Shown piece after piece: positions 1 to 64,000 of a stretch of DNA of 64,000 nucleotides. The translations under genes were made by a program, and so were the position numbers. The number at the start of each line of letters is the position of its first letter. Position 1 is the stretch's first letter. The notes beneath the pieces are model-generated. The model had not been told where the DNA came from and searched no databases. It saw nothing but the letters and a program-made list of their open reading frames with translations. Source of the DNA: Kineosporia sp. NBRC 101731 (GTDB lineage Bacteria; Actinomycetota; Actinomycetes; Actinomycetales; Kineosporiaceae); contig NZ_BSTC01000005.1 of NCBI RefSeq assembly GCF_030269305.1, positions 310,001 to 374,000 of the forward strand, given 5' to 3'.

Positions 1-233
1 CCGACGAACTGGACCGGATGGCCGGTCAGCTCGACGTGATCCTCGGTGCCGTCGCCCAGGTCCGTGAGGTGGCCGGGGACGACGTGCCCGCCACGTCGCA
101 CCCCATGCCACTCGTCAACGTGACCCGCCCGGACGTGCCGCGCCCCGGCCTGTCCGCGGAGCAGGCACTCGCGGGAGCCCCGGCACAGCAGGAGCAGCGC
201 TTCCGTGTGCCCCGCATTCTTGAGGAGGACTGA
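1..233 (+). CDS. gatC: GatC, C-terminal part (Asp-tRNA(Asn)/Glu-tRNA(Gln) amidotransferase subunit C)
   Basis: The reading frame is open from the window edge (first full codon at 3) and ends at a TGA that overlaps the gatA start as TGATG. The visible 76 residues end in '...[14 protein letters not shown]', which fits the GatC C-terminus. GatC holds GatA and GatB together in the heterotrimer that amidates misacylated Asp-tRNA(Asn) or Glu-tRNA(Gln). The order gatC-gatA-gatB with overlapping stops and starts is the usual actinobacterial operon. The N-terminal part lies outside the window, so the gene is partial here by position and shows no sign of damage. Confidence 0.9.
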
Positions 234-1774
234 TGAGCGAGCTCACCCGCCGCACCGCCGCCGACCTGGCACAGCTGCTGTCCTCCGGTGAGGTCTCCGC
301 CGTCGAGGTGACCCAGGCGCACCTCGACCGGATCACCGAGGTGGACGCCGGCGTCCACTCGTTCCTGCACGTCGCCACCGAGTCGGCGCTCGCCGACGCG
401 GCCGCCGTCGACGCCGCCCGCGCCGCCGGTGAGAACCTCGGCCCGCTGGCCGGGGTGCCCATCGCGGTCAAGGACGTGATGACCACGCAGGGCCTGCCCA
501 CCACGGCGGGCTCGAAGATGCTCGAGGGCTGGGTGCCGCCGTACGACGCGACCGTCGTTCGCAAGCTGCGCGAGTCCCGGTTGGTCATGCTCGGCAAGAC
601 CAACATGGACGAGTTCGCGATGGGCTCCTCCACCGAGCACTCGGCCTACGGCCCGACCCGTAACCCGTGGGACCTGAACCGGATCCCGGGTGGTTCCGGG
701 GGCGGCTCGGCCGCCGCGCTGGCCGCCTTCGAGGCGCCGCTGGCGACCGGTACCGACACCGGTGGCTCCATTCGGCAGCCCGCCAGCGTCACCGGCACGG
801 TCGGCGTGAAGCCGACCTACGGCGCGGTCTCGCGCTACGGCCTGATCGCCATGGCCTCCAGCCTCGACCAGGGTGGCCCGTGCGCCCGCACCGTGCTCGA
901 CGCGGCCCTGTTGCACGAGGTGATGGCCGGGCACGACCCGCTCGACTCGACCAGTCTCACCGACGGTTACCCGGATGTCGTGGCCGCTGCCCGCGCCGGC
1001 GCGAAAGACGGTATCGCCGGGCTGAAGATCGGCGTCATCCGCGAACTGCACGGCGGTGAGGGCGGTTACCAGGCCGGTGTGCTGGCCCGCTTCGACGAGT
1101 CGCTGGCGCTGCTGACCAAGGCCGGCGCCGAGATCGTAGAGGTCTCCTGCCCGAGCTTCACCGCGGCCCTGCCCGCGTACTACCTGATCATGCCGAGCGA
1201 GGCCAGCAGCAACCTGGCCAAGTTCGACGCCATGCGGTACGGCCTGCGCGTCGGCCCGCAGGGCGTGGAGGGACCGAGCGCCGAGCAGGTCATGGCCGCC
1301 ACCCGCGCCGCCGGTTTCGGCGACGAGGTGAAGCGCCGCATCATCCTCGGTACCTACGCGCTCTCGTCCGGTTACTACGACGCCTACTACGGTTCGGCGC
1401 AGAAGGTGCGCACGCTCATCCAGCGTGACTTCGCCGCCGCGTTCGCCCAGGCCGACGTGCTGGTCAGCCCGACCGCGCCGACCACGGCGTTCGCGCTGGG
1501 CGCCAAGCTCGACGACCCGCTGTCGATGTATCTGCAAGACGTGGCCACCATCCCGGCCAACCTGGCCGGGATCCCCGGCATGTCGCTGCCCTCCGGCCTG
1601 GCCGACGAAGACGGGCTGCCTGCCGGTATTCAGCTCCTGGCCCCGGCCCAGGCCGACGACCGGCTCTACCGGGTCGGCGCGGCGCTGGAGTCCCTGCTGG
1701 TCGAGAGCTGGGGCGGCCAGATCCTGGACAAGGCCCCCGTGCTCGACGCCAAGACCCTGGAGGCGATCCGATGA
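233..1774 (+). CDS. gatA: GatA, glutaminase subunit of the tRNA-dependent amidotransferase
   Basis: The protein has 513 residues, normal for GatA. It carries the amidase-signature Ser-cisSer-Lys triad: Lys80 in PIAVKDV, Ser155 in [12 protein letters not shown] (the Gly-rich actinobacterial form) and Ser179 in [11 protein letters not shown]. It hydrolyses glutamine and channels ammonia to GatB for transamidation of Glu-tRNA(Gln) and/or Asp-tRNA(Asn). The ATG overlaps the gatC stop, and the TGA overlaps the gatB ATG (ATGA), so the three subunits are probably translationally coupled. Nothing unusual is seen. Confidence 0.97.
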
Positions 1775-3321
1775 CCTCGCTCAGCCAGTTCGCCGAGGTG
1801 CTCGACTACGACGAGGCCCTGGCGACGTTCGACCCGGTGCTCGGCCTCGAGGTACACGTCGAGCTGAACACGAACACGAAGATGTTCTGCGGCTGCTCCA
1901 CCGAGTTCGGCGCCGAGCCGAACACCCAGGTGTGCCCGGTCTGCCTGGGCCTGCCCGGCGCGCTGCCGGTGCTCAACCAGATCGGCCTGGAGTCGGCGAT
2001 CCGGATCGGCCTGGCGCTGAACTGCTCGATCGCGCAATGGTGCCGGTTCGCCCGGAAGAACTACTTCTACCCGGACATGCCGAAGAACTTCCAGACCTCG
2101 CAGTACGACGAGCCGATCGCGTTCGAGGGTTACCTCGACGTCGAGCTGGAAGACGGCGAGACCTTCCGGGTGCAGATCGAGCGCGCCCACATGGAGGAGG
2201 ACACCGGTAAGTCGCTGCACGTCGGCGGTGCCACCGGCCGGATCCAGGGCGCCGAGTACTCGCTGGTCGACTACAACCGGGCCGGTATCCCGCTGATCGA
2301 GATCGTCACCAAGCCGATCACCGGCGCCGGTGATCGCGCGCCCGAGGTGGCCAAGGCCTACGTCAGCGCGCTGCGTGAACTGCTGCGGGCGCTGAAGGTC
2401 AGCGACGTGAAGATGGAGCAGGGCTCGATGCGCTGCGACGTCAACGCCTCGCTGCGGCCGAAGGCCGAAGACCCCCAGCAGCAGGACGCGGTGCCGCTGG
2501 GTACCCGCACCGAGACCAAGAACGTCAACTCGCTGCGTAGTGTCGAGCGCGCGGTGAAGTACGAGATCTCGCGGCACGCGGCGGTTCTCACCGGTGGCGG
2601 GAAGATCCTGCAGGAGACCCGGCACTGGCACGAAGACACCGGCATCACCACCTCCGGCCGGGAGAAGTCCGACGCCGAGGACTACCGCTACTTCCCCGAG
2701 CCCGACCTGGTGCCGATCGCACCGGACGCGGCGTGGGTGGAGGAGCTGCGCGGCACCCTGCCCGAGCCCCCGGCCCTGCGCCGGCGCCGGCTGCAGGGGG
2801 AGTGGAACTTCTCCGACAAGGAGATGCGCGACCTCTACAACTCAGGAGCGGTCGAGCTGGTCGAGGCCACGGTCGCGGCCGGTGCCTCGCCCCTGGCGGC
2901 CCGTAAGTGGTGGACGGGTGAGCTGTCCCGGCTGGCCAACCTCGAGGAGAAGCAGCTCTCCGAGATGCCGGTGACGCCGGCGCAGATCGCGCAGCTGCAG
3001 TCGCTGGTCGAGTCGGGCAAGCTCACCGACACCCTGGCCCGGCAGGCGCTCGAGGGTGTGTTGGCCGGCGAGGGTGACCCGGAGCAGGTCGTCGAGAAGC
3101 GTGGTCTGGTCCTGGTCTCCGACGACGGCGCGCTGGGCGAGGCCGTCGACCGGGCGATCGCGGCCAACCCGGGTGTTGCCGACAAGATCCGCGCGGGCAA
3201 GGTGCAGGCGGCCGGCGCGCTGATCGGTTCGGTCATGAAGGAGATGCGGGGGAAGGCTGACGCGGCCCGGGTGCGCGAGCTCGTTCTGGAGCGGCTGCCC
3301 GTGGACGCCCCGGATGCCTGA
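1771..3321 (+). CDS. gatB: GatB, tRNA-binding kinase/transamidase subunit
   Basis: The protein has 516 residues. Near the N-terminus are the GatB zinc cysteines (FCGCSTEF, then CPVCLGLPG), followed by the family signature [15 protein letters not shown] and a C-terminal YqeY-like helical domain that binds the tRNA elbow. GatB phosphorylates the misacylated carboxylate and transfers ammonia from GatA. The start overlaps the gatA stop by four bases. Next to this operon is an unrelated GGDEF-EAL gene only 21 nt downstream, with no terminator-like hairpin between them, so some readthrough is possible. Confidence 0.97.
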
Positions 3322-3344
3322 TCCACATCGATATCCACATCGAT
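3321..3344 (+). repeat. 12-bp perfect tandem duplication at a start codon
   Basis: Two identical copies of ATCCACATCGAT run from the last base of the gatB stop codon into the ATG (3343-3345) of the GGDEF-EAL gene. The second copy plus one G forms the start codon. No other function is visible. Confidence 0.9.
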
Positions 3345-5784
3345 GCTGTGGGGCGCGGTGACCGCCCACCCCACCACCACGGTCAGGGACGTCGCGTACG
3401 GGGCGGTGGTCCTCGTGGCCGTCGCCTGCGCGGCGGCCCTGACCGTGGCCGGCATCACCCAGGGTGCCGACGCCCGGCCGCTGGCGACCGGGCTGACCGG
3501 CATGGTCGCGCTGCTGTGCGGTTCCCTGCTGGCCTGGAACGGAACGTGGGCGGGCTCCCCGGACGGTGAGCCCGTTCGGTACCGGCAGATCCTCGGCGCC
3601 GCCCTGATCCTCTGGGGCACCGGCCAGATCATCAATGCTCTGTCCGACCGCGGTTTCCCGACCATCGGCGACTCCATCGCGTTCGTCGCCGCGCCGCTGG
3701 GCGTGTGGGGCCTGCTGTCGGTGCCCCGGGCCGTGCCGGGCCGGCACCCGGCCTGGCGCCTGGGCCTGGACTCGGTGTTGCTCGGCGTCACGGTGGCGCT
3801 GCCCGCCTGGCACTTCGCCTTCGCCCACGTGTTCACCGACCGGCCGTTCGACGCCGATGCCGTGATGGCGGCGCTGGTGCTGATCGCGGATCTCACCGTG
3901 ATCTGCTTCGCCACCCTCGCCTACGTGCGTGACCTCGACCGCAACCTGTTCATCGCCGCGGTCGGCGCCGGGCTCTACACGGTCGGCGACCTGGTGACGA
4001 TGCGTGCCGGTCTGGCCGGAACCGATCCCTGGCCCTGGTGGGCGTCGCTGCTCTGGTGCCTGGCCTGGCCCGTGATTGCCTACGGACTGCTGCATTACGA
4101 GCCCCGGCCGGCCGACGAGCTACGCGTCCCGGTCGACCCGGACGCCCGCGGCGTCATCATCACGACCACCGTCAGCCTGGTGCTGCTGGTCGTCTCGCTG
4201 GCCGCGCTGCTGGTGGACGACCACACCGACCGGATCGCCCTGGTCCTGGTGATGATCGCGGTGGTCGTGTTCGGCGGCCGCGAGATGCTGAACACCCGCA
4301 TCCGCTCGGCCCTGCTGCGCCGGCTGAACGAGGAGGCCACGGCCGACCCACTGACCGGCCTGGCGAACCGCCGCGTGTTGCAGGCCCAGATGGCACGCCT
4401 GCAACAGGGCGAGCCGTGGTGCCTGCTGACCGTCGACCTGGACGGCTTCAAAGACGTCAACGACCTGCTCGGCCACGCCACCGGTGACAAGCTGCTCGTC
4501 GCCGTGGCCCATCGCCTCGCCGCCGCGGTACCGCCCAACGCACTGGTCAGCCGCATCGGTGGTGACGAGTTCGCCGTGCTCCTGCCCGGCAGCATCGAGA
4601 TCGGTACCCAGGTCGGTCAGACCATCGTCACCGCCGTGCGGCAGTCGGCCGCCGACGTCGAGGGCGTCACCCGGGTCGAGGTCTCGGCCAGCATCGGGGT
4701 CGCGGCCGTCGACGCCAAGGCCCGGATCGAGGGGGCGGCGTCGCTCGGGGGCAGCGACCCGAGTGACCCGAGCGACCTGAGCAACCTGAGCCCGGTCACC
4801 GCACCGGCCGACGACCCTGACGCCCCCGACCTCGCTGACGACTCCGACGATGCTGACGACGCGGCTGCACAGCCGGACCCCTCCGTGCAGACCGTGGTCG
4901 ACCCGCTCGGCGCGCTCTCGGCCTCGGGCGCGGCGCTGCGCGTGGCCAAGGCCACGGGCCGCAACCGGGTCGAGGTGTACGACTCCACGGTCGCCCGCAT
5001 CCGGCAGCGCCGCCTGCGGGTGGAGGAGCGGCTGCGTACCGCCGTCGAGACCCGTGCGATCACCGTGCAGTTCCAGCCCATCGTCGACCTGCGTCGCGGG
5101 GTGGTCACCAGCGCCGAGGCCCTGGCCCGCTGGACCGACCCGCAGCTCGGCCGGGTCGGGCCGGACGAGTTCATCACCGTGGCCGAGCAGACCGGGCTGG
5201 TCGTCGACATCGGCGAGCAGATCATGGAGGCCACGCTCAGCAGCGCCGTGAAGGAAGGCCTGTTCGACCGCGGCCTGCGCATCAACTGCAACGTGTCGCC
5301 CGTGCAGTTGCGGGTGCCCGGCTTCCACCAGGTGGTGCAGGAAGCGCTCACCGCCCACGGCGCGCCCCGCGAGCAGTTCGTCATCGAGGTCACCGAGCAG
5401 GTACTCGTGGAGGAGGGTCAGGCCGCGCAGACCCTGCACCGCCTCGCCGCCCTCGGTTTCACCATCGCGATCGACGATTTCGGCACCGGCTACTCGGCCC
5501 TGGGGTACCTGCAGCGCCTGCCCGCCGACATCCTGAAGATCGACCGGGCCCTGACCAGCAGCCTGATCTCCGAACCGCGATCGCGCGCCATCACCCGCGC
5601 CGTGCTCGACCTGAGCCGCACCGTCGGCGTGAGCGTCGTGGTCGAGGGGGTCGAGACCAGCCAGGTCGACGACCTGGTGCGCCGCATGGGGGTCGGCTTC
5701 GGCCAGGGACTGCACTACGGTCACGCGATGAGTGCCGGTGATCTGGCCGCCATGACCGATCGTCTGGGCCGCAACAACCCCTAA
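3343..5784 (+). CDS. Membrane GGDEF-EAL cyclic-di-GMP protein with acidic insertion
   Basis: The 813-residue protein has multiple N-terminal membrane segments (about residues 10-320), then GGDEF (DPLTGLANRR; GGDEF at 406-410) and EAL (SAEALARW, Glu592; DDFGTGYS; LKID; VVEGVET) domains. Both motifs are intact, so synthesis and hydrolysis of cyclic-di-GMP are both possible. An Asp/Ser-rich segment of about 60 residues (roughly 460-520) splits the GGDEF domain before its last helix (ALRVAKATGRNRVEVYD). The ATG lies at the end of a 12-bp tandem duplication and has no clear ribosome site; GTG 3358 is an alternative. It may depend on coupling to gatB. Confidence 0.9.
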   Translation: MLWGAVTAHPTTTVRDVAYGAVVLVAVACAAALTVAGITQGADARPLATGLTGMVALLCGSLLAWNGTWAGSPDGEPVRYRQILGAALILWGTGQIINALSDRGFPTIGDSIAFVAAPLGVWGLLSVPRAVPGRHPAWRLGLDSVLLGVTVALPAWHFAFAHVFTDRPFDADAVMAALVLIADLTVICFATLAYVRDLDRNLFIAAVGAGLYTVGDLVTMRAGLAGTDPWPWWASLLWCLAWPVIAYGLLHYEPRPADELRVPVDPDARGVIITTTVSLVLLVVSLAALLVDDHTDRIALVLVMIAVVVFGGREMLNTRIRSALLRRLNEEATADPLTGLANRRVLQAQMARLQQGEPWCLLTVDLDGFKDVNDLLGHATGDKLLVAVAHRLAAAVPPNALVSRIGGDEFAVLLPGSIEIGTQVGQTIVTAVRQSAADVEGVTRVEVSASIGVAAVDAKARIEGAASLGGSDPSDPSDLSNLSPVTAPADDPDAPDLADDSDDADDAAAQPDPSVQTVVDPLGALSASGAALRVAKATGRNRVEVYDSTVARIRQRRLRVEERLRTAVETRAITVQFQPIVDLRRGVVTSAEALARWTDPQLGRVGPDEFITVAEQTGLVVDIGEQIMEATLSSAVKEGLFDRGLRINCNVSPVQLRVPGFHQVVQEALTAHGAPREQFVIEVTEQVLVEEGQAAQTLHRLAALGFTIAIDDFGTGYSALGYLQRLPADILKIDRALTSSLISEPRSRAITRAVLDLSRTVGVSVVVEGVETSQVDDLVRRMGVGFGQGLHYGHAMSAGDLAAMTDRLGRNNP

Positions 5785-5916
5785 ACCTTCCGATCTTCTC
5801 GATTCGGTAAAGATGCCCCTTTGATGGCCGGGAGCAACGGATACACCGATACCGTCGGCGAGGCCTTGCCGGGACGGTCGGGAGGCCGTACTCGACGGAA
5901 GGCGAGGAGCCATCGG

Positions 5917-8900
5917 ATGGCCGACCTGCACGATCCTCGGCCTGCCCCCTCCCGCCGCGGTCCCGGACGGCACTCGTCCGGGCAGGCCGCTTCGCCGCAG
6001 GCCCCTCAGGAGCCTGAACAACCGGTGGAGTTCGGTGCCTCCGAACCCCTTCCCGAACGTCCGGGCCGTCCCCGTCCGCCCGGCCGCCGGGCGGCGGCCA
6101 TCACCACGCCCAACGGTATGCCGGTGCTCGACGTGCTGCTCTCGAACTGGGAGCGCAGCGGTGAGATCTACCTCCAGGACAACGCTTCCCCCGACGGGGC
6201 CGGCCACCGTCCGCTGAACACCTACCTGCCGGAGTTCAGCCAGAACGCGACCCAGCCACCTCAGGCCGTAACCCGTTCCACCCAGCCCGACCCCGCGTCC
6301 TCAACGGTGGCCCGGCCCGTGCCGCAACCCGTGCCGGAAGCACGACCGGAACCGGCGTCCCAGCCGTACCTGTCCCGTGCCGAACGCCGCCGGGCCGAGG
6401 CCCGTCGCAGCGCCCAGGACGCGCCACCACCGGCACCAGCGACGGCCCCCGAGGCGCCGTCCGCCGATGCCTGGTGGCAGGGCCGGGAGCCGGAAGAGCG
6501 ACGTCCGTCCCGGTCACGTGCCCGCGAGACAGATCCGGGAGTGCACGCCGACTTCGGCGCACGGGTGCACGGCGATCGCGGCGTGACGACGGGCGGCCCG
6601 GCCTCCGAGAGCCGGTCACCGAGCGCTGATGTCGATTCACCGCGGGTGACCGAGGGTTACGGCGGTCAAGCAACGGACGAGGTCCCCGGCGACCCAGGGC
6701 CCCTCGCCTCGGGTGACCCCGGGGGCAGCCGGCCGGAGCCCGGCGGCCGAGGATACGCGGAGCTCGACGTCAGGTCGCTGGGCGGCCCACCCCCGGAGCG
6801 CACACGCAGTGGACGCCGGGGGTCACGATCCGGCGCGGAACCGTTCGGCCCGCCCGTCGCCGACGACCTCGGTTCACCGAGACGGCAGCCGGGTGCCGCG
6901 GGCGAGCCCGGCGGGCGGACGTCTGACGCCGGCTTCGGGGAGTCCGGGGGACACGGTTCGCGCCGGCAGGATCCCGGTCGTCAGGCCGAGAACGACGTTG
7001 CGTCCGGCGTGCGTCCGCGGGGTGTGGGTTTCGACGCGCCGGGTGCCGACGGAAGCGGTCTGCGCAGGCGTGGTCCTGGATCCGGTGCGTCCGGCGTGGG
7101 TGAATCCGGTCTCCGGCCGCGTGCTGTGGGTATGGATGAGTCGGGTGCTGCCGGGAGCGGTCTGGAGCGGCGGGATCCGGGCTTCGGTCGGCCGGCTTCC
7201 GGTGAATCAGGGATGCGGACGAGGGGCGCACGCTCGGGTGGCTCGGGTCTGAGTGAGTCCGAGGTGCGGGTGCTGGGCGCGGACGTCGCGGAGCCGGGTG
7301 CCGGTGGGCGGCGCGGGGCCTCAGCTCCGGGGCTCGCGGCCACGGGCGCCCTGGGGTTCGTGTCCCGCATGCCCGACGCGGATTTCGGTCTGCCGAACGC
7401 GGGTGACGGGGGCTCACGGATGCTGGGGGCGGGCCCGCGGGCCCTCGGCGCGTCCGGTGCGAGTTCCGATGCGCCCGAGTCCCTGTCCGAAACCGAGCCT
7501 TCCGTTGCGGGGCAGCAGTTCTCGGGAATATCTGGATCGTTCGCAGAGGCCCCCGCCGACGATGATGCGTGGGCCCACGAGGAGCTCTGGTCGCCGGACG
7601 ACGCCCGCGGGGATGTTCAGGAGGTGTCCTCGGATCAGCGGTCAGGGTCTGCGGGCACCCCGGATGTCAGTCGCGCCCGGCGGCGGTCACGGGCATCCAG
7701 GTCTGGCCCGGACGAGGATTTCGGTCCCGGGAACCCTTCCGGTTCCGACGCTGCTCCCGGATCGGATCCGGGAGCGCCCCAGGCGTTCTGGACCGAAGGC
7801 CCGACGGTTCTGCGGCACGGACGGACGCAGTCGCGGGGCGGCGATCTCCGGGGGCGGGCTCCGGGGTCTCCCGCAACCCCGCCCGGATTCCGGAACGTTC
7901 AGGGAAGCGTCGGTACGGGTGACCCGCAGGCGTTCTGGACCCAGGACCTGCCGATCCCCGGCCGTCGCAACGCCTCTCCCGCCCCGGCCGGTCACAGAGG
8001 ACCGGGCTCCGAAAAGCCGGTCGATAACAGGCCGTCTGCCAACTATGACGACCGGGCCAACTATGACGACCCGGCAGGTCATGGCGACCAGACCGGTCAT
8101 GGGAATCAGGCCGGCTACGGCAACCAGGCCGGTTACCCAGATGGGGCTGGTGACGGAGACGAGACCCGTTACCGAGACGGGGCCGCCGGCGAGGAGAGCG
8201 AGGAGAGCGCTGGTTACGGGGACCGCGACGAGACCGAGGACCGGTCACCGGATCAGCGCGGCCCGATGCCCGACGAGTTCCGGGCCGGGTCACGGTCACC
8301 GGGTGGACAGAACCGTGCTCCCCGGCTGGGTGCCGGGCGTGGTCCGCGTGGCCACAACCGCCAGCAGCGGGAGGAACGTGTCCACGACGAACAGGTTCGC
8401 GACGCGTCCGACGCCATCTGGCTGAAAGACCTGGCGCGCCCGGCCACTCCCGCGAACCTCTTCCAGCCCCGGCAGCCCGGCCCGCCCCGACCCCCGAACA
8501 CCTACTCGCCGAACACCTACTCGCCGAACACCTACTCGCCGAACACCTACTCGCCGAACGCCCACGCTCCGAACCAGGGCTCCCCGAACCAGGGCTCACT
8601 GAACCAGAGCGCGCCGTACGGCAACCGGCCGGGGCAACCAGGACGTCCACCATCGGCCGGATCCCGACCCGCACAGTACCCACCGGGTGCGAACAACCGG
8701 CCGGGAGGCCGGCCGGGTCCGGTCTGGGTCGACTCGGCGCGCGGCCTGGCGATCGTGCTGGTCGTGTTCCTGCACGCGGCCGGATGGGTACAGCAGTCGG
8801 CGAGCACCATGCCACTGCTGAACGACCTCAACCAGATCGTCAGCACCGTGTGGACACCGCTGTTCTTCCTGAGCGCGGGCCTCCTCGCGACCCGGTGGCT

Positions 8901-9813
8901 GTACGCGTCCTGGTCGGAACTGCTGTCGCAGAAGGTCTTGTCGCTGGTCTGGGTATATCTGCTGTGGCAGGTCGTGAGCACCGTGCAGTCGGTGGTCGCG
9001 TCGACGTTCACGGGTGCGTCGCCGGGCCCGGCGAGCCTGCTGACGTCGCTGGCCCTGTCCCCGGCCCGCCCGGCGTTCGAACTCTGGTTCGTCTGGGCGC
9101 TGGCCATCTTCTTCGTGGTGGCCCGGCTGTGCTCCCGTTTCCCGCTGGCGCCCCAGCTGGCGGTGGGCGCGCTGATGGGGGCGCTGACGTTCTCCGACCT
9201 GATCCCCGCGATCAACCTGGGCTGGAGCGGTACGCCGAGCTACTACCTGTTCTTCCTGATCGGCTGCTACTACAGCCAGTTGCTGCAGATGCTGGCCGAA
9301 CGCTTCACCCCGAAGGTCGCCCTGGGATCGGTCGGGGGCTGGCTGCTGATCTCCACGCTGATCCACGTCACCGGTCTGGACGGGCTGCCGGTGGTCGGGG
9401 TGATCGTGCACCTGCTCGGTCTGGTGGCGGGAGTCGGAGCGGCCGTGCTGCTGCAGAATGTGCAGCTGCTCAGCTATCTCGGCGCCCGCACGATCCCGAT
9501 CTACCTGACCCACACCTCGGTGATCGTGCTGCTGGTGGCGGTTCTCCACCCGATCATGGGCGCGGTGCCGGGCCTGACCTGGATCCTGCCGTTCGCCCTG
9601 ACGGTGCCGGCGATCTGGTTGTCGCTGAAGCTGTACGACGCGGTGATGCAGACTCCGCTGCGGTTCATCTACGAACCGCCCGAGAACCTCACCGACCTGG
9701 TCCGCAGCACCGTCGGGCAGCGTCGCGGCGGCGCCGACCGGCTGCCTCCCGCGCTGGTTCCGGGGCTGGTGCGCCAGCCGTTCGACCGTCAGATCGAGAG
9801 CGTGCTGATGTAG
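5917..9813 (+). CDS. Acyltransferase-3 (OafA-like) membrane protein with about 930-residue disordered N-terminus
   Basis: Only the last third resembles a known family. From about residue 935, GPVWVDSARGLAIVLVVFLH opens an acyltransferase-3 membrane domain of about ten segments (Arg and His of the family motif present), as in OafA-type O-acyltransferases that modify cell-surface glycans. The first ~930 residues are Gly/Pro/Ser/Arg-rich and presumably disordered. They carry short tryptophan motifs (DAWWQGREP, AWAHEELWSPDD, PQAFWTEG, PQAFWTQD, DAIWLKDL) and tandem NTYSP repeats. The start at 5917 is chosen because GAGGAG lies 7 nt upstream; the frame is open back to ATG 5824 and TTG 5821. The substrate is unknown. 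Confidence 0.85.
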   Translation: MADLHDPRPAPSRRGPGRHSSGQAASPQAPQEPEQPVEFGASEPLPERPGRPRPPGRRAAAITTPNGMPVLDVLLSNWERSGEIYLQDNASPDGAGHRPLNTYLPEFSQNATQPPQAVTRSTQPDPASSTVARPVPQPVPEARPEPASQPYLSRAERRRAEARRSAQDAPPPAPATAPEAPSADAWWQGREPEERRPSRSRARETDPGVHADFGARVHGDRGVTTGGPASESRSPSADVDSPRVTEGYGGQATDEVPGDPGPLASGDPGGSRPEPGGRGYAELDVRSLGGPPPERTRSGRRGSRSGAEPFGPPVADDLGSPRRQPGAAGEPGGRTSDAGFGESGGHGSRRQDPGRQAENDVASGVRPRGVGFDAPGADGSGLRRRGPGSGASGVGESGLRPRAVGMDESGAAGSGLERRDPGFGRPASGESGMRTRGARSGGSGLSESEVRVLGADVAEPGAGGRRGASAPGLAATGALGFVSRMPDADFGLPNAGDGGSRMLGAGPRALGASGASSDAPESLSETEPSVAGQQFSGISGSFAEAPADDDAWAHEELWSPDDARGDVQEVSSDQRSGSAGTPDVSRARRRSRASRSGPDEDFGPGNPSGSDAAPGSDPGAPQAFWTEGPTVLRHGRTQSRGGDLRGRAPGSPATPPGFRNVQGSVGTGDPQAFWTQDLPIPGRRNASPAPAGHRGPGSEKPVDNRPSANYDDRANYDDPAGHGDQTGHGNQAGYGNQAGYPDGAGDGDETRYRDGAAGEESEESAGYGDRDETEDRSPDQRGPMPDEFRAGSRSPGGQNRAPRLGAGRGPRGHNRQQREERVHDEQVRDASDAIWLKDLARPATPANLFQPRQPGPPRPPNTYSPNTYSPNTYSPNTYSPNAHAPNQGSPNQGSLNQSAPYGNRPGQPGRPPSAGSRPAQYPPGANNRPGGRPGPVWVDSARGLAIVLVVFLHAAGWVQQSASTMPLLNDLNQIVSTVWTPLFFLSAGLLATRWLYASWSELLSQKVLSLVWVYLLWQVVSTVQSVVASTFTGASPGPASLLTSLALSPARPAFELWFVWALAIFFVVARLCSRFPLAPQLAVGALMGALTFSDLIPAINLGWSGTPSYYLFFLIGCYYSQLLQMLAERFTPKVALGSVGGWLLISTLIHVTGLDGLPVVGVIVHLLGLVAGVGAAVLLQNVQLLSYLGARTIPIYLTHTSVIVLLVAVLHPIMGAVPGLTWILPFALTVPAIWLSLKLYDAVMQTPLRFIYEPPENLTDLVRSTVGQRRGGADRLPPALVPGLVRQPFDRQIESVLM
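8494..8613 (+). repeat. 15-bp in-frame tandem repeats (NTYSP units)
   Basis: Eight 15-nt units lie in frame within the acyltransferase gene. The first four are identical (CCGAACACCTACTCG, encoding PNTYS) and the next four have diverged (PNAHA, PNQGS, PNQGS, LNQSA). The array sits about 100 bp before the membrane domain and probably varies in length by slippage. Confidence 0.95.
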
Positions 9814-9816
9814 GAG

Positions 9817-10992
9817 TTACCCGAGGTCGATCCGCAGCACCCGGTCGTCGGTCTTCCCCGGCTCGCCGCGTCCGTCGGTGTTCGACGTGGTGATCCACAG
9901 GTGGTCGCCGGCGGGGGTCGCGGCGACGTTGCGGATCCGGCCGAAACGCTGGTGGAAGAGGCTCTTCGGAGTGCCCGCGGTCTTGTTCTGCAGGGGCACG
10001 GCCCACAGCCGCTCACCCCGCAGCGCACCCAGGTAAGCCACGTCGTCCACAATCGCCAGACCACTGGGAGAGGCATTCTCGGTGTGCCACTGCACCTTGG
10101 GTGCGACGTAGCCCTCGCGCTTCTTCTTGCCCTCCACCACCGGCCAGCCGTAATTCTTGCCGGGCAGGATGCGGTTCAGCTCGTCCCAGGTGTCCTGCCC
10201 GAACTCGGCGGCCCAGGGGTGCTTCTTCGAGTCGAAGGCGATGCCCTGCACGTTGCGATGGCCCAGCGAGTAGACCGGAGAACCCGGATACGGGTTGTCT
10301 TTCGGCGCCGAACCGTCGCTGTTGATGCGGAGGATCTTGCCGCCCAGGCTCTTCTTGTTCTGGGCGTTGCTGGTGTTCGCGCCGTCACCGGTACCGATCC
10401 AGAGCTTTCCGTCCGGGCCGAAGGTGATCTCTCCGCCGTTGTGGATGCTCGACGCGGGAATCCCGGTGAGCACGGCCTTGGGTTTGCCCAGCGAGTTGCC
10501 GTCGTAGCTCATCCGTACCACCCGGTTGTCGCCCTGCGTGCTGTGCACGTAGGCCCACACGTTCACCGGCTTGGCCTTCGTCGGTCGGGCACCCGGCTTC
10601 AGGGCCAGCCCGAGCAGTCCGCCCTCGCCGTCGTCACTCACCCCGGGCACGGTGCCGACCGTCGACTTCTTGCCCTTCGGGGTGATGCGCACGATGTCGC
10701 CGCTGGGCCGTTCCGACACCAGCGCCGAGCCGTCGGCCAGGAAGGTCACACCCCAGGGCACGTCGAGCTTCGTCGCGAGGGTCTTGCCCAGGGTCGCCTT
10801 GGGTACCTTGATGGTGGACGTGGTGGCGCCTGTGTCGCTCGGCTCACCCCCCGGGGTGGCCGGGGTGGTCTGCTCGTCGCTCGCCCCGACGCTCACCTGA
10901 CCCGAGCCGCCAGAACCGTCCGAGGCCGACGAGCAACCGGACAGAGCCATGACGACGAGTGATCCGGCCGCGATCGTGTGTGACGTCTTCAC
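9817..10992 (-). CDS. PQQ-type glucose/sorbosone dehydrogenase-like lipoprotein
   Basis: The 391-residue protein starts at GTG and has a lipobox ALSGC with Cys20, so it should be anchored on the outer face of the membrane. After a Ser/Thr-rich linker, a beta-propeller of the soluble aldose sugar dehydrogenase (GSDH) family begins at DVPWGVTFLADGSALVSER and includes IHNGGEITFGPDGKLWIGTGD and FGQDTWDELNRILPGKNYGW. These enzymes oxidise sugars with PQQ. Cofactor supply and substrate are not evident here. It lies 40 nt downstream of the chelatase gene on the same strand and converges with the acyltransferase gene, three bases apart. Confidence 0.85.
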   Translation of the reverse strand: MKTSHTIAAGSLVVMALSGCSSASDGSGGSGQVSVGASDEQTTPATPGGEPSDTGATTSTIKVPKATLGKTLATKLDVPWGVTFLADGSALVSERPSGDIVRITPKGKKSTVGTVPGVSDDGEGGLLGLALKPGARPTKAKPVNVWAYVHSTQGDNRVVRMSYDGNSLGKPKAVLTGIPASSIHNGGEITFGPDGKLWIGTGDGANTSNAQNKKSLGGKILRINSDGSAPKDNPYPGSPVYSLGHRNVQGIAFDSKKHPWAAEFGQDTWDELNRILPGKNYGWPVVEGKKKREGYVAPKVQWHTENASPSGLAIVDDVAYLGALRGERLWAVPLQNKTAGTPKSLFHQRFGRIRNVAATPAGDHLWITTSNTDGRGEPGKTDDRVLRIDLG

Positions 10993-11032
10993 CCGTCCGA
11001 TACTGCTGGAAAAACCGGGGAAGTGCGAGCCG

Positions 11033-11749
11033 TCACACCCCCGTCAGCTCGGCCAGCTCGGCCACTGCCGCGTCGTACCTGTTCAGGGCCAGTTCGGTCA
11101 GCACGGGATGGGGCGCCATCGGGGCAGTGACGCGGTCGGCGCCGGCCGTGGCGAGCTTGCTGACGAACTGCCCGGGAGCCAGCAGGTAACCGGCGATCGT
11201 GACGGGCGTACCGGGATGTTCCTCGCGCAGCCGGGCGACGGCGTCGGCCACGGTGGGGGTGCCGGCGGCGGCGTAGGCCGGCACGACCACGGCTCCGTCC
11301 CGCGAGCGCGACAGGGCGGCCGCCATCTCCTCCACGGCTCTGGACGCGGCCGGATCGCTGGAACCTGCGGCGGCCAGCACGATCGCGTCCCCCGGCGCGG
11401 CCCCGGCCCCGGCCAGCCGGTCGTGCAGCACCTCCAGCAGGCGGGTGTCGGGACCGAGCGGATCCGCGGCCCGGGCCCGGCCCGGCGCGGAGGCCACGGC
11501 GTTGCCGATGTCCGTCTTCACGTGGAAGCCGGTGGAGAGCAGCAGCGGCACCACGACCAGGGACAGGCCCTCGGCCTTCAGCCGGTCCACCACGTCGGCG
11601 ACGAACGGTTCCTGCACATCCACGTGCGCAGCCTCGATCCGCAGCCCGGGGCGGGCCCGGGCCAGGTCGGCGCGGAACTGGTCGATCACCTCCCGCCCGG
11701 CCGGGGACCGGGTGCCGTGGGAGCAGGCGACGAATACGGGCGCAGACAT
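11033..11749 (-). CDS. Sirohydrochlorin chelatase (CbiX/SirB-type)
   Basis: The 238-residue protein has two repeated halves. The metal-binding histidines typical of CbiX/SirB are at ACSHGTRSPAG near the N-terminus and STGFHVKTDIG mid-way. It inserts iron or cobalt into sirohydrochlorin for siroheme or cobalamin. The start is placed at the ATG before SAPVFVACSHGT, where homology begins; the frame remains open to 11947 but the upstream residues look non-coding. No sulfite/nitrite reductase or cobalamin genes are nearby, so the metal cannot be assigned. It is probably co-transcribed with the sugar dehydrogenase gene downstream. Confidence 0.85.
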   Translation of the reverse strand: MSAPVFVACSHGTRSPAGREVIDQFRADLARARPGLRIEAAHVDVQEPFVADVVDRLKAEGLSLVVVPLLLSTGFHVKTDIGNAVASAPGRARAADPLGPDTRLLEVLHDRLAGAGAAPGDAIVLAAAGSSDPAASRAVEEMAAALSRSRDGAVVVPAYAAAGTPTVADAVARLREEHPGTPVTIAGYLLAPGQFVSKLATAGADRVTAPMAPHPVLTELALNRYDAAVAELAELTGV

Positions 11750-11909
11750 GACCGGGAAGTCTGGCACGACCGGACGGAACCCGGAGGTGTTCCGCGTCAC
11801 TCGTCCGGAACGAAAAAACCTGCCGAAGCAGGAAACCTGAGGGCCGGTCGCCGGCGTCCTGGTTGCTGTCCGCGTCGTTCGTCGTTGTTCGTCCTGTGGG
11901 GGAGTCCAC

Positions 11910-12551
11910 GTGATCGCCTTGTTACCGGCACTGCGCTTCTGGCGCATGCTGTCCCGACCGGCGGAGTCACCCGGTCATCGTCAGGAGTCCTTCCTCGAGA
12001 AGGGCTCCCGGAGCCGGGAACTGGACGACGAACCGGCCGAGATCGGGTTCCGCCGGTTCGTCGCTGCCCGCTGGGGGGCCCTGCAGCGGTACGCGTTCCT
12101 GCTCACCGGCGACCATCAGCTCGCCGAGGACGTGGTGCAGGCCGCGCTGGAGAAGTGCTGGCGGCGCTGGGGAAAGATTCAGAACGACTCGCCGGAGAGC
12201 TACGTGCGGGCCGCGATCGCGAACACCGCGGCGTCCCGTCACCGTAAGCGCTCGCTGCCGGAGACCTCGCTCGACGACCTGCTGGTCTCCCCGGCCGCAC
12301 CCGGTGACCACGCGGAGAGTCACGCCCTGCGGTCCGGGCTCTGGTCGGCCCTGAGCGACCTGCCCCCGCGTCAGCGAACGGTCGTGGTGCTGCGTCTGTG
12401 GGAGGACCGCTCGGTCGAGGAGACCGCGCGGATGCTGGGCATCTCGTCCGGAGCGGTGAAGTCACAACTGTCCAAGGCGGTCGCTCACCTGCGGGAACAC
12501 CCCGGGGTTCGCGGTCTGCTCCAGAACACCGGTGGGGAGGTCATCCGATGA
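11910..12551 (+). CDS. SigE-family ECF RNA polymerase sigma factor
   Basis: The 213-residue protein has sigma region 2 (FRRFVAARWGALQRYAFLLTGD, AEDVVQAALEKCW) and region 4 (LSDLPPRQRTVVVLRLWEDRSVEETARMLGISSGAVKSQLSKAV), the pattern of the actinobacterial 'SigE family' of ECF factors. GTG 11910 is chosen because GGGGGAG precedes it by 5 nt; the 35 residues before region 2 are unlike the family. Its TGA overlaps the ATG of the next gene, a single-pass membrane protein that probably regulates it or belongs to its output. Confidence 0.9.
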   Translation: MIALLPALRFWRMLSRPAESPGHRQESFLEKGSRSRELDDEPAEIGFRRFVAARWGALQRYAFLLTGDHQLAEDVVQAALEKCWRRWGKIQNDSPESYVRAAIANTAASRHRKRSLPETSLDDLLVSPAAPGDHAESHALRSGLWSALSDLPPRQRTVVVLRLWEDRSVEETARMLGISSGAVKSQLSKAVAHLREHPGVRGLLQNTGGEVIR

Positions 12552-14077
12552 GGAACACCGACGACCGGCTGGTCACCGAGGTGAAGGCTGTGTTCGACGA
12601 GGTCGACCGGGCGCTCGCCGCGCAGCCCGACCAGACCCCGCCGTGGGAGAACATCCAGGCGTTCGTGAAGCGGTCGCGCAACCGTCGCCGGCGACGTGTC
12701 GCCCTGGTGGCGGGCGCGGCGGCGATGGCCGTGGTCACCCTTTTCGTGTTGCAGGGCAAGCTGTTCCAGGTCTCCAACCAGGGACAGCCGCAGCCGGCCG
12801 CTCCCTCGTTCGAGGAGTGGGACAAGACCCAGGGGTCCCTGCGGGACGATGACGACTGGTTGTCCGACCTGCGGGAGTTCGCCGCCTACAGCGACGTGGC
12901 GAGTCCGGACGCGACCGGCGAGCCGCTCCAGACGCCGGGCAAGAACGTCAAGGTGCTCTTCGCGTCCGACATCGGCGAGTACCGGGTCGCGGTGGTCACG
13001 GCCGACTGGGAGTCGAACGACGGCACCCAGATGGCCGAGTTCGTCGGACCGCGCGGTGCCGCTGCGGAAGACATGGAACCGGGGGAGGGCGGCGGGTCGA
13101 TCGAGGAAATGGGCAGCCTTCAGCAGGGTCTGGTCTATCCGGAGATGCTCCCCGATGGCTCGGACGTCGACCCGAACTCGGCCGCGGTCTACGTGCTGGC
13201 CACCGGTGACGTGCCGACGGTGCAGGTGCAGCGGCCGCCGACCATCGATGCACAGGGCAAGGTCACGCAGCACACCAGCCTGCTCGAGTTCGACGGTGGG
13301 GCCGCCACCGCCGCCTTCGACCAGACGGGGCACTACGCGGTCGTCATCCCCTCCATTTTGAGAAGTGGTGAGGAGTACGCCCTTTCCGACGGTTACCAGG
13401 ACTTCACGATCGGGAGCGTAGATGCCGTGGACGCCCCGCCGGTGAACGTTGAATCGGTCCGAGGTGATCAGAGCCGGGTGGCCGAGATCGTGAACACGAT
13501 GGCGCTGTACACCTGGTACGCGGTACGGCAGACGCCCGATCAGGGGGAGTGGCAGCTGCTGCTGGCCGAGCCGGGCGGACTGACCGCCACCGGCCCGAAC
13601 CGGGTGGTCGTCGGGGTGCTCACCCTGCCGGGCGGAGCCCGGGTGGTCTCGGCCGGGCAGGTGGAGGCGGATACCTCGAACGACGGCTCGGCCGGGCTGT
13701 CGTGGCTCGACACGGCCCGGATCCTGCCGGCCGGTGATCCGGACGACGTCTCGATCGCGTGGCGTCTGGGCGAGGGCGGGGCGAAGGCGAAGCGCACCGC
13801 GGCGGTGGGGCCGGCCGGCACCGAGTCGGTGGAGTGGAGCACGAAGAACGGCGGGACGATCGAGGGGCAGGCCGTGGACACCCTGGCCACGATCGACCGC
13901 ACCGACATCACCTCCGTGCGGTTCCTCGACGGCCAGGGGCAGGAACTCGGGTCGCAGAAGGTGCTGGCACCGGCGGAGCAGCCCGACCAGGAGTTCGGTG
14001 AACAGACGCTGGAGTCGCCCGACGTGATGGGGTACTGGCAGCTACCGGAGATCGAGGACGGTCTGGCCGGTTTCTGA
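12548..14077 (+). CDS. Single-pass membrane protein coupled to the sigma factor, possible anti-sigma factor
   Basis: This 509-residue protein has a cytoplasmic N-terminus of about 50 residues ending in an Arg-rich stretch, one membrane segment (about 51-69, VALVAGAAAMAVVTLFVLQ), and a long, probably extracytoplasmic C-terminal domain rich in acidic residues and beta-strand-like sequence. I do not recognise the outer domain. The ATG overlaps the sigma stop (ATGA), which argues for a sigma/anti-sigma pair. However, the zinc anti-sigma motif (HxxxCxxC) is absent from the short N-terminal part, so the anti-sigma role is inference from position and topology only. Confidence 0.75.
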   Translation: MRNTDDRLVTEVKAVFDEVDRALAAQPDQTPPWENIQAFVKRSRNRRRRRVALVAGAAAMAVVTLFVLQGKLFQVSNQGQPQPAAPSFEEWDKTQGSLRDDDDWLSDLREFAAYSDVASPDATGEPLQTPGKNVKVLFASDIGEYRVAVVTADWESNDGTQMAEFVGPRGAAAEDMEPGEGGGSIEEMGSLQQGLVYPEMLPDGSDVDPNSAAVYVLATGDVPTVQVQRPPTIDAQGKVTQHTSLLEFDGGAATAAFDQTGHYAVVIPSILRSGEEYALSDGYQDFTIGSVDAVDAPPVNVESVRGDQSRVAEIVNTMALYTWYAVRQTPDQGEWQLLLAEPGGLTATGPNRVVVGVLTLPGGARVVSAGQVEADTSNDGSAGLSWLDTARILPAGDPDDVSIAWRLGEGGAKAKRTAAVGPAGTESVEWSTKNGGTIEGQAVDTLATIDRTDITSVRFLDGQGQELGSQKVLAPAEQPDQEFGEQTLESPDVMGYWQLPEIEDGLAGF

Positions 14078-14108
14078 CCGCTTTCGGACAGCGATTTCGC
14101 GGACGCGG

Positions 14109-14145
14109 GTGCGGATGGGCTCCGGAGGGGGGAGCCCATCCGCAC
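14109..14145 (+). terminator. Perfect 15-bp hairpin between the sigma operon and ilvD
   Basis: GTGCGGATGGGCTCC (14109-14123) and its exact complement (14131-14145) flank a 7-nt loop. It lies 31 nt after the membrane-protein stop and 22 nt before the ilvD start. There is no U-run, which is common for actinobacterial terminators. Because it is inside the probable ilvD leader it could also affect ilvD expression. Confidence 0.8.
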
Positions 14146-14167
14146 CTGCGGCGTAAAGTCGCCCGAC

Positions 14168-15880
14168 GTGACCCAGCACACGCGCAACAGTGAGCACGAC
14201 ATCAAGCCACGCAGCCGGCAGGTGACCGACGGGATCGAGGCCACGGCCTCGCGCGGGATGCTCCGTGCGGTCGGTATGGGCGACGACGACTTCGCGAAAC
14301 CACAGATCGGGGTGGCGAGTTCGTGGAACGAGATCACGCCGTGCAATCTCAGCCTGGACCGGCTGGCGAAGGCGGTGAAAGACGGTGTGCACGCCGGTGG
14401 GGGATACCCGCTGGAGTTCGGCACCATCAGCGTCAGTGACGGCATCTCGATGGGGCACGAGGGGATGCACTTCTCGCTGGTCTCGCGGGAGGTGATCGCC
14501 GACAGCGTCGAGACCGTCATGCAGGCCGAGCGTCTCGACGCCAGCGTGCTGCTGGCCGGGTGCGACAAGTCGCTGCCCGGGATGCTGATGGCCGCCGCCC
14601 GGCTGGACCTGGCGTCGGTGTTCCTCTACGCCGGGTCGATCCTGCCGGGCAAGGCGACATTCACCGACGGTACGGAGAAGGACGTCACGCTGATCGACGC
14701 CTTCGAGGGGGTCGGAGCGTGCGCCCGGGGTCTGATGAGCCGCGAGGACCTGGACATCCTGGAACGCGCCATCTGCCCGGGCGAGGGTGCCTGCGGCGGG
14801 ATGTACACGGCCAACACGATGGCGAGTGCGGCCGAGGCGCTGGGCATGTCCCTGCCCGGCTCGGCCGCGCCCCCGGCCACCGACCGGCGCCGCGACGGGT
14901 TCGCCCGGCGCTCCGGCGAGGCCGTGATCAACCTGCTGCGCCGCGGCATCACGGCGCGCGACATCCTGACCAAGGAGGCGTTCGAGAACGCGATCGCCGT
15001 GGTGATGGCGTTCGGCGGCTCGACGAACGCCGTGCTGCACCTGCTCGCGATTGCGCACGAGGCCGAGGTGGAGCTCACGCTGGACGATTTCGCCCGGGTC
15101 GGGGCCCGGGTGCCGCATCTGGCCGATGTGAAGCCCTTCGGGCGGTACGTGATGTTCGACGTCGACCGGGTGGGCGGTGTGCCGGTCGTGATGAAGGCCC
15201 TCCTCGACGCCGGGCTGATGCACGGCGACGTGATGACCGTGACCGGCGCGACGATGGCCGAGAACCTGGCCGGCATCAATCCGCCCGATCTGGACGGCAA
15301 GGTGGTGCGGGCGCTGTCCGAGCCGATCCACCGCACCGGTGGTATCACCGTGCTGCACGGCTCCCTGGCCCCCGAGGGCGCGGTGGTGAAGAGCGCGGGG
15401 TTCGACAGCGACGTGTTCGAGGGCACCGCGCGGGTGTTCGAGCGGGAGCGGGCGGCCCTGGACGCGCTGGAGAACGGGACGATCACGGCGGGCGACGTGG
15501 TGGTGATCCGTTTCGAGGGGCCCAAGGGCGGGCCCGGGATGCGCGAGATGCTGGCCATCACCGGGGCGATCAAGGGCGCCGGTCTGGGCAAGGACGTACT
15601 GCTCCTGACCGACGGCCGGTTCTCGGGCGGCACCACCGGGCTGTGCGTCGGGCACGTGACCCCGGAGGCCGTGGACTCCGGTCCGATCGCGGCCGTGCGG
15701 GACGGCGACCGGATCCGGCTGAACGTCGCGGACAGCACCCTCGACCTGCTCGTGCCGGCCGAGGAGATCGCCTCCCGAATGCAGGATTTCATTCCGGTAC
15801 CGCACCATTTCACCCGGGGCGTGCTGGCGAAGTACGTCAAGCTGGTCGGCTCCGCCTCCCAGGGGGCCGTGCTGGGCTGA
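14168..15880 (+). CDS. ilvD: Dihydroxy-acid dehydratase
   Basis: The 570-residue protein converts 2,3-dihydroxy-isovalerate and -methylvalerate to the 2-keto acids, the third common step of valine and isoleucine synthesis. Fe-S cluster cysteines are at [17 protein letters not shown] and [16 protein letters not shown]; the C-terminal lid is [15 protein letters not shown]. The start is GTG 14168 without a strong ribosome site. It stands apart from ilvBNC (about 6 kb downstream), separated by two GGDEF-EAL genes. A 15-bp hairpin precedes it. No leader peptide rich in branched-chain codons was found here, unlike ilvB and cimA. Confidence 0.97.
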
Positions 15881-15974
15881 CCGCTCTTACCGCTCAACCG
15901 TCGCCCTTCCGCCGCCGATGGGGTGAGAGCGGCCTGACCAGGGTCGACGGTGAAAGTGGTGCACGGGTGGACTC

Positions 15975-18551
15975 ATGCTGATTGCACTGATCGCGACGGG
16001 AGCTACGGCCGTGGCGGCCGCGAGCGTGGCCTTCGCGGCCGCCGCGCGCGAGCCGGCCTACCGGCGTGGCACCGTGCTGTCGGGACTCGGGATCCTGATC
16101 TGGGGCGGCGCCTCGATCGCCGTTCTCCAAGGGCTGCCGGACGTCTGGTTCTGGTGCCTGTTACGGCCCCTGGTCCTGGTGCTGTTCCTGTTCGGCACGG
16201 TCAGCAACCCGGCCTCCCGCCTGACCGGGCGCGACTACGCCGCGATGCTGGCCGACGGCTGGCTGGTGATCGCCAACCTGGTCGGGGTGGTCTGGATCGC
16301 CGCCTACCACCAGAACGTCATCGGCGTGCGTGAGCACGTCGTCCCCACACTGTTCTGGATCTTCCCGCTGATGCTGCTGGTGGGCATGGCCACCGGGGTG
16401 GCCCTGCGCACCCTGCCCACCGACCGCCGCGGATCGTTGATGGCCATCGGCTCGGGGGCCGTGTCGCTGACCGGTGACCTGGTCGGTCTGGCCACCCGGA
16501 CCGAACTGGCCGTGCCGTTCTGGGGTGCGGCCTGGCTGCTGCTGGCCCTGACCACCCGGATGGAGAACGGCCGCGTCTACGGCCGTCTCGCGCTCGACCC
16601 GCGCCCCCGCACGCTGCGCCTGTGGCAGCTGCCGGTCCCGCTGGCCGTGATCCTCATCTTCGTCCCGGTCGGCACCGACCCCGTCGTCGGCATGGTGCTG
16701 GCCGGCACTTCGGTGGCCGCCTGCGCCGCCCTGGTCAACCAGTCCCGGCGCACCGAGGAACTCTGGCAGGACCTGACCGCCCGCAGCCAGCTCTACGAGG
16801 AACTGCTGGAGAACACCCAGGACGTGATTGTCCAGGTCGACGACTTCGGGGTGATCGAGTTCGCCAACCCGGCCTCGGCCCGGGTACTGGGTATGCGTCC
16901 GGACCAGCTCGTCGGCACCACCCTGATGGACTACCTGCACGAGGACGACCAGAAGATGTCCCGCGTCGTGGCCGGAGCACCGCAGTGGCGCCGGGGCGAG
17001 CAGCGCGTGGAGACCCGTTTCCTGCCGGTCGTCCCGGGGATGCCGCCGGAACCCGAGACGAAGAAGGAACCGCGCACGGCCGGTCTGGTCGGCAACATGT
17101 GGGCGGCGAACGAGTCACGCTGGCGGGTGATCGAGTGGGCCATCACGCCCCGCGAGGACGGCGGCGCGGTGCTGGTCGGGCGGGACGTCTCCGACCGGGT
17201 GCGGATGCAGACCGAATTGGTGGACGCCGCCCAGACCGACGCTCTTACCGGCCTTCTCAACCGCACGGCGTTCCTCGAGGCGGTCAACGCCCGGCTCGCC
17301 TCGGGTCAGCACGCCGCCGTGATGTTCATCGACCTCGACAACTTCAAGGAGGTCAACGACACCATGGGCCACGCCGAGGGCGACCGGCTGCTGCACCGCG
17401 CGGCCGAGTGCCTGCGACAGGCGGCCGGCCCGGGTGACTCGGTGGCCCGGCTGGGCGGTGACGAGTTCGCGGTGATGCCCGCCTCCGCCGACCCGGACGA
17501 GGCCAAGGCCGCGGCCGAGGCAGTGATCACCGCCTTCAACGGGTTCGACGAGACCGCGCACGGGCGGCCCTCGGTGTCGGCGAGCCTCGGTCTGGTGGTG
17601 GCCGACCCGGTGGTGACCCGCACCGCGCGGGAGGTGCTGCGCGACGCCGACCTGGCGATGTACCGGGCCAAGCAGCGCGGTGGCGCCGGGGTGGTGGATT
17701 TCGAGCCGTGGATGTCCGAGCGCGTGATGGAGCACCACCGGCTGCGCGGAGACCTGGAGACGGCGGTGCGGGACGAGAGCCTGGCGATCTACCTGCAGCC
17801 GGTCGTCGATCTGCACACCCGGCAGTGGGAGGGCTTCGAGGCCCTGGTGCGCTGGCCGGTCGGCGCCGAGACCTGGTCACCGGCGCAGTTCCTGCCGGTG
17901 GCCGAGGAGAGCGGCCTGATCGTGCCGATGGGTGCCTGGGTGCTGCGGGAGTCGCTGCGCCAGCTGTCCGGCTGGCGCGACCCGAAGCTCGGCATGGCGG
18001 TGAACGTGTCGGCCGCGCAGCTGGTCGGCACCGACTTCTACGACGTCACCATGCAGGCGCTCGCCGACAGCGGTGTCGCCCCCGGCCGGCTGACCCTGGA
18101 GATCACCGAGCAGGCCGCGATCCAGGACCTGGGCCGCACCGCCTCCCGCCTGGACATGCTGCGCTCCGAGGGCGTGCACGTGGCGATCGACGACTTCGGC
18201 ACCGGTTTCTCGTCGCTGCAGTACCTGTCCCGGCTGCCCGTCGACATCCTCAAGATCGACCGCAAGTTCGTCTGGGGACTGGGGCAGCAGGCCGAGGACG
18301 ACGTGCTGGTGCGTTCCATGCTCGGTCTGGCCGCGGAGCTCGGCCTCGAGGTGATCGCCGAGGGCGTCGAGACCCGGCGTCAGGCCGAGCTCCTGCTGGA
18401 GTACGGATGCCGCCTGGCCCAGGGCTTCCTGTTCTCCCCACCCCGCCCGATCGAGGAACTACGGGCCAGCGACCCCTTCGTCAGCCCCGCCCCGCCCATG
18501 CTCGCGGTCCCACAACCCCGCCGGGCCAGCACCGAGCGAGTCACGGGCTGA
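15975..18551 (+). CDS. Membrane PAS-GGDEF-EAL cyclic-di-GMP protein
   Basis: The 858-residue protein has several N-terminal membrane segments (about residues 1-255), a PAS domain (YEELLENTQDVIVQVDDFGVIEFANPASARVLG, about 275-400), a GGDEF domain (RLGGDEFAV, GGDEF 494-498; FIDLDNFKEVNDTMGH) and an EAL domain (EGFEALVRW, Glu622; IDDFGTGFSSLQYL; LKIDRKF; IAEGVET). All catalytic motifs look intact, so either activity may be used. The start at ATG 15975 follows GGGTGG. It is the first of two consecutive, same-strand GGDEF-EAL genes inserted between ilvD and ilvB. Confidence 0.93.
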   Translation: MLIALIATGATAVAAASVAFAAAAREPAYRRGTVLSGLGILIWGGASIAVLQGLPDVWFWCLLRPLVLVLFLFGTVSNPASRLTGRDYAAMLADGWLVIANLVGVVWIAAYHQNVIGVREHVVPTLFWIFPLMLLVGMATGVALRTLPTDRRGSLMAIGSGAVSLTGDLVGLATRTELAVPFWGAAWLLLALTTRMENGRVYGRLALDPRPRTLRLWQLPVPLAVILIFVPVGTDPVVGMVLAGTSVAACAALVNQSRRTEELWQDLTARSQLYEELLENTQDVIVQVDDFGVIEFANPASARVLGMRPDQLVGTTLMDYLHEDDQKMSRVVAGAPQWRRGEQRVETRFLPVVPGMPPEPETKKEPRTAGLVGNMWAANESRWRVIEWAITPREDGGAVLVGRDVSDRVRMQTELVDAAQTDALTGLLNRTAFLEAVNARLASGQHAAVMFIDLDNFKEVNDTMGHAEGDRLLHRAAECLRQAAGPGDSVARLGGDEFAVMPASADPDEAKAAAEAVITAFNGFDETAHGRPSVSASLGLVVADPVVTRTAREVLRDADLAMYRAKQRGGAGVVDFEPWMSERVMEHHRLRGDLETAVRDESLAIYLQPVVDLHTRQWEGFEALVRWPVGAETWSPAQFLPVAEESGLIVPMGAWVLRESLRQLSGWRDPKLGMAVNVSAAQLVGTDFYDVTMQALADSGVAPGRLTLEITEQAAIQDLGRTASRLDMLRSEGVHVAIDDFGTGFSSLQYLSRLPVDILKIDRKFVWGLGQQAEDDVLVRSMLGLAAELGLEVIAEGVETRRQAELLLEYGCRLAQGFLFSPPRPIEELRASDPFVSPAPPMLAVPQPRRASTERVTG

Positions 18552-18567
18552 TCCAGCAAAACCTTGT

Positions 18568-18650
18568 CGTGATCATGCAAAACCTCCCCGGCGTTCTAGA
18601 ACTCCACGCGCGAGAGTTCTAGAACTCTGGGGAGGTTCTGCATGATCACG
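18568..18650. repeat. Palindromic repeat family A, copy 1 (83 bp)
   Basis: Two 36-nt arms, CGTGATCATGCA...GTTCTAGAACT and its near-exact complement (four differences), flank an 11-nt loop. Both ends read CGTGATCATGC inward, and both arms contain the self-complementary GTTCTAGAAC. It lies just after the PAS-GGDEF-EAL stop. The same 83-bp design recurs at 25328-25410. Confidence 0.95.
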
Positions 18651-18781
18651 GAGGGGGTCTGGGGATCCCTCGCTCGCCCCTGATCACCCGGAAAAACCGC
18701 GTGATCACTGACAGTTGAGACTGACTGCGTTCGTGGCATTTCGGCGCTTACGGCGCCGGGTGCCCGGATACTGTCGTCACC

Positions 18782-21589
18782 GTGGTGCCCGCGATGCTGA
18801 TGGCGGCCGCGGCCGTGGCTGCCGGGGCCGCCTGGACGCATGCCTTCGTGCGTACTCTGCGTCGCCGGCCCGGCCTGCTCACCCCGACGATCGCGATCGG
18901 GGGTCTGTGCTGGGCGCTCGCCTCCGGGGCCGCGCGGCTGCTCGATCCCTCGGCCTCCCTGGCGGCCGGGCAGATCGCCGACTTCCTCATGGTCATCGCG
19001 GCCGGCGGACTGCTCACCGCGACCGCCGGCACGGCCGACCGGATCGTGCCGGTGCGCCGGCCCGGCATCGGGGTCGCCGAGGCCGCGGTGCTGGCGTTCA
19101 GCGCGGCGACACTGGTCTGGCTGGCCGTCGACGCGCCGCTGCGGCTCCCGTCCAGCACCGCGTTCTCGCTCCTGCCCGCCGTGCTCGACCTGATCGCGCT
19201 GCTGACGATCCTGCGGCTGCCCACCCGCACCTCGTCATTGACGTCTCGGGCCGGGTTGATCGGCTACGTCGGGCCGGAGGGCAACCGCACCCCGGGCCGG
19301 TCGTGGGGTCTGCTGGTCACCGCCCTGACCGGCGTGCTCGCCGCCGACCTGCTGCGGGGCACCCGCATCACCGGTGCCGCCATCCCGCAGTGGCCACACG
19401 TGTCCGACGCCGGACTGGTGCCGGTCGTGCTGGTCTCGTGCGGGCTGCTGGTGCTCTACAGCGTCCGGCTGGCCCGGTTCCGCGGTTCGCCCACCCCTGC
19501 CCGGCACGAGAAGTCCGCCGACGACGTCCATTTCCTGCCCCGCCGCCGAGGGCGGGTGGTGCCCTACAGCGTCGCCCTGGCCGCCACGTCCGGCGCCGTG
19601 ATCCAGGCCGCCACGAGCGGCACCGGCCCGATCCCGCTCTTCGGCCTGGGTTGCCTGGGCGTGGCCTTCACGGTCTGGCAGACGTTCCTGCTACTGGAGC
19701 AGGACGAGCTGCTGCGGGGGCAGGTGGAGGCCCGCCGGCAGCTGGGCGCCCTGGTCGAGAACACCAGCGACCTGCTGCTGCGGCTGGACACCAATGGCCG
19801 CATCGTCGCCGTGAACGCCGCTGCCACCCGCCTCCTGCACCGGCCACCCGCGTCCATTGCTCATCGCCCCTTCGAGGAGCTCGCCCGCACCGAGGACCAG
19901 CGCCGGGTGCGTGAGGCGGTGCTGGAGGTGACGCGGGGGCACCGGGACTCCGCACAGATCGAGGTGCGCCTGGCCGCGCCCGCCACCGGCACCGCCCAAC
20001 TGCGGCTGCGGGCCGTGGACGGTGGTGCGGTGGCGAACCTCAACGACGTCACCGACTCGGTGGAGCTGCGACAGCGGCTGGAACGCCTGGCCCGGTTCGA
20101 CCAGATGACCGGCCTGGCCAACCGCAGCCATCTGCTGGACGAGGTGAGCACCTGGCTGGACGCCTCCGACGAGGGCGAGATCGCCGTGCTCTACGCCGAT
20201 CTGGACGGTTTCAAGGCGGTGAACGACCGGTTCGGCCACGCCGCCGGTGACCGGGTGCTGGTCGATGTCGCGGCCCGGCTGGACGCGGTGGCCGGGGGAG
20301 TGGACGCCCGGCGGCGGATCATCTCCCGGGTCGGGGGCGACGAGTTCATCCTGGCGCTGGAGGGCCTCGGGCCGGACACGGCCGCCACCGCCGCGCAGCG
20401 TCTGGTGGAGGCCGTGGCCCCGCCGTTCCGGGTGGTCGGGCGCACCGTGCAACTGGGTCTCAGCGTCGGCGTGGCGCACTGCGACGGCCGTCACGACGTC
20501 TCGGCCTCGACCCTGGTGCATCGGGCCGACCTGGCGATGTACGCGGCCAAGTCGGACGGCCGGGCCCGCTACGAACTCTGGCAGCCCGAGCTGGACGCCC
20601 GGGTGCGCCGACGGGTCGACCTGGCGCTCGGTCTGCGCGAGGCCCTGGAACGCGGTCGTCTCGCCGTGGCCTACCAGCCGATCGTGCGGCTCTCGGACGG
20701 CCGGGTGCAGGGTGTCGAGGCGCTGTTGCGCCTGCCCGCCGATCAAGCCGATCAAGCCGATCAAGCCGATCAGGCCGATCAGGCCGATCAGGCCGATCAA
20801 GCCGATCAGGAAGGCGTCGAGCACAGTCTGGCCGGCCTGGTCAGCCCGGCCGAGCTGGTCGAGGTGGCCGAGGACACCGGCGCGATCACCGAGCTGGGCG
20901 AGTGGGTGCTGCGCCAGGCGGTCACCCAGGCCGCGGGCTGGGCCCGGCAGGGCTATGGGATCTCGGTCAGCGTCAACATGTCCGTGGCCCAGCTGGTCTC
21001 GCCGGCCTTCGTGGAACTGGTCACCGGCATGCTCGAGGCCACCGGTCTGCCCCCGTCGCAGCTGGTGCTCGAGCTGACCGAGAGCCAGCTGGTCGAGCAC
21101 TCCGGCCCGGCGCCGCAGGCTCTGCAGGCGCTGCGCGACGCCGGTATCCGCCTGGCCATCGACGACTTCGGCACCGGCTACTCCTCGCTGTCGTACCTGC
21201 GCCGGATGCCGGTCAGCATGGTCAAGATCGACCGCTCGCTGCTGGCCGGGCTGGGCACCGACCCGCGGGCGGCCGCCCTGCTGGAGGCCGTCGTCGCGAT
21301 GGCCCGGGGACTCGACCTGGCCGTGGTGGCCGAGGGCATGGAAGACCTGGCGACCGCGCGGGCCCTGCGTGACCTCGGGGTGCAGGCGGGCCAGGGGTTC
21401 GCCCTCTCGAAGGCCCTGCCGGCCTCCGAACTGCGGCGCCTGCTGGAGTCCGGCCCGATCGACCTCGAAGACCCGACGGGGCCCGGGGAACTACCGGAAA
21501 AGGGTGCCGGGTCAGGAGCGATCGATCTGCCCGATTCCGCCGCACCTGGTCTGCTGCCCGAGGGGCGGGCGGGCCATCTCAGTCAGTGA
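18782..21589 (+). CDS. Membrane PAS-GGDEF-EAL protein with DQA tandem repeat in the EAL domain
   Basis: The 935-residue protein has N-terminal membrane segments (about 1-310), a PAS domain (LGALVENTSDLLLRLDTNGRIVAVNAAATRLL, about 318-420), GGDEF (RVGGDEFILAL, 518-522) and EAL (VEALLRL, then IDDFGTGYSSLSYLRR, VKIDRSLL, VVAEGMED). Residues 654-676 are an Asp-Gln-Ala repeat inserted right after the EAL strand. The EAL-box tryptophan is replaced by Leu and EGVE reads EGME, so the phosphodiesterase may be weakened. The start is GTG 18782; ATG 18794 is an alternative. It is separated from the ilvB leader by a short gap. Confidence 0.92.
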   Translation: MVPAMLMAAAAVAAGAAWTHAFVRTLRRRPGLLTPTIAIGGLCWALASGAARLLDPSASLAAGQIADFLMVIAAGGLLTATAGTADRIVPVRRPGIGVAEAAVLAFSAATLVWLAVDAPLRLPSSTAFSLLPAVLDLIALLTILRLPTRTSSLTSRAGLIGYVGPEGNRTPGRSWGLLVTALTGVLAADLLRGTRITGAAIPQWPHVSDAGLVPVVLVSCGLLVLYSVRLARFRGSPTPARHEKSADDVHFLPRRRGRVVPYSVALAATSGAVIQAATSGTGPIPLFGLGCLGVAFTVWQTFLLLEQDELLRGQVEARRQLGALVENTSDLLLRLDTNGRIVAVNAAATRLLHRPPASIAHRPFEELARTEDQRRVREAVLEVTRGHRDSAQIEVRLAAPATGTAQLRLRAVDGGAVANLNDVTDSVELRQRLERLARFDQMTGLANRSHLLDEVSTWLDASDEGEIAVLYADLDGFKAVNDRFGHAAGDRVLVDVAARLDAVAGGVDARRRIISRVGGDEFILALEGLGPDTAATAAQRLVEAVAPPFRVVGRTVQLGLSVGVAHCDGRHDVSASTLVHRADLAMYAAKSDGRARYELWQPELDARVRRRVDLALGLREALERGRLAVAYQPIVRLSDGRVQGVEALLRLPADQADQADQADQADQADQADQADQEGVEHSLAGLVSPAELVEVAEDTGAITELGEWVLRQAVTQAAGWARQGYGISVSVNMSVAQLVSPAFVELVTGMLEATGLPPSQLVLELTESQLVEHSGPAPQALQALRDAGIRLAIDDFGTGYSSLSYLRRMPVSMVKIDRSLLAGLGTDPRAAALLEAVVAMARGLDLAVVAEGMEDLATARALRDLGVQAGQGFALSKALPASELRRLLESGPIDLEDPTGPGELPEKGAGSGAIDLPDSAAPGLLPEGRAGHLSQ
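20741..20811 (+). repeat. 9-bp tandem repeat encoding (Asp-Gln-Ala)n
   Basis: Seven full copies and one partial copy of GATCA(A/G)GCC lie in frame within the EAL domain coding region. They differ only at the A/G position, which suggests recent expansion. Changes in copy number would not shift the frame. Confidence 0.97.
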
Positions 21590-21635
21590 GACCAATCGCG
21601 TCCCGATTGACATCCCCGTCATCCGGAGGCAACGT

Positions 21636-21680
21636 GTGAGCGTGCGTAAGACTCTCGTACTTGGACGGCGCGCCCGCTGA
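21636..21680 (+). CDS. ilvB leader peptide
   Basis: A 14-residue open frame, MSVRKTLVLGRRAR, starts at GTG 21636 with GGAGG six bases upstream. It contains Leu-Val-Leu and ends 24 nt before a strong terminator hairpin that precedes ilvB. The arrangement is that of a transcription attenuator sensing charged leucyl- and valyl-tRNA. It is too short for ordinary gene finding; support is from its ribosome site, composition and position. Confidence 0.75.
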   Translation: MSVRKTLVLGRRAR

Positions 21681-21704
21681 GGTCATGAAGACCCGCGAGC
21701 GCGC

Positions 21705-21738
21705 GACCCCTTGTGCCCATTGGGCCGAGGGGTCTTTT
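21705..21738 (+). terminator. Attenuator terminator of ilvBNC
   Basis: GACCCCTTGTGCCCA pairs with TGGGCCGAGGGGTC (small internal mismatch) and is followed by TTTT. It lies between the leader peptide and ilvB, about 90 nt before the ilvB ATG. GC-rich alternating segments (GGCGCGCCCGC, GCGAGCGCGCG) upstream could form the competing structure. Confidence 0.85.
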
Positions 21739-21827
21739 CGTCCCTGCCGACAGTTGTACGCAGTTCACCTGCCGGCATCGAGCAGTCCGATGCATGACAG
21801 TGATCCGACGAGCGAAGGAACCCCCTG

Positions 21828-23639
21828 ATGCCCGGCCAGTCCCACACCGAGCCCTCCGGCGCACCCCGCGCCACCGCCACCCCGGTCGTCGCCGAGCCGA
21901 TGACCGGGGCCCAGAGCCTCGTCCGCTCGCTGGAGTCGGTCGGCGTAGAGACGGTTTTCGGGCTACCGGGTGGGGCGATCCTTCCGCTCTACGACCCGTT
22001 GATGGACTCCACGAAGATCCGCCACATCCTGGTGCGCCACGAGCAGGGCGCCGGGCACGCGGCGGAGGGTTACGCCCAGGCCACCGGCAAGGTCGGGGTC
22101 TGCATGGCCACCTCCGGACCGGGCGCGACCAACCTGGTCACGGCCATCGCGGACGCCTACATGGACTCGATCCCGATGGTGGCCATCACCGGCCAGGTCA
22201 ACAGCAAGCTGATCGGGACCGACGGGTTCCAGGAGGCGGACATCGTCGGCATCACCATGCCGATCACCAAGCACAACATGCTGATCACCGACGCCGCGGA
22301 CATCCCGCGCGCGGTGGCCGAGGCGTTCCACATCGCGGGTACCGGCCGGCCCGGCCCGGTGCTGGTGGACGTGCCCAAGGACATCCTCCAGGCGCAGACC
22401 ACCTTCTCCTGGCCGCCGAAGCTCGACCTGCCCGGCTACCGGGCCGTCACCCGGCCCCACAACAAGCAGATCCGGGAAGCCGCCCGGCTGCTCACCTCCT
22501 CGACCCGCCCGGTGCTCTACGTCGGTGGTGGTGTGCTCAAGGCACACGCCAGCGAGGAGCTGCGCCGGCTCACCGAGGAGTCCGGCGCCCCCGTCGTCAC
22601 CACCCTGATGGCACTGGGCGCGCTGCCCGACTCGCACCAGCAGAACCTGGGCATGCCGGGTATGCACGGCACCGTCGCCGCCGTCACCGCGTTGCAGAAG
22701 GCTGACCTGATCGTCAGCCTGGGCGCGCGTTTCGACGACCGGGTCACCGGCAACCTGGACTCGTTCGCCCCGCACGCCAAGGTCGTGCACGCGGACATCG
22801 ACCCGGCCGAGATCGGCAAGAACCGGCTGGCCGACGTGCCCATCGTGGGTGACGCCAAGGAGGTCATCGCCGAGCTGACGCTGGCCGTCGAGGCGGAGCA
22901 CAAGGCCGGCCACCGGGCCGACCTGACCGCCTGGTGGTCGCAGCTGGACGGCTGGCGCGAGGCCTTCCCGCTGGGGCACGCCCCGGCGCCGGAGGGCGAG
23001 GTCTCACCCCAGCACGTGATCGCCCGGATCGGCGAGATCTCCGGCCCGGAATCGATCTACGTGGCCGGTGTCGGCCAGCACCAGATGTGGGCCTCGCAGT
23101 TCATCAAGTACGAGAACCCGCACACCTGGATCAACTCCGGCGGTGCGGGAACGATGGGCTTCGCCGTGCCCGCGGCGATGGGGGCCAAGGCCGGCCTCCC
23201 GGACACCGTGGTCTGGGCCATCGACGGCGACGGCTGTTTCCAGATGACCAATCAGGAACTGGCCACCTGCGTGATCAACCAGATCCCGATCAAGGTCGCC
23301 GTCATCAACAACTCCAGCCTGGGCATGGTCCGGCAGTGGCAGAACCTGTTCTACGACGGGCGATACTCCAACACCGACCTGCACACCTCGGTCGGCAGCC
23401 GGATCCCCGACTTCGTCAAGCTGGCGGAGGCCTACGGTTGCGTCGGCCTGCGCTGCGAGACGCCGGAAGACGTCGACGCGACGATCAAGAAGGCGATGGA
23501 GATCAACGATGTCCCCGTCATCATCGACTTCGTCGTGCACCGGGACGCGATGGTCTGGCCGATGGTCCCGTCCGGGGTCAGCAACGACCTGATCCAGATC
23601 GCCCGGGACACCCGCCCGGAATTCGACAGCGAAGCCTGA
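21828..23639 (+). CDS. ilvB: Acetolactate synthase large subunit
   Basis: The 603-residue protein is the ThDP- and FAD-dependent catalytic subunit of acetohydroxyacid synthase. The catalytic Glu72 is in [14 protein letters not shown], and the ThDP-binding segment begins at [14 protein letters not shown] and ends at [13 protein letters not shown]. It condenses pyruvate with pyruvate or 2-ketobutyrate. It is the first gene of ilvB-ilvN-ilvC, preceded by a readable attenuator. The ilvN ribosome site (GAGGAC) overlaps its stop codon. Confidence 0.98.
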
Positions 23640-23650
23640 GGACGACAACA

Positions 23651-25247
<1,597 letters not shown>

Positions 25248-25263
25248 CGCCAGTAGCACCCTT

Positions 25264-25300
25264 GAAAGCCCCCGGCCGCTGAAAAGCCCCGGGGGCTTTC
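25264..25300 (+). terminator. Terminator of ilvBNC
   Basis: GAAAGCCCCCGG (25264-25275) pairs with CCGGGGGCTTTC (25289-25300) around a 13-nt loop, 17 nt after the ilvC stop. It is part of a convergent gap and could also serve the VOC gene on the minus strand. Confidence 0.85.
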
Positions 25301-25327
25301 GCCTGCCCAGAGCCCCAAAAAGCCTTC

Positions 25328-25410
25328 CGTGATCATGCAAAACCTTCCCAGCGTTCTAGAACTTTGTTGCCGAGAGTTCTAGAACTCCGGGGAGGTTTTG
25401 CATGATCACG
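25328..25410. repeat. Palindromic repeat family A, copy 2 (83 bp)
   Basis: The arms are 25328-25363 and 25375-25410, each 36 nt, with the same ends (CGTGATCATGC) and same inner GTTCTAGAAC as copy 1. The length is exactly the same as copy 1, with an 11-nt loop. It lies between the convergent ilvC and VOC genes. Confidence 0.95.
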
Positions 25411-25456
25411 AACAAAAATTGGGGGGGACGCGCGTCCTCATCGAACGCTCGGAGGC

Positions 25457-25840
25457 TCAGGTCAGAGGGGCGTGGAGGTCGATGTGGGTCCCGTCCGGGT
25501 CCTGCACCGTGGCCACCCGCCGGCCCCAGGGGGCGTCGAGGGGTTCGCGGAAGCCGAAACCGTCCTCGTCCAGCCAGGTGTAGAGCTCGTCCAGGTCGGT
25601 GGTCGAGTCACAGCCGACGGCCAGGGTGACGCCGGTGCGGGGGGCGTCCGGGTCGATGTCCCAGTTCAACTCGCGGAACAGCGCCTCGGTGTAGAGCAGC
25701 AGCTTGAAGCCGCCGAGGTCGGCGAGCACGGTTCCCTCGTGCCCGCCGGGCCCGAACGAGGCGCCCAGGCGCTGGTAGAAGGCGGTCGACTTCTGGATGT
25801 CGGCGACGACCACACCGACGGCGTCCATCCTGAATCCCAT
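25457..25840 (-). CDS. VOC-family (glyoxalase/bleomycin resistance-like) protein
   Basis: The 127-residue protein begins [26 protein letters not shown] and ends [17 protein letters not shown], the two ends of a vicinal-oxygen-chelate fold with beta-alpha-beta-beta-beta modules. Such proteins include glyoxalases, dioxygenases and antibiotic-binding proteins, and the substrate cannot be predicted here. The ATG at 25840 is chosen because family similarity starts there; the frame is open to 25972. It is divergent from leuB and convergent with ilvC. Confidence 0.85.
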
Positions 25841-25999
25841 GGCGATCACCTTATTGAGATGAGTCGCCCGGGCCAGGCGAAACGCGCCCGGGGCGGGCCG
25901 CGTCCTCCTCTTGGCGCACTCCTGGCGGACCCGAAAAAGCATGTCCACATAGCGAGACCGAGTGACCGCCATCCGGACTCAAGGAGTAACATCCATGTC

Positions 26000-27064
26000 A
26001 TGAGCACCTCGACCGCACCCACATCCGTCCGGCTGGCCGTCATCCCGGGTGATGGAATTGGCCCGGAGGTGGTGAGCGAGGGACTGAAGGTCCTGAACGC
26101 CGCTGTCGGTTCCGAGGTGTCCTTCGAGACCACCGAGTACGACCTCGGTGCTCGCCGTTGGCACCAGAACGGCGAGACACTGCCCGACTCCGTGCTGGCC
26201 GAGATCCGGCAGCACGACGTCATCCTGCTCGGCGCCATCGGTGACCCCGCCGTGCCGAGTGGTGTTCTGGAGCGGGGCCTCCTGCTGCGCCTGCGGTTCG
26301 AACTCGACCACTATGTGAACCTGCGGCCGGCGCGGCTGTACCCGGGCGTCACCTCGCCCCTGGCCCCCCACGTCCTCGAGAACGGGCTCGACTTCGTCGT
26401 GGTCCGCGAGGGCACCGAGGGTCCGTACGTCGGTAACGGCGGCGCGGTGCGCACGGGTACTCCGCACGAGATCGCCACCGAGGTCAGCATCAACACCGCG
26501 TTCGGCATCGAGCGGGTGGTGCGTGACGCGTTCACCCGCGCCGCCGCCCGTCCGCGCCGGCACCTCACCCTGGTGCACAAGCACAACGTGCTCACCCACG
26601 CCGGTCACCTCTGGCGTCGCACGGTGGAAGCGGTCAACGCCGAGTTCCCCGAGGTCACCACCGACTACCTGCACGTCGACGCGGCCACCATCTTCATGGT
26701 GCAGAACCCGGGCCGCTTCGACGTGATCGTCACCGACAACCTCTTCGGTGACATCATCACCGACATCGCGGGCGCCATCGCCGGAGGCATCGGCCTGGCC
26801 GCGTCGGGCAACATCAACCCCGACCGCAGCGCGGCGCCCAGCATGTTCGAGCCCGTCCACGGCTCCGCCCCCGACATCGCCGGTCAGCAGAAGGCCGACC
26901 CCACCGCCACCGTGCTGTCCGTGGCGATGCTGCTGGAGCACCTCGGCCTCGACAAGGCCGCCACCAAGGTCGAGCAGGCAGTCGCCGAAGACCTTGCCGC
27001 ACGCGGTGACCGAGTACGCACCACGTCGGAGATCGGCGAGGCCATCGCCTCGCGTCTCGCCTGA
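26000..27064 (+). CDS. leuB: 3-isopropylmalate dehydrogenase
   Basis: The 354-residue protein oxidatively decarboxylates 3-isopropylmalate (leucine) and, in organisms with CimA, 3-methylmalate (isoleucine). Motifs: [75 protein letters not shown]. The ATG lies 14 nt after AAGGAG (25981-25986), a long spacing; an ATG at 25995 is out of frame and stops immediately. It is monocistronic, with a terminator downstream. Confidence 0.97.
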
Positions 27065-27077
27065 CCACAGGTCCAGT

Positions 27078-27109
27078 ACGGCCGGTCGGGTGAATCCCCG
27101 ACCGGCCGT
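27078..27109 (+). terminator. Terminator of leuB
   Basis: ACGGCCGGTCGGG and its complement CCCGACCGGCCGT surround a 6-nt loop, beginning 14 nt after the leuB stop. A second, shorter stem (CCGGCCC...GGGCCGG, about 27213-27233) lies just before the ilvE ribosome site. Confidence 0.85.
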
Positions 27110-27251
27110 CCGCATTTTCACGTCCGGACGGTTGCCGCAAGAAAGCCGGCGCCTCCGACGGACACCCCGTCGCGTGCTTTCTCCGCTGCTACCGTCGTCA
27201 ACAGATTCTTTCCGGCCCATTCGCCGGGCCGGTTTGCGAGGGAGTATCGCG

Positions 27252-28421
27252 ATGAACGCCAAGATTCTCGGCACCACCGAAACGCTCGACACCACAGACG
27301 TCGTCGACCCGGCCGGAACATCGGCACAGACGCCGGCGCAGCCGCTGACCTTCACCACCACGCTGAACCCCACGCCCGCCACCCCTGAGCGCCGCGCACA
27401 GATCCACGCCCAGCCGGGTTTCGGCAAGTTCTTCACCGACCACATGGTGTCGATCGACTGGACGCACGGTCAGGGCTGGCACGACGCCGGCCTGATCCCG
27501 TACGGCCCGATCCAGATGGACCCGGCCGCGGCGGTTCTGCACTACGCGCAGGAGATCTTCGAGGGGCTCAAGGCCTACCGTCACGCCGACGGCTCGGTCT
27601 GGTCGTTCCGTCCGGAGGCCAACGCGGCCCGGCTGGCCCGCTCGGCCCGCCGTCTGGCCCTGCCCGAACTGAGCACCGAAGACTTCCTGGCCTCGGTCGA
27701 CCTGCTGGTCAAGACCGACCAGGCCTGGGTGCCCGACCACGAGAGCGGCGAGAGCAGCCTGTACCTGCGGCCGTTCATGTACGCGTCGGAGAGTTTCCTG
27801 GGTGTGCGGCCGAGCAAGACGGTGCGGTACCTGCTGATTGCCTCGCCGGTCGGCCCGTACTTCTCCGGCGGGGTCAAGCCGGTGAGCATCTGGCTCTCGA
27901 GCACGTACACGCGGGCCGCGGCCGGGGGCACGGGCGCGGCCAAGTGCGGCGGCAACTACGCGGCCGGTCTGGCGGCCCAGCTCGAGGCCGAGGCGCACGG
28001 CTGTGAGCAGGTCTGCTTCCTCGACGCGGCCGAGCACAAGTGGGTCGAGGAACTCGGCGGCATGAACATCTACTTCGTGACGAAAGACGGCACGCTGGTC
28101 ACGCCGACCGTCTCCGGCACGATCCTCGAGGGCATCACCCGCTCGTCCATCCTCACCCTGGCCGGCGAGCTCGGCCTGAAGGTCGAGGAGCGCCCGATCA
28201 GCATCGACGAGTGGCGGGCGGGCGTGGCCTCGGGCGAGATCACCGAGGTCTTCGCCTGCGGCACGGCCGCTGTCATCACCCCGCTGGGCGCTCTGGCCTG
28301 GGAGGGCGGCGAACTCGAGATCCCGACCGGTGAGGTCGCGATGAAGATCCGCCAGTCCCTGCTCGACGTCCAGTACGGCCGGGCCGAAGACACCCACGGC
28401 TGGATGCGCCGACTGGCCTGA
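27252..28421 (+). CDS. ilvE: Branched-chain amino acid aminotransferase
   Basis: The 389-residue protein is a fold-type IV, class II branched-chain aminotransferase that makes Val, Ile and Leu from their 2-keto acids with glutamate. The PLP lysine is in [15 protein letters not shown], and [18 protein letters not shown] is the C-terminal phosphate/substrate loop. The start is ATG 27252 with GAGGGAG 7 nt upstream. The first 30 residues are a Thr/Pro-rich extension before the family begins. A family-B hairpin follows the stop. Confidence 0.97.
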
Positions 28422-28430
28422 CTTTTCGGG

Positions 28431-28477
28431 AATTGAGGACGAGGCGGGCACCCCGGGTGCCCACCTCGTCCTCAATT
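28431..28477 (+). terminator. Family B hairpin at the ilvE 3' end
   Basis: AATTGAGGACGAGGCGGGCA (28431 on) continues to a 23-nt arm that pairs with 28455-28477 with one mismatch and a 1-nt loop. It begins 9 nt after the ilvE stop. The GAGGACG core is shared with hairpins at 30257 and 33210 and with partial copies near 43535 and 63800. Confidence 0.9.
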
Positions 28478-28529
28478 CGGAGAGGTTCCCGGACCGTTCA
28501 CCGCCAGGTGTGGCAGAATCGGCGTCACC

Positions 28530-28577
28530 ATGTACAGCACCAGCGTGATTATTCGCAGGCGCGTCGACACCGCCTAA
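28530..28577 (+). CDS. cimA leader peptide
   Basis: A 15-residue frame, MYSTSVIIRRRVDTA, starts at ATG 28530. Val-Ile-Ile is followed by codons that form the left arm of a GCGCGTCGAC/GTCGACGCGC pause hairpin. A terminator with six Ts follows, then cimA. This is a textbook-like attenuator tuned to isoleucyl- and valyl-tRNA, the end products relevant to citramalate synthase. No strong ribosome site is seen before the ATG. Confidence 0.75.
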   Translation: MYSTSVIIRRRVDTA

Positions 28578-28604
28578 GGCTCCCCAGGGCACCGTCGACG
28601 CGCA

Positions 28605-28634
28605 GACCTCTCGCATCCGCGAGGGGTCTTTTTT
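28605..28634 (+). terminator. Attenuator terminator of cimA
   Basis: GACCTCTCGC and GCGAGGGGTC form a 10-bp stem (one G-U) with a 4-nt loop, followed immediately by TTTTTT. It lies 32 nt before the cimA ATG. Confidence 0.9.
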
Positions 28635-28666
28635 CATGCCAGCCCCACGACCAGAGGCGATCAACG

Positions 28667-30256
28667 ATGGACACCACGTTCCAGGTGTACGACACCACCC
28701 TGCGCGACGGCGCCCAGCAGGAGGGGCTCAGCCTCTCGGTGCAGGACAAGCTGGCGATCGCCGGGCATCTGGACGAACTGGGTGTCGGGTTCATCGAAGG
28801 CGGCTGGCCGGGGGCGATTCCGAAGGACACCGAGTTCTTCCGCCGGGCCGCGACCGAGCTGAACCTCAAGCAGGCGGTCCTGGCGGCCTTCGGCGCCACC
28901 CGCAAGGCGGGCGTGGCCGTGCACGAGGACCCGCAGGTGAAGGCGCTGCTCGACTCACTCGCCCCGGCCGTGACGCTGGTGGCCAAGAGCGACATCCGGC
29001 ACGTGGAGCGGGCTCTGCGCACCACCGCGCAGGAGAACCTGGCGATGGTCACCGAGACCGTGCACCATCTGCGCGAGCACGGGCGCCGGGTGTTCCTCGA
29101 CGCCGAGCACTTCTTCGACGGTTACGCCTTCGACCGGGGGTACGCGCTGGAGGTCGTACGGGCCGCGGCCGAGGCCGGCGCCGAGGCGATCGTGCTGTGC
29201 GACACCAACGGTGGCATGCTGCCGCACCAGATTGCCGACATCGTGCACGACGTGCGCACGGAATCGGGTGCGGCACTGGGTATCCACTGCCACAACGACA
29301 CCGGGTGCGCGGTGGCGAACTCACTGGCCGCCGTCGAGGCCGGGGTGATCCAGGTGCAGGGCACGCTGAACGGGTACGGCGAGCGCACCGGGAACGCCGA
29401 CCTCGTCACTGTTCTCGCCGACCTGGAGCTGAAACTAGGCCGCCGGGTGCTGCCCGAGGGCCGGATCCAGGACATCACGCGGATCGCGCACGCGGTCAAC
29501 GAGATCGCCAACGTGTCGCCCTACAACCGCCAGCCGTATGTGGGGGCCTCGGCGTTCGCGCACAAGGCGGGTCTGCACGCCAGCGCGATCAAGGTCGACC
29601 CCGACCTGTACCAGCACATCGACCCCTCGGCCGTGGGCAACGACATGCGCATGCTGGTCTCGGACATGGCCGGGCGCGCGTCGATCGAGCTGAAGGGCAA
29701 GGAGCTGGGTTTCGACCTGTCCAGCGACCGGGAGCTGCTGGGCGAGGTCACCGACCGGGTGAAGCACCTGGAGGCCCGGGGATACACGTTCGAGGCCGCC
29801 GATGCATCGTTCTCCCTGCTGCTCACCGAGGCGGTGCACGGCGCCCGCCCGGTGTTCTGCGAGGTCGAGAGCTGGCGCGTGATCACCGAATTCCGCGGTG
29901 CCACCGGTGAGGCCGTGTGTGAGGCGACGGTGAAACTGACCGCGGGCGGGAACCGGGTGGTCGCCACGGCGGAGGGCAACGGCCCCGTCAGCGCCCTCGA
30001 CCGGGTGCTGCGCCAGGCGCTGCTGCCGGTCTATCCGGAGCTGGACCGGATGAAGCTGACCGACTTCAAGGTCCGCATCCTCGACGGGGAATCGGCCACG
30101 GATGCCGTCACCCGGGTGCTCGTGGAGACGACCGGCGCCGGGTCGGTCTGGCAGACCGTGGGGGTCGGGCCGAACATGATCGAGGCCAGCTGGCAGGCCC
30201 TGCTGGAGAGTTTCGTGTACGGGCTGTCGTCGATGGGTGTGGCTTCCCGGGTGTAG
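28667..30256 (+). CDS. cimA: Citramalate synthase (CimA family)
   Basis: The 529-residue protein has a DRE-TIM catalytic barrel starting VYDTTLRDGAQQEGLSLS, with GIHCHNDTGCAVANSLAAVEAG and NGYGERTGNADL, and a C-terminal LeuA-type allosteric domain. The length fits citramalate synthases rather than 2-isopropylmalate synthases of the LeuA type (about 570-640 in actinobacteria). It condenses pyruvate with acetyl-CoA to give citramalate, bypassing threonine for isoleucine. The ATG at 28667 has AGAGG 9 nt upstream. Expression is probably attenuated by isoleucine/valine tRNA charging. Homocitrate-like substrates are possible but less likely. Confidence 0.9.
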   Translation: MDTTFQVYDTTLRDGAQQEGLSLSVQDKLAIAGHLDELGVGFIEGGWPGAIPKDTEFFRRAATELNLKQAVLAAFGATRKAGVAVHEDPQVKALLDSLAPAVTLVAKSDIRHVERALRTTAQENLAMVTETVHHLREHGRRVFLDAEHFFDGYAFDRGYALEVVRAAAEAGAEAIVLCDTNGGMLPHQIADIVHDVRTESGAALGIHCHNDTGCAVANSLAAVEAGVIQVQGTLNGYGERTGNADLVTVLADLELKLGRRVLPEGRIQDITRIAHAVNEIANVSPYNRQPYVGASAFAHKAGLHASAIKVDPDLYQHIDPSAVGNDMRMLVSDMAGRASIELKGKELGFDLSSDRELLGEVTDRVKHLEARGYTFEAADASFSLLLTEAVHGARPVFCEVESWRVITEFRGATGEAVCEATVKLTAGGNRVVATAEGNGPVSALDRVLRQALLPVYPELDRMKLTDFKVRILDGESATDAVTRVLVETTGAGSVWQTVGVGPNMIEASWQALLESFVYGLSSMGVASRV

Positions 30257-30309
30257 AGCACGAGGGAGGACGTGGTTGCCAGGTGGGCAACCACGTCGTC
30301 CCTCGTGCT
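30257..30309. terminator. Family B hairpin between convergent cimA and the secreted propeller gene
   Basis: A 24-nt arm beginning AGCACGAGGGAGGACG (30257-30280) pairs with 30286-30309, with one mismatch and a 5-nt loop. It touches the cimA stop and ends 9 nt before the stop of the minus-strand gene, so it can terminate both. Confidence 0.9.
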
Positions 30310-30318
30310 GTCAGTGGT

Positions 30319-31359
30319 CTACAGCGGCGCGATCCCGCTCAGGACCTTCTTGCCCAGCGGCACGAGGAGATAGCTCGCCGTCGCCGGGTCGGCCACTCCG
30401 AAGCGGGCGTTCACGGCCCACAGGGTGTGGTTGACGAAGGTCGCGGTGCTCGGCACGTCGAGCTGCGGCGAGGTCAGCGTCCGACGCCAGGTGGCGCGCC
30501 AGCCTTTGCGGCTGTGGTGCAGTTTCAGGGCCTCGACCGCGTTGCGGCTGTTGCCACGGACCACGAACAGGGTGTGGCCCTTACGCTCCAGGCCATCTCC
30601 GCCGGTGATCCCCGGACCGCGCTTGACGAGGATGTTCTTGGTCTCGCCGGTGTGCGGGTCGACCGTGTAGATGCCGCCGTGCGTGCTGTTGTCCAGCAGC
30701 AGCGTGCCGTCCCACAGGTTGTCGATGCCGTTCGCGCCGTTGCCCGTGGTGGTTGCCGGCCAGGCGCCCTTCAGCGTGATGAAGTTCGTCTGGCCGGTGG
30801 GAAGCCCGGTCGCGGCCCGCAGATCGATGCGGGTCAGCCGGTCCACCCGGGAGTCGGTGACCCACACCGCGTTCGGCTCGATCAGCACGTCGTTCAGGAA
30901 CGCCGATCCGGGCACCTCGATCCGGTGTTCCACCGCACCGGAGGTGGCGTCGACGGCCAGCACGATGCCCTGGGAGCCGTCCTGCCCCGCGGCCCAGAGC
31001 AGGTTCGAGCGCTGGTCCCACTGCAGACCACGCAGGGACCGGCCGGGCACCCCGGCCGTGAGCCGGTGCCCGGCCCCGGTCTTCAGGCTGCCGGTCCAGA
31101 TGCAGCCGTCGGCCACGGATCCGGCGAAGAAGGTGCGACGGGGACCGGATGTGATGCCCTCGGGCCGGAAACCGGTCGGTAGATCGATGGTCGTCAGCGC
31201 CTTCTTGCTCGAGGCCGCCTTTGCCGGCGCGGGGCTCGACGGGGCTGCGCCGGTGAACTCCCCGGCGAGCGCGGGGGAAGCGAGCAGGGCCGTGCCGATC
31301 ACCGCAGCGCCGGCGGCCGTGCGGATGCGCCCGAGATACGTGAGCCTTCTCGTATTCAT
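30319..31359 (-). CDS. Secreted SMP-30/NHL-like beta-propeller protein
   Basis: The 346-residue protein has a signal peptide (Arg-rich start, hydrophobic AAGAAVIGTALLASPALA, likely cleavage after ALA near residue 32). It is followed by an Ala/Pro/Ser linker and a propeller resembling SMP-30/gluconolactonase-like proteins: LPTGFRPEGITSGP, GRSLRGLQWDQRSNLLWAAG, FLNDVLIEPNAVWVTDS, GDGLERKGHTLFVVRG. Lactonase residues cannot be confirmed by eye. It probably acts outside the cell. It stands alone, convergent with cimA. Confidence 0.8.
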   Translation of the reverse strand: MNTRRLTYLGRIRTAAGAAVIGTALLASPALAGEFTGAAPSSPAPAKAASSKKALTTIDLPTGFRPEGITSGPRRTFFAGSVADGCIWTGSLKTGAGHRLTAGVPGRSLRGLQWDQRSNLLWAAGQDGSQGIVLAVDATSGAVEHRIEVPGSAFLNDVLIEPNAVWVTDSRVDRLTRIDLRAATGLPTGQTNFITLKGAWPATTTGNGANGIDNLWDGTLLLDNSTHGGIYTVDPHTGETKNILVKRGPGITGGDGLERKGHTLFVVRGNSRNAVEALKLHHSRKGWRATWRRTLTSPQLDVPSTATFVNHTLWAVNARFGVADPATASYLLVPLGKKVLSGIAPL

Positions 31360-31470
31360 ACGTTCAGGGTCGAGGACGCAGGGCCGTCACCGACCGCGGA
31401 ACACACGGCACGTTCGGCGTACTCGCTGGTCAACCGGTTGGTTAACCAGATGACTCCTGCCCCACCGGCC

Positions 31471-32358
31471 TCAGACGAAGCTGATCAGGGCTTCCAGGAC
31501 GACGATCAGCCTCGCACGGAGTGCCTGGGAACGTTCGGCGAATTCCCTTTGCCGGGCCACGTACTCGGCCTTCCCCTCGGGGGTCTCGATCTTCACCGCG
31601 GGTTCGCCGTAGGCGGTGAGGTCGTAGGGGGAGGCCCTCATGTCGAGCAGCCGGATGTCGAGCGCCAGCTGGAAGCAGTCCAGGGCCAGGTCTCCGGGCA
31701 CGGCCGGGCCGAGCTTCATGGCCCACTTGTGCCCGTCCATCGAGGCATGCAGGCAGCCGGGCTGATCCAGTTCGACCTGGGTCTCGCGGGTGGGCTGGAG
31801 CCGGTTCAGGCCCACGGCCTCGGGGGTGAAGAAGCGGAACGCGTCGAAGTGGGAGCAGCGGATCGGGTGCGCCTCGACCACCTCATCGGTGCCGGCCTGC
31901 CCCAGCCGCAGGGGGAGGGGATGCCGGTGCTCGCCCTGCCGATAGACCATCGCCCACTCGTGCAGGCCGAAACAGCCGGTGAAGGTGGGCCTGCCGCTGA
32001 TGTTCGTGAGCAGGCGGTGGATGAACTGCACCGAGTCGCCGCGCTCGTCCATGAACCGGGCCGCGTCGAACCCGACCGTGCCCGCCTCGTCCTTCGTGTA
32101 CCAGCGCCACTTCTCGTGCGGGGTCTCCCCCTGGAGACGAAGGCCGACGCCCGGGTGCCAGCGGCGCAGCGTCGAGGGACGTGTGGAGTAGTACTCGTAG
32201 AGGAAGTCCTCGATCGCGTGCTTGGTGTGCGTGGCCCTGCGCGCGCGCCGGCCCTGGGTGAGGCCGTCGGCGCGCTCCTCGTGCTGCCGTGCCAGAGGTT
32301 GCCACTCGCCCTCGGCCAGAACCCGGCTGCTGATCGTCGTCCCACCCGCCCTCGTCAC
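31471..32358 (-). CDS. Conserved actinobacterial protein of unknown function
   Basis: The 295-residue soluble protein has conserved-looking blocks AIEDFLYEYYSTRPSTLRRWHPG, GCFGLHEWAMVYRQGEHRHPLPLRLG, HFDAFRFFTPEAVGLN and QPGCLHASMDGHKWAMKLGP. I recall similar actinobacterial proteins carrying the label '3-methyladenine DNA glycosylase', but I see no helix-hairpin-helix or AAG-type glycosylase motif, so I do not adopt it. The several His, Cys and Asp/Glu could bind metal. The start is GTG 32358. It is divergent from the FAH hydrolase gene with 44 nt between starts. Confidence 0.75.
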   Translation of the reverse strand: MTRAGGTTISSRVLAEGEWQPLARQHEERADGLTQGRRARRATHTKHAIEDFLYEYYSTRPSTLRRWHPGVGLRLQGETPHEKWRWYTKDEAGTVGFDAARFMDERGDSVQFIHRLLTNISGRPTFTGCFGLHEWAMVYRQGEHRHPLPLRLGQAGTDEVVEAHPIRCSHFDAFRFFTPEAVGLNRLQPTRETQVELDQPGCLHASMDGHKWAMKLGPAVPGDLALDCFQLALDIRLLDMRASPYDLTAYGEPAVKIETPEGKAEYVARQREFAERSQALRARLIVVLEALISFV

Positions 32359-32402
32359 ACCGTCCAGTATCTCCCCTTCGGTAATGACATAAGGTCAAGG
32401 GC

Positions 32403-33197
32403 GTGCTCATCGCGAGATTCACCACCGGCGAAGACCCCAGGTACGCGATCGTGGAGGGCGGGCAGGGCAGCGGCTTCCTGCACGTCATCAGTGGCGATCC
32501 GCTTTACCAGACGGTCCAGATGACCGGGGAGAAGGTCAGGTTCGACGACGCGGTGCGGTTGCTCGCACCGGTCATCCCGCGCAGCAAGGTGGTTGCGGTC
32601 GGCAAGAACTACGCCGACCACGTGGCCGAGATGGCCACCACGCCGGGGGAGGCCCCGCCGGAGGAGCCGCTGCTGTTCTTCAAGCCGAACACCTCGGTGA
32701 TCGGCCCGGGCGACCCGATCGTGCTGCCGCGTCAGTCGACGAACGTGCACTACGAGGGCGAGCTGGCCATCGTCATCGGCAAGCTCTGCAAAGATGTGCC
32801 GGTCGAACGGGTCAACGAGGTCGTGCTCGGCTACACGATCGCGAACGACGTCACCGCCCGCGACCTGCAGAAGTCCGACAAGCAGTGGGCGCGGGCCAAG
32901 GGCTTCGACACGTTCTGCCCGATCGGCCCCTACCTGGTGCTCGACACCGACCCCACCGACCTGCGGCTCACCACCCGCGTGAACGGCGAGGTCAAGCAGG
33001 ACGGCAGCACCTCGCAGCTGATTCACAAGATCCCCGAGATCGTCGCCTACGTCTCGGCCGCGTTCACGCTGCTGCCCGGTGACATCATCCTCACCGGCAC
33101 CCCGGCCGGGGTCGGCCCGATCGTGGCCGGCGACCGCGTCGAGGTCGAGATCGAGGGCATGGGTGTGCTGAGCAACCCCGTGGTCTCGCGCGACTGA
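32403..33197 (+). CDS. Fumarylacetoacetate hydrolase-family protein
   Basis: The 264-residue protein has the FAH fold: KVVAVGKNYADHVAEM, FFKPNTSVIGPGDPIVLP, YEGELAIVIGK (metal Glu residues), NDVTARDLQKSDKQWARAKGFDTFCPIGP, and GDIILTGTPAGVGPI. Members hydrolyse C-C bonds or isomerise or decarboxylate oxo-acids; the substrate is not predictable. From memory, the homologue sits next to gltX in Mycobacterium (Rv2993c/Rv2992c), but gltX is not here. GTG start, followed by a perfect 27-bp hairpin. Confidence 0.9.
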   Translation: MLIARFTTGEDPRYAIVEGGQGSGFLHVISGDPLYQTVQMTGEKVRFDDAVRLLAPVIPRSKVVAVGKNYADHVAEMATTPGEAPPEEPLLFFKPNTSVIGPGDPIVLPRQSTNVHYEGELAIVIGKLCKDVPVERVNEVVLGYTIANDVTARDLQKSDKQWARAKGFDTFCPIGPYLVLDTDPTDLRLTTRVNGEVKQDGSTSQLIHKIPEIVAYVSAAFTLLPGDIILTGTPAGVGPIVAGDRVEVEIEGMGVLSNPVVSRD

Positions 33198-33209
33198 GGC
33201 TCTTTCGTC

Positions 33210-33275
33210 CGGGCCAAAGTGAGGACGCGTGTGGGCTCCCCTCCTGGGGCCCACACGCGTCCTCACTTTGGCCCG
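33210..33275. terminator. Family B hairpin, perfect 27-bp stem, between convergent genes
   Basis: The arms 33210-33236 (CGGGCCAAAGTGAGGACGCG, continuing to GGGC) and 33249-33275 are exact complements around a 12-nt loop. It starts 13 nt after the FAH stop and ends 9 nt before the stop of the minus-strand GGDEF-EAL gene; a bidirectional terminator is likely. Confidence 0.92.
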
Positions 33276-33283
33276 TGATCGGC

Positions 33284-35890
33284 TCAGCGCGCCTCGGCCA
33301 GGTGCCCCTCACGCGCCGCGAGCCAGTCCATGAAGCCGGCCAGGGGCATCGGGGCGGCCAGGTAGAAGCCCTGCATGTTGGTGCAGCCCATGCGCTGCAG
33401 CTCGGCCCGGGTGGCCGCGTCCTCCACACCCTCGGCCACCACCGCCAGGTCGAGATTGGTGCCCAGATCGACGATGGAGCGCACGATCGCGGCGTCGTTC
33501 GGCTCGGCCAGCATGTTCATCACGAAGCTCTTGTCGATCTTCACCTCCTGCACCGGGAGCTGGCGCAGGTAGGACAGGGACGAGTAGCCGGTGCCGAAAT
33601 CGTCGATGGACAGACCCACTCCGAGCGCATGCAGCTGATCGAGCACGATCCGGGTACGGGCCGGGTCACGGATCACCGAGCTCTCGGTGATCTCCAGCGT
33701 CAGCGCCTTCGCCGGAACCCCGTGGCGGTTCAGCAGCTGCTGCACGTTCTCGATCAGCTTCTCGTTGAGATTGCTGCGGGCGGAGAGGTTCACGCTCACC
33801 GTGAGCCGATGACCCGCTCGCCGCCAGCGCCCGCACGCGGCCACCGCCTGCTCGAGCACGGCGTCGGTGAGTTGCGGGATCAGGCCGTTGCGTTCGGCCA
33901 GGGGGATGAAGGTGTCGGGGAAGAGCAGCCCGTGCCGGGGGTGACGCCAGCGCACCAGAGCCTCCGCCCCGAGCACCATCCCGGTGCGCAGACTGGCCTG
34001 TGGCTGCACGTAGACCTCGAGCTGCCCGGCCGAGATGCCCTGCCGGAGCTCGGCGGTCAGGGCCAGTCGCTCGGGGGTCTCGTTGGCGTCGAGCCCTTTG
34101 TCGTACACATGCAGACCCGAACCGGAGTTCTTCGCGTAGTACATCGCCGCGTCGGCCCGTTTCAGCAGCGTGTGCCCGTCAGCCCCGTGCAGCGGCGCGA
34201 CGGCGATACCGATCGAGACGCCGACCTCGACGTCCACCCCCTGGATGCTGACCGGCTTCTCCAGCCCGCAGCGCAACTGGGCGGCGATCTCGAGGGCCGC
34301 GGCCACCGAGTCGACCGCCGGCAGGAGCACGGTGAACTCGTCACCGCCGGTGCGGGCCAGCACGCCCCGTCCGGCCAGCCGGTCGTGCAGCCGCCGGCCC
34401 ACCTGCTGCAGCAGCAGATCACCGAGGGCCAGTCCGAAGGTGTCGTTGACCTGCTTGAAATTGACCAGGTCGAGATTCAGCACAGCCAGGCCGGGGGAGC
34501 GGTCGTCGCGCATCTCCTGGATGGCCTGCAGCATCTCTTCCTGCAGCAGATTGCGGTTCGGCAGGTCGGTGAGCTTGTCGTGCAGGGCATCGTGCTTCAG
34601 CCGGTCGACCAGTTGCCCGTTCTGCAGGGCCATGCTGGCGTGGTTGGCCACGGTCATCAGTAACTGCACGTCGTCGGAGTCGAACGAGCGCACGTCGCTG
34701 ATCCGGTCTCCGACCAGGATGGTGCCGACGATGCCCGCCTCACCCCGCAGCGGCACCAGCACGGCGTCGCGCAGGTCGCGGTCGGCCAGCAGGGCGCGGT
34801 GGCTGCGGTCGCCGCGGGGGATGAGCAGCGGACCTCCGCTGCCGAAGACCCCGGCCCAGCTCGGGTCGTTCGCGGCCTCGTCGCTCAGCCGCACGCGGCG
34901 CAGCTTGCCGTTGGAACCCCGGCTGTCGATGCGCAGCGGCTGGTGCCCGGCCTCGGAGGAGACGAAGACGATCTCGGCGTAGTCGGCCCGCAGCACCTCG
35001 CGGGCATGCTGCAGCACCCCGGTCAGGATCTCGTTCACCTCAGGAGTGCTGCTCACCGCGTGGCTGAACCGGTACAGCCGCTCCAGGCTCAGGTGGCGCT
35101 CGGAGAGGCTGCAGTAGCTGCGATAGGCGATGAGCAGCAGCACCATCGAGACCGCCAGGGGCACCGCGGCCCGGCTGTCGGCGTCGAGCGCGTGCACCGC
35201 GACCAGCGCGATGCAGGTGACCCAGGCCGAGGTGGTGGCACCCCGGCCGGCCTCGAGAAGGAAGTCACGGCGTTTGGTCTCACCGTCGACCACGGCGATC
35301 ACCACGGTGACCGCGACGGCCGAGAGCAGCCCGCCGCAGATCGTCGCGACCAGCGCGGCGGCCCAGGCCCGGGGGTCGATGTGGACGTCCGAGCCGCGGA
35401 TCAGGTTGAACAGCATCAGGGCCAGTACCGACTCGGCGAACAGCATCGAGCCGTTGAAGAACACCTTCACCGGGCCCTGCCGGCGCCACAGCACCAGTGC
35501 CACGAGCACCCCGACGAGCCGCCCGGCGACGAAACCACCCGGAGTGGCGAAGAACAGGCCCAGCACGGTGGCGATCTCGTTCATCGAGATGGCGCGGACC
35601 TGCCGATGGCCGTTGACCTGCACCATCTGCACCACGATCTCGCAGGCGGCGGCCAGCGCGGCCACCGTCCACCAGTCCAGGCGCAGCAGACGCCCCCGGG
35701 CGCCCATCTCCTGGGTGACGGGACACAGCCACAGCAGCGCGCCGAAGGCCACCAGCAGCAGACTGACCGCGATGATCCGCAGCGACGTGGCCCGGGGGGC
35801 CTTCGGCCGGGTACGCGTGTCGGTGTGCCCGGGGCTCGGAAGGAGAGCCAGCGGGGACAGTTCGAAGAGCCGGATACCCGAGACGGCCAC
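33284..35890 (-). CDS. Membrane GAF-GGDEF-EAL cyclic-di-GMP protein
   Basis: The 868-residue protein has a membrane region (about 35-275), a GAF-like domain (LYRFSHAVSSTPEVNEILTGVLQ to VANHASMALQNGQL, about 290-445), GGDEF (RTGGDEFTVLLPA, 515-519; LDLVNFKQVNDTFG) and EAL (GAEALVRWRHP; SIDDFGTGYSSLSYLRQLP; VKIDKSFVM; VVAEGVED). All key motifs are intact. It is the fourth such protein in 33 kb and the only one with GAF. It occupies the place where many relatives have gltX. ATG 35890 start; the upstream 1 kb holds no gene. Confidence 0.93.
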   Translation of the reverse strand: MAVSGIRLFELSPLALLPSPGHTDTRTRPKAPRATSLRIIAVSLLLVAFGALLWLCPVTQEMGARGRLLRLDWWTVAALAAACEIVVQMVQVNGHRQVRAISMNEIATVLGLFFATPGGFVAGRLVGVLVALVLWRRQGPVKVFFNGSMLFAESVLALMLFNLIRGSDVHIDPRAWAAALVATICGGLLSAVAVTVVIAVVDGETKRRDFLLEAGRGATTSAWVTCIALVAVHALDADSRAAVPLAVSMVLLLIAYRSYCSLSERHLSLERLYRFSHAVSSTPEVNEILTGVLQHAREVLRADYAEIVFVSSEAGHQPLRIDSRGSNGKLRRVRLSDEAANDPSWAGVFGSGGPLLIPRGDRSHRALLADRDLRDAVLVPLRGEAGIVGTILVGDRISDVRSFDSDDVQLLMTVANHASMALQNGQLVDRLKHDALHDKLTDLPNRNLLQEEMLQAIQEMRDDRSPGLAVLNLDLVNFKQVNDTFGLALGDLLLQQVGRRLHDRLAGRGVLARTGGDEFTVLLPAVDSVAAALEIAAQLRCGLEKPVSIQGVDVEVGVSIGIAVAPLHGADGHTLLKRADAAMYYAKNSGSGLHVYDKGLDANETPERLALTAELRQGISAGQLEVYVQPQASLRTGMVLGAEALVRWRHPRHGLLFPDTFIPLAERNGLIPQLTDAVLEQAVAACGRWRRAGHRLTVSVNLSARSNLNEKLIENVQQLLNRHGVPAKALTLEITESSVIRDPARTRIVLDQLHALGVGLSIDDFGTGYSSLSYLRQLPVQEVKIDKSFVMNMLAEPNDAAIVRSIVDLGTNLDLAVVAEGVEDAATRAELQRMGCTNMQGFYLAAPMPLAGFMDWLAAREGHLAEAR

Positions 35891-36961
35891 TCGTCACCCC
35901 CTGCAACCGGGGTCGTGCGGGCACACGCGACCACGAGCCCGCAGGACGGATACCCCAGCGGCCCCGCGTGAGGTCATGGGCGCGCGCATCATCAGCGTCA
36001 TCAGGCCGTCTCCGGCATTCCGCAACACCTGAAAAGCAGTGCTTGAACTGTGAACATCCCCGTCCCCCGGTGATCACGCTCCCCTGAACTGGAGCGTAGC
36101 TGAATCGCCGATACGCCAAGAGCGGAAGTCCGGACGAAACCTGTAGCCGACACCTTACCCATAGTCATTTCGCCGCCTGGAGATGTCGGACACATTCCGT
36201 CGTCCCGGAGGGGCGCAGGGGGCGCGGTTCGTGCGGCGCAGAGTTCCGGGGGATGACCCAAAGTAGTGGAAAGTTGTGTGGCTGAGGGTGACCTACGTCC
36301 CGTTCGCGTAGGTGTCCCGCGTGCCCGGCCTGATGCGGTCCGGGATCACCCGGCCGCTCGCCGACCCGGAAGTGTGACGTGCGTCTGATGTGCGACGGAT
36401 TGATCGCTCACGCGGCCACCTGCCCGGGCTTGCGGTGTGGCGCTGGTCGCATCGGGGTGGATGGATGGGGAGTGGTTGGCGGGATGGTGGCCGGGCACTT
36501 TCGGATGTGGTGCCGGTCGCATCGGGGGGCGTGGCCGCGAGGGAAGGGACGGGGCTGCGAACGGGCTTGGAGCCGGAGCCGGAGCCAGAGGCGGAGGTGT
36601 GCGGTGGGGGTGCCGAGGGTGACTCCTCCGGGTCCGTTCGCGGGTCTCTTCGCGGGTCTGCTCGCGTGGCCGACGGGGGGAGGGCGCACGTGCCGGGCAG
36701 GTCGAGTGCTCCGAAAGGGGGTGGGTTTCTCCCCGGCGGGTGCACCGGCCGGCCGGTTCCTGATCTTTGAAGGCAGAGATTCGGTTTCTGGGCAGGCGTT
36801 TTCGGAGGTTGCACGGGCGGGGCGGGAGATTCGAGGGCGTCGTTCGGGATCCCTGATTTGGGCCAGCGCCCCCGGACCGGTAATGTTCTCGGTGGGCGCT
36901 CACCCAACGGAAAGATCTGAACCGCAAGACGAGGATCTGACCACCGGGTGTTTACCTACCA
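35891..36961. other. About 1.07 kb with no supported gene
   Basis: Reading frames here lack ribosome sites, domains and consistent codon bias. The first 300 bp probably hold the promoter of the minus-strand GGDEF-EAL gene. From about 36390 to 36850 the plus strand is strongly G-rich, with imperfect repeats of GGTCGCATCGGGG (near 36447 and 36517). The tRNA promoter should lie just before 36962. Confidence 0.6.
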
Positions 36962-37033
36962 TGGGGTATGGTGTAATTGGCAGCACGACTGTTTCTGGTA
37001 CAGTTAGTCTAGGTTCGAGTCCTGGTACCCCAG
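36962..37033 (+). tRNA. tRNA-Gln (anticodon CTG)
   Basis: The acceptor TGGGGTA pairs with TACCCCA, with discriminator G. The anticodon stem ACTGT/ACAGT encloses loop TTCTGGT, giving CTG. The T arm is GGTTCGAGTCC. It is 72 nt with no encoded CCA. A tRNA-Glu gene follows 112 nt later. Confidence 0.95.
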
Positions 37034-37145
37034 CGCGGTTAGATCGCCGAAAAGCGGGCTTCGTGCTCGCTTTTAGAGCGGGTCGGACCGATTCGGTGAA
37101 CAGCCAAGCAGTTGGCTAGAATCGAACAGCTGACCTGGTCAGCAA

Positions 37146-37218
37146 GGCCCCGTTGTGTAGTGGCCTAGCACGTCGCCCTCTCAAGGCGGTAGCGCGGGTT
37201 CGAATCCCGTCGGGGCTA
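37146..37218 (+). tRNA. tRNA-Glu (anticodon CTC)
   Basis: The acceptor GGCCCCG pairs with CGGGGCT (one G-U), with discriminator A. The anticodon loop CTCTCAA gives CTC, and the T arm is GGGTTCGAATCCC. It is 73 nt with no encoded CCA. A strong terminator follows. Confidence 0.95.
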
Positions 37219-37224
37219 CATGAG

Positions 37225-37261
37225 AGACGGCCCTCGACCTCTTCTGGTCGAGGGCCGTCTT
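37225..37261 (+). terminator. Terminator after tRNA-Glu
   Basis: AGACGGCCCTCGACC pairs exactly with GGTCGAGGGCCGTCT around a 6-nt loop, seven bases after the tRNA end, followed by TC. Confidence 0.92.
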
Positions 37262-37358
37262 CATGTCCGGTAATCTCTCGCCGACCTGCGAGAACCCAAG
37301 GATGCTCGGGGGTGGAGCGCCGCCGCGGCGGCGCCACCGATCGATGGAGGTAAAGCTC

Positions 37359-37808
37359 ATGACGGCCCAGATCGGCCAAACGGTTCGGGAGCTGCTGGTG
37401 GGCGATCTGAACGCCTACTTCGAGCAGACCAAGTCCCTGGACGAGCACGGCTGGAACGCTTTCGGCGAGGTTGTCGGCGCGGCCTTCTACAACGCCGTCG
37501 GGCGCAGCCTGTCCGGCCCGCAGGCCGACGTGCCGGGATTCGTCGCGGCTGCCGCCGTGCCCTACGCCCAGACCCCCGTCGCGATCGACGAGAACGCCGC
37601 ACAGGCGCTGGTGCGCTCGGTGCTCGGTGACGACGCGTCGGTCGCCGAGGTGCTCGAGCAGCTGGACGAGCCCGACCTGGCTCGCATCGAGCTGGTGCTG
37701 CTGCGTCGCCTGATCGACGACAGCAGGGGCGAGATCACTGTCGACGCGCTGATCACTTCCGCGCAGGACGAGGCCGCCGAGTTCAGCGGCGAGGCCGGGG
37801 CTTCCTGA
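37359..37808 (+). CDS. Small acidic protein of unknown function
   Basis: The 149-residue protein starts MTAQIGQTVRELLVGDLNAYFE and is predicted helical, acidic and soluble, with a single Trp (HGWNAFGEVVGAAFYNAVGR) and an acidic tail. I do not recognise the family. The ATG 37359 has GGAGG 8 nt upstream; an in-frame ATG at 37344 overlaps that site and is less likely. It lies between tRNA-Glu and the convergent ndgR gene. The strong ribosome site and GC3-rich codon use support it as real. Confidence 0.75.
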   Translation: MTAQIGQTVRELLVGDLNAYFEQTKSLDEHGWNAFGEVVGAAFYNAVGRSLSGPQADVPGFVAAAAVPYAQTPVAIDENAAQALVRSVLGDDASVAEVLEQLDEPDLARIELVLLRRLIDDSRGEITVDALITSAQDEAAEFSGEAGAS

Positions 37809-37900
37809 CCCACGTCCCACCGGAACACCGACGAGCCCGTCACCCCCGGATCGGGGTGGCGGGCTCGTTCCGTTGGTCTCGGCGAGTTTTCGGCCCGGCC

Positions 37901-38626
37901 CTAAGCCTGGATCTGCCCCCGGCGCAGCACCTCGGTCAGCCGCCCGGCCGCGGCCACCACGGCGGTGGCGTGCTGCCGCCCCGGCTGACGGGTGAAACGC
38001 TCGATGGGGCCCGAGATCGAGACCGCGGCCACCACCCGGCCGGACGGGCCCCGCACCGGCGCCGAGACCGACGCGACACCCGGCTCCCGCTCGGCGATGC
38101 TCTGGGCCCACCCGCGCCGGCGTACGGCGGAGAGGGTGCTGGCGGTGAACTTGGCCCCGTTCAGCCCGCGGTGCAGGCGATCCGGCTCCTCCCAGGCGAG
38201 CAGCGTCTGCGCGGCCGATCCGGCGTGCATCGAGAGTGCCGATCCGACCGGGATGGAATCGCGGAGGCCGACCGGCCTTTCGGCGGCGGCCACGCAGATG
38301 CGCTGATCACCCTGACGGCGGAACAGTTGTGCGCTCTCACCGGTGTGGTCGCGCAGCGCCGCGAGAACCGGCCCGGCGGCGGCCAGGAGCCGATCCTCCC
38401 CGGCCGCGGCGGCGAGCTCGCCCAGGCGCGGCCCGAGCACGAAACGCCCCTGCAGGTCACGGCCCACGAGCCGGTGGTGCTCCAGCGCGACGGCCAGGCG
38501 GTGCGCGGTAGGGCGGGCGAGCCCGGTTGCGGTCACCAGCTGGGCCAGTGTCGCCGGCCCCGCCTCCAGGGCGTCGAGCAGCACGGCTGCCTTGTCCAGG
38601 ACGCCGACTCCGCTACTCTTGTCCAT
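37901..38626 (-). CDS. ndgR: IclR-family regulator NdgR
   Basis: The 241-residue protein has an N-terminal winged helix (VLDKAAVLLDALEAGPATLAQLVTATGLARPTAHRLAVALEHH) and an IclR effector domain. It is transcribed divergently from leuC, the conserved place of NdgR in Streptomyces (regulator of leuCD and amino-acid metabolism) and of the Mycobacterium homologue. The start at MDKSSGVGVLDKA is chosen by family; the open frame extends to 38788 through the promoter. A 7-bp inverted repeat lies 12 nt upstream of its start. Confidence 0.92.
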   Translation of the reverse strand: MDKSSGVGVLDKAAVLLDALEAGPATLAQLVTATGLARPTAHRLAVALEHHRLVGRDLQGRFVLGPRLGELAAAAGEDRLLAAAGPVLAALRDHTGESAQLFRRQGDQRICVAAAERPVGLRDSIPVGSALSMHAGSAAQTLLAWEEPDRLHRGLNGAKFTASTLSAVRRRGWAQSIAEREPGVASVSAPVRGPSGRVVAAVSISGPIERFTRQPGRQHATAVVAAAGRLTEVLRRGQIQA

Positions 38627-38638
38627 GGAGCGATACTG

Positions 38639-38659
38639 GCGTCTCACGAAGCGAGACGC
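38639..38659. promoter_or_regulatory. Inverted repeat in the ndgR-leuC intergenic region, possible NdgR operator
   Basis: GCGTCTC and GAGACGC flank the 7-nt spacer ACGAAGC. It lies between the divergent ndgR and leuC starts, nearer ndgR. Established work places NdgR binding in this interval in Streptomyces; identification of this repeat as the site is inference. Confidence 0.55.
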
Positions 38660-38777
38660 AAGTCCGGCGTCCGCGAGCCGGTCGCGAGGACCGGGAATCG
38701 CTGGGAACCACGGGTGCCGACAACGGTGCCCGTGAAACAAGCCGAACGGGTTCTGTCCCGGATGGAGGATGATCAGC

Positions 38778-40247
38778 GTGGGCCGCACTCTGGCGGAGAA
38801 GGTATGGGATGCGCACGTGGTGCGCGCCGGCGAGAACGGCGAACCCGACCTGCTCTACATCGATCTCCACCTGCTGCACGAGGTCACCAGCCCGCAGGCG
38901 TTCGACGGTCTGCGTCTGGCCGGGCGACCGATCCGCCGCCTCGACCTCACCATCGCCACCGAGGATCACAACACCCCGACGGTCAACATCGACCAGCCGA
39001 TCGCCGACCCCGTCAGTCGCACGCAGATCGAGACGCTGCGGAAGAACTGCGCCGAGTTCGGTGTCCGGCTGCACTCGCTGGGTGACATCGACCAGGGCAT
39101 CGTGCACGTGGTCGGCCCGCAGCTGGGGCTCACCCAGCCGGGTATGACCGTGGTCTGCGGAGATTCACACACCTCCACCCACGGCGCCTTCGGGGCCCTG
39201 GCTTTCGGTATCGGCACCAGCGAGGTGGAGCACGTCATGGCCACCCAGACGCTGCCGCTGAAGCCGTTCAAGACGATGGCGATCAATGTGGACGGCGATC
39301 TGCCCGCCGGAACCAGTGCCAAGGACATCATTCTCGCGGTGATCGCGAAGATCGGTACCGGCGGTGGCCAGGGCTACGTGCTGGAGTACCGGGGATCGGC
39401 CATCCGGGCGCTGTCGATGGAAGCCCGGATGACGATCTGCAACATGTCGATCGAGGCCGGCGCCCGGGCGGGCATGATCGCCCCCGACGACATCACGTTC
39501 GAGTACGTCAAGGGTCGCCGGCACGCGGCCGAGGGTGAGGACTGGGACGCCGCGGTCGAGTACTGGCGCACCCTGCGCACCGACGACGACGCCACGTTCG
39601 ACACCGAGGTCCACCTCTCGGCACCCGACCTCGAACCGTTCGTCACGTGGGGTACGAATCCCGGTCAGGGCTCTCCGCTCTCGGCCGCGGTCCCGGACCC
39701 GGCGAGCATCGCCGACCCGGACGCCCGCCAGGCCGCCGAGCGTGCGCTCACCTACATGGACCTCACCGCGGGCACTCCGCTGCGTGAGATCGCCGTCGAC
39801 ACCGTGTTCATCGGCTCCTGCACCAACGGTCGCATCGAGGACCTGCGCACCGCTGCCGCGGTCGTGAACGGGCGGCAGAAGGCGGACTCGGTGCGGGTTC
39901 TGGTCGTGCCCGGTTCGGCGCGCGTGCGGTTGCAGGCCGAGTCCGAGGGGCTGGACAAGGTGTTCACGGCGTTCGGCGCAGAATGGCGTCAGGCCGGGTG
40001 CTCGATGTGTCTGGGCATGAATCCCGACCAGCTGGCGCCCGGTGAGCGCAGTGCTTCCACCTCCAACCGGAACTTCGAGGGACGGCAGGGAAAGGGCGGC
40101 CGTACGCACCTGGTCTCGCCGGCCGTGGCCGCGGCCACCGCGGTGCGCGGAACACTCTCCTCACCGTCCGACCTGGAGCCCGCCACCGGTCAGGGCGGCC
40201 CCGGTCTCGAGGTCTCGTCGCAGCAGGGCGCTTCCACCGGTCGCTGA
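38778..40247 (+). CDS. leuC: 3-isopropylmalate dehydratase large subunit
   Basis: The 489-residue protein carries the 4Fe-4S ligands [11 protein letters not shown] and GCSMCLGMN. With LeuD it isomerises 2- to 3-isopropylmalate and, with CimA present, citramalate to 3-methylmalate. GTG 38778 ([15 protein letters not shown]) is chosen because GGAGG lies 9 nt upstream; ATG 38769 directly abuts GGAGG and adds three residues not seen in relatives. The C-terminal 20 residues are a Gly/Ser-rich extension. leuD follows after 63 nt. Confidence 0.96.
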
Positions 40248-40310
40248 GAGGAAGTTTCGGCGGTTCACGCGGTCCACTCAAGACTTCACATCGAAGGAAC
40301 AGCGAAAACC

Positions 40311-40907
40311 ATGGAGAAATTCAGCACCCACACCGGGGTCGGCGTCCCGTTGCGTCGCTCGAACGTCGACACCGACCAGATCATCCCGGCGGTGTACCTC
40401 AAGAGGGTGACGCGCACGGGATTCGAGGACGGGCTGTTCGCCGCCTGGCGTCAGGACCCCACGTTCGTCCTGAACCAGGAGGCCTACAAGGACGGTTCGG
40501 TGCTCGTCGCGGGCCCCGACTTCGGCACCGGCTCGTCCCGCGAGCACGCCGTCTGGGCCCTCAACGATTACGGCTTCCGGGTAGTTCTCTCGTCCCGCTT
40601 CGCCGACATCTTCCGGGGGAACTCGGGAAAGGCGGGACTGCTCGCGGGGATCGTCGAGCAGGCCGATATCGAGAAGCTCTGGACGGCGCTGGAAAGCCGC
40701 CCGGGCACTGAGGTGACGGTCGATCTGACGGCCCGCACCGCCGTCTGCGGCGACCTGACGGTGCCGTTCGAGGTCGACGACTACACCCGCTGGCGGCTCC
40801 TGGAGGGTCTGGACGACATCGGGCTGACCCTCCGGCACGTCGATGCGGTGACTGCTTTCGAGTCGAATCGGCCACACTTTCTGCCGACCACTCTTCCGGC
40901 CCGCTGA
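40311..40907 (+). CDS. leuD: 3-isopropylmalate dehydratase small subunit
   Basis: The 198-residue protein has [20 protein letters not shown] and [18 protein letters not shown], the swivel domain of the aconitase family. It forms the active isomerase with LeuC for leucine and the citramalate branch of isoleucine. ATG start with GAAGGA about 12 nt upstream. A hairpin at 40981-41028 ends the operon before hup. Confidence 0.97.
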
Positions 40908-40980
40908 GCCCCCTCCGGCGGCCAAGCGGAATCACCATTCATTACTGGAAAACCTTCTGAGGTAATGAATCTCGTTAAAC

Positions 40981-41028
40981 TCGGCGGCTCGTGCACGGCC
41001 TCGGAAGGGGCCGTGCGAGGGCCGCCGA
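40981..41028 (+). terminator. Terminator of leuCD
   Basis: TCGGCGGCTCGTGCACGGCC (40981-41000) pairs with 41009-41028 in two strong helices, GGCCGTGC and GCCGCCGA, separated by a small internal loop. It lies about 75 nt after the leuD stop. Confidence 0.8.
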
Positions 41029-41164
41029 GGGCCGTTTGCGGACCGGTTTTGCCTTGAGACACAACGACAAAACCTCACTCTGTATTGGATTTATAGGCCG
41101 GAGTGCGTTTACCTTCATCTTCCATCGGGCTGTCCGCTCGACCCCAAGTACCGGAGGATTGAAA

Positions 41165-41920
41165 GTGAACAAGGCAGATATCGTTGAGATTCTCCAGGAG
41201 CGTCTCGGGGGCCGTCAGTCCGCCGCCGACGCCCTGGACGCCGTGATCGACACCATCACCCGCGCCGTCGTCCGTGGCGAGAAGGTGACCATCAGCGGTT
41301 TCGGCTCCTTCGAGAAGGCCGTCCGCAACGCTCGTACCGGTCGTAACCCGCGCACCGGCGAGAAGGTCCGCATCAAGAAGACGTCGGTCCCGCGTTTCCG
41401 CGCCGGCACGTCGTTCAAGGCGTACGTCGCCGAGCCGCGCACCCTGCCGAAGCCGGTTGCCGGTTCGACCCGCGCCGCCACCACGCGTGGTGTGGCCGCT
41501 GCCGCCAAGGCCGCCGCCCCCACCCGCGCCACGAAGACCACGGCCGCGAAGAAGACCACGGCCACCAAGGCCGCTCCGGCGAAGACCACCGCCGCGAAGA
41601 CCACCGCCGCCAAGACGACGGTCGCCAAGACCACGGCCGCGAAGAAGACCACGGCCACCAAGGCCGCTCCGGCGAAGACCACCGTGGCCGCGAAGAAGAC
41701 CGCGACCAAGGCTCCCGTCGCCAAGAAGGCTCCGGCCACGAAGGCTGCTCCGGCCAAGACCACGGCGGCGAAGACCACCGCGGCCAAGACCACCACGGCC
41801 CGCAAGACCGCCGCGAAGAAGACCGCCACCACGGCTTCCCGCAGCACCGCGGCCGCGAAGACCCCCGCCCCGACCGCCGCGAAGCGCACCACCACGCGTC
41901 GTCGCAGCACCACCGCCTGA
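41165..41920 (+). CDS. hupB: HU-type nucleoid protein with Lys/Ala-rich tail (HupB)
   Basis: The 251-residue protein has a standard HU domain (residues 1-90: NKADIVEILQERLG, VVRGEKVTISGFGSFEK, RNPRTGEKVRIKK, VPRFRAGTSFK) and a tail of about 150 residues made of AAK/KTT/KAAPA repeats resembling histone H1, as in mycobacterial HupB and streptomycete HupS. It binds and compacts DNA; the tail adds affinity and is a site for acetylation in relatives. GTG start with GGAGG upstream. An exact 55-bp repeat lies in the tail coding region. Confidence 0.95.
   Translation: MNKADIVEILQERLGGRQSAADALDAVIDTITRAVVRGEKVTISGFGSFEKAVRNARTGRNPRTGEKVRIKKTSVPRFRAGTSFKAYVAEPRTLPKPVAGSTRAATTRGVAAAAKAAAPTRATKTTAAKKTTATKAAPAKTTAAKTTAAKTTVAKTTAAKKTTATKAAPAKTTVAAKKTATKAPVAKKAPATKAAPAKTTAAKTTAAKTTTARKTAAKKTATTASRSTAAAKTPAPTAAKRTTTRRRSTTA
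41536..41683 (+). repeat. Exact 55-bp direct repeat in the hupB tail
   Basis: Positions 41536-41590 and 41629-41683 are identical, beginning GACCACGGCCGCGAAGAAG. They are in frame and 93 bp apart, so recombination would remove or add 31 residues of the basic tail. Confidence 0.95.
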
Positions 41921-41974
41921 GCTCGCTCGCGCGGTACCCGCACCGAACAGCACCACAGCAGCACCACCCCTCCA

Positions 41975-42024
41975 CACGTGGCGGGTGCTCCGGCTGAACG
42001 CCGGGACGCCCGCCACGTGGCTGT
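41975..42024 (+). terminator. Terminator of hupB
   Basis: CACGTGGCGGGTG (41975-41987) pairs with CGCCCGCCACGTG (42007-42019), one G-U, with an inner CCGGC/GCCGG helix, followed by GCTGTTTT. Confidence 0.85.
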
Positions 42025-42144
42025 TTTGGTGGCCGGGACGACTCGGTGGCCGTCCGGACTTCAGTCCCGGCCGACCTGGACCGACGCCAGTCACATGAGG
42101 TCTTGTCGGGACTGGAATTGGTACCTGGCCCGACGTGGTCCACG

Positions 42145-43470
42145 ATGTCCTTCATGAACGACGTACTCACCGTGCACGGCGGCACCCCGCTGGTCGGCAG
42201 CATCCAGGTCAGGGGCGCCAAGAACCTGGTTTCCAAGGCCATGGTGGCCGCACTCCTCGGTGACGAGCCGAGCGTGCTGCGTAACGTTCCGCAGATCCGC
42301 GACGTGGGAGTCGTCAGCGGGCTGCTGGAACTCCACGGAGTTCATGTCGAGGAGATTCCCGGCCCTGAGGGCGAACTCCGTCTCGACCCGAGCAATGTCA
42401 TTCAGGCGCACGTCGCCGACATCGACGCTCACGCGGGGTCCAGCCGTATCCCCATTCTTTTCTGCGGTCCTCTGCTTCACCGGCTGGGAGAGGCATTCAT
42501 TCCCGATCTCGGTGGGTGCCGGATCGGTGACCGTCCGATCAATTACCACATGGATGTGCTGCGGCAATTCGGTGCGGTGGTCGAGAAGGAGCCGAACGGA
42601 ATCGCCATCCGCGCACCGCGGCGGCTGCAGGGCACGAAACTCAAGCTGGAGTACCCCAGCGTCGGCACCACCGAGCAGGTGCTGCTGACGAGCGTGCTCG
42701 CCGAGGGCGTCACCGAGCTCACCAACGCGGCCATCGAGCCCGAGATCATGGACCTGATCGCGGTGCTGCAGAAGATGGGCGCCATCATCAGCGTCGACAC
42801 CGACCGGGCGATCCGGATCGAAGGCGTCGACCGGCTCGGCGGTTTCACCCACCGGGCGATGCCCGACCGGATCGAGGCCGCGTCCTGGGCCAGCGCGGCG
42901 CTGGCGACCAAGGGCGACATCACCGTGCTGGGTGCCCGTCAGCAGGAGATGATGACCTTCCTGAACGTGTTCCGGAAGGTCGGAGGCCTCCTCGACATCG
43001 GCGACGACGGCATCCGGTTCAGCCACCCCGGCGGGGAGCTCAACTCACTGGTGCTCGAGACCGACGTGCACCCGGGCTTCGCGACCGACTGGCAGCAGCC
43101 GCTGGTCGTGGCCCTGACTCAGGCCAGCGGCCTGAGCATCGTGCACGAGACGGTCTACGAGAACCGGCTGGGCTTCACCCACGCGCTCAGCCAGATGGGC
43201 GCCCAGATCCAGCTCTACCGTGAGTGCCTGGGGGGCCGGCCGTGCCGTTTCGGCCGCCGTAACTTCATGCACTCGGCGGTCATCTCGGGCCCGGCCAAGC
43301 TGCACGGCGCCGACATCACGGTGCCTGACCTGCGCGGCGGGTTCAGCCACCTGATCGCGGCGCTGGCCGCGGAGGGCACCTCACGGGTGCGCGGGATCGG
43401 CCTGATCGACCGTGGTTACGAGCACTTCGAGCAGAAGCTGCAGATGCTCGGGGCCAACTACGAGCGCTGA
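42145..43470 (+). CDS. murA: UDP-N-acetylglucosamine 1-carboxyvinyltransferase
   Basis: The 441-residue protein catalyses the first committed step of peptidoglycan synthesis with phosphoenolpyruvate. VRGAKNLVSKAMVAALL carries the Lys-Asn pair; the active-site loop reads DLGGCRIGDRPINYH with Cys125. This Cys implies the fosfomycin-sensitive form, in contrast to the Asp of mycobacterial MurA (family knowledge). ATG 42145 or 42154 could start; no good ribosome site is visible for either. A clear terminator follows. Confidence 0.96.
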   Translation: MSFMNDVLTVHGGTPLVGSIQVRGAKNLVSKAMVAALLGDEPSVLRNVPQIRDVGVVSGLLELHGVHVEEIPGPEGELRLDPSNVIQAHVADIDAHAGSSRIPILFCGPLLHRLGEAFIPDLGGCRIGDRPINYHMDVLRQFGAVVEKEPNGIAIRAPRRLQGTKLKLEYPSVGTTEQVLLTSVLAEGVTELTNAAIEPEIMDLIAVLQKMGAIISVDTDRAIRIEGVDRLGGFTHRAMPDRIEAASWASAALATKGDITVLGARQQEMMTFLNVFRKVGGLLDIGDDGIRFSHPGGELNSLVLETDVHPGFATDWQQPLVVALTQASGLSIVHETVYENRLGFTHALSQMGAQIQLYRECLGGRPCRFGRRNFMHSAVISGPAKLHGADITVPDLRGGFSHLIAALAAEGTSRVRGIGLIDRGYEHFEQKLQMLGANYER

Positions 43471-43484
43471 TATTTCCTGATCCG

Positions 43485-43526
43485 AACATCCCCGCCGGGC
43501 CGTTGGCCGGGCGGGGATGTTGTGTT
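43485..43526 (+). terminator. Terminator of murA
   Basis: AACATCCCCGCC (43485-43496) pairs exactly with GGCGGGGATGTT (43510-43521), followed by GTGTTT. It begins 14 nt after the murA stop. Confidence 0.9.
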
Positions 43527-43603
43527 TGCGAGCTTGAGGACGCGGGTACGCACCCAGGGCGCGCGTGCGCGCGTCGGTGCCGGCAGGCGTCCGAAAGCGG
43601 ATT

Positions 43604-43819
43604 TCAGGGGAGCGGCCGGTCGGCCGCGCCGATCGTGCCGAGCGTCAGGCTGACGATCTCGTCGCCCTCCCGGACGGCGGAAAGCCGCTGACCAGGGCGC
43701 AGATGACGCAGACCGCTGTGCTCCAGCGCCCGGGCGGTGAAGGGCAGCACGTCGCCGGAATCGGTGAGGACGGACCCGGAGCCGGTCTCGGCGTCGTAGC
43801 GGTACACGGTGGCCTGCAC
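43604..43819 (-). CDS. Small OB/cold-shock-like conserved protein
   Basis: The 71-residue protein, VQATVYRYDAETGSGSVLTDSG...LRHLRPGQRLSAV, has the strand pattern of a small beta-barrel and resembles a short actinobacterial family related to cold-shock domains in length and rhythm. The RNP motifs of true CSPs are not obvious, so nucleic-acid binding is inference. GTG 43819 is chosen because the frame upstream runs into the family A palindrome. It is convergent with murA. Confidence 0.7.
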   Translation of the reverse strand: MQATVYRYDAETGSGSVLTDSGDVLPFTARALEHSGLRHLRPGQRLSAVREGDEIVSLTLGTIGAADRPLP

Positions 43820-43853
43820 AGGAGCAGCGTAGTCAAAGCGGGGCGGCCCCAAG

Positions 43854-43913
43854 CCTTTGTTCGTGATCATGCCAAACCTCCCCGGGGAGGTTTGGCATGA
43901 TCACGAACAAAGG
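43854..43913. repeat. Palindromic repeat family A, copy 3 (perfect 60-bp palindrome)
   Basis: Two 30-nt arms, CCTTTGTTCGTGATCATGCC... (43854-43883) and 43884-43913, are exact complements with no loop. The arm contains CGTGATCATGCCAAACCTCCCC in two parts: CGTGATCATGCC and AAACCTCCCC. Compared with copies 1 and 2 the central GTTCTAGAAC part is missing. It lies between the OB-like gene and cofC. Confidence 0.97.
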
Positions 43914-43927
43914 GTTTTGCTGAGGAC

Positions 43928-44605
43928 TCAGTTCGGGTCCAGCGCCGCTCTCGTCCGCCGGCCGAGGCCGATCTGCCGGGCCACCGCCAGGTCGGCCTGG
44001 GTGTCCACGTCGCGGCGCAGGGCCGGGAGGTCCAGATCCAGCCGCCGGGCGCCGGACTCGGTGTGCCGGCGGGCCGACTCCGGACCGAACGAGGGACGCA
44101 GGGTCGACGGGTCGGCGGCGGCCAGGAGGACGGTGCCGATGCCGTCCGCGTCCGGGACGAAGACCATGCCGGGGCGATCGTCCTTCGTTGTCAGCGCCTC
44201 CCAAGCCCGCTGGAGCGCCTGGTCGAGGTCGGGCGGCCTCAGGGCCGGGAGGTCACCCAGCAGGACTGCACAGGGCCCCTGGAGCCCGTCCAGGCCATCG
44301 GTGATGGCCGCGAGGAGTCCGGCCCCGGGCCGGGACTCGTTCCGAACGGTCGCGCCCGCGGCCGAGGCAGACTGTGTCAGAGAGGAATCCGCGGTGACCA
44401 CGACGACCCGTGCCACCCGCTGCGCGGCCACGACCGCGTCCAGACAGTCCAGGGCGATCGCACTGGCCAGACCGGGTGGTGCGGCCAGTCGCGACTTGGC
44501 GTTCGGGCCGCCCTTGAACGGCAGGACCATGGTCCAGACCCGGTGGGACCCTCCCGAAACCCCGGTGACCCCAGGACGCGTGGTGCGGGCGTCGTCCTCA
44601 ATCAT
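43928..44605 (-). CDS. cofC: 2-phospho-L-lactate guanylyltransferase (CofC/FbiD-type)
   Basis: The 225-residue nucleotidyltransferase has VLPFKGGPNAKSRLA at the N-terminus, LLGDLPALRPPDLDQAL and the C-terminal block GIGTVLLAA, FGPESARRHTESGA, LRRDVDTQADL. It activates phospholactate or phosphoenolpyruvate with GTP in coenzyme F420 synthesis; mycobacterial FbiD (Rv2983) lies near gpsA and ddl as here. The ATG at 44605 is chosen by family. It is divergent from plsC. Confidence 0.9.
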   Translation of the reverse strand: MIEDDARTTRPGVTGVSGGSHRVWTMVLPFKGGPNAKSRLAAPPGLASAIALDCLDAVVAAQRVARVVVVTADSSLTQSASAAGATVRNESRPGAGLLAAITDGLDGLQGPCAVLLGDLPALRPPDLDQALQRAWEALTTKDDRPGMVFVPDADGIGTVLLAAADPSTLRPSFGPESARRHTESGARRLDLDLPALRRDVDTQADLAVARQIGLGRRTRAALDPN

Positions 44606-44731
44606 GATGTCCGGGTTCCCCGGCGGTCGGCGGGAGGGCGTGGGGACGGCAAGATGGTCTGATGGCGTCGCGTCGATGCATGCGCTGATGTCCCGGATGC
44701 AGAGGTCTCGGAATCGGAAGGTGGCACTCTG

Positions 44732-45505
44732 GTGAGTCGGCGGAGGATCGGCGGCTGGTACCGGCTGGCCGTGATCGTGCTGAAACCGGCCCTCCTGCTG
44801 ACGACGAAGAGAAACTGGCGGGGTGCCGAGAATCTTCCGGCCACCGGCGGGGTGATCACGGTGACCAACCACATCTCCTACGTCGATCCGTTCACCTTCG
44901 GGCACTTCGTCTACGAGCGGGGCCGGCTGCCACGCTTCCTGGCGAAGGAGAGCGTGTTCCGGCTGCCGCTGCTCGGGCGGCTCGTGCGTGGTGCCGGGCA
45001 GATTCCGGTCTACCGCGATACGAACGACGCCGGCGCAGCCTACTCGGCGGCGGTGACAGCGGTCCGGGCCGGCGAGTGCGTCTCGTTCTACCCGGAGGGC
45101 ACGCTGACGCGAGACCCGGGTCAGTGGCCGATGCGGGGCCGGAGCGGGGCGGTGAGGGTGGCCCTGGAGACGGGGGCGCCCCTGGTACCGATCGCGCAGT
45201 GGGGTGCCCAGGAGATCCTCCCGGCCTACTCCAAGCGCTTTCACCTGGTGCCCCGGCAGACCGTGTGGGTGAGCGCCGGGCCTCCCGTGGACCTGAGCCG
45301 TTTCGCCGGTCAGCCGGTCACCGTGGCCGTGCTGGAGGAGGCGACCGGGCAGATGATGAACGAGCTGACGGCGCTGCTGGAGGAGATCCGCGGCGAGACG
45401 GCGCCCGCACAGCGGTACGACCCGCGGACCAGCGGGAACACCTGGTACGGCAATCCCAACCCGAAACAACCGAAACAGCAGAAGCGGAAGAGGTCAGGAC
45501 GATGA
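44732..45505 (+). CDS. plsC: 1-acyl-sn-glycerol-3-phosphate acyltransferase (PlsC family)
   Basis: The 257-residue membrane-associated protein has the acyltransferase motifs NHISYVDP (H-x4-D), GQIPVYRD and [12 protein letters not shown]. It acylates lysophosphatidate in phospholipid synthesis. The hydrophobic segment near residues 8-22 ([15 protein letters not shown]) could anchor it. The start is GTG 44732. Its TGA overlaps the gpsA ATG, so both steps of glycerolipid synthesis are coupled. The C-terminal tail is Pro/Lys-rich. Confidence 0.92.
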
Positions 45506-46503
45506 GTCGCGTCGCGGTGATGGGCACCGGATCCTGGGGGACCACGTTCGCCGTGGTGCTCGCTGATGCCGGCTCCAAGGTGACGATGTGGGGCCGCCGC
45601 CCGGAGGTGTGCGAGGCGATCGCCGGGCGGCACGAGAATCCCGACTACCTGCCGGGGCTCGAGCTGCCGCACACGATCACGGCCGACCCCGATCCGGCGG
45701 TCGCGCTGGACGGCGCCGACATCGTGGTGCTGGCGGTGCCTGCGCAGACCCTGCGCACCAACCTGGCCACCTGGAAGCCGCTGATCGGGCCCTCGGCCGT
45801 CACGGTCAGCCTGATGAAGGGCGTCGAAAAGGGCACCCTGAAGCGGATGAGCGAGGTCATCGGCGAGGTCCTGGAGATCGGCCCGGAACGTAATGCCGTG
45901 GTGTCCGGCCCGAACCTGGCCGCCGAGATCGCCGCCCGCCAGCCCACCGCCACCGTGGTCGCCTGCACCGACCACGACACCGCCGAACAGGTGGCGGCGG
46001 CCTGCTCCGCCCCCTACTTCCGGCCGTACACCAACCACGACGTGATCGGCGTGGAACTGTCCGGTGCGGTGAAGAACGTGATCGCGCTGGCCGTGGGCAT
46101 GGTCGAGGGCATGGGCCTGGGCGACAACTCGAAGGCCTCGATCATCACCCGGGGCCTGGCCGAGATCACCCGCCTGGGCGTTGCTCTCGGTGCCGAGCCG
46201 GCCACGTTCGCGGGTCTGGCCGGGATGGGCGACCTGGTCGCGACCTGTGCCTCGCCGCTGTCCCGCAACCGCACCTTCGGCGTGCACCTGGGGCAGGGCA
46301 TGACCGTCGACGAGGTCGTGGCCATCACCAACCGCACCGCCGAGGGAGTGAAGAGCACCGGCGCGATCCTGGGTCTGGCCCGCGAACACGGCGTCGACAT
46401 GCCCATCGCCGAGGCGGTGACCGGCGTGGTGAACGGCGAGGTCCCGCTGTCCGAGCTGGCCGGGAGCCTGCTCTCCCGGGCCCGGAAGTCGGAACTCGCC
46501 TAA
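45502..46503 (+). CDS. gpsA: Glycerol-3-phosphate dehydrogenase [NAD(P)+]
   Basis: The 333-residue protein has the dinucleotide motif [21 protein letters not shown] and the catalytic-domain block [37 protein letters not shown]. It makes sn-glycerol 3-phosphate for phospholipids, the substrate pool upstream of PlsC. The ATG overlaps the plsC stop. Its TAA overlaps the stop codon of the minus-strand PLP gene. Confidence 0.97.
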
Positions 46504-47651
46504 CGACCGGCGGCGTCGAGGGCCTGTGACAGGTCGGCCCACAGGTCCTCGACATCCTCGATCCCCGCCGACAGGCGGATCAGCGATTCGGGTACCAGCT
46601 TCGACTCGCCCCCGTGCCGGCGCCGGCGCTCCAGGCTGGACTCCACCCCGCCGAGACTCGTCGTGTGGACCCACAGTCGCGTGGCGGCACAGACCTTCTC
46701 GGCCTGCTCCGCGGAGCCGTTCAGCTCGAAGGAGAGCATCGCCCCGAATCCGCGCATCTGGGCGCGCGCCAGCTCGTGCCCCGGGTGACCGGGCAGGCCC
46801 GGGTACCGCACCTTCGCGACGGCCGGGTGATCACCCAGCCGGCGGGCCAGTTCGGCGGCGTTCGCACTCGCCCGTTCCACCCGCAGAGCCAGGGTGCGCA
46901 GGCCGCGCAGGACCAGCCAGGCCTCCATCGGGCCGGGGATGGCTCCGTTGATCGTGCGGTGGCCGTGCAGGCGCTGCTGCAGCTGCGGCGACTCCTCCGC
47001 CGTGACAACGATTCCCAGGAGTACGTCGCTGTGCCCGCTGAGGTATTTCGTGGCGGAGTGCACCACCATGTGCGCACCGAGTGACAGCGGTTGCTGCAGG
47101 AGGGGCGTGGCGAAGGTGTTGTCCACCGCCGTCAGGACCTCGCGCGAGCGGGCGGCGGCGATGATGGTGGCCAGGTCGGCGACGTCCATCAGGGGGTTCG
47201 TCGGGGTCTCCAGGATCACCAGGTCGGCCCCCTCCAGGGCGCCCACCACGACATCGGTGTCAGCCATCGGCACCGGGCGCACGGCGAGCCGGCCGGCCGC
47301 GGCGAGTTCACCGGCGAGCTGGGCGGTTCCGGAATATGGCGCGTCCGGGATCACCACCGTGCCGCCGAGGGGCACCAGGTTGAGCACCGCCGAGATGGCC
47401 GCCATGCCGGAGCCGAAAGCCAGTGCCGGACCACCCTCCAGCGCCCCGACCGCGTCCTCCAGGGCGGTCCAGGTCGGGTTGCCCCACCGGCCGTAGCCCA
47501 GATCACCCGGCTGGTGCGAGAAGTCGGAGGCGGTGTAGGTGGACGTAAGCACCACCGGCACGTTCATCGGCTGGTTCGGCGTGCCCGCGGGGCGGCCGGC
47601 CGTGACCACGAGGGTGGCGGAAGCCAGCTTGCCCTGGGAGGAGTCACTCAT
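46500..47651 (-). CDS. Cys/Met-metabolism PLP enzyme (cystathionine gamma-lyase/synthase-like)
   Basis: The 383-residue fold-type I enzyme has [72 protein letters not shown] (PLP lysine in ATKYLSGH) and [14 protein letters not shown]. The family includes cystathionine beta/gamma-lyase and gamma-synthase, which cannot be told apart by eye. The ATG at 47651 is chosen because similarity starts at TLVVTAGRP. It converges with gpsA and is divergent from ddl. Confidence 0.9.
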
Positions 47652-47751
47652 GCGCACAGAGTAGAAGGTGGCTGGTGTCACCCGTGCAGGCCCCAGGGTG
47701 CGGGGGTGCGCCCGGGATGCGCACCTCGAATCCCCGGTACTCTCCCCGGTC

Positions 47752-48903
47752 ATGGACGCTATCCAGCCCGTGACTTCCACGGATCCGGGAATCACGGCCC
47801 CCCGCAAGCCCCGGGTGGCCGTGCTCTTCGGCGGGCGCTCGAGCGAGCACGCGGTCAGTTGTGCCACCGCCTCGTCGGTGCTGCGCGCGATCGATCACGA
47901 CGCGTACGACGTGATCCCGATCGGTGTGACCAACACCGGCCGCTGGGTGCTCGCCGCCGACGACCCCGACCGCTGGGCGATCTCGGCCGGGGTGCTGCCC
48001 CAGGTGAAGGACGGCGACGGCCCGGGCGTCATCGCCCCGCTGCAGACCACCGACAGCAACCTTCAGGTGCTCGAGCCCGGTCAGGTGCCCCGTGAGCTCG
48101 GCCAGGTCGACGTCGTGTTCCCGCTGCTGCACGGTCCGTTCGGTGAGGACGGCACGCTGCAGGGCCTGCTCGAGCTGACCGACATCCGCTACGTCGGCGC
48201 CGGCGTGCTGGCCTCCGCGGCCAGCATGGACAAAGCCGTGATGAAGGTCATGCTGAAGGGCGCGGGCCTGCCGATCGGCGAGTACGTCGTGGTGCGGCCG
48301 GGCGCCTGGGAGCGAGACCCGGACGCCGTGCGCGACGACGTCGAGGAGCTCGGCTGGCCGGTGTTCGTGAAGCCGGCCCGGGCCGGTTCCAGCGTCGGCA
48401 TCAGCAAGGTCGACGGTCCGGAGGACCTCGACGCCGCGATCGCCGAGGCGCTGAAGCACGACCGCAAGCTGGTGATCGAGGCGGCCGTGGCCGGACGCGA
48501 GATCGAGTGCGCGGTGCTCCAGGCGGCCGACGGCAGCGTCGCGACCAGCCTGCCCGGCGAGATCGAGTTCGTCGGCGAGCACACCTTCTACGACTTCGAG
48601 GCCAAGTACCTCGACAACGCCACGAAGCTGAGCTGCCCGGCCGACCTGCCCCACGACGTGCTCGCGCGGGTGCGGGACCTGTCGGTGCGCACGTTCGAGG
48701 CGATGAACTGCGAGGGCCTGGCCCGGGTCGACTTCTTCGTGCAGGCCGACGGCAGCGTGGTGGTCAACGAGATCAACACGATGCCCGGCTTCACCAGCTC
48801 GTCGATGTACCCGCGGATGTGGGCGGCCACCGGCCTGGAGTACCCGGAGCTGATCGACCGGCTGATCCGCACGGCTCTGGCCCGTCCCACCGGCCTGCGC
48901 TGA
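47752..48903 (+). CDS. ddl: D-alanine--D-alanine ligase
   Basis: The 383-residue ATP-grasp ligase has VAVLFGGRSSEHAVSCATA, FPLLHGPFGEDGTLQG, VFVKPARAGSSVGISKV, EIECAVLQ and the metal site VVVNEINTMPGFTSSSMYP. It makes D-Ala-D-Ala for peptidoglycan. ATG 47752 is chosen; the frame is open 84 nt further upstream. The Phe in HGPFGEDG, where depsipeptide ligases vary, fits a peptide ligase. A terminator follows. Confidence 0.97.
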   Translation: MDAIQPVTSTDPGITAPRKPRVAVLFGGRSSEHAVSCATASSVLRAIDHDAYDVIPIGVTNTGRWVLAADDPDRWAISAGVLPQVKDGDGPGVIAPLQTTDSNLQVLEPGQVPRELGQVDVVFPLLHGPFGEDGTLQGLLELTDIRYVGAGVLASAASMDKAVMKVMLKGAGLPIGEYVVVRPGAWERDPDAVRDDVEELGWPVFVKPARAGSSVGISKVDGPEDLDAAIAEALKHDRKLVIEAAVAGREIECAVLQAADGSVATSLPGEIEFVGEHTFYDFEAKYLDNATKLSCPADLPHDVLARVRDLSVRTFEAMNCEGLARVDFFVQADGSVVVNEINTMPGFTSSSMYPRMWAATGLEYPELIDRLIRTALARPTGLR

Positions 48904-48919
48904 GACATCTGAGACATCG

Positions 48920-48960
48920 GATGCCGGGTCCCCTCACGAGGGGCCCGGCATCGGTGTTTT
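48920..48960 (+). terminator. Terminator of ddl
   Basis: GATGCCGGG-TCCCCTC and GAGGGG-CCCGGCATC form a stem with one bulge, followed by GGTGTTTT. It begins 17 nt after the ddl stop, in the gap before the convergent DUF3515 gene. Confidence 0.85.
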
Positions 48961-48979
48961 GCTCAGCTGGGTGTTTTGC

Positions 48980-49546
48980 TCAGCTCGCGCTGGTGCTCGG
49001 TGCCGAGTCCACCAGGTCCGAGCACTGACGGGCGGTGGTTCCCAGCGGTTTCACGGCCTTCTCGAGATCGACGAGGGCAGCGGTGGCTGCGCTGCGTTCC
49101 ACCGAGGTCGGCACCTGCACCTGGACAGCCGGATCGCGGCCGTAGGTGATGAACGTGTACGCGGTCGAGGTCTCGCTGAACACCCAGGCCACATCGTTGA
49201 TGTCGATGCACCGGTCGGTGGTCGGGCCGGTCGGTGTGGCTCCGCAGCTCAGTGAGATCGCTGGATCACCCCAGGTGGCGATGCCGGTGGGCTCCTGGGT
49301 GGTGTTACGGGCCCGGGAGAGCACAGTCTCCGGCAGGCGGTCCATCAGATCGGTGCAGGCGGCAACGGCGGCATCCGGGCCCGGGGTCAGTGAGGGAACG
49401 TCGGTGTTCCCCGCTGACGAACCGGATCCGCATGCGGCCAGGGCCACCAGTGTTCCGGTCGCCCCGAGAGCCACCGGAACAGCGATCAGGGCCCGGCGCC
49501 GAGGCCGGACCCTGTACTGGCCGATGTCACGCAGGACCTGGCGCAT
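48980..49546 (-). CDS. DUF3515-type lipoprotein
   Basis: The 188-residue protein has an Arg-rich start, a hydrophobic segment and a lipobox VALAAC with Cys39, so it should be a surface lipoprotein. The C-terminal domain (ACTDLMDRLPETV, ISLSCGATPTGP, CIDINDVAWVFSE, FITYGRDPAVQVQVP) fits the actinobacterial DUF3515 family, whose function is unknown and which is typically found beside thiL and ddl. It contains several Cys that may form disulfides. It ends close to the ddl terminator. Confidence 0.85.
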   Translation of the reverse strand: MRQVLRDIGQYRVRPRRRALIAVPVALGATGTLVALAACGSGSSAGNTDVPSLTPGPDAAVAACTDLMDRLPETVLSRARNTTQEPTGIATWGDPAISLSCGATPTGPTTDRCIDINDVAWVFSETSTAYTFITYGRDPAVQVQVPTSVERSAATAALVDLEKAVKPLGTTARQCSDLVDSAPSTSAS

Positions 49547-49550
49547 CAGC

Positions 49551-49787
49551 TCACATCTTCACAACAGTGCAGGTGAGCGTGCGGGTGATTCCCTTCACGT
49601 CCTGAATCTTCGCGATCACGCCGGAGCCGAGCTCATCGACGGAGGGGGCCTCGATCCGGGCGATGACGTCATAGGGGCCCGTGACGTCCTCGGCCAAGGT
49701 CACGCCCGGGATCTGAGCGATCTCGGTGACGATCGACGTCGAGCGCCCGACCTCGGTCTGGATCAAGATGTAAGCCTGCACCACCAC
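49551..49787 (-). CDS. Stand-alone Lrp/AsnC ligand-binding (RAM) domain protein
   Basis: The 78-residue protein, VVVQAYILIQTEVGRSTSIVTEIAQIPGVTLAEDVTGPYDVIARIEA..., is an AsnC C-terminal domain without the DNA-binding helix-turn-helix. Such small proteins bind amino acids and form octamers; partners are mostly unknown. Three consecutive GTGs can start it; GTG 49787 is taken because AGGAG lies 6 nt upstream. The gene is 4 nt upstream of the DUF3515 gene on the same strand, so they probably form an operon, and is divergent from thiL. Confidence 0.88.
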   Translation of the reverse strand: MVVQAYILIQTEVGRSTSIVTEIAQIPGVTLAEDVTGPYDVIARIEAPSVDELGSGVIAKIQDVKGITRTLTCTVVKM

Positions 49788-49920
49788 GTGTTTCTCCTGT
49801 CCGAACTGCCTGAGGGTCTGCAGAGGCTCCACGGTGCGGGCCGGTCTCAGACATTGGGCGGTCACGCTACCGTGTCGATCCGCAGCCGCAGCAGAGGGTT
49901 GACCACATCGAGGCCGAAGG

Positions 49921-50952
49921 TTGGGGATCAGTTTGGGTACGGCCCGGGACGAACCAGACCGGAACGACCCCTCCATCGGTACTCTGGGTGAGGATTCCCT
50001 GGTGGCCGGTGTACTCGATCGTTATCCCTCAGCGCCCTGGCTGACCGTGGGCCCGGGGGACGACGCAGCAGTTCTCGACCTGACCGGCCCGCTCGCCGGG
50101 CCGCTCGTCGCGTGCACCGACACCCTCGTGGAGGGCCAGGACTTCCGCCGCGACTGGTCAACAGCCCGTGACATCGGGATCAAGGTCGCTGCACAGAATT
50201 TCGCCGACGTCGCCGCCATGGGTGGCAGGCCTCACACACTTCTCGTGAGTCTGACCACTCCCGCAGATGTCCCGGCGTCGTGGGCCAACGAGATGGCGGA
50301 CGGTCTGGTCGCCGAGTGTGCCCGGGCCGGTGCGGTCGTGGCCGGGGGAGATGTCTCGGCCGGGTCCGAGATCGTTGTGACAGGTACCGCACTCGGCACT
50401 CTGGCGGGTCCGCGGGCGGTTCTGCGGTCGCAGGCCCGGGCCGGGGATGTGGTGGCCGTCACCGTGGGCAGTGGACGTTCGGCGGCGGGCTGGGCCCTGT
50501 TGCGGGCCTTCGGCGGTGCCGCGGCCGACGACCTGGAACCGGCGCTGTCGGCCCTGGTGCGTGAGCACCGCGCCCCGGTGCCGCCGTACGAGGCCGGTGT
50601 CGAAGCCGCGCTGGCCGGGGTGAATGCCATGATCGACACCAGCGACGGCCTGGTGCGCGACGCCGCCCGGATCGCCCACGCGTCCGGCGTCGTGCTCGAC
50701 CTCGACCCCACCGCACTGGTGCCCACCCCGGATCTGCTGAGTGCTGCGTCGGTGCTGGGGATTTCCGCGCAGGAGGCGCAGGACTGGGTGCTCACCGGTG
50801 GTGAGGACCACGCCCTGCTGGCCTGTTTCCCGCCCTCGGTCCCGGTGCCACCCTCCTTCCGGGTGATCGGCGTGGTGCGCGACGGCGAACCGGGTGTGTG
50901 GGTGGACGGCAGGCCCTTCAGCGGTGAGGGCGGCTGGCGGCACTGGAGCTGA
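49921..50952 (+). CDS. thiL: Thiamine-monophosphate kinase
   Basis: The protein is about 340 residues with WLTVGPGDDAAVLDL, the metal and ATP site CTDTLVEGQDFRRDW, NFADVAAMGGRPHTLLVSL, AGGDVSAGSEIVVTGTALG, MIDTSDGLVRDAARIA and LTGGEDHALLACFP, all ThiL hallmarks. It phosphorylates thiamine monophosphate to the diphosphate. TTG 49921 is the longest start; TTG 49933, preceded by GGGGATCA, is equally possible. It lies in the conserved block ddl-thiL-rpmB-recG. Confidence 0.95.
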   Translation: MGISLGTARDEPDRNDPSIGTLGEDSLVAGVLDRYPSAPWLTVGPGDDAAVLDLTGPLAGPLVACTDTLVEGQDFRRDWSTARDIGIKVAAQNFADVAAMGGRPHTLLVSLTTPADVPASWANEMADGLVAECARAGAVVAGGDVSAGSEIVVTGTALGTLAGPRAVLRSQARAGDVVAVTVGSGRSAAGWALLRAFGGAAADDLEPALSALVREHRAPVPPYEAGVEAALAGVNAMIDTSDGLVRDAARIAHASGVVLDLDPTALVPTPDLLSAASVLGISAQEAQDWVLTGGEDHALLACFPPSVPVPPSFRVIGVVRDGEPGVWVDGRPFSGEGGWRHWS

Positions 50953-51052
50953 GGTCATTCCCGCAGGACCGGAAACGTTCCGTGCGGCATGCGCGGACGG
51001 ATCTTCCCCGACGACGGGGGCCGGACCGGATCCCGGTCCCGCCCCTCGTGCG

Positions 51053-51085
51053 ATGTGTACACATGGCACACCTGGTACCAGGTGT
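51053..51085. promoter_or_regulatory. Paired perfect palindromes upstream of the MepB-like gene
   Basis: ATGTGTACACAT (51053-51064) is a perfect 12-bp palindrome. Three bases later ACACCTGGTACCAGGTGT (51068-51085) is a perfect 18-bp palindrome, followed by ACATG, partly repeating the first. They lie 83-115 nt before the MepB-like ATG and look like operator sites for a dimeric repressor. The cognate regulator is not in the window. Confidence 0.7.
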
Positions 51086-51167
51086 ACATGTTCCGAGCGC
51101 TCCCGTGCTCCGGCCCGGTCGCGGGGCGGGCCGGGCATTTCAGATCTTCGAGGACGGAACTCCAGCC

Positions 51168-51782
51168 ATGAGCGCGCAGGATCAGACCGATCACGACAAC
51201 CAGCAGGCCGAACCGGCTGAGGTCACCAGGCCGGCCGCCGTTTCCGCGGTGTGGTCCGCGCCGACGCCACCGGACCTGCTGGTGCTCAAGGAACAGGTCT
51301 TCGACCCGCTGGGCATCGTCTGCACCGGTCTCACGCCCGAGGCCGCGGCCGAGGGCGCTGAGTACGCCGCGCACAAGGTCCGCCTCGACGGCGCCCCGGT
51401 GCGACTGCGCTCGGCCCGTAAGACCCCGGAGAAGAACGGCCTGTTCGTCACCCTCTGGCTGCGCCGGCCGACCGGGACGATCCGGCCGTTCGCGGTCGGC
51501 GACAAGGTGCGGCTCTTCGTCGTCACCGCCCGCGAGGACGATCACTTCGGGCACTTCGTGTTCCCGGCCGGGGTCCTGGCCCGCCAGCGGATCCTCTCCT
51601 CCCCGGACGCCGACGGGAAACGGGCGTTCCGGGTGTACCCGCCGTGGTCGGCCCCGCACAACGCGCAGGCTGCCCGCACCCGCGGCTGGCAGCGCGAGTT
51701 CTTCCTGCCCCTGGACTCCGCCACCGGAGTGGATCTGGAGCGGGCCCGGCAGCTCTACGCCCCCGCGATCACCGGCTCCTGA
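51168..51782 (+). CDS. MepB-like protein
   Basis: The 204-residue protein contains the MepB core: LKEQVFDPLGIVCTGLTPEAAAEGAEYAAHKVRLDG, FVTLWLRRPTGTIRPF, EDDHFGHFVFPAGVLARQRILS and FRVYPPWSAPHNAQAARTRGWQREFFL. MepB belongs to the staphylococcal mepRAB locus, where MepR represses an efflux pump; MepB's own role is unknown. No pump or MarR gene lies beside it here. ATG 51168 is preceded by a two-palindrome operator-like region. The first 35 residues are a charged, variable extension. Confidence 0.82.
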   Translation: MSAQDQTDHDNQQAEPAEVTRPAAVSAVWSAPTPPDLLVLKEQVFDPLGIVCTGLTPEAAAEGAEYAAHKVRLDGAPVRLRSARKTPEKNGLFVTLWLRRPTGTIRPFAVGDKVRLFVVTAREDDHFGHFVFPAGVLARQRILSSPDADGKRAFRVYPPWSAPHNAQAARTRGWQREFFLPLDSATGVDLERARQLYAPAITGS

Positions 51783-51830
51783 CGCCGGCGGACGCCCTAC
51801 CAGGGCCTGGCGTGGGCTCCCCTCGCCCTT

Positions 51831-51852
51831 TCGTGATCATGCCGAACCTCCC
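51831..51852 (+). repeat. Palindromic repeat family A, single half-site (copy 4)
   Basis: TCGTGATCATGCCGAACCTC followed by CC matches one arm of copy 3 with one difference in the first 22 nt. No complementary arm follows. Thirty bases later GAAGGTCCATGCC...GGGCACC (51883-51909) resembles the inside of the MITE-like element at 57375-57400. Confidence 0.85.
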
Positions 51853-51954
51853 ATGACATCCCGGGCCTCCCGGGCGCGTCGTGAAGGTCCATGCCCCCTG
51901 CAGGGCACCCGGCACCGGGCGTGGCCCGTCGGAGAAGGGTGGGGGCGCAAACGA

Positions 51955-51990
51955 GAACCGCCGGGCCACCCAGAGGGTGCCCGGCGGTTC
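51955..51990 (-). terminator. Terminator of rpmB
   Basis: GAACCGCCGGGC and GCCCGGCGGTTC are exact complements around a 12-nt loop, 13 nt downstream of the rpmB stop on the minus strand, followed there by TCGTTTG. Confidence 0.88.
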
Positions 51991-52003
51991 CTGAAACTGT
52001 GTA

Positions 52004-52189
52004 TCAGCGGCTGACCTTGCCGGCCTTCAGGCAGGAGGTGCAGACGTTGACGCGCTGCGGCGTGCCACCGATGGTGGTGCGGACGCGCTGGATGTTCGGG
52101 TTCCAGCGACGCTTCGTCCGGCGGTGGGAGTGCGAGACGCTGAAGCCGAAGCCCGGCCCCTTCTTGCAAACGTCGCAGTTGGCGGCCAC
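52004..52189 (-). CDS. rpmB: Large ribosomal subunit protein bL28
   Basis: The 61-residue protein ([33 protein letters not shown]...[13 protein letters not shown]) is bL28 with four cysteines in two CxxC pairs, the zinc-binding form. GTG 52189 is preferred because AGGAG lies 6 nt upstream, whereas ATG 52195 abuts that site. It is divergent from the fakA-like gene. A strong hairpin follows. This is the usual actinobacterial location next to the DAK2 gene and recG. Confidence 0.96.
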
Positions 52190-52507
52190 GTTCATCTCCT
52201 GAGGTATCGAACTGATGCTTGGTGCGGGCGGTCGGATCTCTTGCCCGGCGGCACTTGGGCCGCCGCGGGCAGGGCAGACCTACCACGCTCCCGAGCAGAG
52301 TAGCCGAAGCGCAGGCCCCGGCCCAAACCGGAGCCTGCGCGAGCAGGGCAGCTCCGCCGATCGGATCGTCGCTCTGAACGTGACAGGCCCGGGCAATCGG
52401 TGTCCAATTCGGATGAACGGTGCATGAATGGCAGGTGAGCCGTGCGGGCGGATACATTCCGGCTGAAGCGGAATCTCGATCGGTGCCGACCAGTGGGAGG
52501 AGTGCGG

Positions 52508-54472
52508 GTGCTGGACGTTCTCGACCCTCCGGCCGCGCGACGCTGGGCGCTGACCGCGCTGGGTGCGCTCGCCGACGCCCGTGAGGAGATCGACGCCCTC
52601 AACGTGTTCCCGGTTCCGGACGGTGACACCGGCACCAACATGTACCTGACCCTCGAGGCCGCCGTCGCCGCCGTGCAGGCGCTGCCCCCGCACGCATCCG
52701 TCGCCACCGTGGCCGACGCCTTCGCCCGGGGCGCCCTGCTGGGGGCCCGGGGCAACTCCGGGGTGATCGGTGCACAGCTGCTGCGGGGCTGGGCCCAGGT
52801 GCTGGCCGAGCACAGCGAGCTCACCGCGCAGACCGCCGTCGAGTGCTTCCGCCGGGCCGACGAGCAGGCCTGGAAGGCCGTGCACCACCCGCTCGAGGGC
52901 ACGATCCTCTCGGTCAGCCGGGCCGCGGCCGAGGCCGCGCGCACCGCGGCGGAGTCCGACCTCGGCGCCGACCTGGAGACCGTGGTGAGCGCCGCCGCCG
53001 AGGCCGCCCAGCTGGCACTGGCCCGCACCCCCGGGCAACTGCCCGCGCTGGCCGCCGCCGGGGTGGTCGATGCCGGTGGCCGGGGCCTCGTCGTCCTGCT
53101 CGACGCCCTGGCCGAGGTCGTGATGGCCGACCACACCCATCGTCAGAAGCACCGTCAGTACCGCCGCCGGCGTCGTCCGGCCAACCTGCCCGCTCTCGAC
53201 TTCAGCACCTGTCACGGGAGGACACCGGTCGCCCCGGCGACCCCGGCGATCGGGATCCCGGCCCGGGTCGGCCCGGGCGCGGTCGTCCACGAGCACGGTC
53301 GCGGGCGGGGTCACGGTCCCGCCGCGGACGGCGTGCGGCGGCTGGTCGATCTCCGCACCGTGCACGACCACGAACCCGAGTGGGGTGACGGGACCGAGCT
53401 GCAGGAGCTGCACGAGGTGGTCCGGCAGGGGATTGCCCCGCGGGGGAGCGCGCGGTGCGTGACCGGTCCGGAGGCCGGCAACGAATGGGGCGCCGACGTC
53501 CCGGGGCCGGCCCGCCGGACGGGCAGTGAGCTGTACGAGGTGATGTTCCTGCTCGACACCGATCCCGAGCACGGCGACGAGAGGGTGGACGAGCTACGCG
53601 CCGAACTGGGCCGGATCGGTGACTCGCTGGTGATCGTCGGCGGCCCGGAACTCTGGCAGGTGCACGTGCACACCCCGGACGCGGGCGCGGTGGTGGAGCG
53701 CGCGATCGTCGCCGGGCACCCGCACCAGATCCGGATCAGTCATCTCGGGGGGCCGAACCGGGCGGAGCCGCCGGGGGCTCCCGGACCAACCGGTCCCGAA
53801 CGTCGTTCCCGCACCACCGGCCTGGTGGCCTGTGCCGCCGGGCCGGGGCTGGCCGAGCTCTTCGCGAGCACCGGAGCGGTCGTGGTCGCGGGAGGACCGG
53901 GGCGGCGACCGTCGACGGCTGCGATCCTGGCCGCCATCCACCGCACCCACAGCACCGAGGTGGCCGTGCTGCCCAACGACGCCGACACCCTCAGCGTCGC
54001 CCGTATCGCCGCGGCCTCCGCGCGGGCCGAGGGCGTGCGGGTGACGGTCGTGCCGACCCGGGCCCAGGTGCAGGGACTGGCCGCGGCCGCCGTGCACGAC
54101 GGGCACCGGCGGTTCGACGACGATGTGGTGGCGATGTCCGCGTCGGCCGGCGGGGCCCGCGACGGTGCGGTGACCGTGGCCGTGCGGAATGGACTCACCA
54201 GCGCGGGGGAGTGCAGGATCGGGGACGCGCTCGGGGTGGTCGACGGGGACTTCTCGGTGGTCGGCGCGGACCTTCCCACGGTCGCGACCGAGGTCCTGGA
54301 CCGGCTGCTGGCCTCCGGCGGGGAACTGGTCACCATCGTTGTCGGTGCCGGAGGGCATGATGCCCTTGCCCGCTCGGTGGCGGCGCACGCCCGCGGTCTC
54401 GGCCGGGGCCTGGAGGTGAACGTCGTGAACGGCGGTCAGCCCAGGTACCCGCTCCTGATCGGGGTGGAGTAG
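52508..54472 (+). CDS. DAK2-domain protein, fatty-acid kinase (FakA)-like
   Basis: The 654-residue protein begins with a DhaL/DAK2 domain: NVFPVPDGDTGTNMYLTLEAA (Mg-ATP aspartates), ARGNSGVIGAQLLRGW, HPLEGTILSVSRAAAEAA, AGVVDAGGRGLVVLLDAL. The middle region includes EVMFLLDTDPEH...VHVHTPDAGAVVERA, and a C-terminal domain runs from about residue 430. This is the layout of FakA, which phosphorylates fatty acids bound to a FakB partner; no FakB is in the window. A Pro/Arg/His-rich linker follows the DAK2 domain. GTG 52508 has GGGAGG 7 nt upstream. recG follows after 29 nt. Confidence 0.87.
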   Translation: MLDVLDPPAARRWALTALGALADAREEIDALNVFPVPDGDTGTNMYLTLEAAVAAVQALPPHASVATVADAFARGALLGARGNSGVIGAQLLRGWAQVLAEHSELTAQTAVECFRRADEQAWKAVHHPLEGTILSVSRAAAEAARTAAESDLGADLETVVSAAAEAAQLALARTPGQLPALAAAGVVDAGGRGLVVLLDALAEVVMADHTHRQKHRQYRRRRRPANLPALDFSTCHGRTPVAPATPAIGIPARVGPGAVVHEHGRGRGHGPAADGVRRLVDLRTVHDHEPEWGDGTELQELHEVVRQGIAPRGSARCVTGPEAGNEWGADVPGPARRTGSELYEVMFLLDTDPEHGDERVDELRAELGRIGDSLVIVGGPELWQVHVHTPDAGAVVERAIVAGHPHQIRISHLGGPNRAEPPGAPGPTGPERRSRTTGLVACAAGPGLAELFASTGAVVVAGGPGRRPSTAAILAAIHRTHSTEVAVLPNDADTLSVARIAAASARAEGVRVTVVPTRAQVQGLAAAAVHDGHRRFDDDVVAMSASAGGARDGAVTVAVRNGLTSAGECRIGDALGVVDGDFSVVGADLPTVATEVLDRLLASGGELVTIVVGAGGHDALARSVAAHARGLGRGLEVNVVNGGQPRYPLLIGVE

Positions 54473-54501
54473 ACACAGCTTCGGACAGGGGTGAGCGCTC
54501 G

Positions 54502-56778
54502 GTGGCGACAGCGGGGCCGACGGAATCGATGCCGGAACGTCTCCGGGAACCCCTGACCAAGGTCCTCGGCAGCCGCACGGCGAACATGCTGAAGCGTGAG
54601 CTGGGCCTGGACACGGTGGGCGACCTGCTGCGGCACTACCCGCGCCGCTACATGGAGCTGGGTGAGCTCACCCCGATGGACTCGCTGCCCGAGGACGAGC
54701 CGATCAGCCTGGTCGCCGAGGTGCGCAAGGTCAGCGTGCGGGAGATGAAGACCCGCCGCAGCCGGATCATGAACGTCGAGGTCACCGACGGCCACGCCTC
54801 GCTCGACCTGACGTTCTTCAACAACGTGCACAAGCCGCAGAAAGAGCTGACCGTCGGGCGGCGGGCGCTGTTCAGCGGCAAGGTCTCGCGCTACAACAAC
54901 CGCAAGCAGCTGGCCCAGCCGATGTACGAGCTGCTCGACGACGACGAGGACGGCGCGAGCGAGGAGAAACTGCAGGAGCGGCTGAACATGCCGCTGCCGA
55001 TCTACCCGGCCACCGGCAAGGCCGGTTCCAACCTGATCCGGAACTCGATCCGCCCGGTGCTCGACACCCTGCCGCCCGACCTGCCCGACCCGGTGCCGGC
55101 GAAGATCCGGATGAAGCTCGGCCTGATCGACCTGAGCTCGGCGCTGCGGCAGATCCACCGGCCCGGCGACCGCGCCCAGCTGGCGGCGGCTCAGCGGCGG
55201 CTGAAGTTCGAGGAGGCCTTCATCCTGCAGACGCTGCTGGTCTGGCGGAAGGCGACCGACCGGCAGCAGCAGGCCACCCCGCGTCCGTACGTCCCCGGTG
55301 GTTTCCTCGACGCCCTCGACGAGCGGCTCCCGTTCCGCCTCACCGAGGGCCAGACCCAGGTCGGCGAGGAGATCGCGGCCGACCTGGCGCAGGAACACCC
55401 GATGCACCGGCTGCTCCAGGGGGAGGTGGGCTCGGGCAAGACCCTGGTGGCGCTGCGGGCGATGGCCCGGGTGGTCGACTCCGGCGGGCAGGCCGCGCTG
55501 CTGGCCCCCACCGAGGTGCTGGCCACGCAGCACCACCGCTCGATCTCGGCGATGCTCGGCGACCTGGCCGCGGGCGGCATGCTCGGCGGCGACGAACGGG
55601 GCACGAAGGTCACGCTGCTGACCGGCTCGATGAACACCGCCACCCGGCGCAAGGCGCTGCTGGAGGCGGCCTCGGGCGACGCGGGCATCGTGATCGGCAC
55701 GCACGCCCTGATCCAGGACACGGTCCAGTTCGCCGACCTCGGCCTGGTGGTGGTGGACGAGCAGCACCGGTTCGGGGTGGAGCAGCGCGACGCGCTCCGG
55801 CAGAAGGGCGAGAACACCCCTCACCTGCTGGTCATGACCGCCACGCCGATCCCGCGCACGGTCGCGATGACGGTGTTCGGCGACCTGGAGACCTCGGTGC
55901 TCGACCAGCTCCCGGCCGGTCGCAGCGAGATCGTCACCCACGTGGTGCCGGCCCGCGACCCGCGCTGGATGAGCCGCACCTGGCAGCGGGTGGCGGAGGA
56001 GTGCCGGGCCGGGCACCAGGCCTACGTGGTCTGTGCCCGCATCGGTTCCGACGAGCCGACGCAAGACCTGCACGACCTGGAAGACCTGATCGACGAGGGC
56101 CAGCTGCACCTGGTCACCGACGCCGAGGCGGCGAAGTTCGACCAGAAGCTCAGCGAGGACAAGCGCCCGGCCGCCGCCGCGATCGACGTGCTGGCCACGC
56201 TGCGCGAGCAGCCCGAGCTGAAGGGCCTGGTCATCGAGCTGCTGCACGGCCGGATGCCCGCCGACGAGCGGGAGGAGGTGATGCGCCGCTTCGCCGCCAA
56301 CGAGGTGCACGTGCTGGTGGCCACCACGGTGATCGAGGTCGGCGTGGACGTGCCGAACGCCACCGCGATGGTGATCACCGACGCCGACCGGTTCGGGGTC
56401 TCCCAGCTGCACCAGCTGCGGGGGCGCGTGGGCCGGGGCAAGGCGGCGGGCATCTGCCTGCTGCTGACCGAGGCCGGTCAGGGCCCTTCGCTCGACCGGC
56501 TGCGCGCGGTGGAGAGCACCCGCGACGGTTTCGAGCTGGCCCGTGTCGACCTGGAGACCCGTCGCGAGGGCGATGTGCTCGGTGCCCGGCAGTCCGGCCT
56601 CAGCTCGTCGCTGAAGCTGCTGCGCGTGCTGCGCGACGAGAAGGTGATCGTCCAGGCGCGCGAGGTGGCCACCGAGCTTTTGGACGAGGATGTGCGGCTG
56701 CGCGCGTACCCGCACCTGGTCGACGCGTTGCGTCCGTGGGTCGGTTCCGACCGCGCGGCCTTCCTGGACAGAGGTTGA
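54502..56778 (+). CDS. recG: ATP-dependent DNA helicase RecG
   Basis: The 758-residue protein has an N-terminal wedge/OB domain (LVAEVRKVSVREMKTRRSRIMNVEVTDG), then helicase motifs LLQGEVGSGKTLVALRAM (Walker A), APTEVLATQHH, VVDEQHRFGVEQR (DEQH), MTATPIPRTVAMT, and the C-terminal ATTVIEVGVDVPNATAMVI and QLRGRVGRG. It remodels stalled replication forks and branch-migrates junctions. GTG 54502 is used; ATG 54529 is possible. rsmD starts 7 nt after its stop. Confidence 0.97.
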   Translation: MATAGPTESMPERLREPLTKVLGSRTANMLKRELGLDTVGDLLRHYPRRYMELGELTPMDSLPEDEPISLVAEVRKVSVREMKTRRSRIMNVEVTDGHASLDLTFFNNVHKPQKELTVGRRALFSGKVSRYNNRKQLAQPMYELLDDDEDGASEEKLQERLNMPLPIYPATGKAGSNLIRNSIRPVLDTLPPDLPDPVPAKIRMKLGLIDLSSALRQIHRPGDRAQLAAAQRRLKFEEAFILQTLLVWRKATDRQQQATPRPYVPGGFLDALDERLPFRLTEGQTQVGEEIAADLAQEHPMHRLLQGEVGSGKTLVALRAMARVVDSGGQAALLAPTEVLATQHHRSISAMLGDLAAGGMLGGDERGTKVTLLTGSMNTATRRKALLEAASGDAGIVIGTHALIQDTVQFADLGLVVVDEQHRFGVEQRDALRQKGENTPHLLVMTATPIPRTVAMTVFGDLETSVLDQLPAGRSEIVTHVVPARDPRWMSRTWQRVAEECRAGHQAYVVCARIGSDEPTQDLHDLEDLIDEGQLHLVTDAEAAKFDQKLSEDKRPAAAAIDVLATLREQPELKGLVIELLHGRMPADEREEVMRRFAANEVHVLVATTVIEVGVDVPNATAMVITDADRFGVSQLHQLRGRVGRGKAAGICLLLTEAGQGPSLDRLRAVESTRDGFELARVDLETRREGDVLGARQSGLSSSLKLLRVLRDEKVIVQAREVATELLDEDVRLRAYPHLVDALRPWVGSDRAAFLDRG

Positions 56779-56785
56779 GAACTCC

Positions 56786-57364
56786 GTGACACGCATCATC
56801 GCCGGTAGCGCCGGCGGACGTACGCTGGTGGTGCCCAGGGGCGATGCCACCCGTCCCACCAGCGACCGCACGCGCGAGGCACTGTTCGGTTCGCTGGACG
56901 CGCGGGGCCTGATCGAGGGCCTGCGGGTACTCGACCTGTTCTGCGGCTCCGGGGCCCTCGGGCTGGAGGCGATGAGCCGGGGCGCCAGCGAGGTGATCCT
57001 GGTCGACTCGGGCCGCCCGGCGGTCGACGCCGCCCGGCAGAACGTGTCCACCCTGAAGCTGCCCGGCGCCTCGGTGGTCATGTCGCCGGTACAGAAGTTC
57101 CTGGACGGTCGTCCGGCCGCCCCCGTCGGCCTGGTCTTCGCCGACCCGCCCTACCCCCTGACCGAGGACGAGCTGGAAGCCCTCCTGACCTCGCTGGCCA
57201 CGAACGGCTGGCTGGCGCAGGAGGCCACGGTCGTGGTGGAGCGCAGCCGGCGCTCACCCGAGCCCCGCTGGCCCGAGGGCCTGCACCGGGAGGCCCACCG
57301 CCGCTACGGCGACACCTCGGTGTGGCAGGCGGTCTGGGACCCGGACCCGCCGGCGGCCGTCTAG
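56786..57364 (+). CDS. rsmD: 16S rRNA (guanine(966)-N(2))-methyltransferase
   Basis: The 192-residue protein has RIIAGSAGGRTLVVP, TRPTSDRTREALFGSL, LDLFCGSGALGLEAMSRGA (SAM site) and ADPPYP (catalytic DPPY). It methylates G966 of 16S rRNA. GTG 56786 start, directly after recG. The TAG stop (57362-57364) lies inside the left CTAG end of a MITE-like element, so the natural C-terminus may once have differed; the last residues are WDPDPPAAV. Confidence 0.95.
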   Translation: MTRIIAGSAGGRTLVVPRGDATRPTSDRTREALFGSLDARGLIEGLRVLDLFCGSGALGLEAMSRGASEVILVDSGRPAVDAARQNVSTLKLPGASVVMSPVQKFLDGRPAAPVGLVFADPPYPLTEDELEALLTSLATNGWLAQEATVVVERSRRSPEPRWPEGLHREAHRRYGDTSVWQAVWDPDPPAAV

Positions 57365-57437
57365 GGCGTGTTTTGAAAGTCCATGCCTACTCCGGGCACC
57401 TCCTCGCTACGGCAGCGACTTCCAAAACACGCCCTAG
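57361..57437. mobile_element. MITE-like element with 21-bp terminal inverted repeats
   Basis: CTAGGGCGTGTTTTGAAAGT (57361 on) and the right end at 57417-57437 are inverted copies (20 of 21 match). The 77-bp element has no coding capacity. CTAG at both ends could be a target duplication, as in some IS5-family elements, but CTAG is self-complementary so this is not proven. The left end supplies the rsmD stop codon. A family A half-site follows 37 bp later. Confidence 0.75.
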
Positions 57438-57474
57438 CGCGGAGGCCACGAACGTCCGCCACTCCTGCGCCGCT

Positions 57475-57496
57475 CGTGATCATGCGAACTTTCCCC
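57475..57496 (+). repeat. Palindromic repeat family A, single half-site (copy 5)
   Basis: CGTGATCATGCGAACTTTCC plus CC resembles the left arms of copies 1-4, most closely copy 4. No matching right arm is present. It lies between the MITE-like element and coaD. Confidence 0.75.
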
Positions 57497-57603
57497 GGGG
57501 CTGACCGCGAGCGGGGGCGGGGAGCGGTAGGTGACAACAACGTCCTCCATCAGTGATCTACGCCCCACCCGTGGTGCGCCGCCCCCCGGGTAGCGTCGTG
57601 CCC

Positions 57604-58125
57604 GTGACCCGTCGTTGCGTGTGCCCCGGCAGTTTCGACCCGGTGACCAACGGTCACCTCGATGTGATCCGGCGGGCGGCGTTGCTGTTCGACGAGGTGG
57701 TCGTGGCGGTGGCGGGCAACCCGGCCAAGAAGTCGATGTTCCGGCTGTCCGAGCGGGTGGAGCTGATCGAGCGGAGCCTGGCCGATGTGCCGAGTGTGAC
57801 GGTCGCGACGGTGGAGGGTGGCCTGCTGGTCGATTTCTGCCGCCGGGTGGGGGCCGTGGCCGTGGTGAAGGGACTGCGGGGCGGAACGGATTTCGCCTAC
57901 GAACTCCCGATGGCCCTGATGAACCGCCACCTGAGTGGTGTCGAGACCGTCTTTTTGCCAGGAGAGCCCCGGTTCGAGCACGTTTCGAGTAGTTTGATCA
58001 AAGAGGTTGCGGCGCATGGTGGTGACGTGTCCGGACTTGTCCCGGACCATGTCCTGGCGCGCCTCCTGGAACGAGTCGGACGGGTTGGTCAGACTGAAAA
58101 CGGTCAGCCCGATGCGGCCGGTTAA
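57604..58125 (+). CDS. coaD: Phosphopantetheine adenylyltransferase
   Basis: The 173-residue protein has CPGSFDPVTNGHLDVIRRAALLFDEVVVAVAGNPAKK (T/HxGH-type nucleotidyltransferase motif, here NGHLD), VKGLRGGTDFAYELPMALMNRHL and the C-terminal SSSLIKEVAAHGGDVSGLVP (SSS-x-[LIV]-[RK]-x-[LIV] type). It adenylates 4'-phosphopantetheine in CoA synthesis. GTG 57604 is chosen by family length; the open frame extends to 57553. About 240 bp of repeats separates it from rsmD. Confidence 0.96.
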   Translation: MTRRCVCPGSFDPVTNGHLDVIRRAALLFDEVVVAVAGNPAKKSMFRLSERVELIERSLADVPSVTVATVEGGLLVDFCRRVGAVAVVKGLRGGTDFAYELPMALMNRHLSGVETVFLPGEPRFEHVSSSLIKEVAAHGGDVSGLVPDHVLARLLERVGRVGQTENGQPDAAG

Positions 58126-58207
58126 GAGCTCTCCGTAACGAATAAGTTACTCTGGGTTGTTTTCCACTTCCCCTCGCATCGGACCGAAGCGTGGAGGGAG
58201 GTCCCCG

Positions 58208-59080
58208 GTGAGTCTTCGCCGAACCTTGGATGCAATGGGCGCGATGGTTGAGCGTGCGTCGTCGGTGCCGCTCTCGGCGTCCTGCATGGTGAACCGCGCC
58301 GAGATGCTGGCCCTGGTGGAACGTGCCCGGGCCGAGCTGCCGGTCGAACTGGACCAGGCGGCCGAATTACTGGTGGCGCACCAGGAGGTCATCTCGCGCG
58401 CCGAGACCGAGGCCGAGGAGCTGCTGGCGCAGGCCCAGGCCGACGCCGAGCAGATGATCATGGAGAGCGCGCTGGTCGCGAGTGCCCGGGCGCGATCGGA
58501 ACAGATTCTCGACGCCGCCCGGGACGAGGCGGCGCGGCTGCTGCGTGAGTGCGACATGTACACGGACAACCGGCTCGCGGCCCTGGAGGCCGACCTGCAG
58601 CGCACGATGGGACAGGTGCGGCGCGGTCGTGACCGTCTGCGCGACCGCAGTGAGCTGGACTATCTCGATCCGCTGGCGGACGACGCCGATCCCGAGGGTC
58701 GGGACGTGCAGGCCGAGCACGAGGCGGCCGTGGAGCGCCGGCGGGAGCAGGGTGCCCAGGAGGAAAGGACGCGGGCGCGGGCGCAGGCCTACGACCACCA
58801 GGTCGATACCGAAGACGCCTACGACCAGGAACGGGAGGGTGCGCCCGGGATTGCGTCCGGCGTTGCGTCCGGGGTTGCGTCCGGGCTGGACGGCGAGGTC
58901 ACCGGGATCGACGCGGTGCCCGGGAACCCCGAGCCGTCGGGTGCCGGCCTGACGTCGCCCCCGCAGGAGCCCGAGCTGGTTCCGGTGGGCGTGGGAGCCG
59001 GGCCGGAGAGACGCGTGATAGATCTGACCGCGGTCGAGCGAGCTGCAGATCGCTCCGGTTTGGTTGACAGGGCGACCTGA
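58208..59080 (+). CDS. SepIVA/DivIVA-like coiled-coil protein
   Basis: The 290-residue protein has a membrane-binding-like N-terminus and a long coiled coil (about residues 25-150: ALVERARAELPVELDQAAELLVAHQEVI..., EAEELLAQAQADAEQMIMES), followed by an acidic, Gln/Arg-rich, low-complexity tail with an IASGVASGVASG repeat. The gene order coaD/sepIVA-DUF177-rnc-mutM matches the M. tuberculosis neighbourhood Rv2927c-Rv2924c, where SepIVA acts in septation and polar growth. Start GTG 58208 has GGGAGG 9 nt upstream. Role by synteny and coiled coil. Confidence 0.8.
   Translation: MSLRRTLDAMGAMVERASSVPLSASCMVNRAEMLALVERARAELPVELDQAAELLVAHQEVISRAETEAEELLAQAQADAEQMIMESALVASARARSEQILDAARDEAARLLRECDMYTDNRLAALEADLQRTMGQVRRGRDRLRDRSELDYLDPLADDADPEGRDVQAEHEAAVERRREQGAQEERTRARAQAYDHQVDTEDAYDQEREGAPGIASGVASGVASGLDGEVTGIDAVPGNPEPSGAGLTSPPQEPELVPVGVGAGPERRVIDLTAVERAADRSGLVDRAT
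58851..58886 (+). repeat. 12-bp tandem repeat in the sepIVA-like tail
   Basis: Three copies of TTGCGTCCGG(C/G)(G/C) in frame encode (ASGV)n. The unit length keeps the frame. Confidence 0.85.
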
Positions 59081-59191
59081 AGTAACCTTGCCAGCTGGTC
59101 TTAGTGTGTCAGTCCGATCCCTGCGTGTGACCCGCCCCTGGTGGCGGCCAGCCCGCTCCGGACCGGAACTGTTTCGTGTAAGGAGAACACC

Positions 59192-59788
59192 ATTCGTCTG
59201 AACGCCCGATCGCCCTACGTTCTCGACACCCGGGAACTCGGCCGGCGCCCGGGCACCATGCGGAAGGTGCAGCGGACAGTCCCGGCCCCGGCCGAGCTGG
59301 GCACCGAGGTGATCGGCATCCCCGAGGGCACCAATGTCGAGCTGGATCTCCGGCTCGAAGCGGTGATGGAGGGCGTGCTGGTCAGCGGCACGGTCTCGGC
59401 CGAGGCGGTGGGTGAGTGCATCCGCTGCCTGGAAGAGGTCCGGCTGGGTCTGAACGTCCAGATCGCCGAGCTGTTCAGCTACCCGGAGAACCGGGTCGCC
59501 GAAGACCAGGACGACGACCGGCAGGAAGTCGAGGACGACTTGATCAACCTCGAGCCCGCCCTGCGCGACGCGGTGGTTTCCGAACTGCCGTTCCAGCCGG
59601 TCTGCCGGGAAGACTGCCCGGGTCTGTGCTCCGAATGCGGAGTGCGGCTCGCAGACGACCCGGACCACAGTCACGAGGTGGCCGACCCCCGGTGGGCGGC
59701 ACTTCAGGGCATCCTGACCGACGGGGTGTCATCGAAAGATTCCGGATCGCCCACAGTGGGCGTTGCGGACGAACCGAAGGAGAGCTGA
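59192..59788 (+). CDS. DUF177 (YceD-family) protein, possible ATT start
   Basis: The 198-residue protein ([21 protein letters not shown]..., [47 protein letters not shown]) is the DUF177/YceD protein encoded before rpmF in most bacteria and linked to 23S rRNA/ribosome assembly. No ATG, GTG or TTG lies near the family N-terminus. AAGGAG (59180-59185) is 6 nt before an in-frame ATT (59192), which I take as start; GTG 59141 would add 17 residues with no ribosome site. Four Cys near the end probably bind zinc. It forms an operon with rpmF and rnc. Confidence 0.88.
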
Positions 59789-59792
59789 AGGC

Positions 59793-59996
59793 GTGGCCGT
59801 TCCGAAGCGGAAGATGTCCCGCAGCAACACGCGGTCTCGCCGGGCGCAGTGGAAGGCGACGCCGACGGCGCTCACCGCCACGACGTCGGGTGGCACCACC
59901 ACCTACTCCCGGCCGCACCAGGCGCAGGTCGTCACCGACTCCGCCGGCACCCCGCTGTACCTCGAGTACAAGGGTCGCAAGGTCAAGGACCTCTGA
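59793..59996 (+). CDS. rpmF: Large ribosomal subunit protein bL32
   Basis: The 67-residue basic protein [21 protein letters not shown]...[13 protein letters not shown] is bL32. The usual zinc cysteines (CPxC...C) are absent; the position reads [11 protein letters not shown], so this is the Cys-free form. The start is GTG 59793; the DUF177 gene ends 4 nt upstream and rnc follows 8 nt downstream, the standard yceD-rpmF-rnc cluster. Confidence 0.96.
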
Positions 59997-60004
59997 GTCT
60001 GAGC

Positions 60005-60847
60005 ATGACTGCCGGGCATGCGTCGGACGGGAGATCCGTCTCCCTCTCGGGTCAGGAAACCGAAGCTGTGACTGACCTGTCTGACGCATCACCCGCGGTC
60101 CTGGATGCCGAGGCGCTCGCCAAGCACGACAAGCTTGTCGAGGTCCTCGGTGTCCAGGTCAGTCACGGGCTGCTCTTCAAAGCACTGACCCATCGCTCGT
60201 ACGCGTACGAGAACGGTGGTCTGCCGACGAACGAGCGGCTCGAGTTCCTGGGCGATTCCGTCCTGGGTCTGGTCGTCACCTCGGCGCTCTACCGCAGTCA
60301 TCCCACGCTGCCCGAGGGGCAGCTGGCCAAGCTGCGTGCCGCTGTGGTGAACATGCGCGCGCTGGCCGGCGTCGGCCGTCGCCTCGGTCTCGGCGAGTAC
60401 CTGATGCTCGGCCGGGGTGAAGAGGCGAGCGGTGGTCGCGACAAGTCGTCGATCCTCGCGGACACCGTCGAGGCACTGATCGGTGCCGTCTACCTGGAGT
60501 CCGGTACGGAGATCGCCACCGAGCTGGTGCATCGTCTGGTCGACCCGCTGCTCGAGACGAGCGCGGAACTGGGCGCCGGTCTCGACTGGAAGACCAGTCT
60601 TCAGGAGCTCACCGCCACGGAGGGTCTCGGGGTGCCGGAGTACGCGGTCACCGAGGAAGGCCCCGACCACGCGAAGCTCTTCCACGCCGCGGCCCTGGTG
60701 CAGAACACACCGCGGGGCGAAGGAAGCGGCCGGAGCAAGAAAGAGGCCGAGCAGGAGGCTGCCGCGGCCGCGTTCGGCCGGCTGACCGCCGACCGTGCCG
60801 CCAAGGCTGCCGAAGAGACGGCCGAGAACCCGCCCGCCGGAGGCTGA
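60005..60847 (+). CDS. rnc: Ribonuclease III
   Basis: The 280-residue protein has the signature [17 protein letters not shown], the second metal site [13 protein letters not shown] and a C-terminal double-stranded RNA-binding domain ([59 protein letters not shown]). It processes rRNA precursors and structured mRNAs. ATG 60005 gives a 50-residue leader; GTG 60068 would shorten it to nearly the catalytic domain. mutM follows after 3 nt. Confidence 0.97.
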
Positions 60848-60850
60848 ACC

Positions 60851-61834
60851 GTGCCGGAACTGCCCGAGGTCGAGGTGGTACGGCGCGGTCTGGCCCGCTG
60901 GGTCATCGGCACCACGATCGACGAGGTCGAGGTGCTGCACCCGCGCCCGGTGCGCCGTCACGAGGCCGGGATCGACGACTTCGTCTCCCGGCTGAACGGC
61001 GTCACCGTGCTCGACGTGGTGCGGCGGGGCAAGTTCCTCTGGCTGAGCCTGGACTCCGGTGAAGCCCTGCTCGCCCACCTCGGGATGAGCGGCCAGTTGC
61101 TGCTCGAGGCGCCCGACGCCCCCGACGAGAAGCACCTACGGGTGCGGCTCGGACTGCGGGGCGGCACCGGTCGCGAGTTGCGGTTCGTGGACCAGCGGAT
61201 GTTCGGCGGCCTGGCCGTGGTCGACCTGGTGAAGACTCCCGACGGTGGGCCCGGTGGTCTGGGCGGTGTTCCCGCGCAGGACGCCGCGGTGCCGCTCGGG
61301 TTGCCCGGGGAACCCGTGGGAGAGGGTCCGGTAGAGGGCGAGTATGCGGCCGGCGAGGCCCTGATCCCGGTGCCCGTGGCGCATATCGCCCGCGATGCGC
61401 TGGATCCCCGGCTCGATGTCGACCTGCTCGCCGCCCGCCTGCGCCGCCGCGAGACCGGCCTGAAACGTGCCCTTCTCGACCAGACGCTGATCTCGGGCAT
61501 CGGCAACATCTATGCCGACGAGGCGCTGTGGCGGGCCAAGCTGCACTACGCCCGGGCCACCGAGACGCTGAACCGGCCCACCCTGAACCGGGTTCTGGCC
61601 GCCGCGCAGGACGTGATGCGCGAGGCCCTGGCCCAGGGCGGCACCAGCTTCGACAGTCTCTACGTCGATGTGAACGGTCAGAGTGGTTATTTCGAGCGGG
61701 GTCTGGACGCGTACGGGCGTGAGGGCGAGGCCTGTCACCGCTGCGGCAGTCAGATGCGGCGCGAGACCTTCATGAACCGGTCGTCGTTCTTCTGCCCGAA
61801 GTGTCAGCCGAAACCTCGCAGCGGCCGCTTCTAG
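60851..61834 (+). CDS. mutM: Formamidopyrimidine-DNA glycosylase, with insertion
   Basis: The 327-residue protein begins [13 protein letters not shown] (catalytic Pro/Glu after Met removal), contains the helix-two-turn-helix segment [15 protein letters not shown], and ends in a zinc finger [25 protein letters not shown]. It removes 8-oxoguanine and FAPY lesions. It is about 35-40 residues longer than typical actinobacterial MutM because of a Gly/Pro/Glu-rich insertion (about residues 129-170) between QRMFGGL and [17 protein letters not shown] start directly after rnc. Confidence 0.95.
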
Positions 61835-61867
61835 TCCAGAGCTGATCCAGAGCTGATCCAGAGCTAA
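61835..61867. repeat. Three 11-bp tandem repeats between mutM and the winged-helix gene
   Basis: TCCAGAGCTGA occurs twice and TCCAGAGCTAA once, directly after the mutM stop. The third copy contains the stop codon (61864-61866, minus strand) of the winged-helix gene, so the repeat forms the 3' end of both genes. Confidence 0.92.
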
Positions 61868-62604
61868 TCCAGGCGGTAGCCGTAGCCCCGCAGCGTCACC
61901 AGGCGGTCGGCGTGAGCGCCCAGCTTCACCCGCAGACGGCGCACGTGCACGTCGATGGTGCGGTCGCCCGAGATGTAACCGGTGTGCCAGACGGCGCGCA
62001 TCAGCTCGTCGCGGCCCAGGGCCTGGCCTCGGTGACGTTCCAGGAACGCCAGCAGGTCGAACTCGCGGCGGGTCAGCTCGACCGGTGAACCGTCGAGCTC
62101 GAGCGTGCGGCGTGTGGTGTCGACGTCGAACGGTTCTCCCGGCTCGCGGGGTTCGGTGCCCGAGGACGAGGTGCTTGAGGACGAGGTGCCCGCCGGCACC
62201 GGTGCCAACGCCGGCGTGCGGTGGACGGCGGGGGAGAGCCCGTCGGTGTCGTCGGACGCGGGGGCGGCCCAGCGTCGGGCGCCGTTCAGCGCAGTGCCGT
62301 TCAGTGCGGAGCCGTTCGTGGTCACCGGCGCGCCCCGGCCGGTACGCACCGGCTCGCGCAGCTCGATCTCCACGCTGGTCACCACGTCGGGTGCGACGGC
62401 GTGCACCAGATCTTCCACGGCGCGGGCGATTCCGCGCAGATCGGGCCCCGGGCGCTGCGGGGAGCGCTGATTCTGATCCTCCGCGCCCACCTCACGCGTG
62501 CCGCGGCGACCTTCGGCCGCCGCGCCGGGCACGCTGAGGCGGACGACCAGGCCGGACTGCGCATGGTCGCCTCGGTTGGCATCTGGTCCGGGTGAGGTCA
62601 ACAT
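61864..62604 (-). CDS. Winged-helix (OmpR/PhoB-type) DNA-binding regulator without receiver domain
   Basis: The 246-residue protein has a C-terminal PhoB-like winged helix: LELDGSPVELTRREFDLLAFLERHRGQALGRDELMRAVW, DRTIDVHVRRLRVKLGAHADRLVTLRGYGYRLD. The first ~150 residues carry no receiver or recognised domain and are Ala/Pro/Ser/Gly-rich, with a Ser-rich run. It probably acts without phosphorylation. ATG 62604 (MLTSPGPDANRGDHAQ) is chosen; the frame extends to 62712 into the divergent promoter. Target unknown; the divergent sulfotransferase gene is a candidate. Confidence 0.82.
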   Translation of the reverse strand: MLTSPGPDANRGDHAQSGLVVRLSVPGAAAEGRRGTREVGAEDQNQRSPQRPGPDLRGIARAVEDLVHAVAPDVVTSVEIELREPVRTGRGAPVTTNGSALNGTALNGARRWAAPASDDTDGLSPAVHRTPALAPVPAGTSSSSTSSSGTEPREPGEPFDVDTTRRTLELDGSPVELTRREFDLLAFLERHRGQALGRDELMRAVWHTGYISGDRTIDVHVRRLRVKLGAHADRLVTLRGYGYRLD

Positions 62605-62655
62605 TGAAAAGCTCCGGTCGCGTAGATCAGCAAGAACAGCCCACTGCGTGAGAGC

Positions 62656-62674
62656 CACGACGGCTGCCGTCGTG
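62656..62674. promoter_or_regulatory. Inverted repeat in the winged-helix/sulfotransferase intergenic region
   Basis: CACGACGG and CCGTCGTG flank CTG, 52 nt upstream of the winged-helix gene start. A binding site for a dimeric regulator is possible; no direct support. Confidence 0.35.
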
Positions 62675-62811
62675 ACAGGGCGCCATATGCCCGGATCAGC
62701 TACGAAAAACAACTACCCATGAGATCGAGTGAAGCACTCGTTCGGCCGCACTACAAGTAACTCTATCGGATTGGTCTAGAATTTCTCCCCACGCTGATCC
62801 CGGAGGCACCG

Positions 62812-63771
62812 ATGGCCTTGCCCGACTTCTTCCTGCTCGGTGCCCCCAAGGCGGGGACCACCGCTCTGCACGCCGCGCTGGCACAGCATCCGCAGCTGTA
62901 CCTGTCTGCGGTGAAGGAGCCGAAGTTCTACCTGTGTGACGGTCGCCCGCCGCCGCGATCCGGGCAGCGAGGGCCAGGCGATGCCCACAGTGCGCAGGAA
63001 TGGGTGTGGCGCCGCGGTGAGTACGAGGCGCTGTTCGACGTCGCCCCGCCGGGCACGCTCAAGGGCGAGAGCACACCCTTCTACCTCTACGACCGCACCG
63101 CCCAGCGCCGCATCCACGCCGATGTTCCGCACGCGAAAATGCTGGTGGTGCTGCGGGACCCGATCGACCGGGCGTACTCGAACTGGATGCACCTGTGGTC
63201 GGACGGGCTGGAACCGATCGGTGACTTCGCCGATGCCTGGGCCGCGGAAGACGCCCGGGTGGAGGCCGGCTGGGCCCCGTTCTGGCACTACCGGCGGCTC
63301 GGGCTCTACGGCGAGCAGCTGCGCGACCTGATCGATCTGTTCGGCCGGGAGCAGGTGCACGTGCTGCGCTACCGCGACCTGGTCGAGGCCCCGGATCTGG
63401 CGCTGGACAAGGTTTCCGCCTTCCTCGGGGTCGACCCCGGGCGGGTGGAGCAGCCGGCCCGGGAGAACTCCCGGCCGTACGTCGAGCCCGGCCGCCGCAC
63501 CGCGGTGCTCTCGCGGGTCGTGCGAGCCGGTGCGGCCGCGGGCGCCTACGCGCCGCCGCAGGTCTGGAGACGGGCGAGCGAACCGTTGCTGGGCCTGCTG
63601 CAGCAGGGCGGGGCCCGGCGCCCGGTGCTCGAGCAGGAGGTGCGCATGCGTCTGGTCGAGGCCTACCGCGAGGACAACGCGCTGCTCAACGAGCTGGCCG
63701 GGCAGTCGTTCGGTGACTGGATGGGCACGACCTCACGCGGCCAGTTCGCACCGACGGCGGGGGAGAGCTGA
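62812..63771 (+). CDS. PAPS-dependent sulfotransferase
   Basis: The 319-residue soluble protein has the 5'-phosphosulfate loop FFLLGAPKAGTTALHAALAQHPQL near the N-terminus and the 3'-phosphate motif VVLRDPIDRAYSNWMHL near residue 120, both hallmarks of carbohydrate-type sulfotransferases. It should transfer sulfate from PAPS to a glycan, lipid or small-molecule acceptor that cannot be predicted. ATG 62812 with GGAGG upstream. It follows a 207-bp divergent promoter region. A partial family B sequence lies after its stop. Confidence 0.9.
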   Translation: MALPDFFLLGAPKAGTTALHAALAQHPQLYLSAVKEPKFYLCDGRPPPRSGQRGPGDAHSAQEWVWRRGEYEALFDVAPPGTLKGESTPFYLYDRTAQRRIHADVPHAKMLVVLRDPIDRAYSNWMHLWSDGLEPIGDFADAWAAEDARVEAGWAPFWHYRRLGLYGEQLRDLIDLFGREQVHVLRYRDLVEAPDLALDKVSAFLGVDPGRVEQPARENSRPYVEPGRRTAVLSRVVRAGAAAGAYAPPQVWRRASEPLLGLLQQGGARRPVLEQEVRMRLVEAYREDNALLNELAGQSFGDWMGTTSRGQFAPTAGES

Positions 63772-63860
63772 AACCACCACGTGCGCAAGCCGTGGTGACC
63801 CGCGTCCTCAAGCCGGAAAGGGGTTGAGCGGCGTGCTCACGCACGGGTTGGTGGGCATGC

Positions 63861-64000
63861 TCACGCCGGGGGTCGGGGGCGGCTGGTCGCCACGATCAGG
63901 GCCACGCCGATCGCCGCCCCCAGGGCGGTCTCGACCAGGCGGTCGGTGCTGGTGGCCAGGGGGTCGCTCGTCACGGCCAGATGCTGCATGAGCAGGGCCA
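63861..64000 (-). CDS. C-terminus of a membrane protein (FUSC-like), cut by the window edge
   Basis: The frame reads from the window edge ALLMQHLAVTSDPLATSTDRLVETALGAAIGVALIVATSRPRPPA and then stops at 63861. 'DRLVETALGAAIGVALI' followed by a hydrophobic segment fits the C-terminal part of FUSC/aromatic-acid-exporter-type membrane proteins. Only 46 residues are visible, so the family is tentative. Confidence 0.5.
   Translation of the reverse strand, partial: ALLMQHLAVTSDPLATSTDRLVETALGAAIGVALIVATSRPRPPA

Follow-up and report, generated by a model that had tools for sequence, protein, structure and literature searches.

The citramalate synthase gene (cimA) of Kineosporia sp. NBRC 101731 is preceded by a short leader frame, a hairpin and an intrinsic terminator, which very probably act together as a ribosome-controlled transcription attenuator, letting cimA respond to charged Ile-tRNA through the position of the ribosome. 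The element lies in a 64,000-nt stretch with a G+C content of 70% (hereafter the window), in which ilvB, ilvN, ilvC, leuB, ilvE and cimA form a row on the + strand; it lies between the end of ilvE, at 28421, and the start of cimA. A preliminary description of this DNA had proposed an attenuator made up, in order, of a 15-codon frame, a hairpin (there read as a putative pause hairpin) overlapping the last leader codons and a terminator with six Ts. We confirm that all of these parts are present in the sequence, with the 5' arm of the hairpin inside the frame (Table 1), and the comparisons below support the attenuator interpretation.

Table 1. Features of the cimA leader and of the related ilvB leader, in window coordinates.
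Feature	Position	Strand	Details	Basis
-10-like element	28511..28519	+	CAGAAT with upstream TG (extended, TG-G-CAGAAT)	Sequence; promoter putative
cimA leader ORF	28530..28577	+	MYSTSVIIRRRVDTA; 15 codons, ATG 28530 to TAA 28575-28577	
Regulatory codons	28548..28553	+	ATT ATT (Ile-Ile)	
Hairpin 1	28559..28603	+	10 bp; GCGCGTCGAC 28559-28568 / GTCGACGCGC 28594-28603	
Intrinsic terminator	28604..28634	+	11-pair stem 28604-28629, loop of 4, six Ts 28629-28634	
cimA	28667..30256	+	Citramalate synthase, regulated gene	TIGR00977 equivalog
ilvB leader ORF	21642..21680	+	MRKTLVLGRRAR; GTG start, regulatory codons CTC GTA CTT	
ilvB-leader hairpin 1 and terminator	21668..21738	+	Hairpin 1 21668-21704, flush with terminator GACCCC...GGGGTC 21705-21734, TTTT 21735-21738	

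The layout of the element is that expected of an attenuator: a run of end-product codons lies in a short frame, and an intrinsic terminator stands between that frame and cimA. Hairpin 1 overlaps the last codons of the leader with its 5' arm and ends flush with the terminator. Ten bases separate the -10-like element from the leader ATG, and no Shine-Dalgarno sequence is visible for the leader ORF; thus, the leader is probably translated from a leaderless or nearly leaderless transcript. ATT is a rare codon in this setting, making up 6 of the 119 Ile codons in the window's six ilv/leu/cimA genes; among the Ile codons near the hairpin in the leaders, there are 133 ATT and 122 ATC (ATT 133/255). 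A pattern scan detected two terminator-like sites in the region where 0.7 were expected. Alone, this count is weak evidence; the real evidence is conservation.

Known RNA families do not account for the element. At Rfam gathering scores, the whole window yielded two tRNAs and neither a riboswitch nor a T-box, and searches of the cimA and ilvB leaders at E<=1 gave no T-box covariance match. The cimA leader has three sub-threshold sRNA matches in Rfam, and the ilvB leader has none. On these results, a riboswitch, a T-box or another known RNA family was rejected. Near-perfect 24-nt inverted repeats without T runs lie on both sides of the cimA unit (28430-28478 and 30257-30309), and similar repeats, with GGCACC/GGTGCC cores, occur upstream of cimA in four relatives (L085, L086, L087, and L089). 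The first of these repeats is separate from the element and follows ilvE, and the reading of the element as the ilvE terminator was dropped.

The downstream gene encodes a citramalate synthase. Its product scores 622.9 bits against the NCBIfam model TIGR00977 (cut-off 450), falls under the cut-offs of the LeuA equivalogs listed, and is the sole match in the genome above the TIGR00977 cut-off. The leader had been cited in support of CimA rather than LeuA activity; CimA activity is indeed favored, by the family score, and the leader agrees with that assignment rather than establishing it. The genome also harbors a threonine dehydratase above the TIGR01127 cut-off. Both isoleucine routes thus seem to be present.

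The element is widespread among cimA-bearing actinobacteria. A search for the same leader in relatives, as the preliminary description had suggested, recovered it in all 13 family genomes, each of which has cimA with the element before it (13/13). Among the 80 matches listed for further cimA relatives, it was found in 31 of 47 (L005-L051) and in none of 33 (L052-L084), the latter including many Acidimicrobiia-type and non-actinobacterial records. The search key for this count was the nucleotide core AT[TC]AT[TC]N5GCGC, so diverged elements may have been missed; one element with a single Ile codon (L009) was added by eye. From 44 elements we built an alignment (A1), in which both hairpins are predicted, and then a covariance model (R1). 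Under strict filters, R1 matches 218 of 394 class genomes, and CimA is found at E <= 1e-100 in 310 of the 394. The gene is present in 211 of the 218 model-positive genomes, a count of co-occurrence within a genome.

The distribution differs sharply between families. Among cimA genomes, the element occurs in 40/40 (f25), 39/39 (f27), 21/21 (f28), and 28/34 (f35), and in 3/34 (f26) and 0/39 (f34); the last two, as whole groups of cimA genomes with few or no R1 matches, count against the account of the element given below. In total, 99 genomes have cimA and no R1 match, and 14 of these were examined by eye. One (L254) carries a variant of the element that R1 missed, while three others (L255, L258, and L260) show no element before cimA. 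In four genomes of f35 (L252, L253, L256, and L257), the start of cimA seems to lie near or directly after a -10-like box, the arrangement that would result if the attenuator were lost and the cimA message became leaderless. Six genomes of f26 (L259 and L261-L265) have a different conserved stretch before cimA, roughly GTGAACCCG...TCGCGCGT...CCGGC...GCGCGTGAC, which contains neither a T run nor an Ile run.

Base pairs covary strongly in both hairpins. The covariation set comprised 83 elements (86 fetched, minus three that repeat training loci) in an alignment fitted to the model, and 96.6% of cells in it pair. Two-sided changes were found in 123 cells, compared with 28.3 in shuffles, and none of 500 shuffles scored as high. 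When the partner was slid by one to three columns, at most 14 two-sided cells remained. The base of hairpin 1 is nearly invariant (GCGCG in 123/127), a constancy that is partly selected because GCGC was in the first search key. The upper stem covaries, and the terminator stem does too.

The isoleucine codons are conserved within the reading frame of the leader. To call starts, we located a -10-like hexamer and took the next ATG or GTG downstream, with the Ile codons left out of the procedure; an automatic call was possible for 115 of 127 distinct elements, and 12 were left out. In 111 of the 115, the final five codons ahead of hairpin 1 include at least one Ile codon in frame, versus 0 and 5 in the other two frames. 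R1 selects for Ile-like letters and not for frame. In the four exceptions (L007, L044, L047, and L094), the automatic call begins the frame a few bases too soon; 1-15 nt downstream of it lies an ATG or GTG in frame with the Ile codons. The preliminary description had matched the Ile codons to the end product of the CimA route and had named orthologs whose leaders lack the frame or the Ile codons as the finding that would tell against it; the match holds in these 111 leaders, and the survey of orthologs left it standing. The ends of the frame are likewise conserved. Start codons follow the hexamer by 6-10 nt in 108/115 leaders (the caller's window was 4-12 nt), which suggests leaderless or nearly leaderless transcripts, and, counted from the point where hairpin 1 begins, a stop codon lies between -4 and +25 in 114/115, compared with 13/230 in the other frames.

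Related leaders precede other branched-chain genes, with codons that change with the target. R1 matches the ilvB leader of the window (L286) at 21654-21739 (E 4.8e-4), and both the spacing and the flush hairpins of this leader are as in the cimA leader; its presumed start codon was picked by a 6-nt spacing from a -10-like CAACGT at 21630-21635. R1 also gave weaker second sites, as well as sites in seven genomes lacking cimA. We examined 29 sites (19 non-cimA second sites, nine of cimA-less genomes, and the window ilvB leader), which were selected for likeness to the model and not for their codons. According to tblastn, the targets are ilvB (17), leuS (8), leuA (2), and a small protein (2), and for the five of these enzymes compared with curated families (two ilvB, two leuS, and one leuA) the assignments were the same. 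In the folds of all 29, judged by eye, hairpin 1 directly abuts a terminator. The codons before hairpin 1 form Ile runs at cimA and Leu runs at leuS and leuA (Val-Leu-Leu in L281), and are Leu-Val-Leu/Ile or Val-rich at ilvB, in each case matching the target gene. The idea that the element is specific to cimA was consequently dropped, the same chassis being found before ilvB, leuS, leuA, and the small protein.

Several of these sites deserve separate mention. The leuS leaders, which carry Leu runs and whose hairpins are flush, come from four families (L165, L268, L269, L271, L274, L275, L279, and L281; f17, f19, f35, and f44). In f19, two leuA genes (L160 and L164) have the chassis together with a terminator, and their leaders end in LLLT and LLLIESARH, whereas the LEU element reported elsewhere is terminator-less. 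An Ile-run leader also stands, away from cimA, before a gene for a protein of 103-107 amino acids in L284 (G195:C37) and L285 (G114:C6), the same sites as in L138 and L132. This protein has sub-threshold ACT-domain matches only, and is possibly an unrecognised branched-chain regulatory protein.

At somewhat less than even chances, actinobacteria may share one attenuator chassis, with a leaderless frame, regulatory codons approximately 5 nt before a hairpin based on GCGCG, a stop codon at that hairpin, and a flush terminator. It would be used before ilvB, leuA, leuS, cimA and the ACT-like gene with its codons swapped; an overlapping antiterminator would be lacking, and the position of the ribosome would be read via the adjoining hairpin.

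The geometry of the cimA leaders suggests how such a reading might work. For folding we used 125 elements, each from the 5' arm to the T run (five of 130 had no T4 run where it was sought); the gap between hairpin 1 and the terminator is 0 nt in 93, 1 nt in 29, and 2 nt in 3 of them. The front edge of a ribosome was placed using a toeprint distance of +16 from the P site at +1. A ribosome holding the first Ile codon in its A site is calculated to reach -2 to +1 of hairpin 1 with its front edge in 111/115 leaders. If the A site instead holds the last Ile codon, the edge would lie at +4 in 86/115, over GCGCG, and the geometry is blurred to that extent. A ribosome at the stop codon is calculated to cover the 5' arm of hairpin 1.

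In the account that we favor, RNA polymerase would start at the ATG or a few bases before it, and ribosomes would load on the 5' end. When isoleucine is ample, the ribosome would pass the Ile pair, reach the stop codon, and open the 5' arm of hairpin 1, and the terminator would then end the transcript before cimA. When isoleucine is short, the ribosome would wait at one of the Ile codons, and its front edge would then sit where hairpin 1 begins. The hairpin, flush against the terminator, would then reduce termination, and cimA would be transcribed. We give this account as a whole, including the role of hairpin 1, a probability of roughly 0.6. Its least certain step is the weakening of the terminator by a formed hairpin 1, which adjoins it without overlap; the way in which this would come about is a guess. 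The geometry does fit an anti-terminator proposal for M. tuberculosis ilvB1, in which, according to the available text, a waiting ribosome leaves the hairpin intact and a finishing one opens it (PMC13236596).

Hairpin 1 could also act in the opposite sense. In this mirror image of the favored account, hairpin 1 stacks on the terminator and aids it; a ribosome held at the Ile codons would cover GCGCG, the stack would be lost and termination would drop, and hairpin 1 would re-form after release. The flush junction favors such stacking, and the near-invariance of GCGCG, the five stack-proximal pairs, while the upper stem covaries points the same way, as does the +4 edge calculated for a ribosome whose A site holds the last Ile codon. 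However, with the stop codon placed where it is, a terminating ribosome would open hairpin 1 as well and so raise expression in replete cells. Moreover, a ribosome stalled at the first Ile codon would scarcely touch the hairpin, and the terminator, with 11 pairs and six Ts, looks strong by itself. We regard stacking as an unlikely reading.

In textbook attenuation, an antiterminator shares bases with the terminator. Among the 125 elements, duplex energies compared with shuffles gave no sign of an overlapping antiterminator under nested base pairing. The loop and 3' arm of hairpin 1 show lower complementarity to the terminator 5' arm than shuffled sequences do (mean z +0.57 and +0.63), and near shuffles in complementarity to the terminator 3' arm (mean z -0.19 and -0.17). 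On average across these elements, then, no trp-type antiterminator, overlapping the terminator and mutually exclusive with it, was detected for nested pairing. Since excess complementarity is absent and the hairpins adjoin without overlap, the textbook antiterminator appears to be missing, a point that also counts against the favored account. By eye on alignment A1 we also considered whether hairpin 1 continues into the base of the terminator, where in the window AGG could pair with CCT around an AGA bulge; this was dropped, many relatives having TAG or GAG instead. A classical four-segment attenuator would demand an antiterminator that escaped these comparisons by relying on a pseudoknot, on non-canonical pairs, or on a partner protein. 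Structures that overlap or exclude one another have been proposed, as far as the available texts go, for Corynebacterium ilvBNC (PMC11857589 and PMC10272879) and likewise for M. tuberculosis ilvB1 (PMC13236596), and z against the terminator 3' arm does fall below -1 in 22-23% of elements and below -2 in 6%; given the averages for both arms, a hidden antiterminator is improbable. Least credible of all is a plain terminator or small RNA with a short frame that is due to chance or irrelevant to decoding, for although a promoter and a strong terminator alone would yield a short RNA, and weak sub-threshold sRNA matches exist in Rfam, the frame, Ile codons, start spacing, and stop position are conserved together and the codons turn to Leu/Val with the target gene.

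Attenuators with leader peptides are already known from actinobacteria, and in this sense the cimA case is ordinary in principle. The M. tuberculosis ilvB1 attenuator was reported with SEnd-seq and reporters, and replacing its LVVI codons with Ala abolished the response, leaving the reporter low and unresponsive (PMC13236596, available text). For S. coelicolor ilvB, leader codon changes are described as having no effect on regulation in the available part of PMC1262725, which covers ilvB, leuS, leuA, trp, cys, and ileS; this finding speaks against the account favored above. The ilvB attenuators described for Streptomyces and Mycobacterium (e.g., S. lividans IlvL, MRTRILVLGKRVG) resemble the element studied here in combining a frame of branched-chain codons, a hairpin, and a terminator with a T run, and the S. 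lividans ilvB leader is reported to be leaderless (PMC8079986, available text). They differ from it in that the target here is cimA and the codons are Ile. Streptomyces leuS attenuators (LeuL2, MRAVRLLLSEPR) have a leaderless frame, a Leu run, a hairpin, and a T run (PMC8079986), and the leuS loci found here have the same chassis. They differ in their Leu codons, in having a tRNA synthetase as target, and in the antiterminator hairpin described for them in the available text of PMC1262725.

Two further systems are close in outline and distinct in build. The Corynebacterium ilvB-II motif, or ilvBNC attenuator, likewise has a leaderless uORF rich in branched-chain codons, a hairpin P1, and a terminator P2; however, its reported antiterminator overlaps the terminator base (PMC11857589 and PMC10272879, available texts), and none such was detected here. 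The LEU element upstream of leuA also has an upstream frame with end-product codons. It is reported to form a pseudoknot, with Leu codons and the Shine-Dalgarno box joined in its base stem (available text of PMC1262725), and in S. lividans it is without a typical terminator (available text of PMC8079986), whereas the element before cimA consists of two simple hairpins and a T run.

The cimA attenuator is apparently undescribed, despite being widespread, well supported, and of unusual build. Neither cimA nor citramalate occurs in the main texts of PMC1262725 and PMC13236596. The eight S. lividans leaders in the available text of PMC8079986 do not include that of cimA, and the gene is not named there or in the available texts of PMC11857589 and PMC10272879, which deal with ilvB. 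Literature searches that ran largely outside subscription journals found no cimA attenuator in print.

Citramalate synthase carries out the committed reaction of the citramalate pathway to isoleucine, and the element is a candidate for its regulator. The leader also adds to the case for genes of this kind encoding genuine citramalate synthases. More than 100 aligned natural variants are now at hand of an attenuator that seemingly works without a textbook antiterminator, which bears on older doubts over the Streptomyces ilvB and leuA leaders (PMC1262725, available text). The swap of codons between targets amounts to a natural experiment in how switches of this type come to serve another gene.
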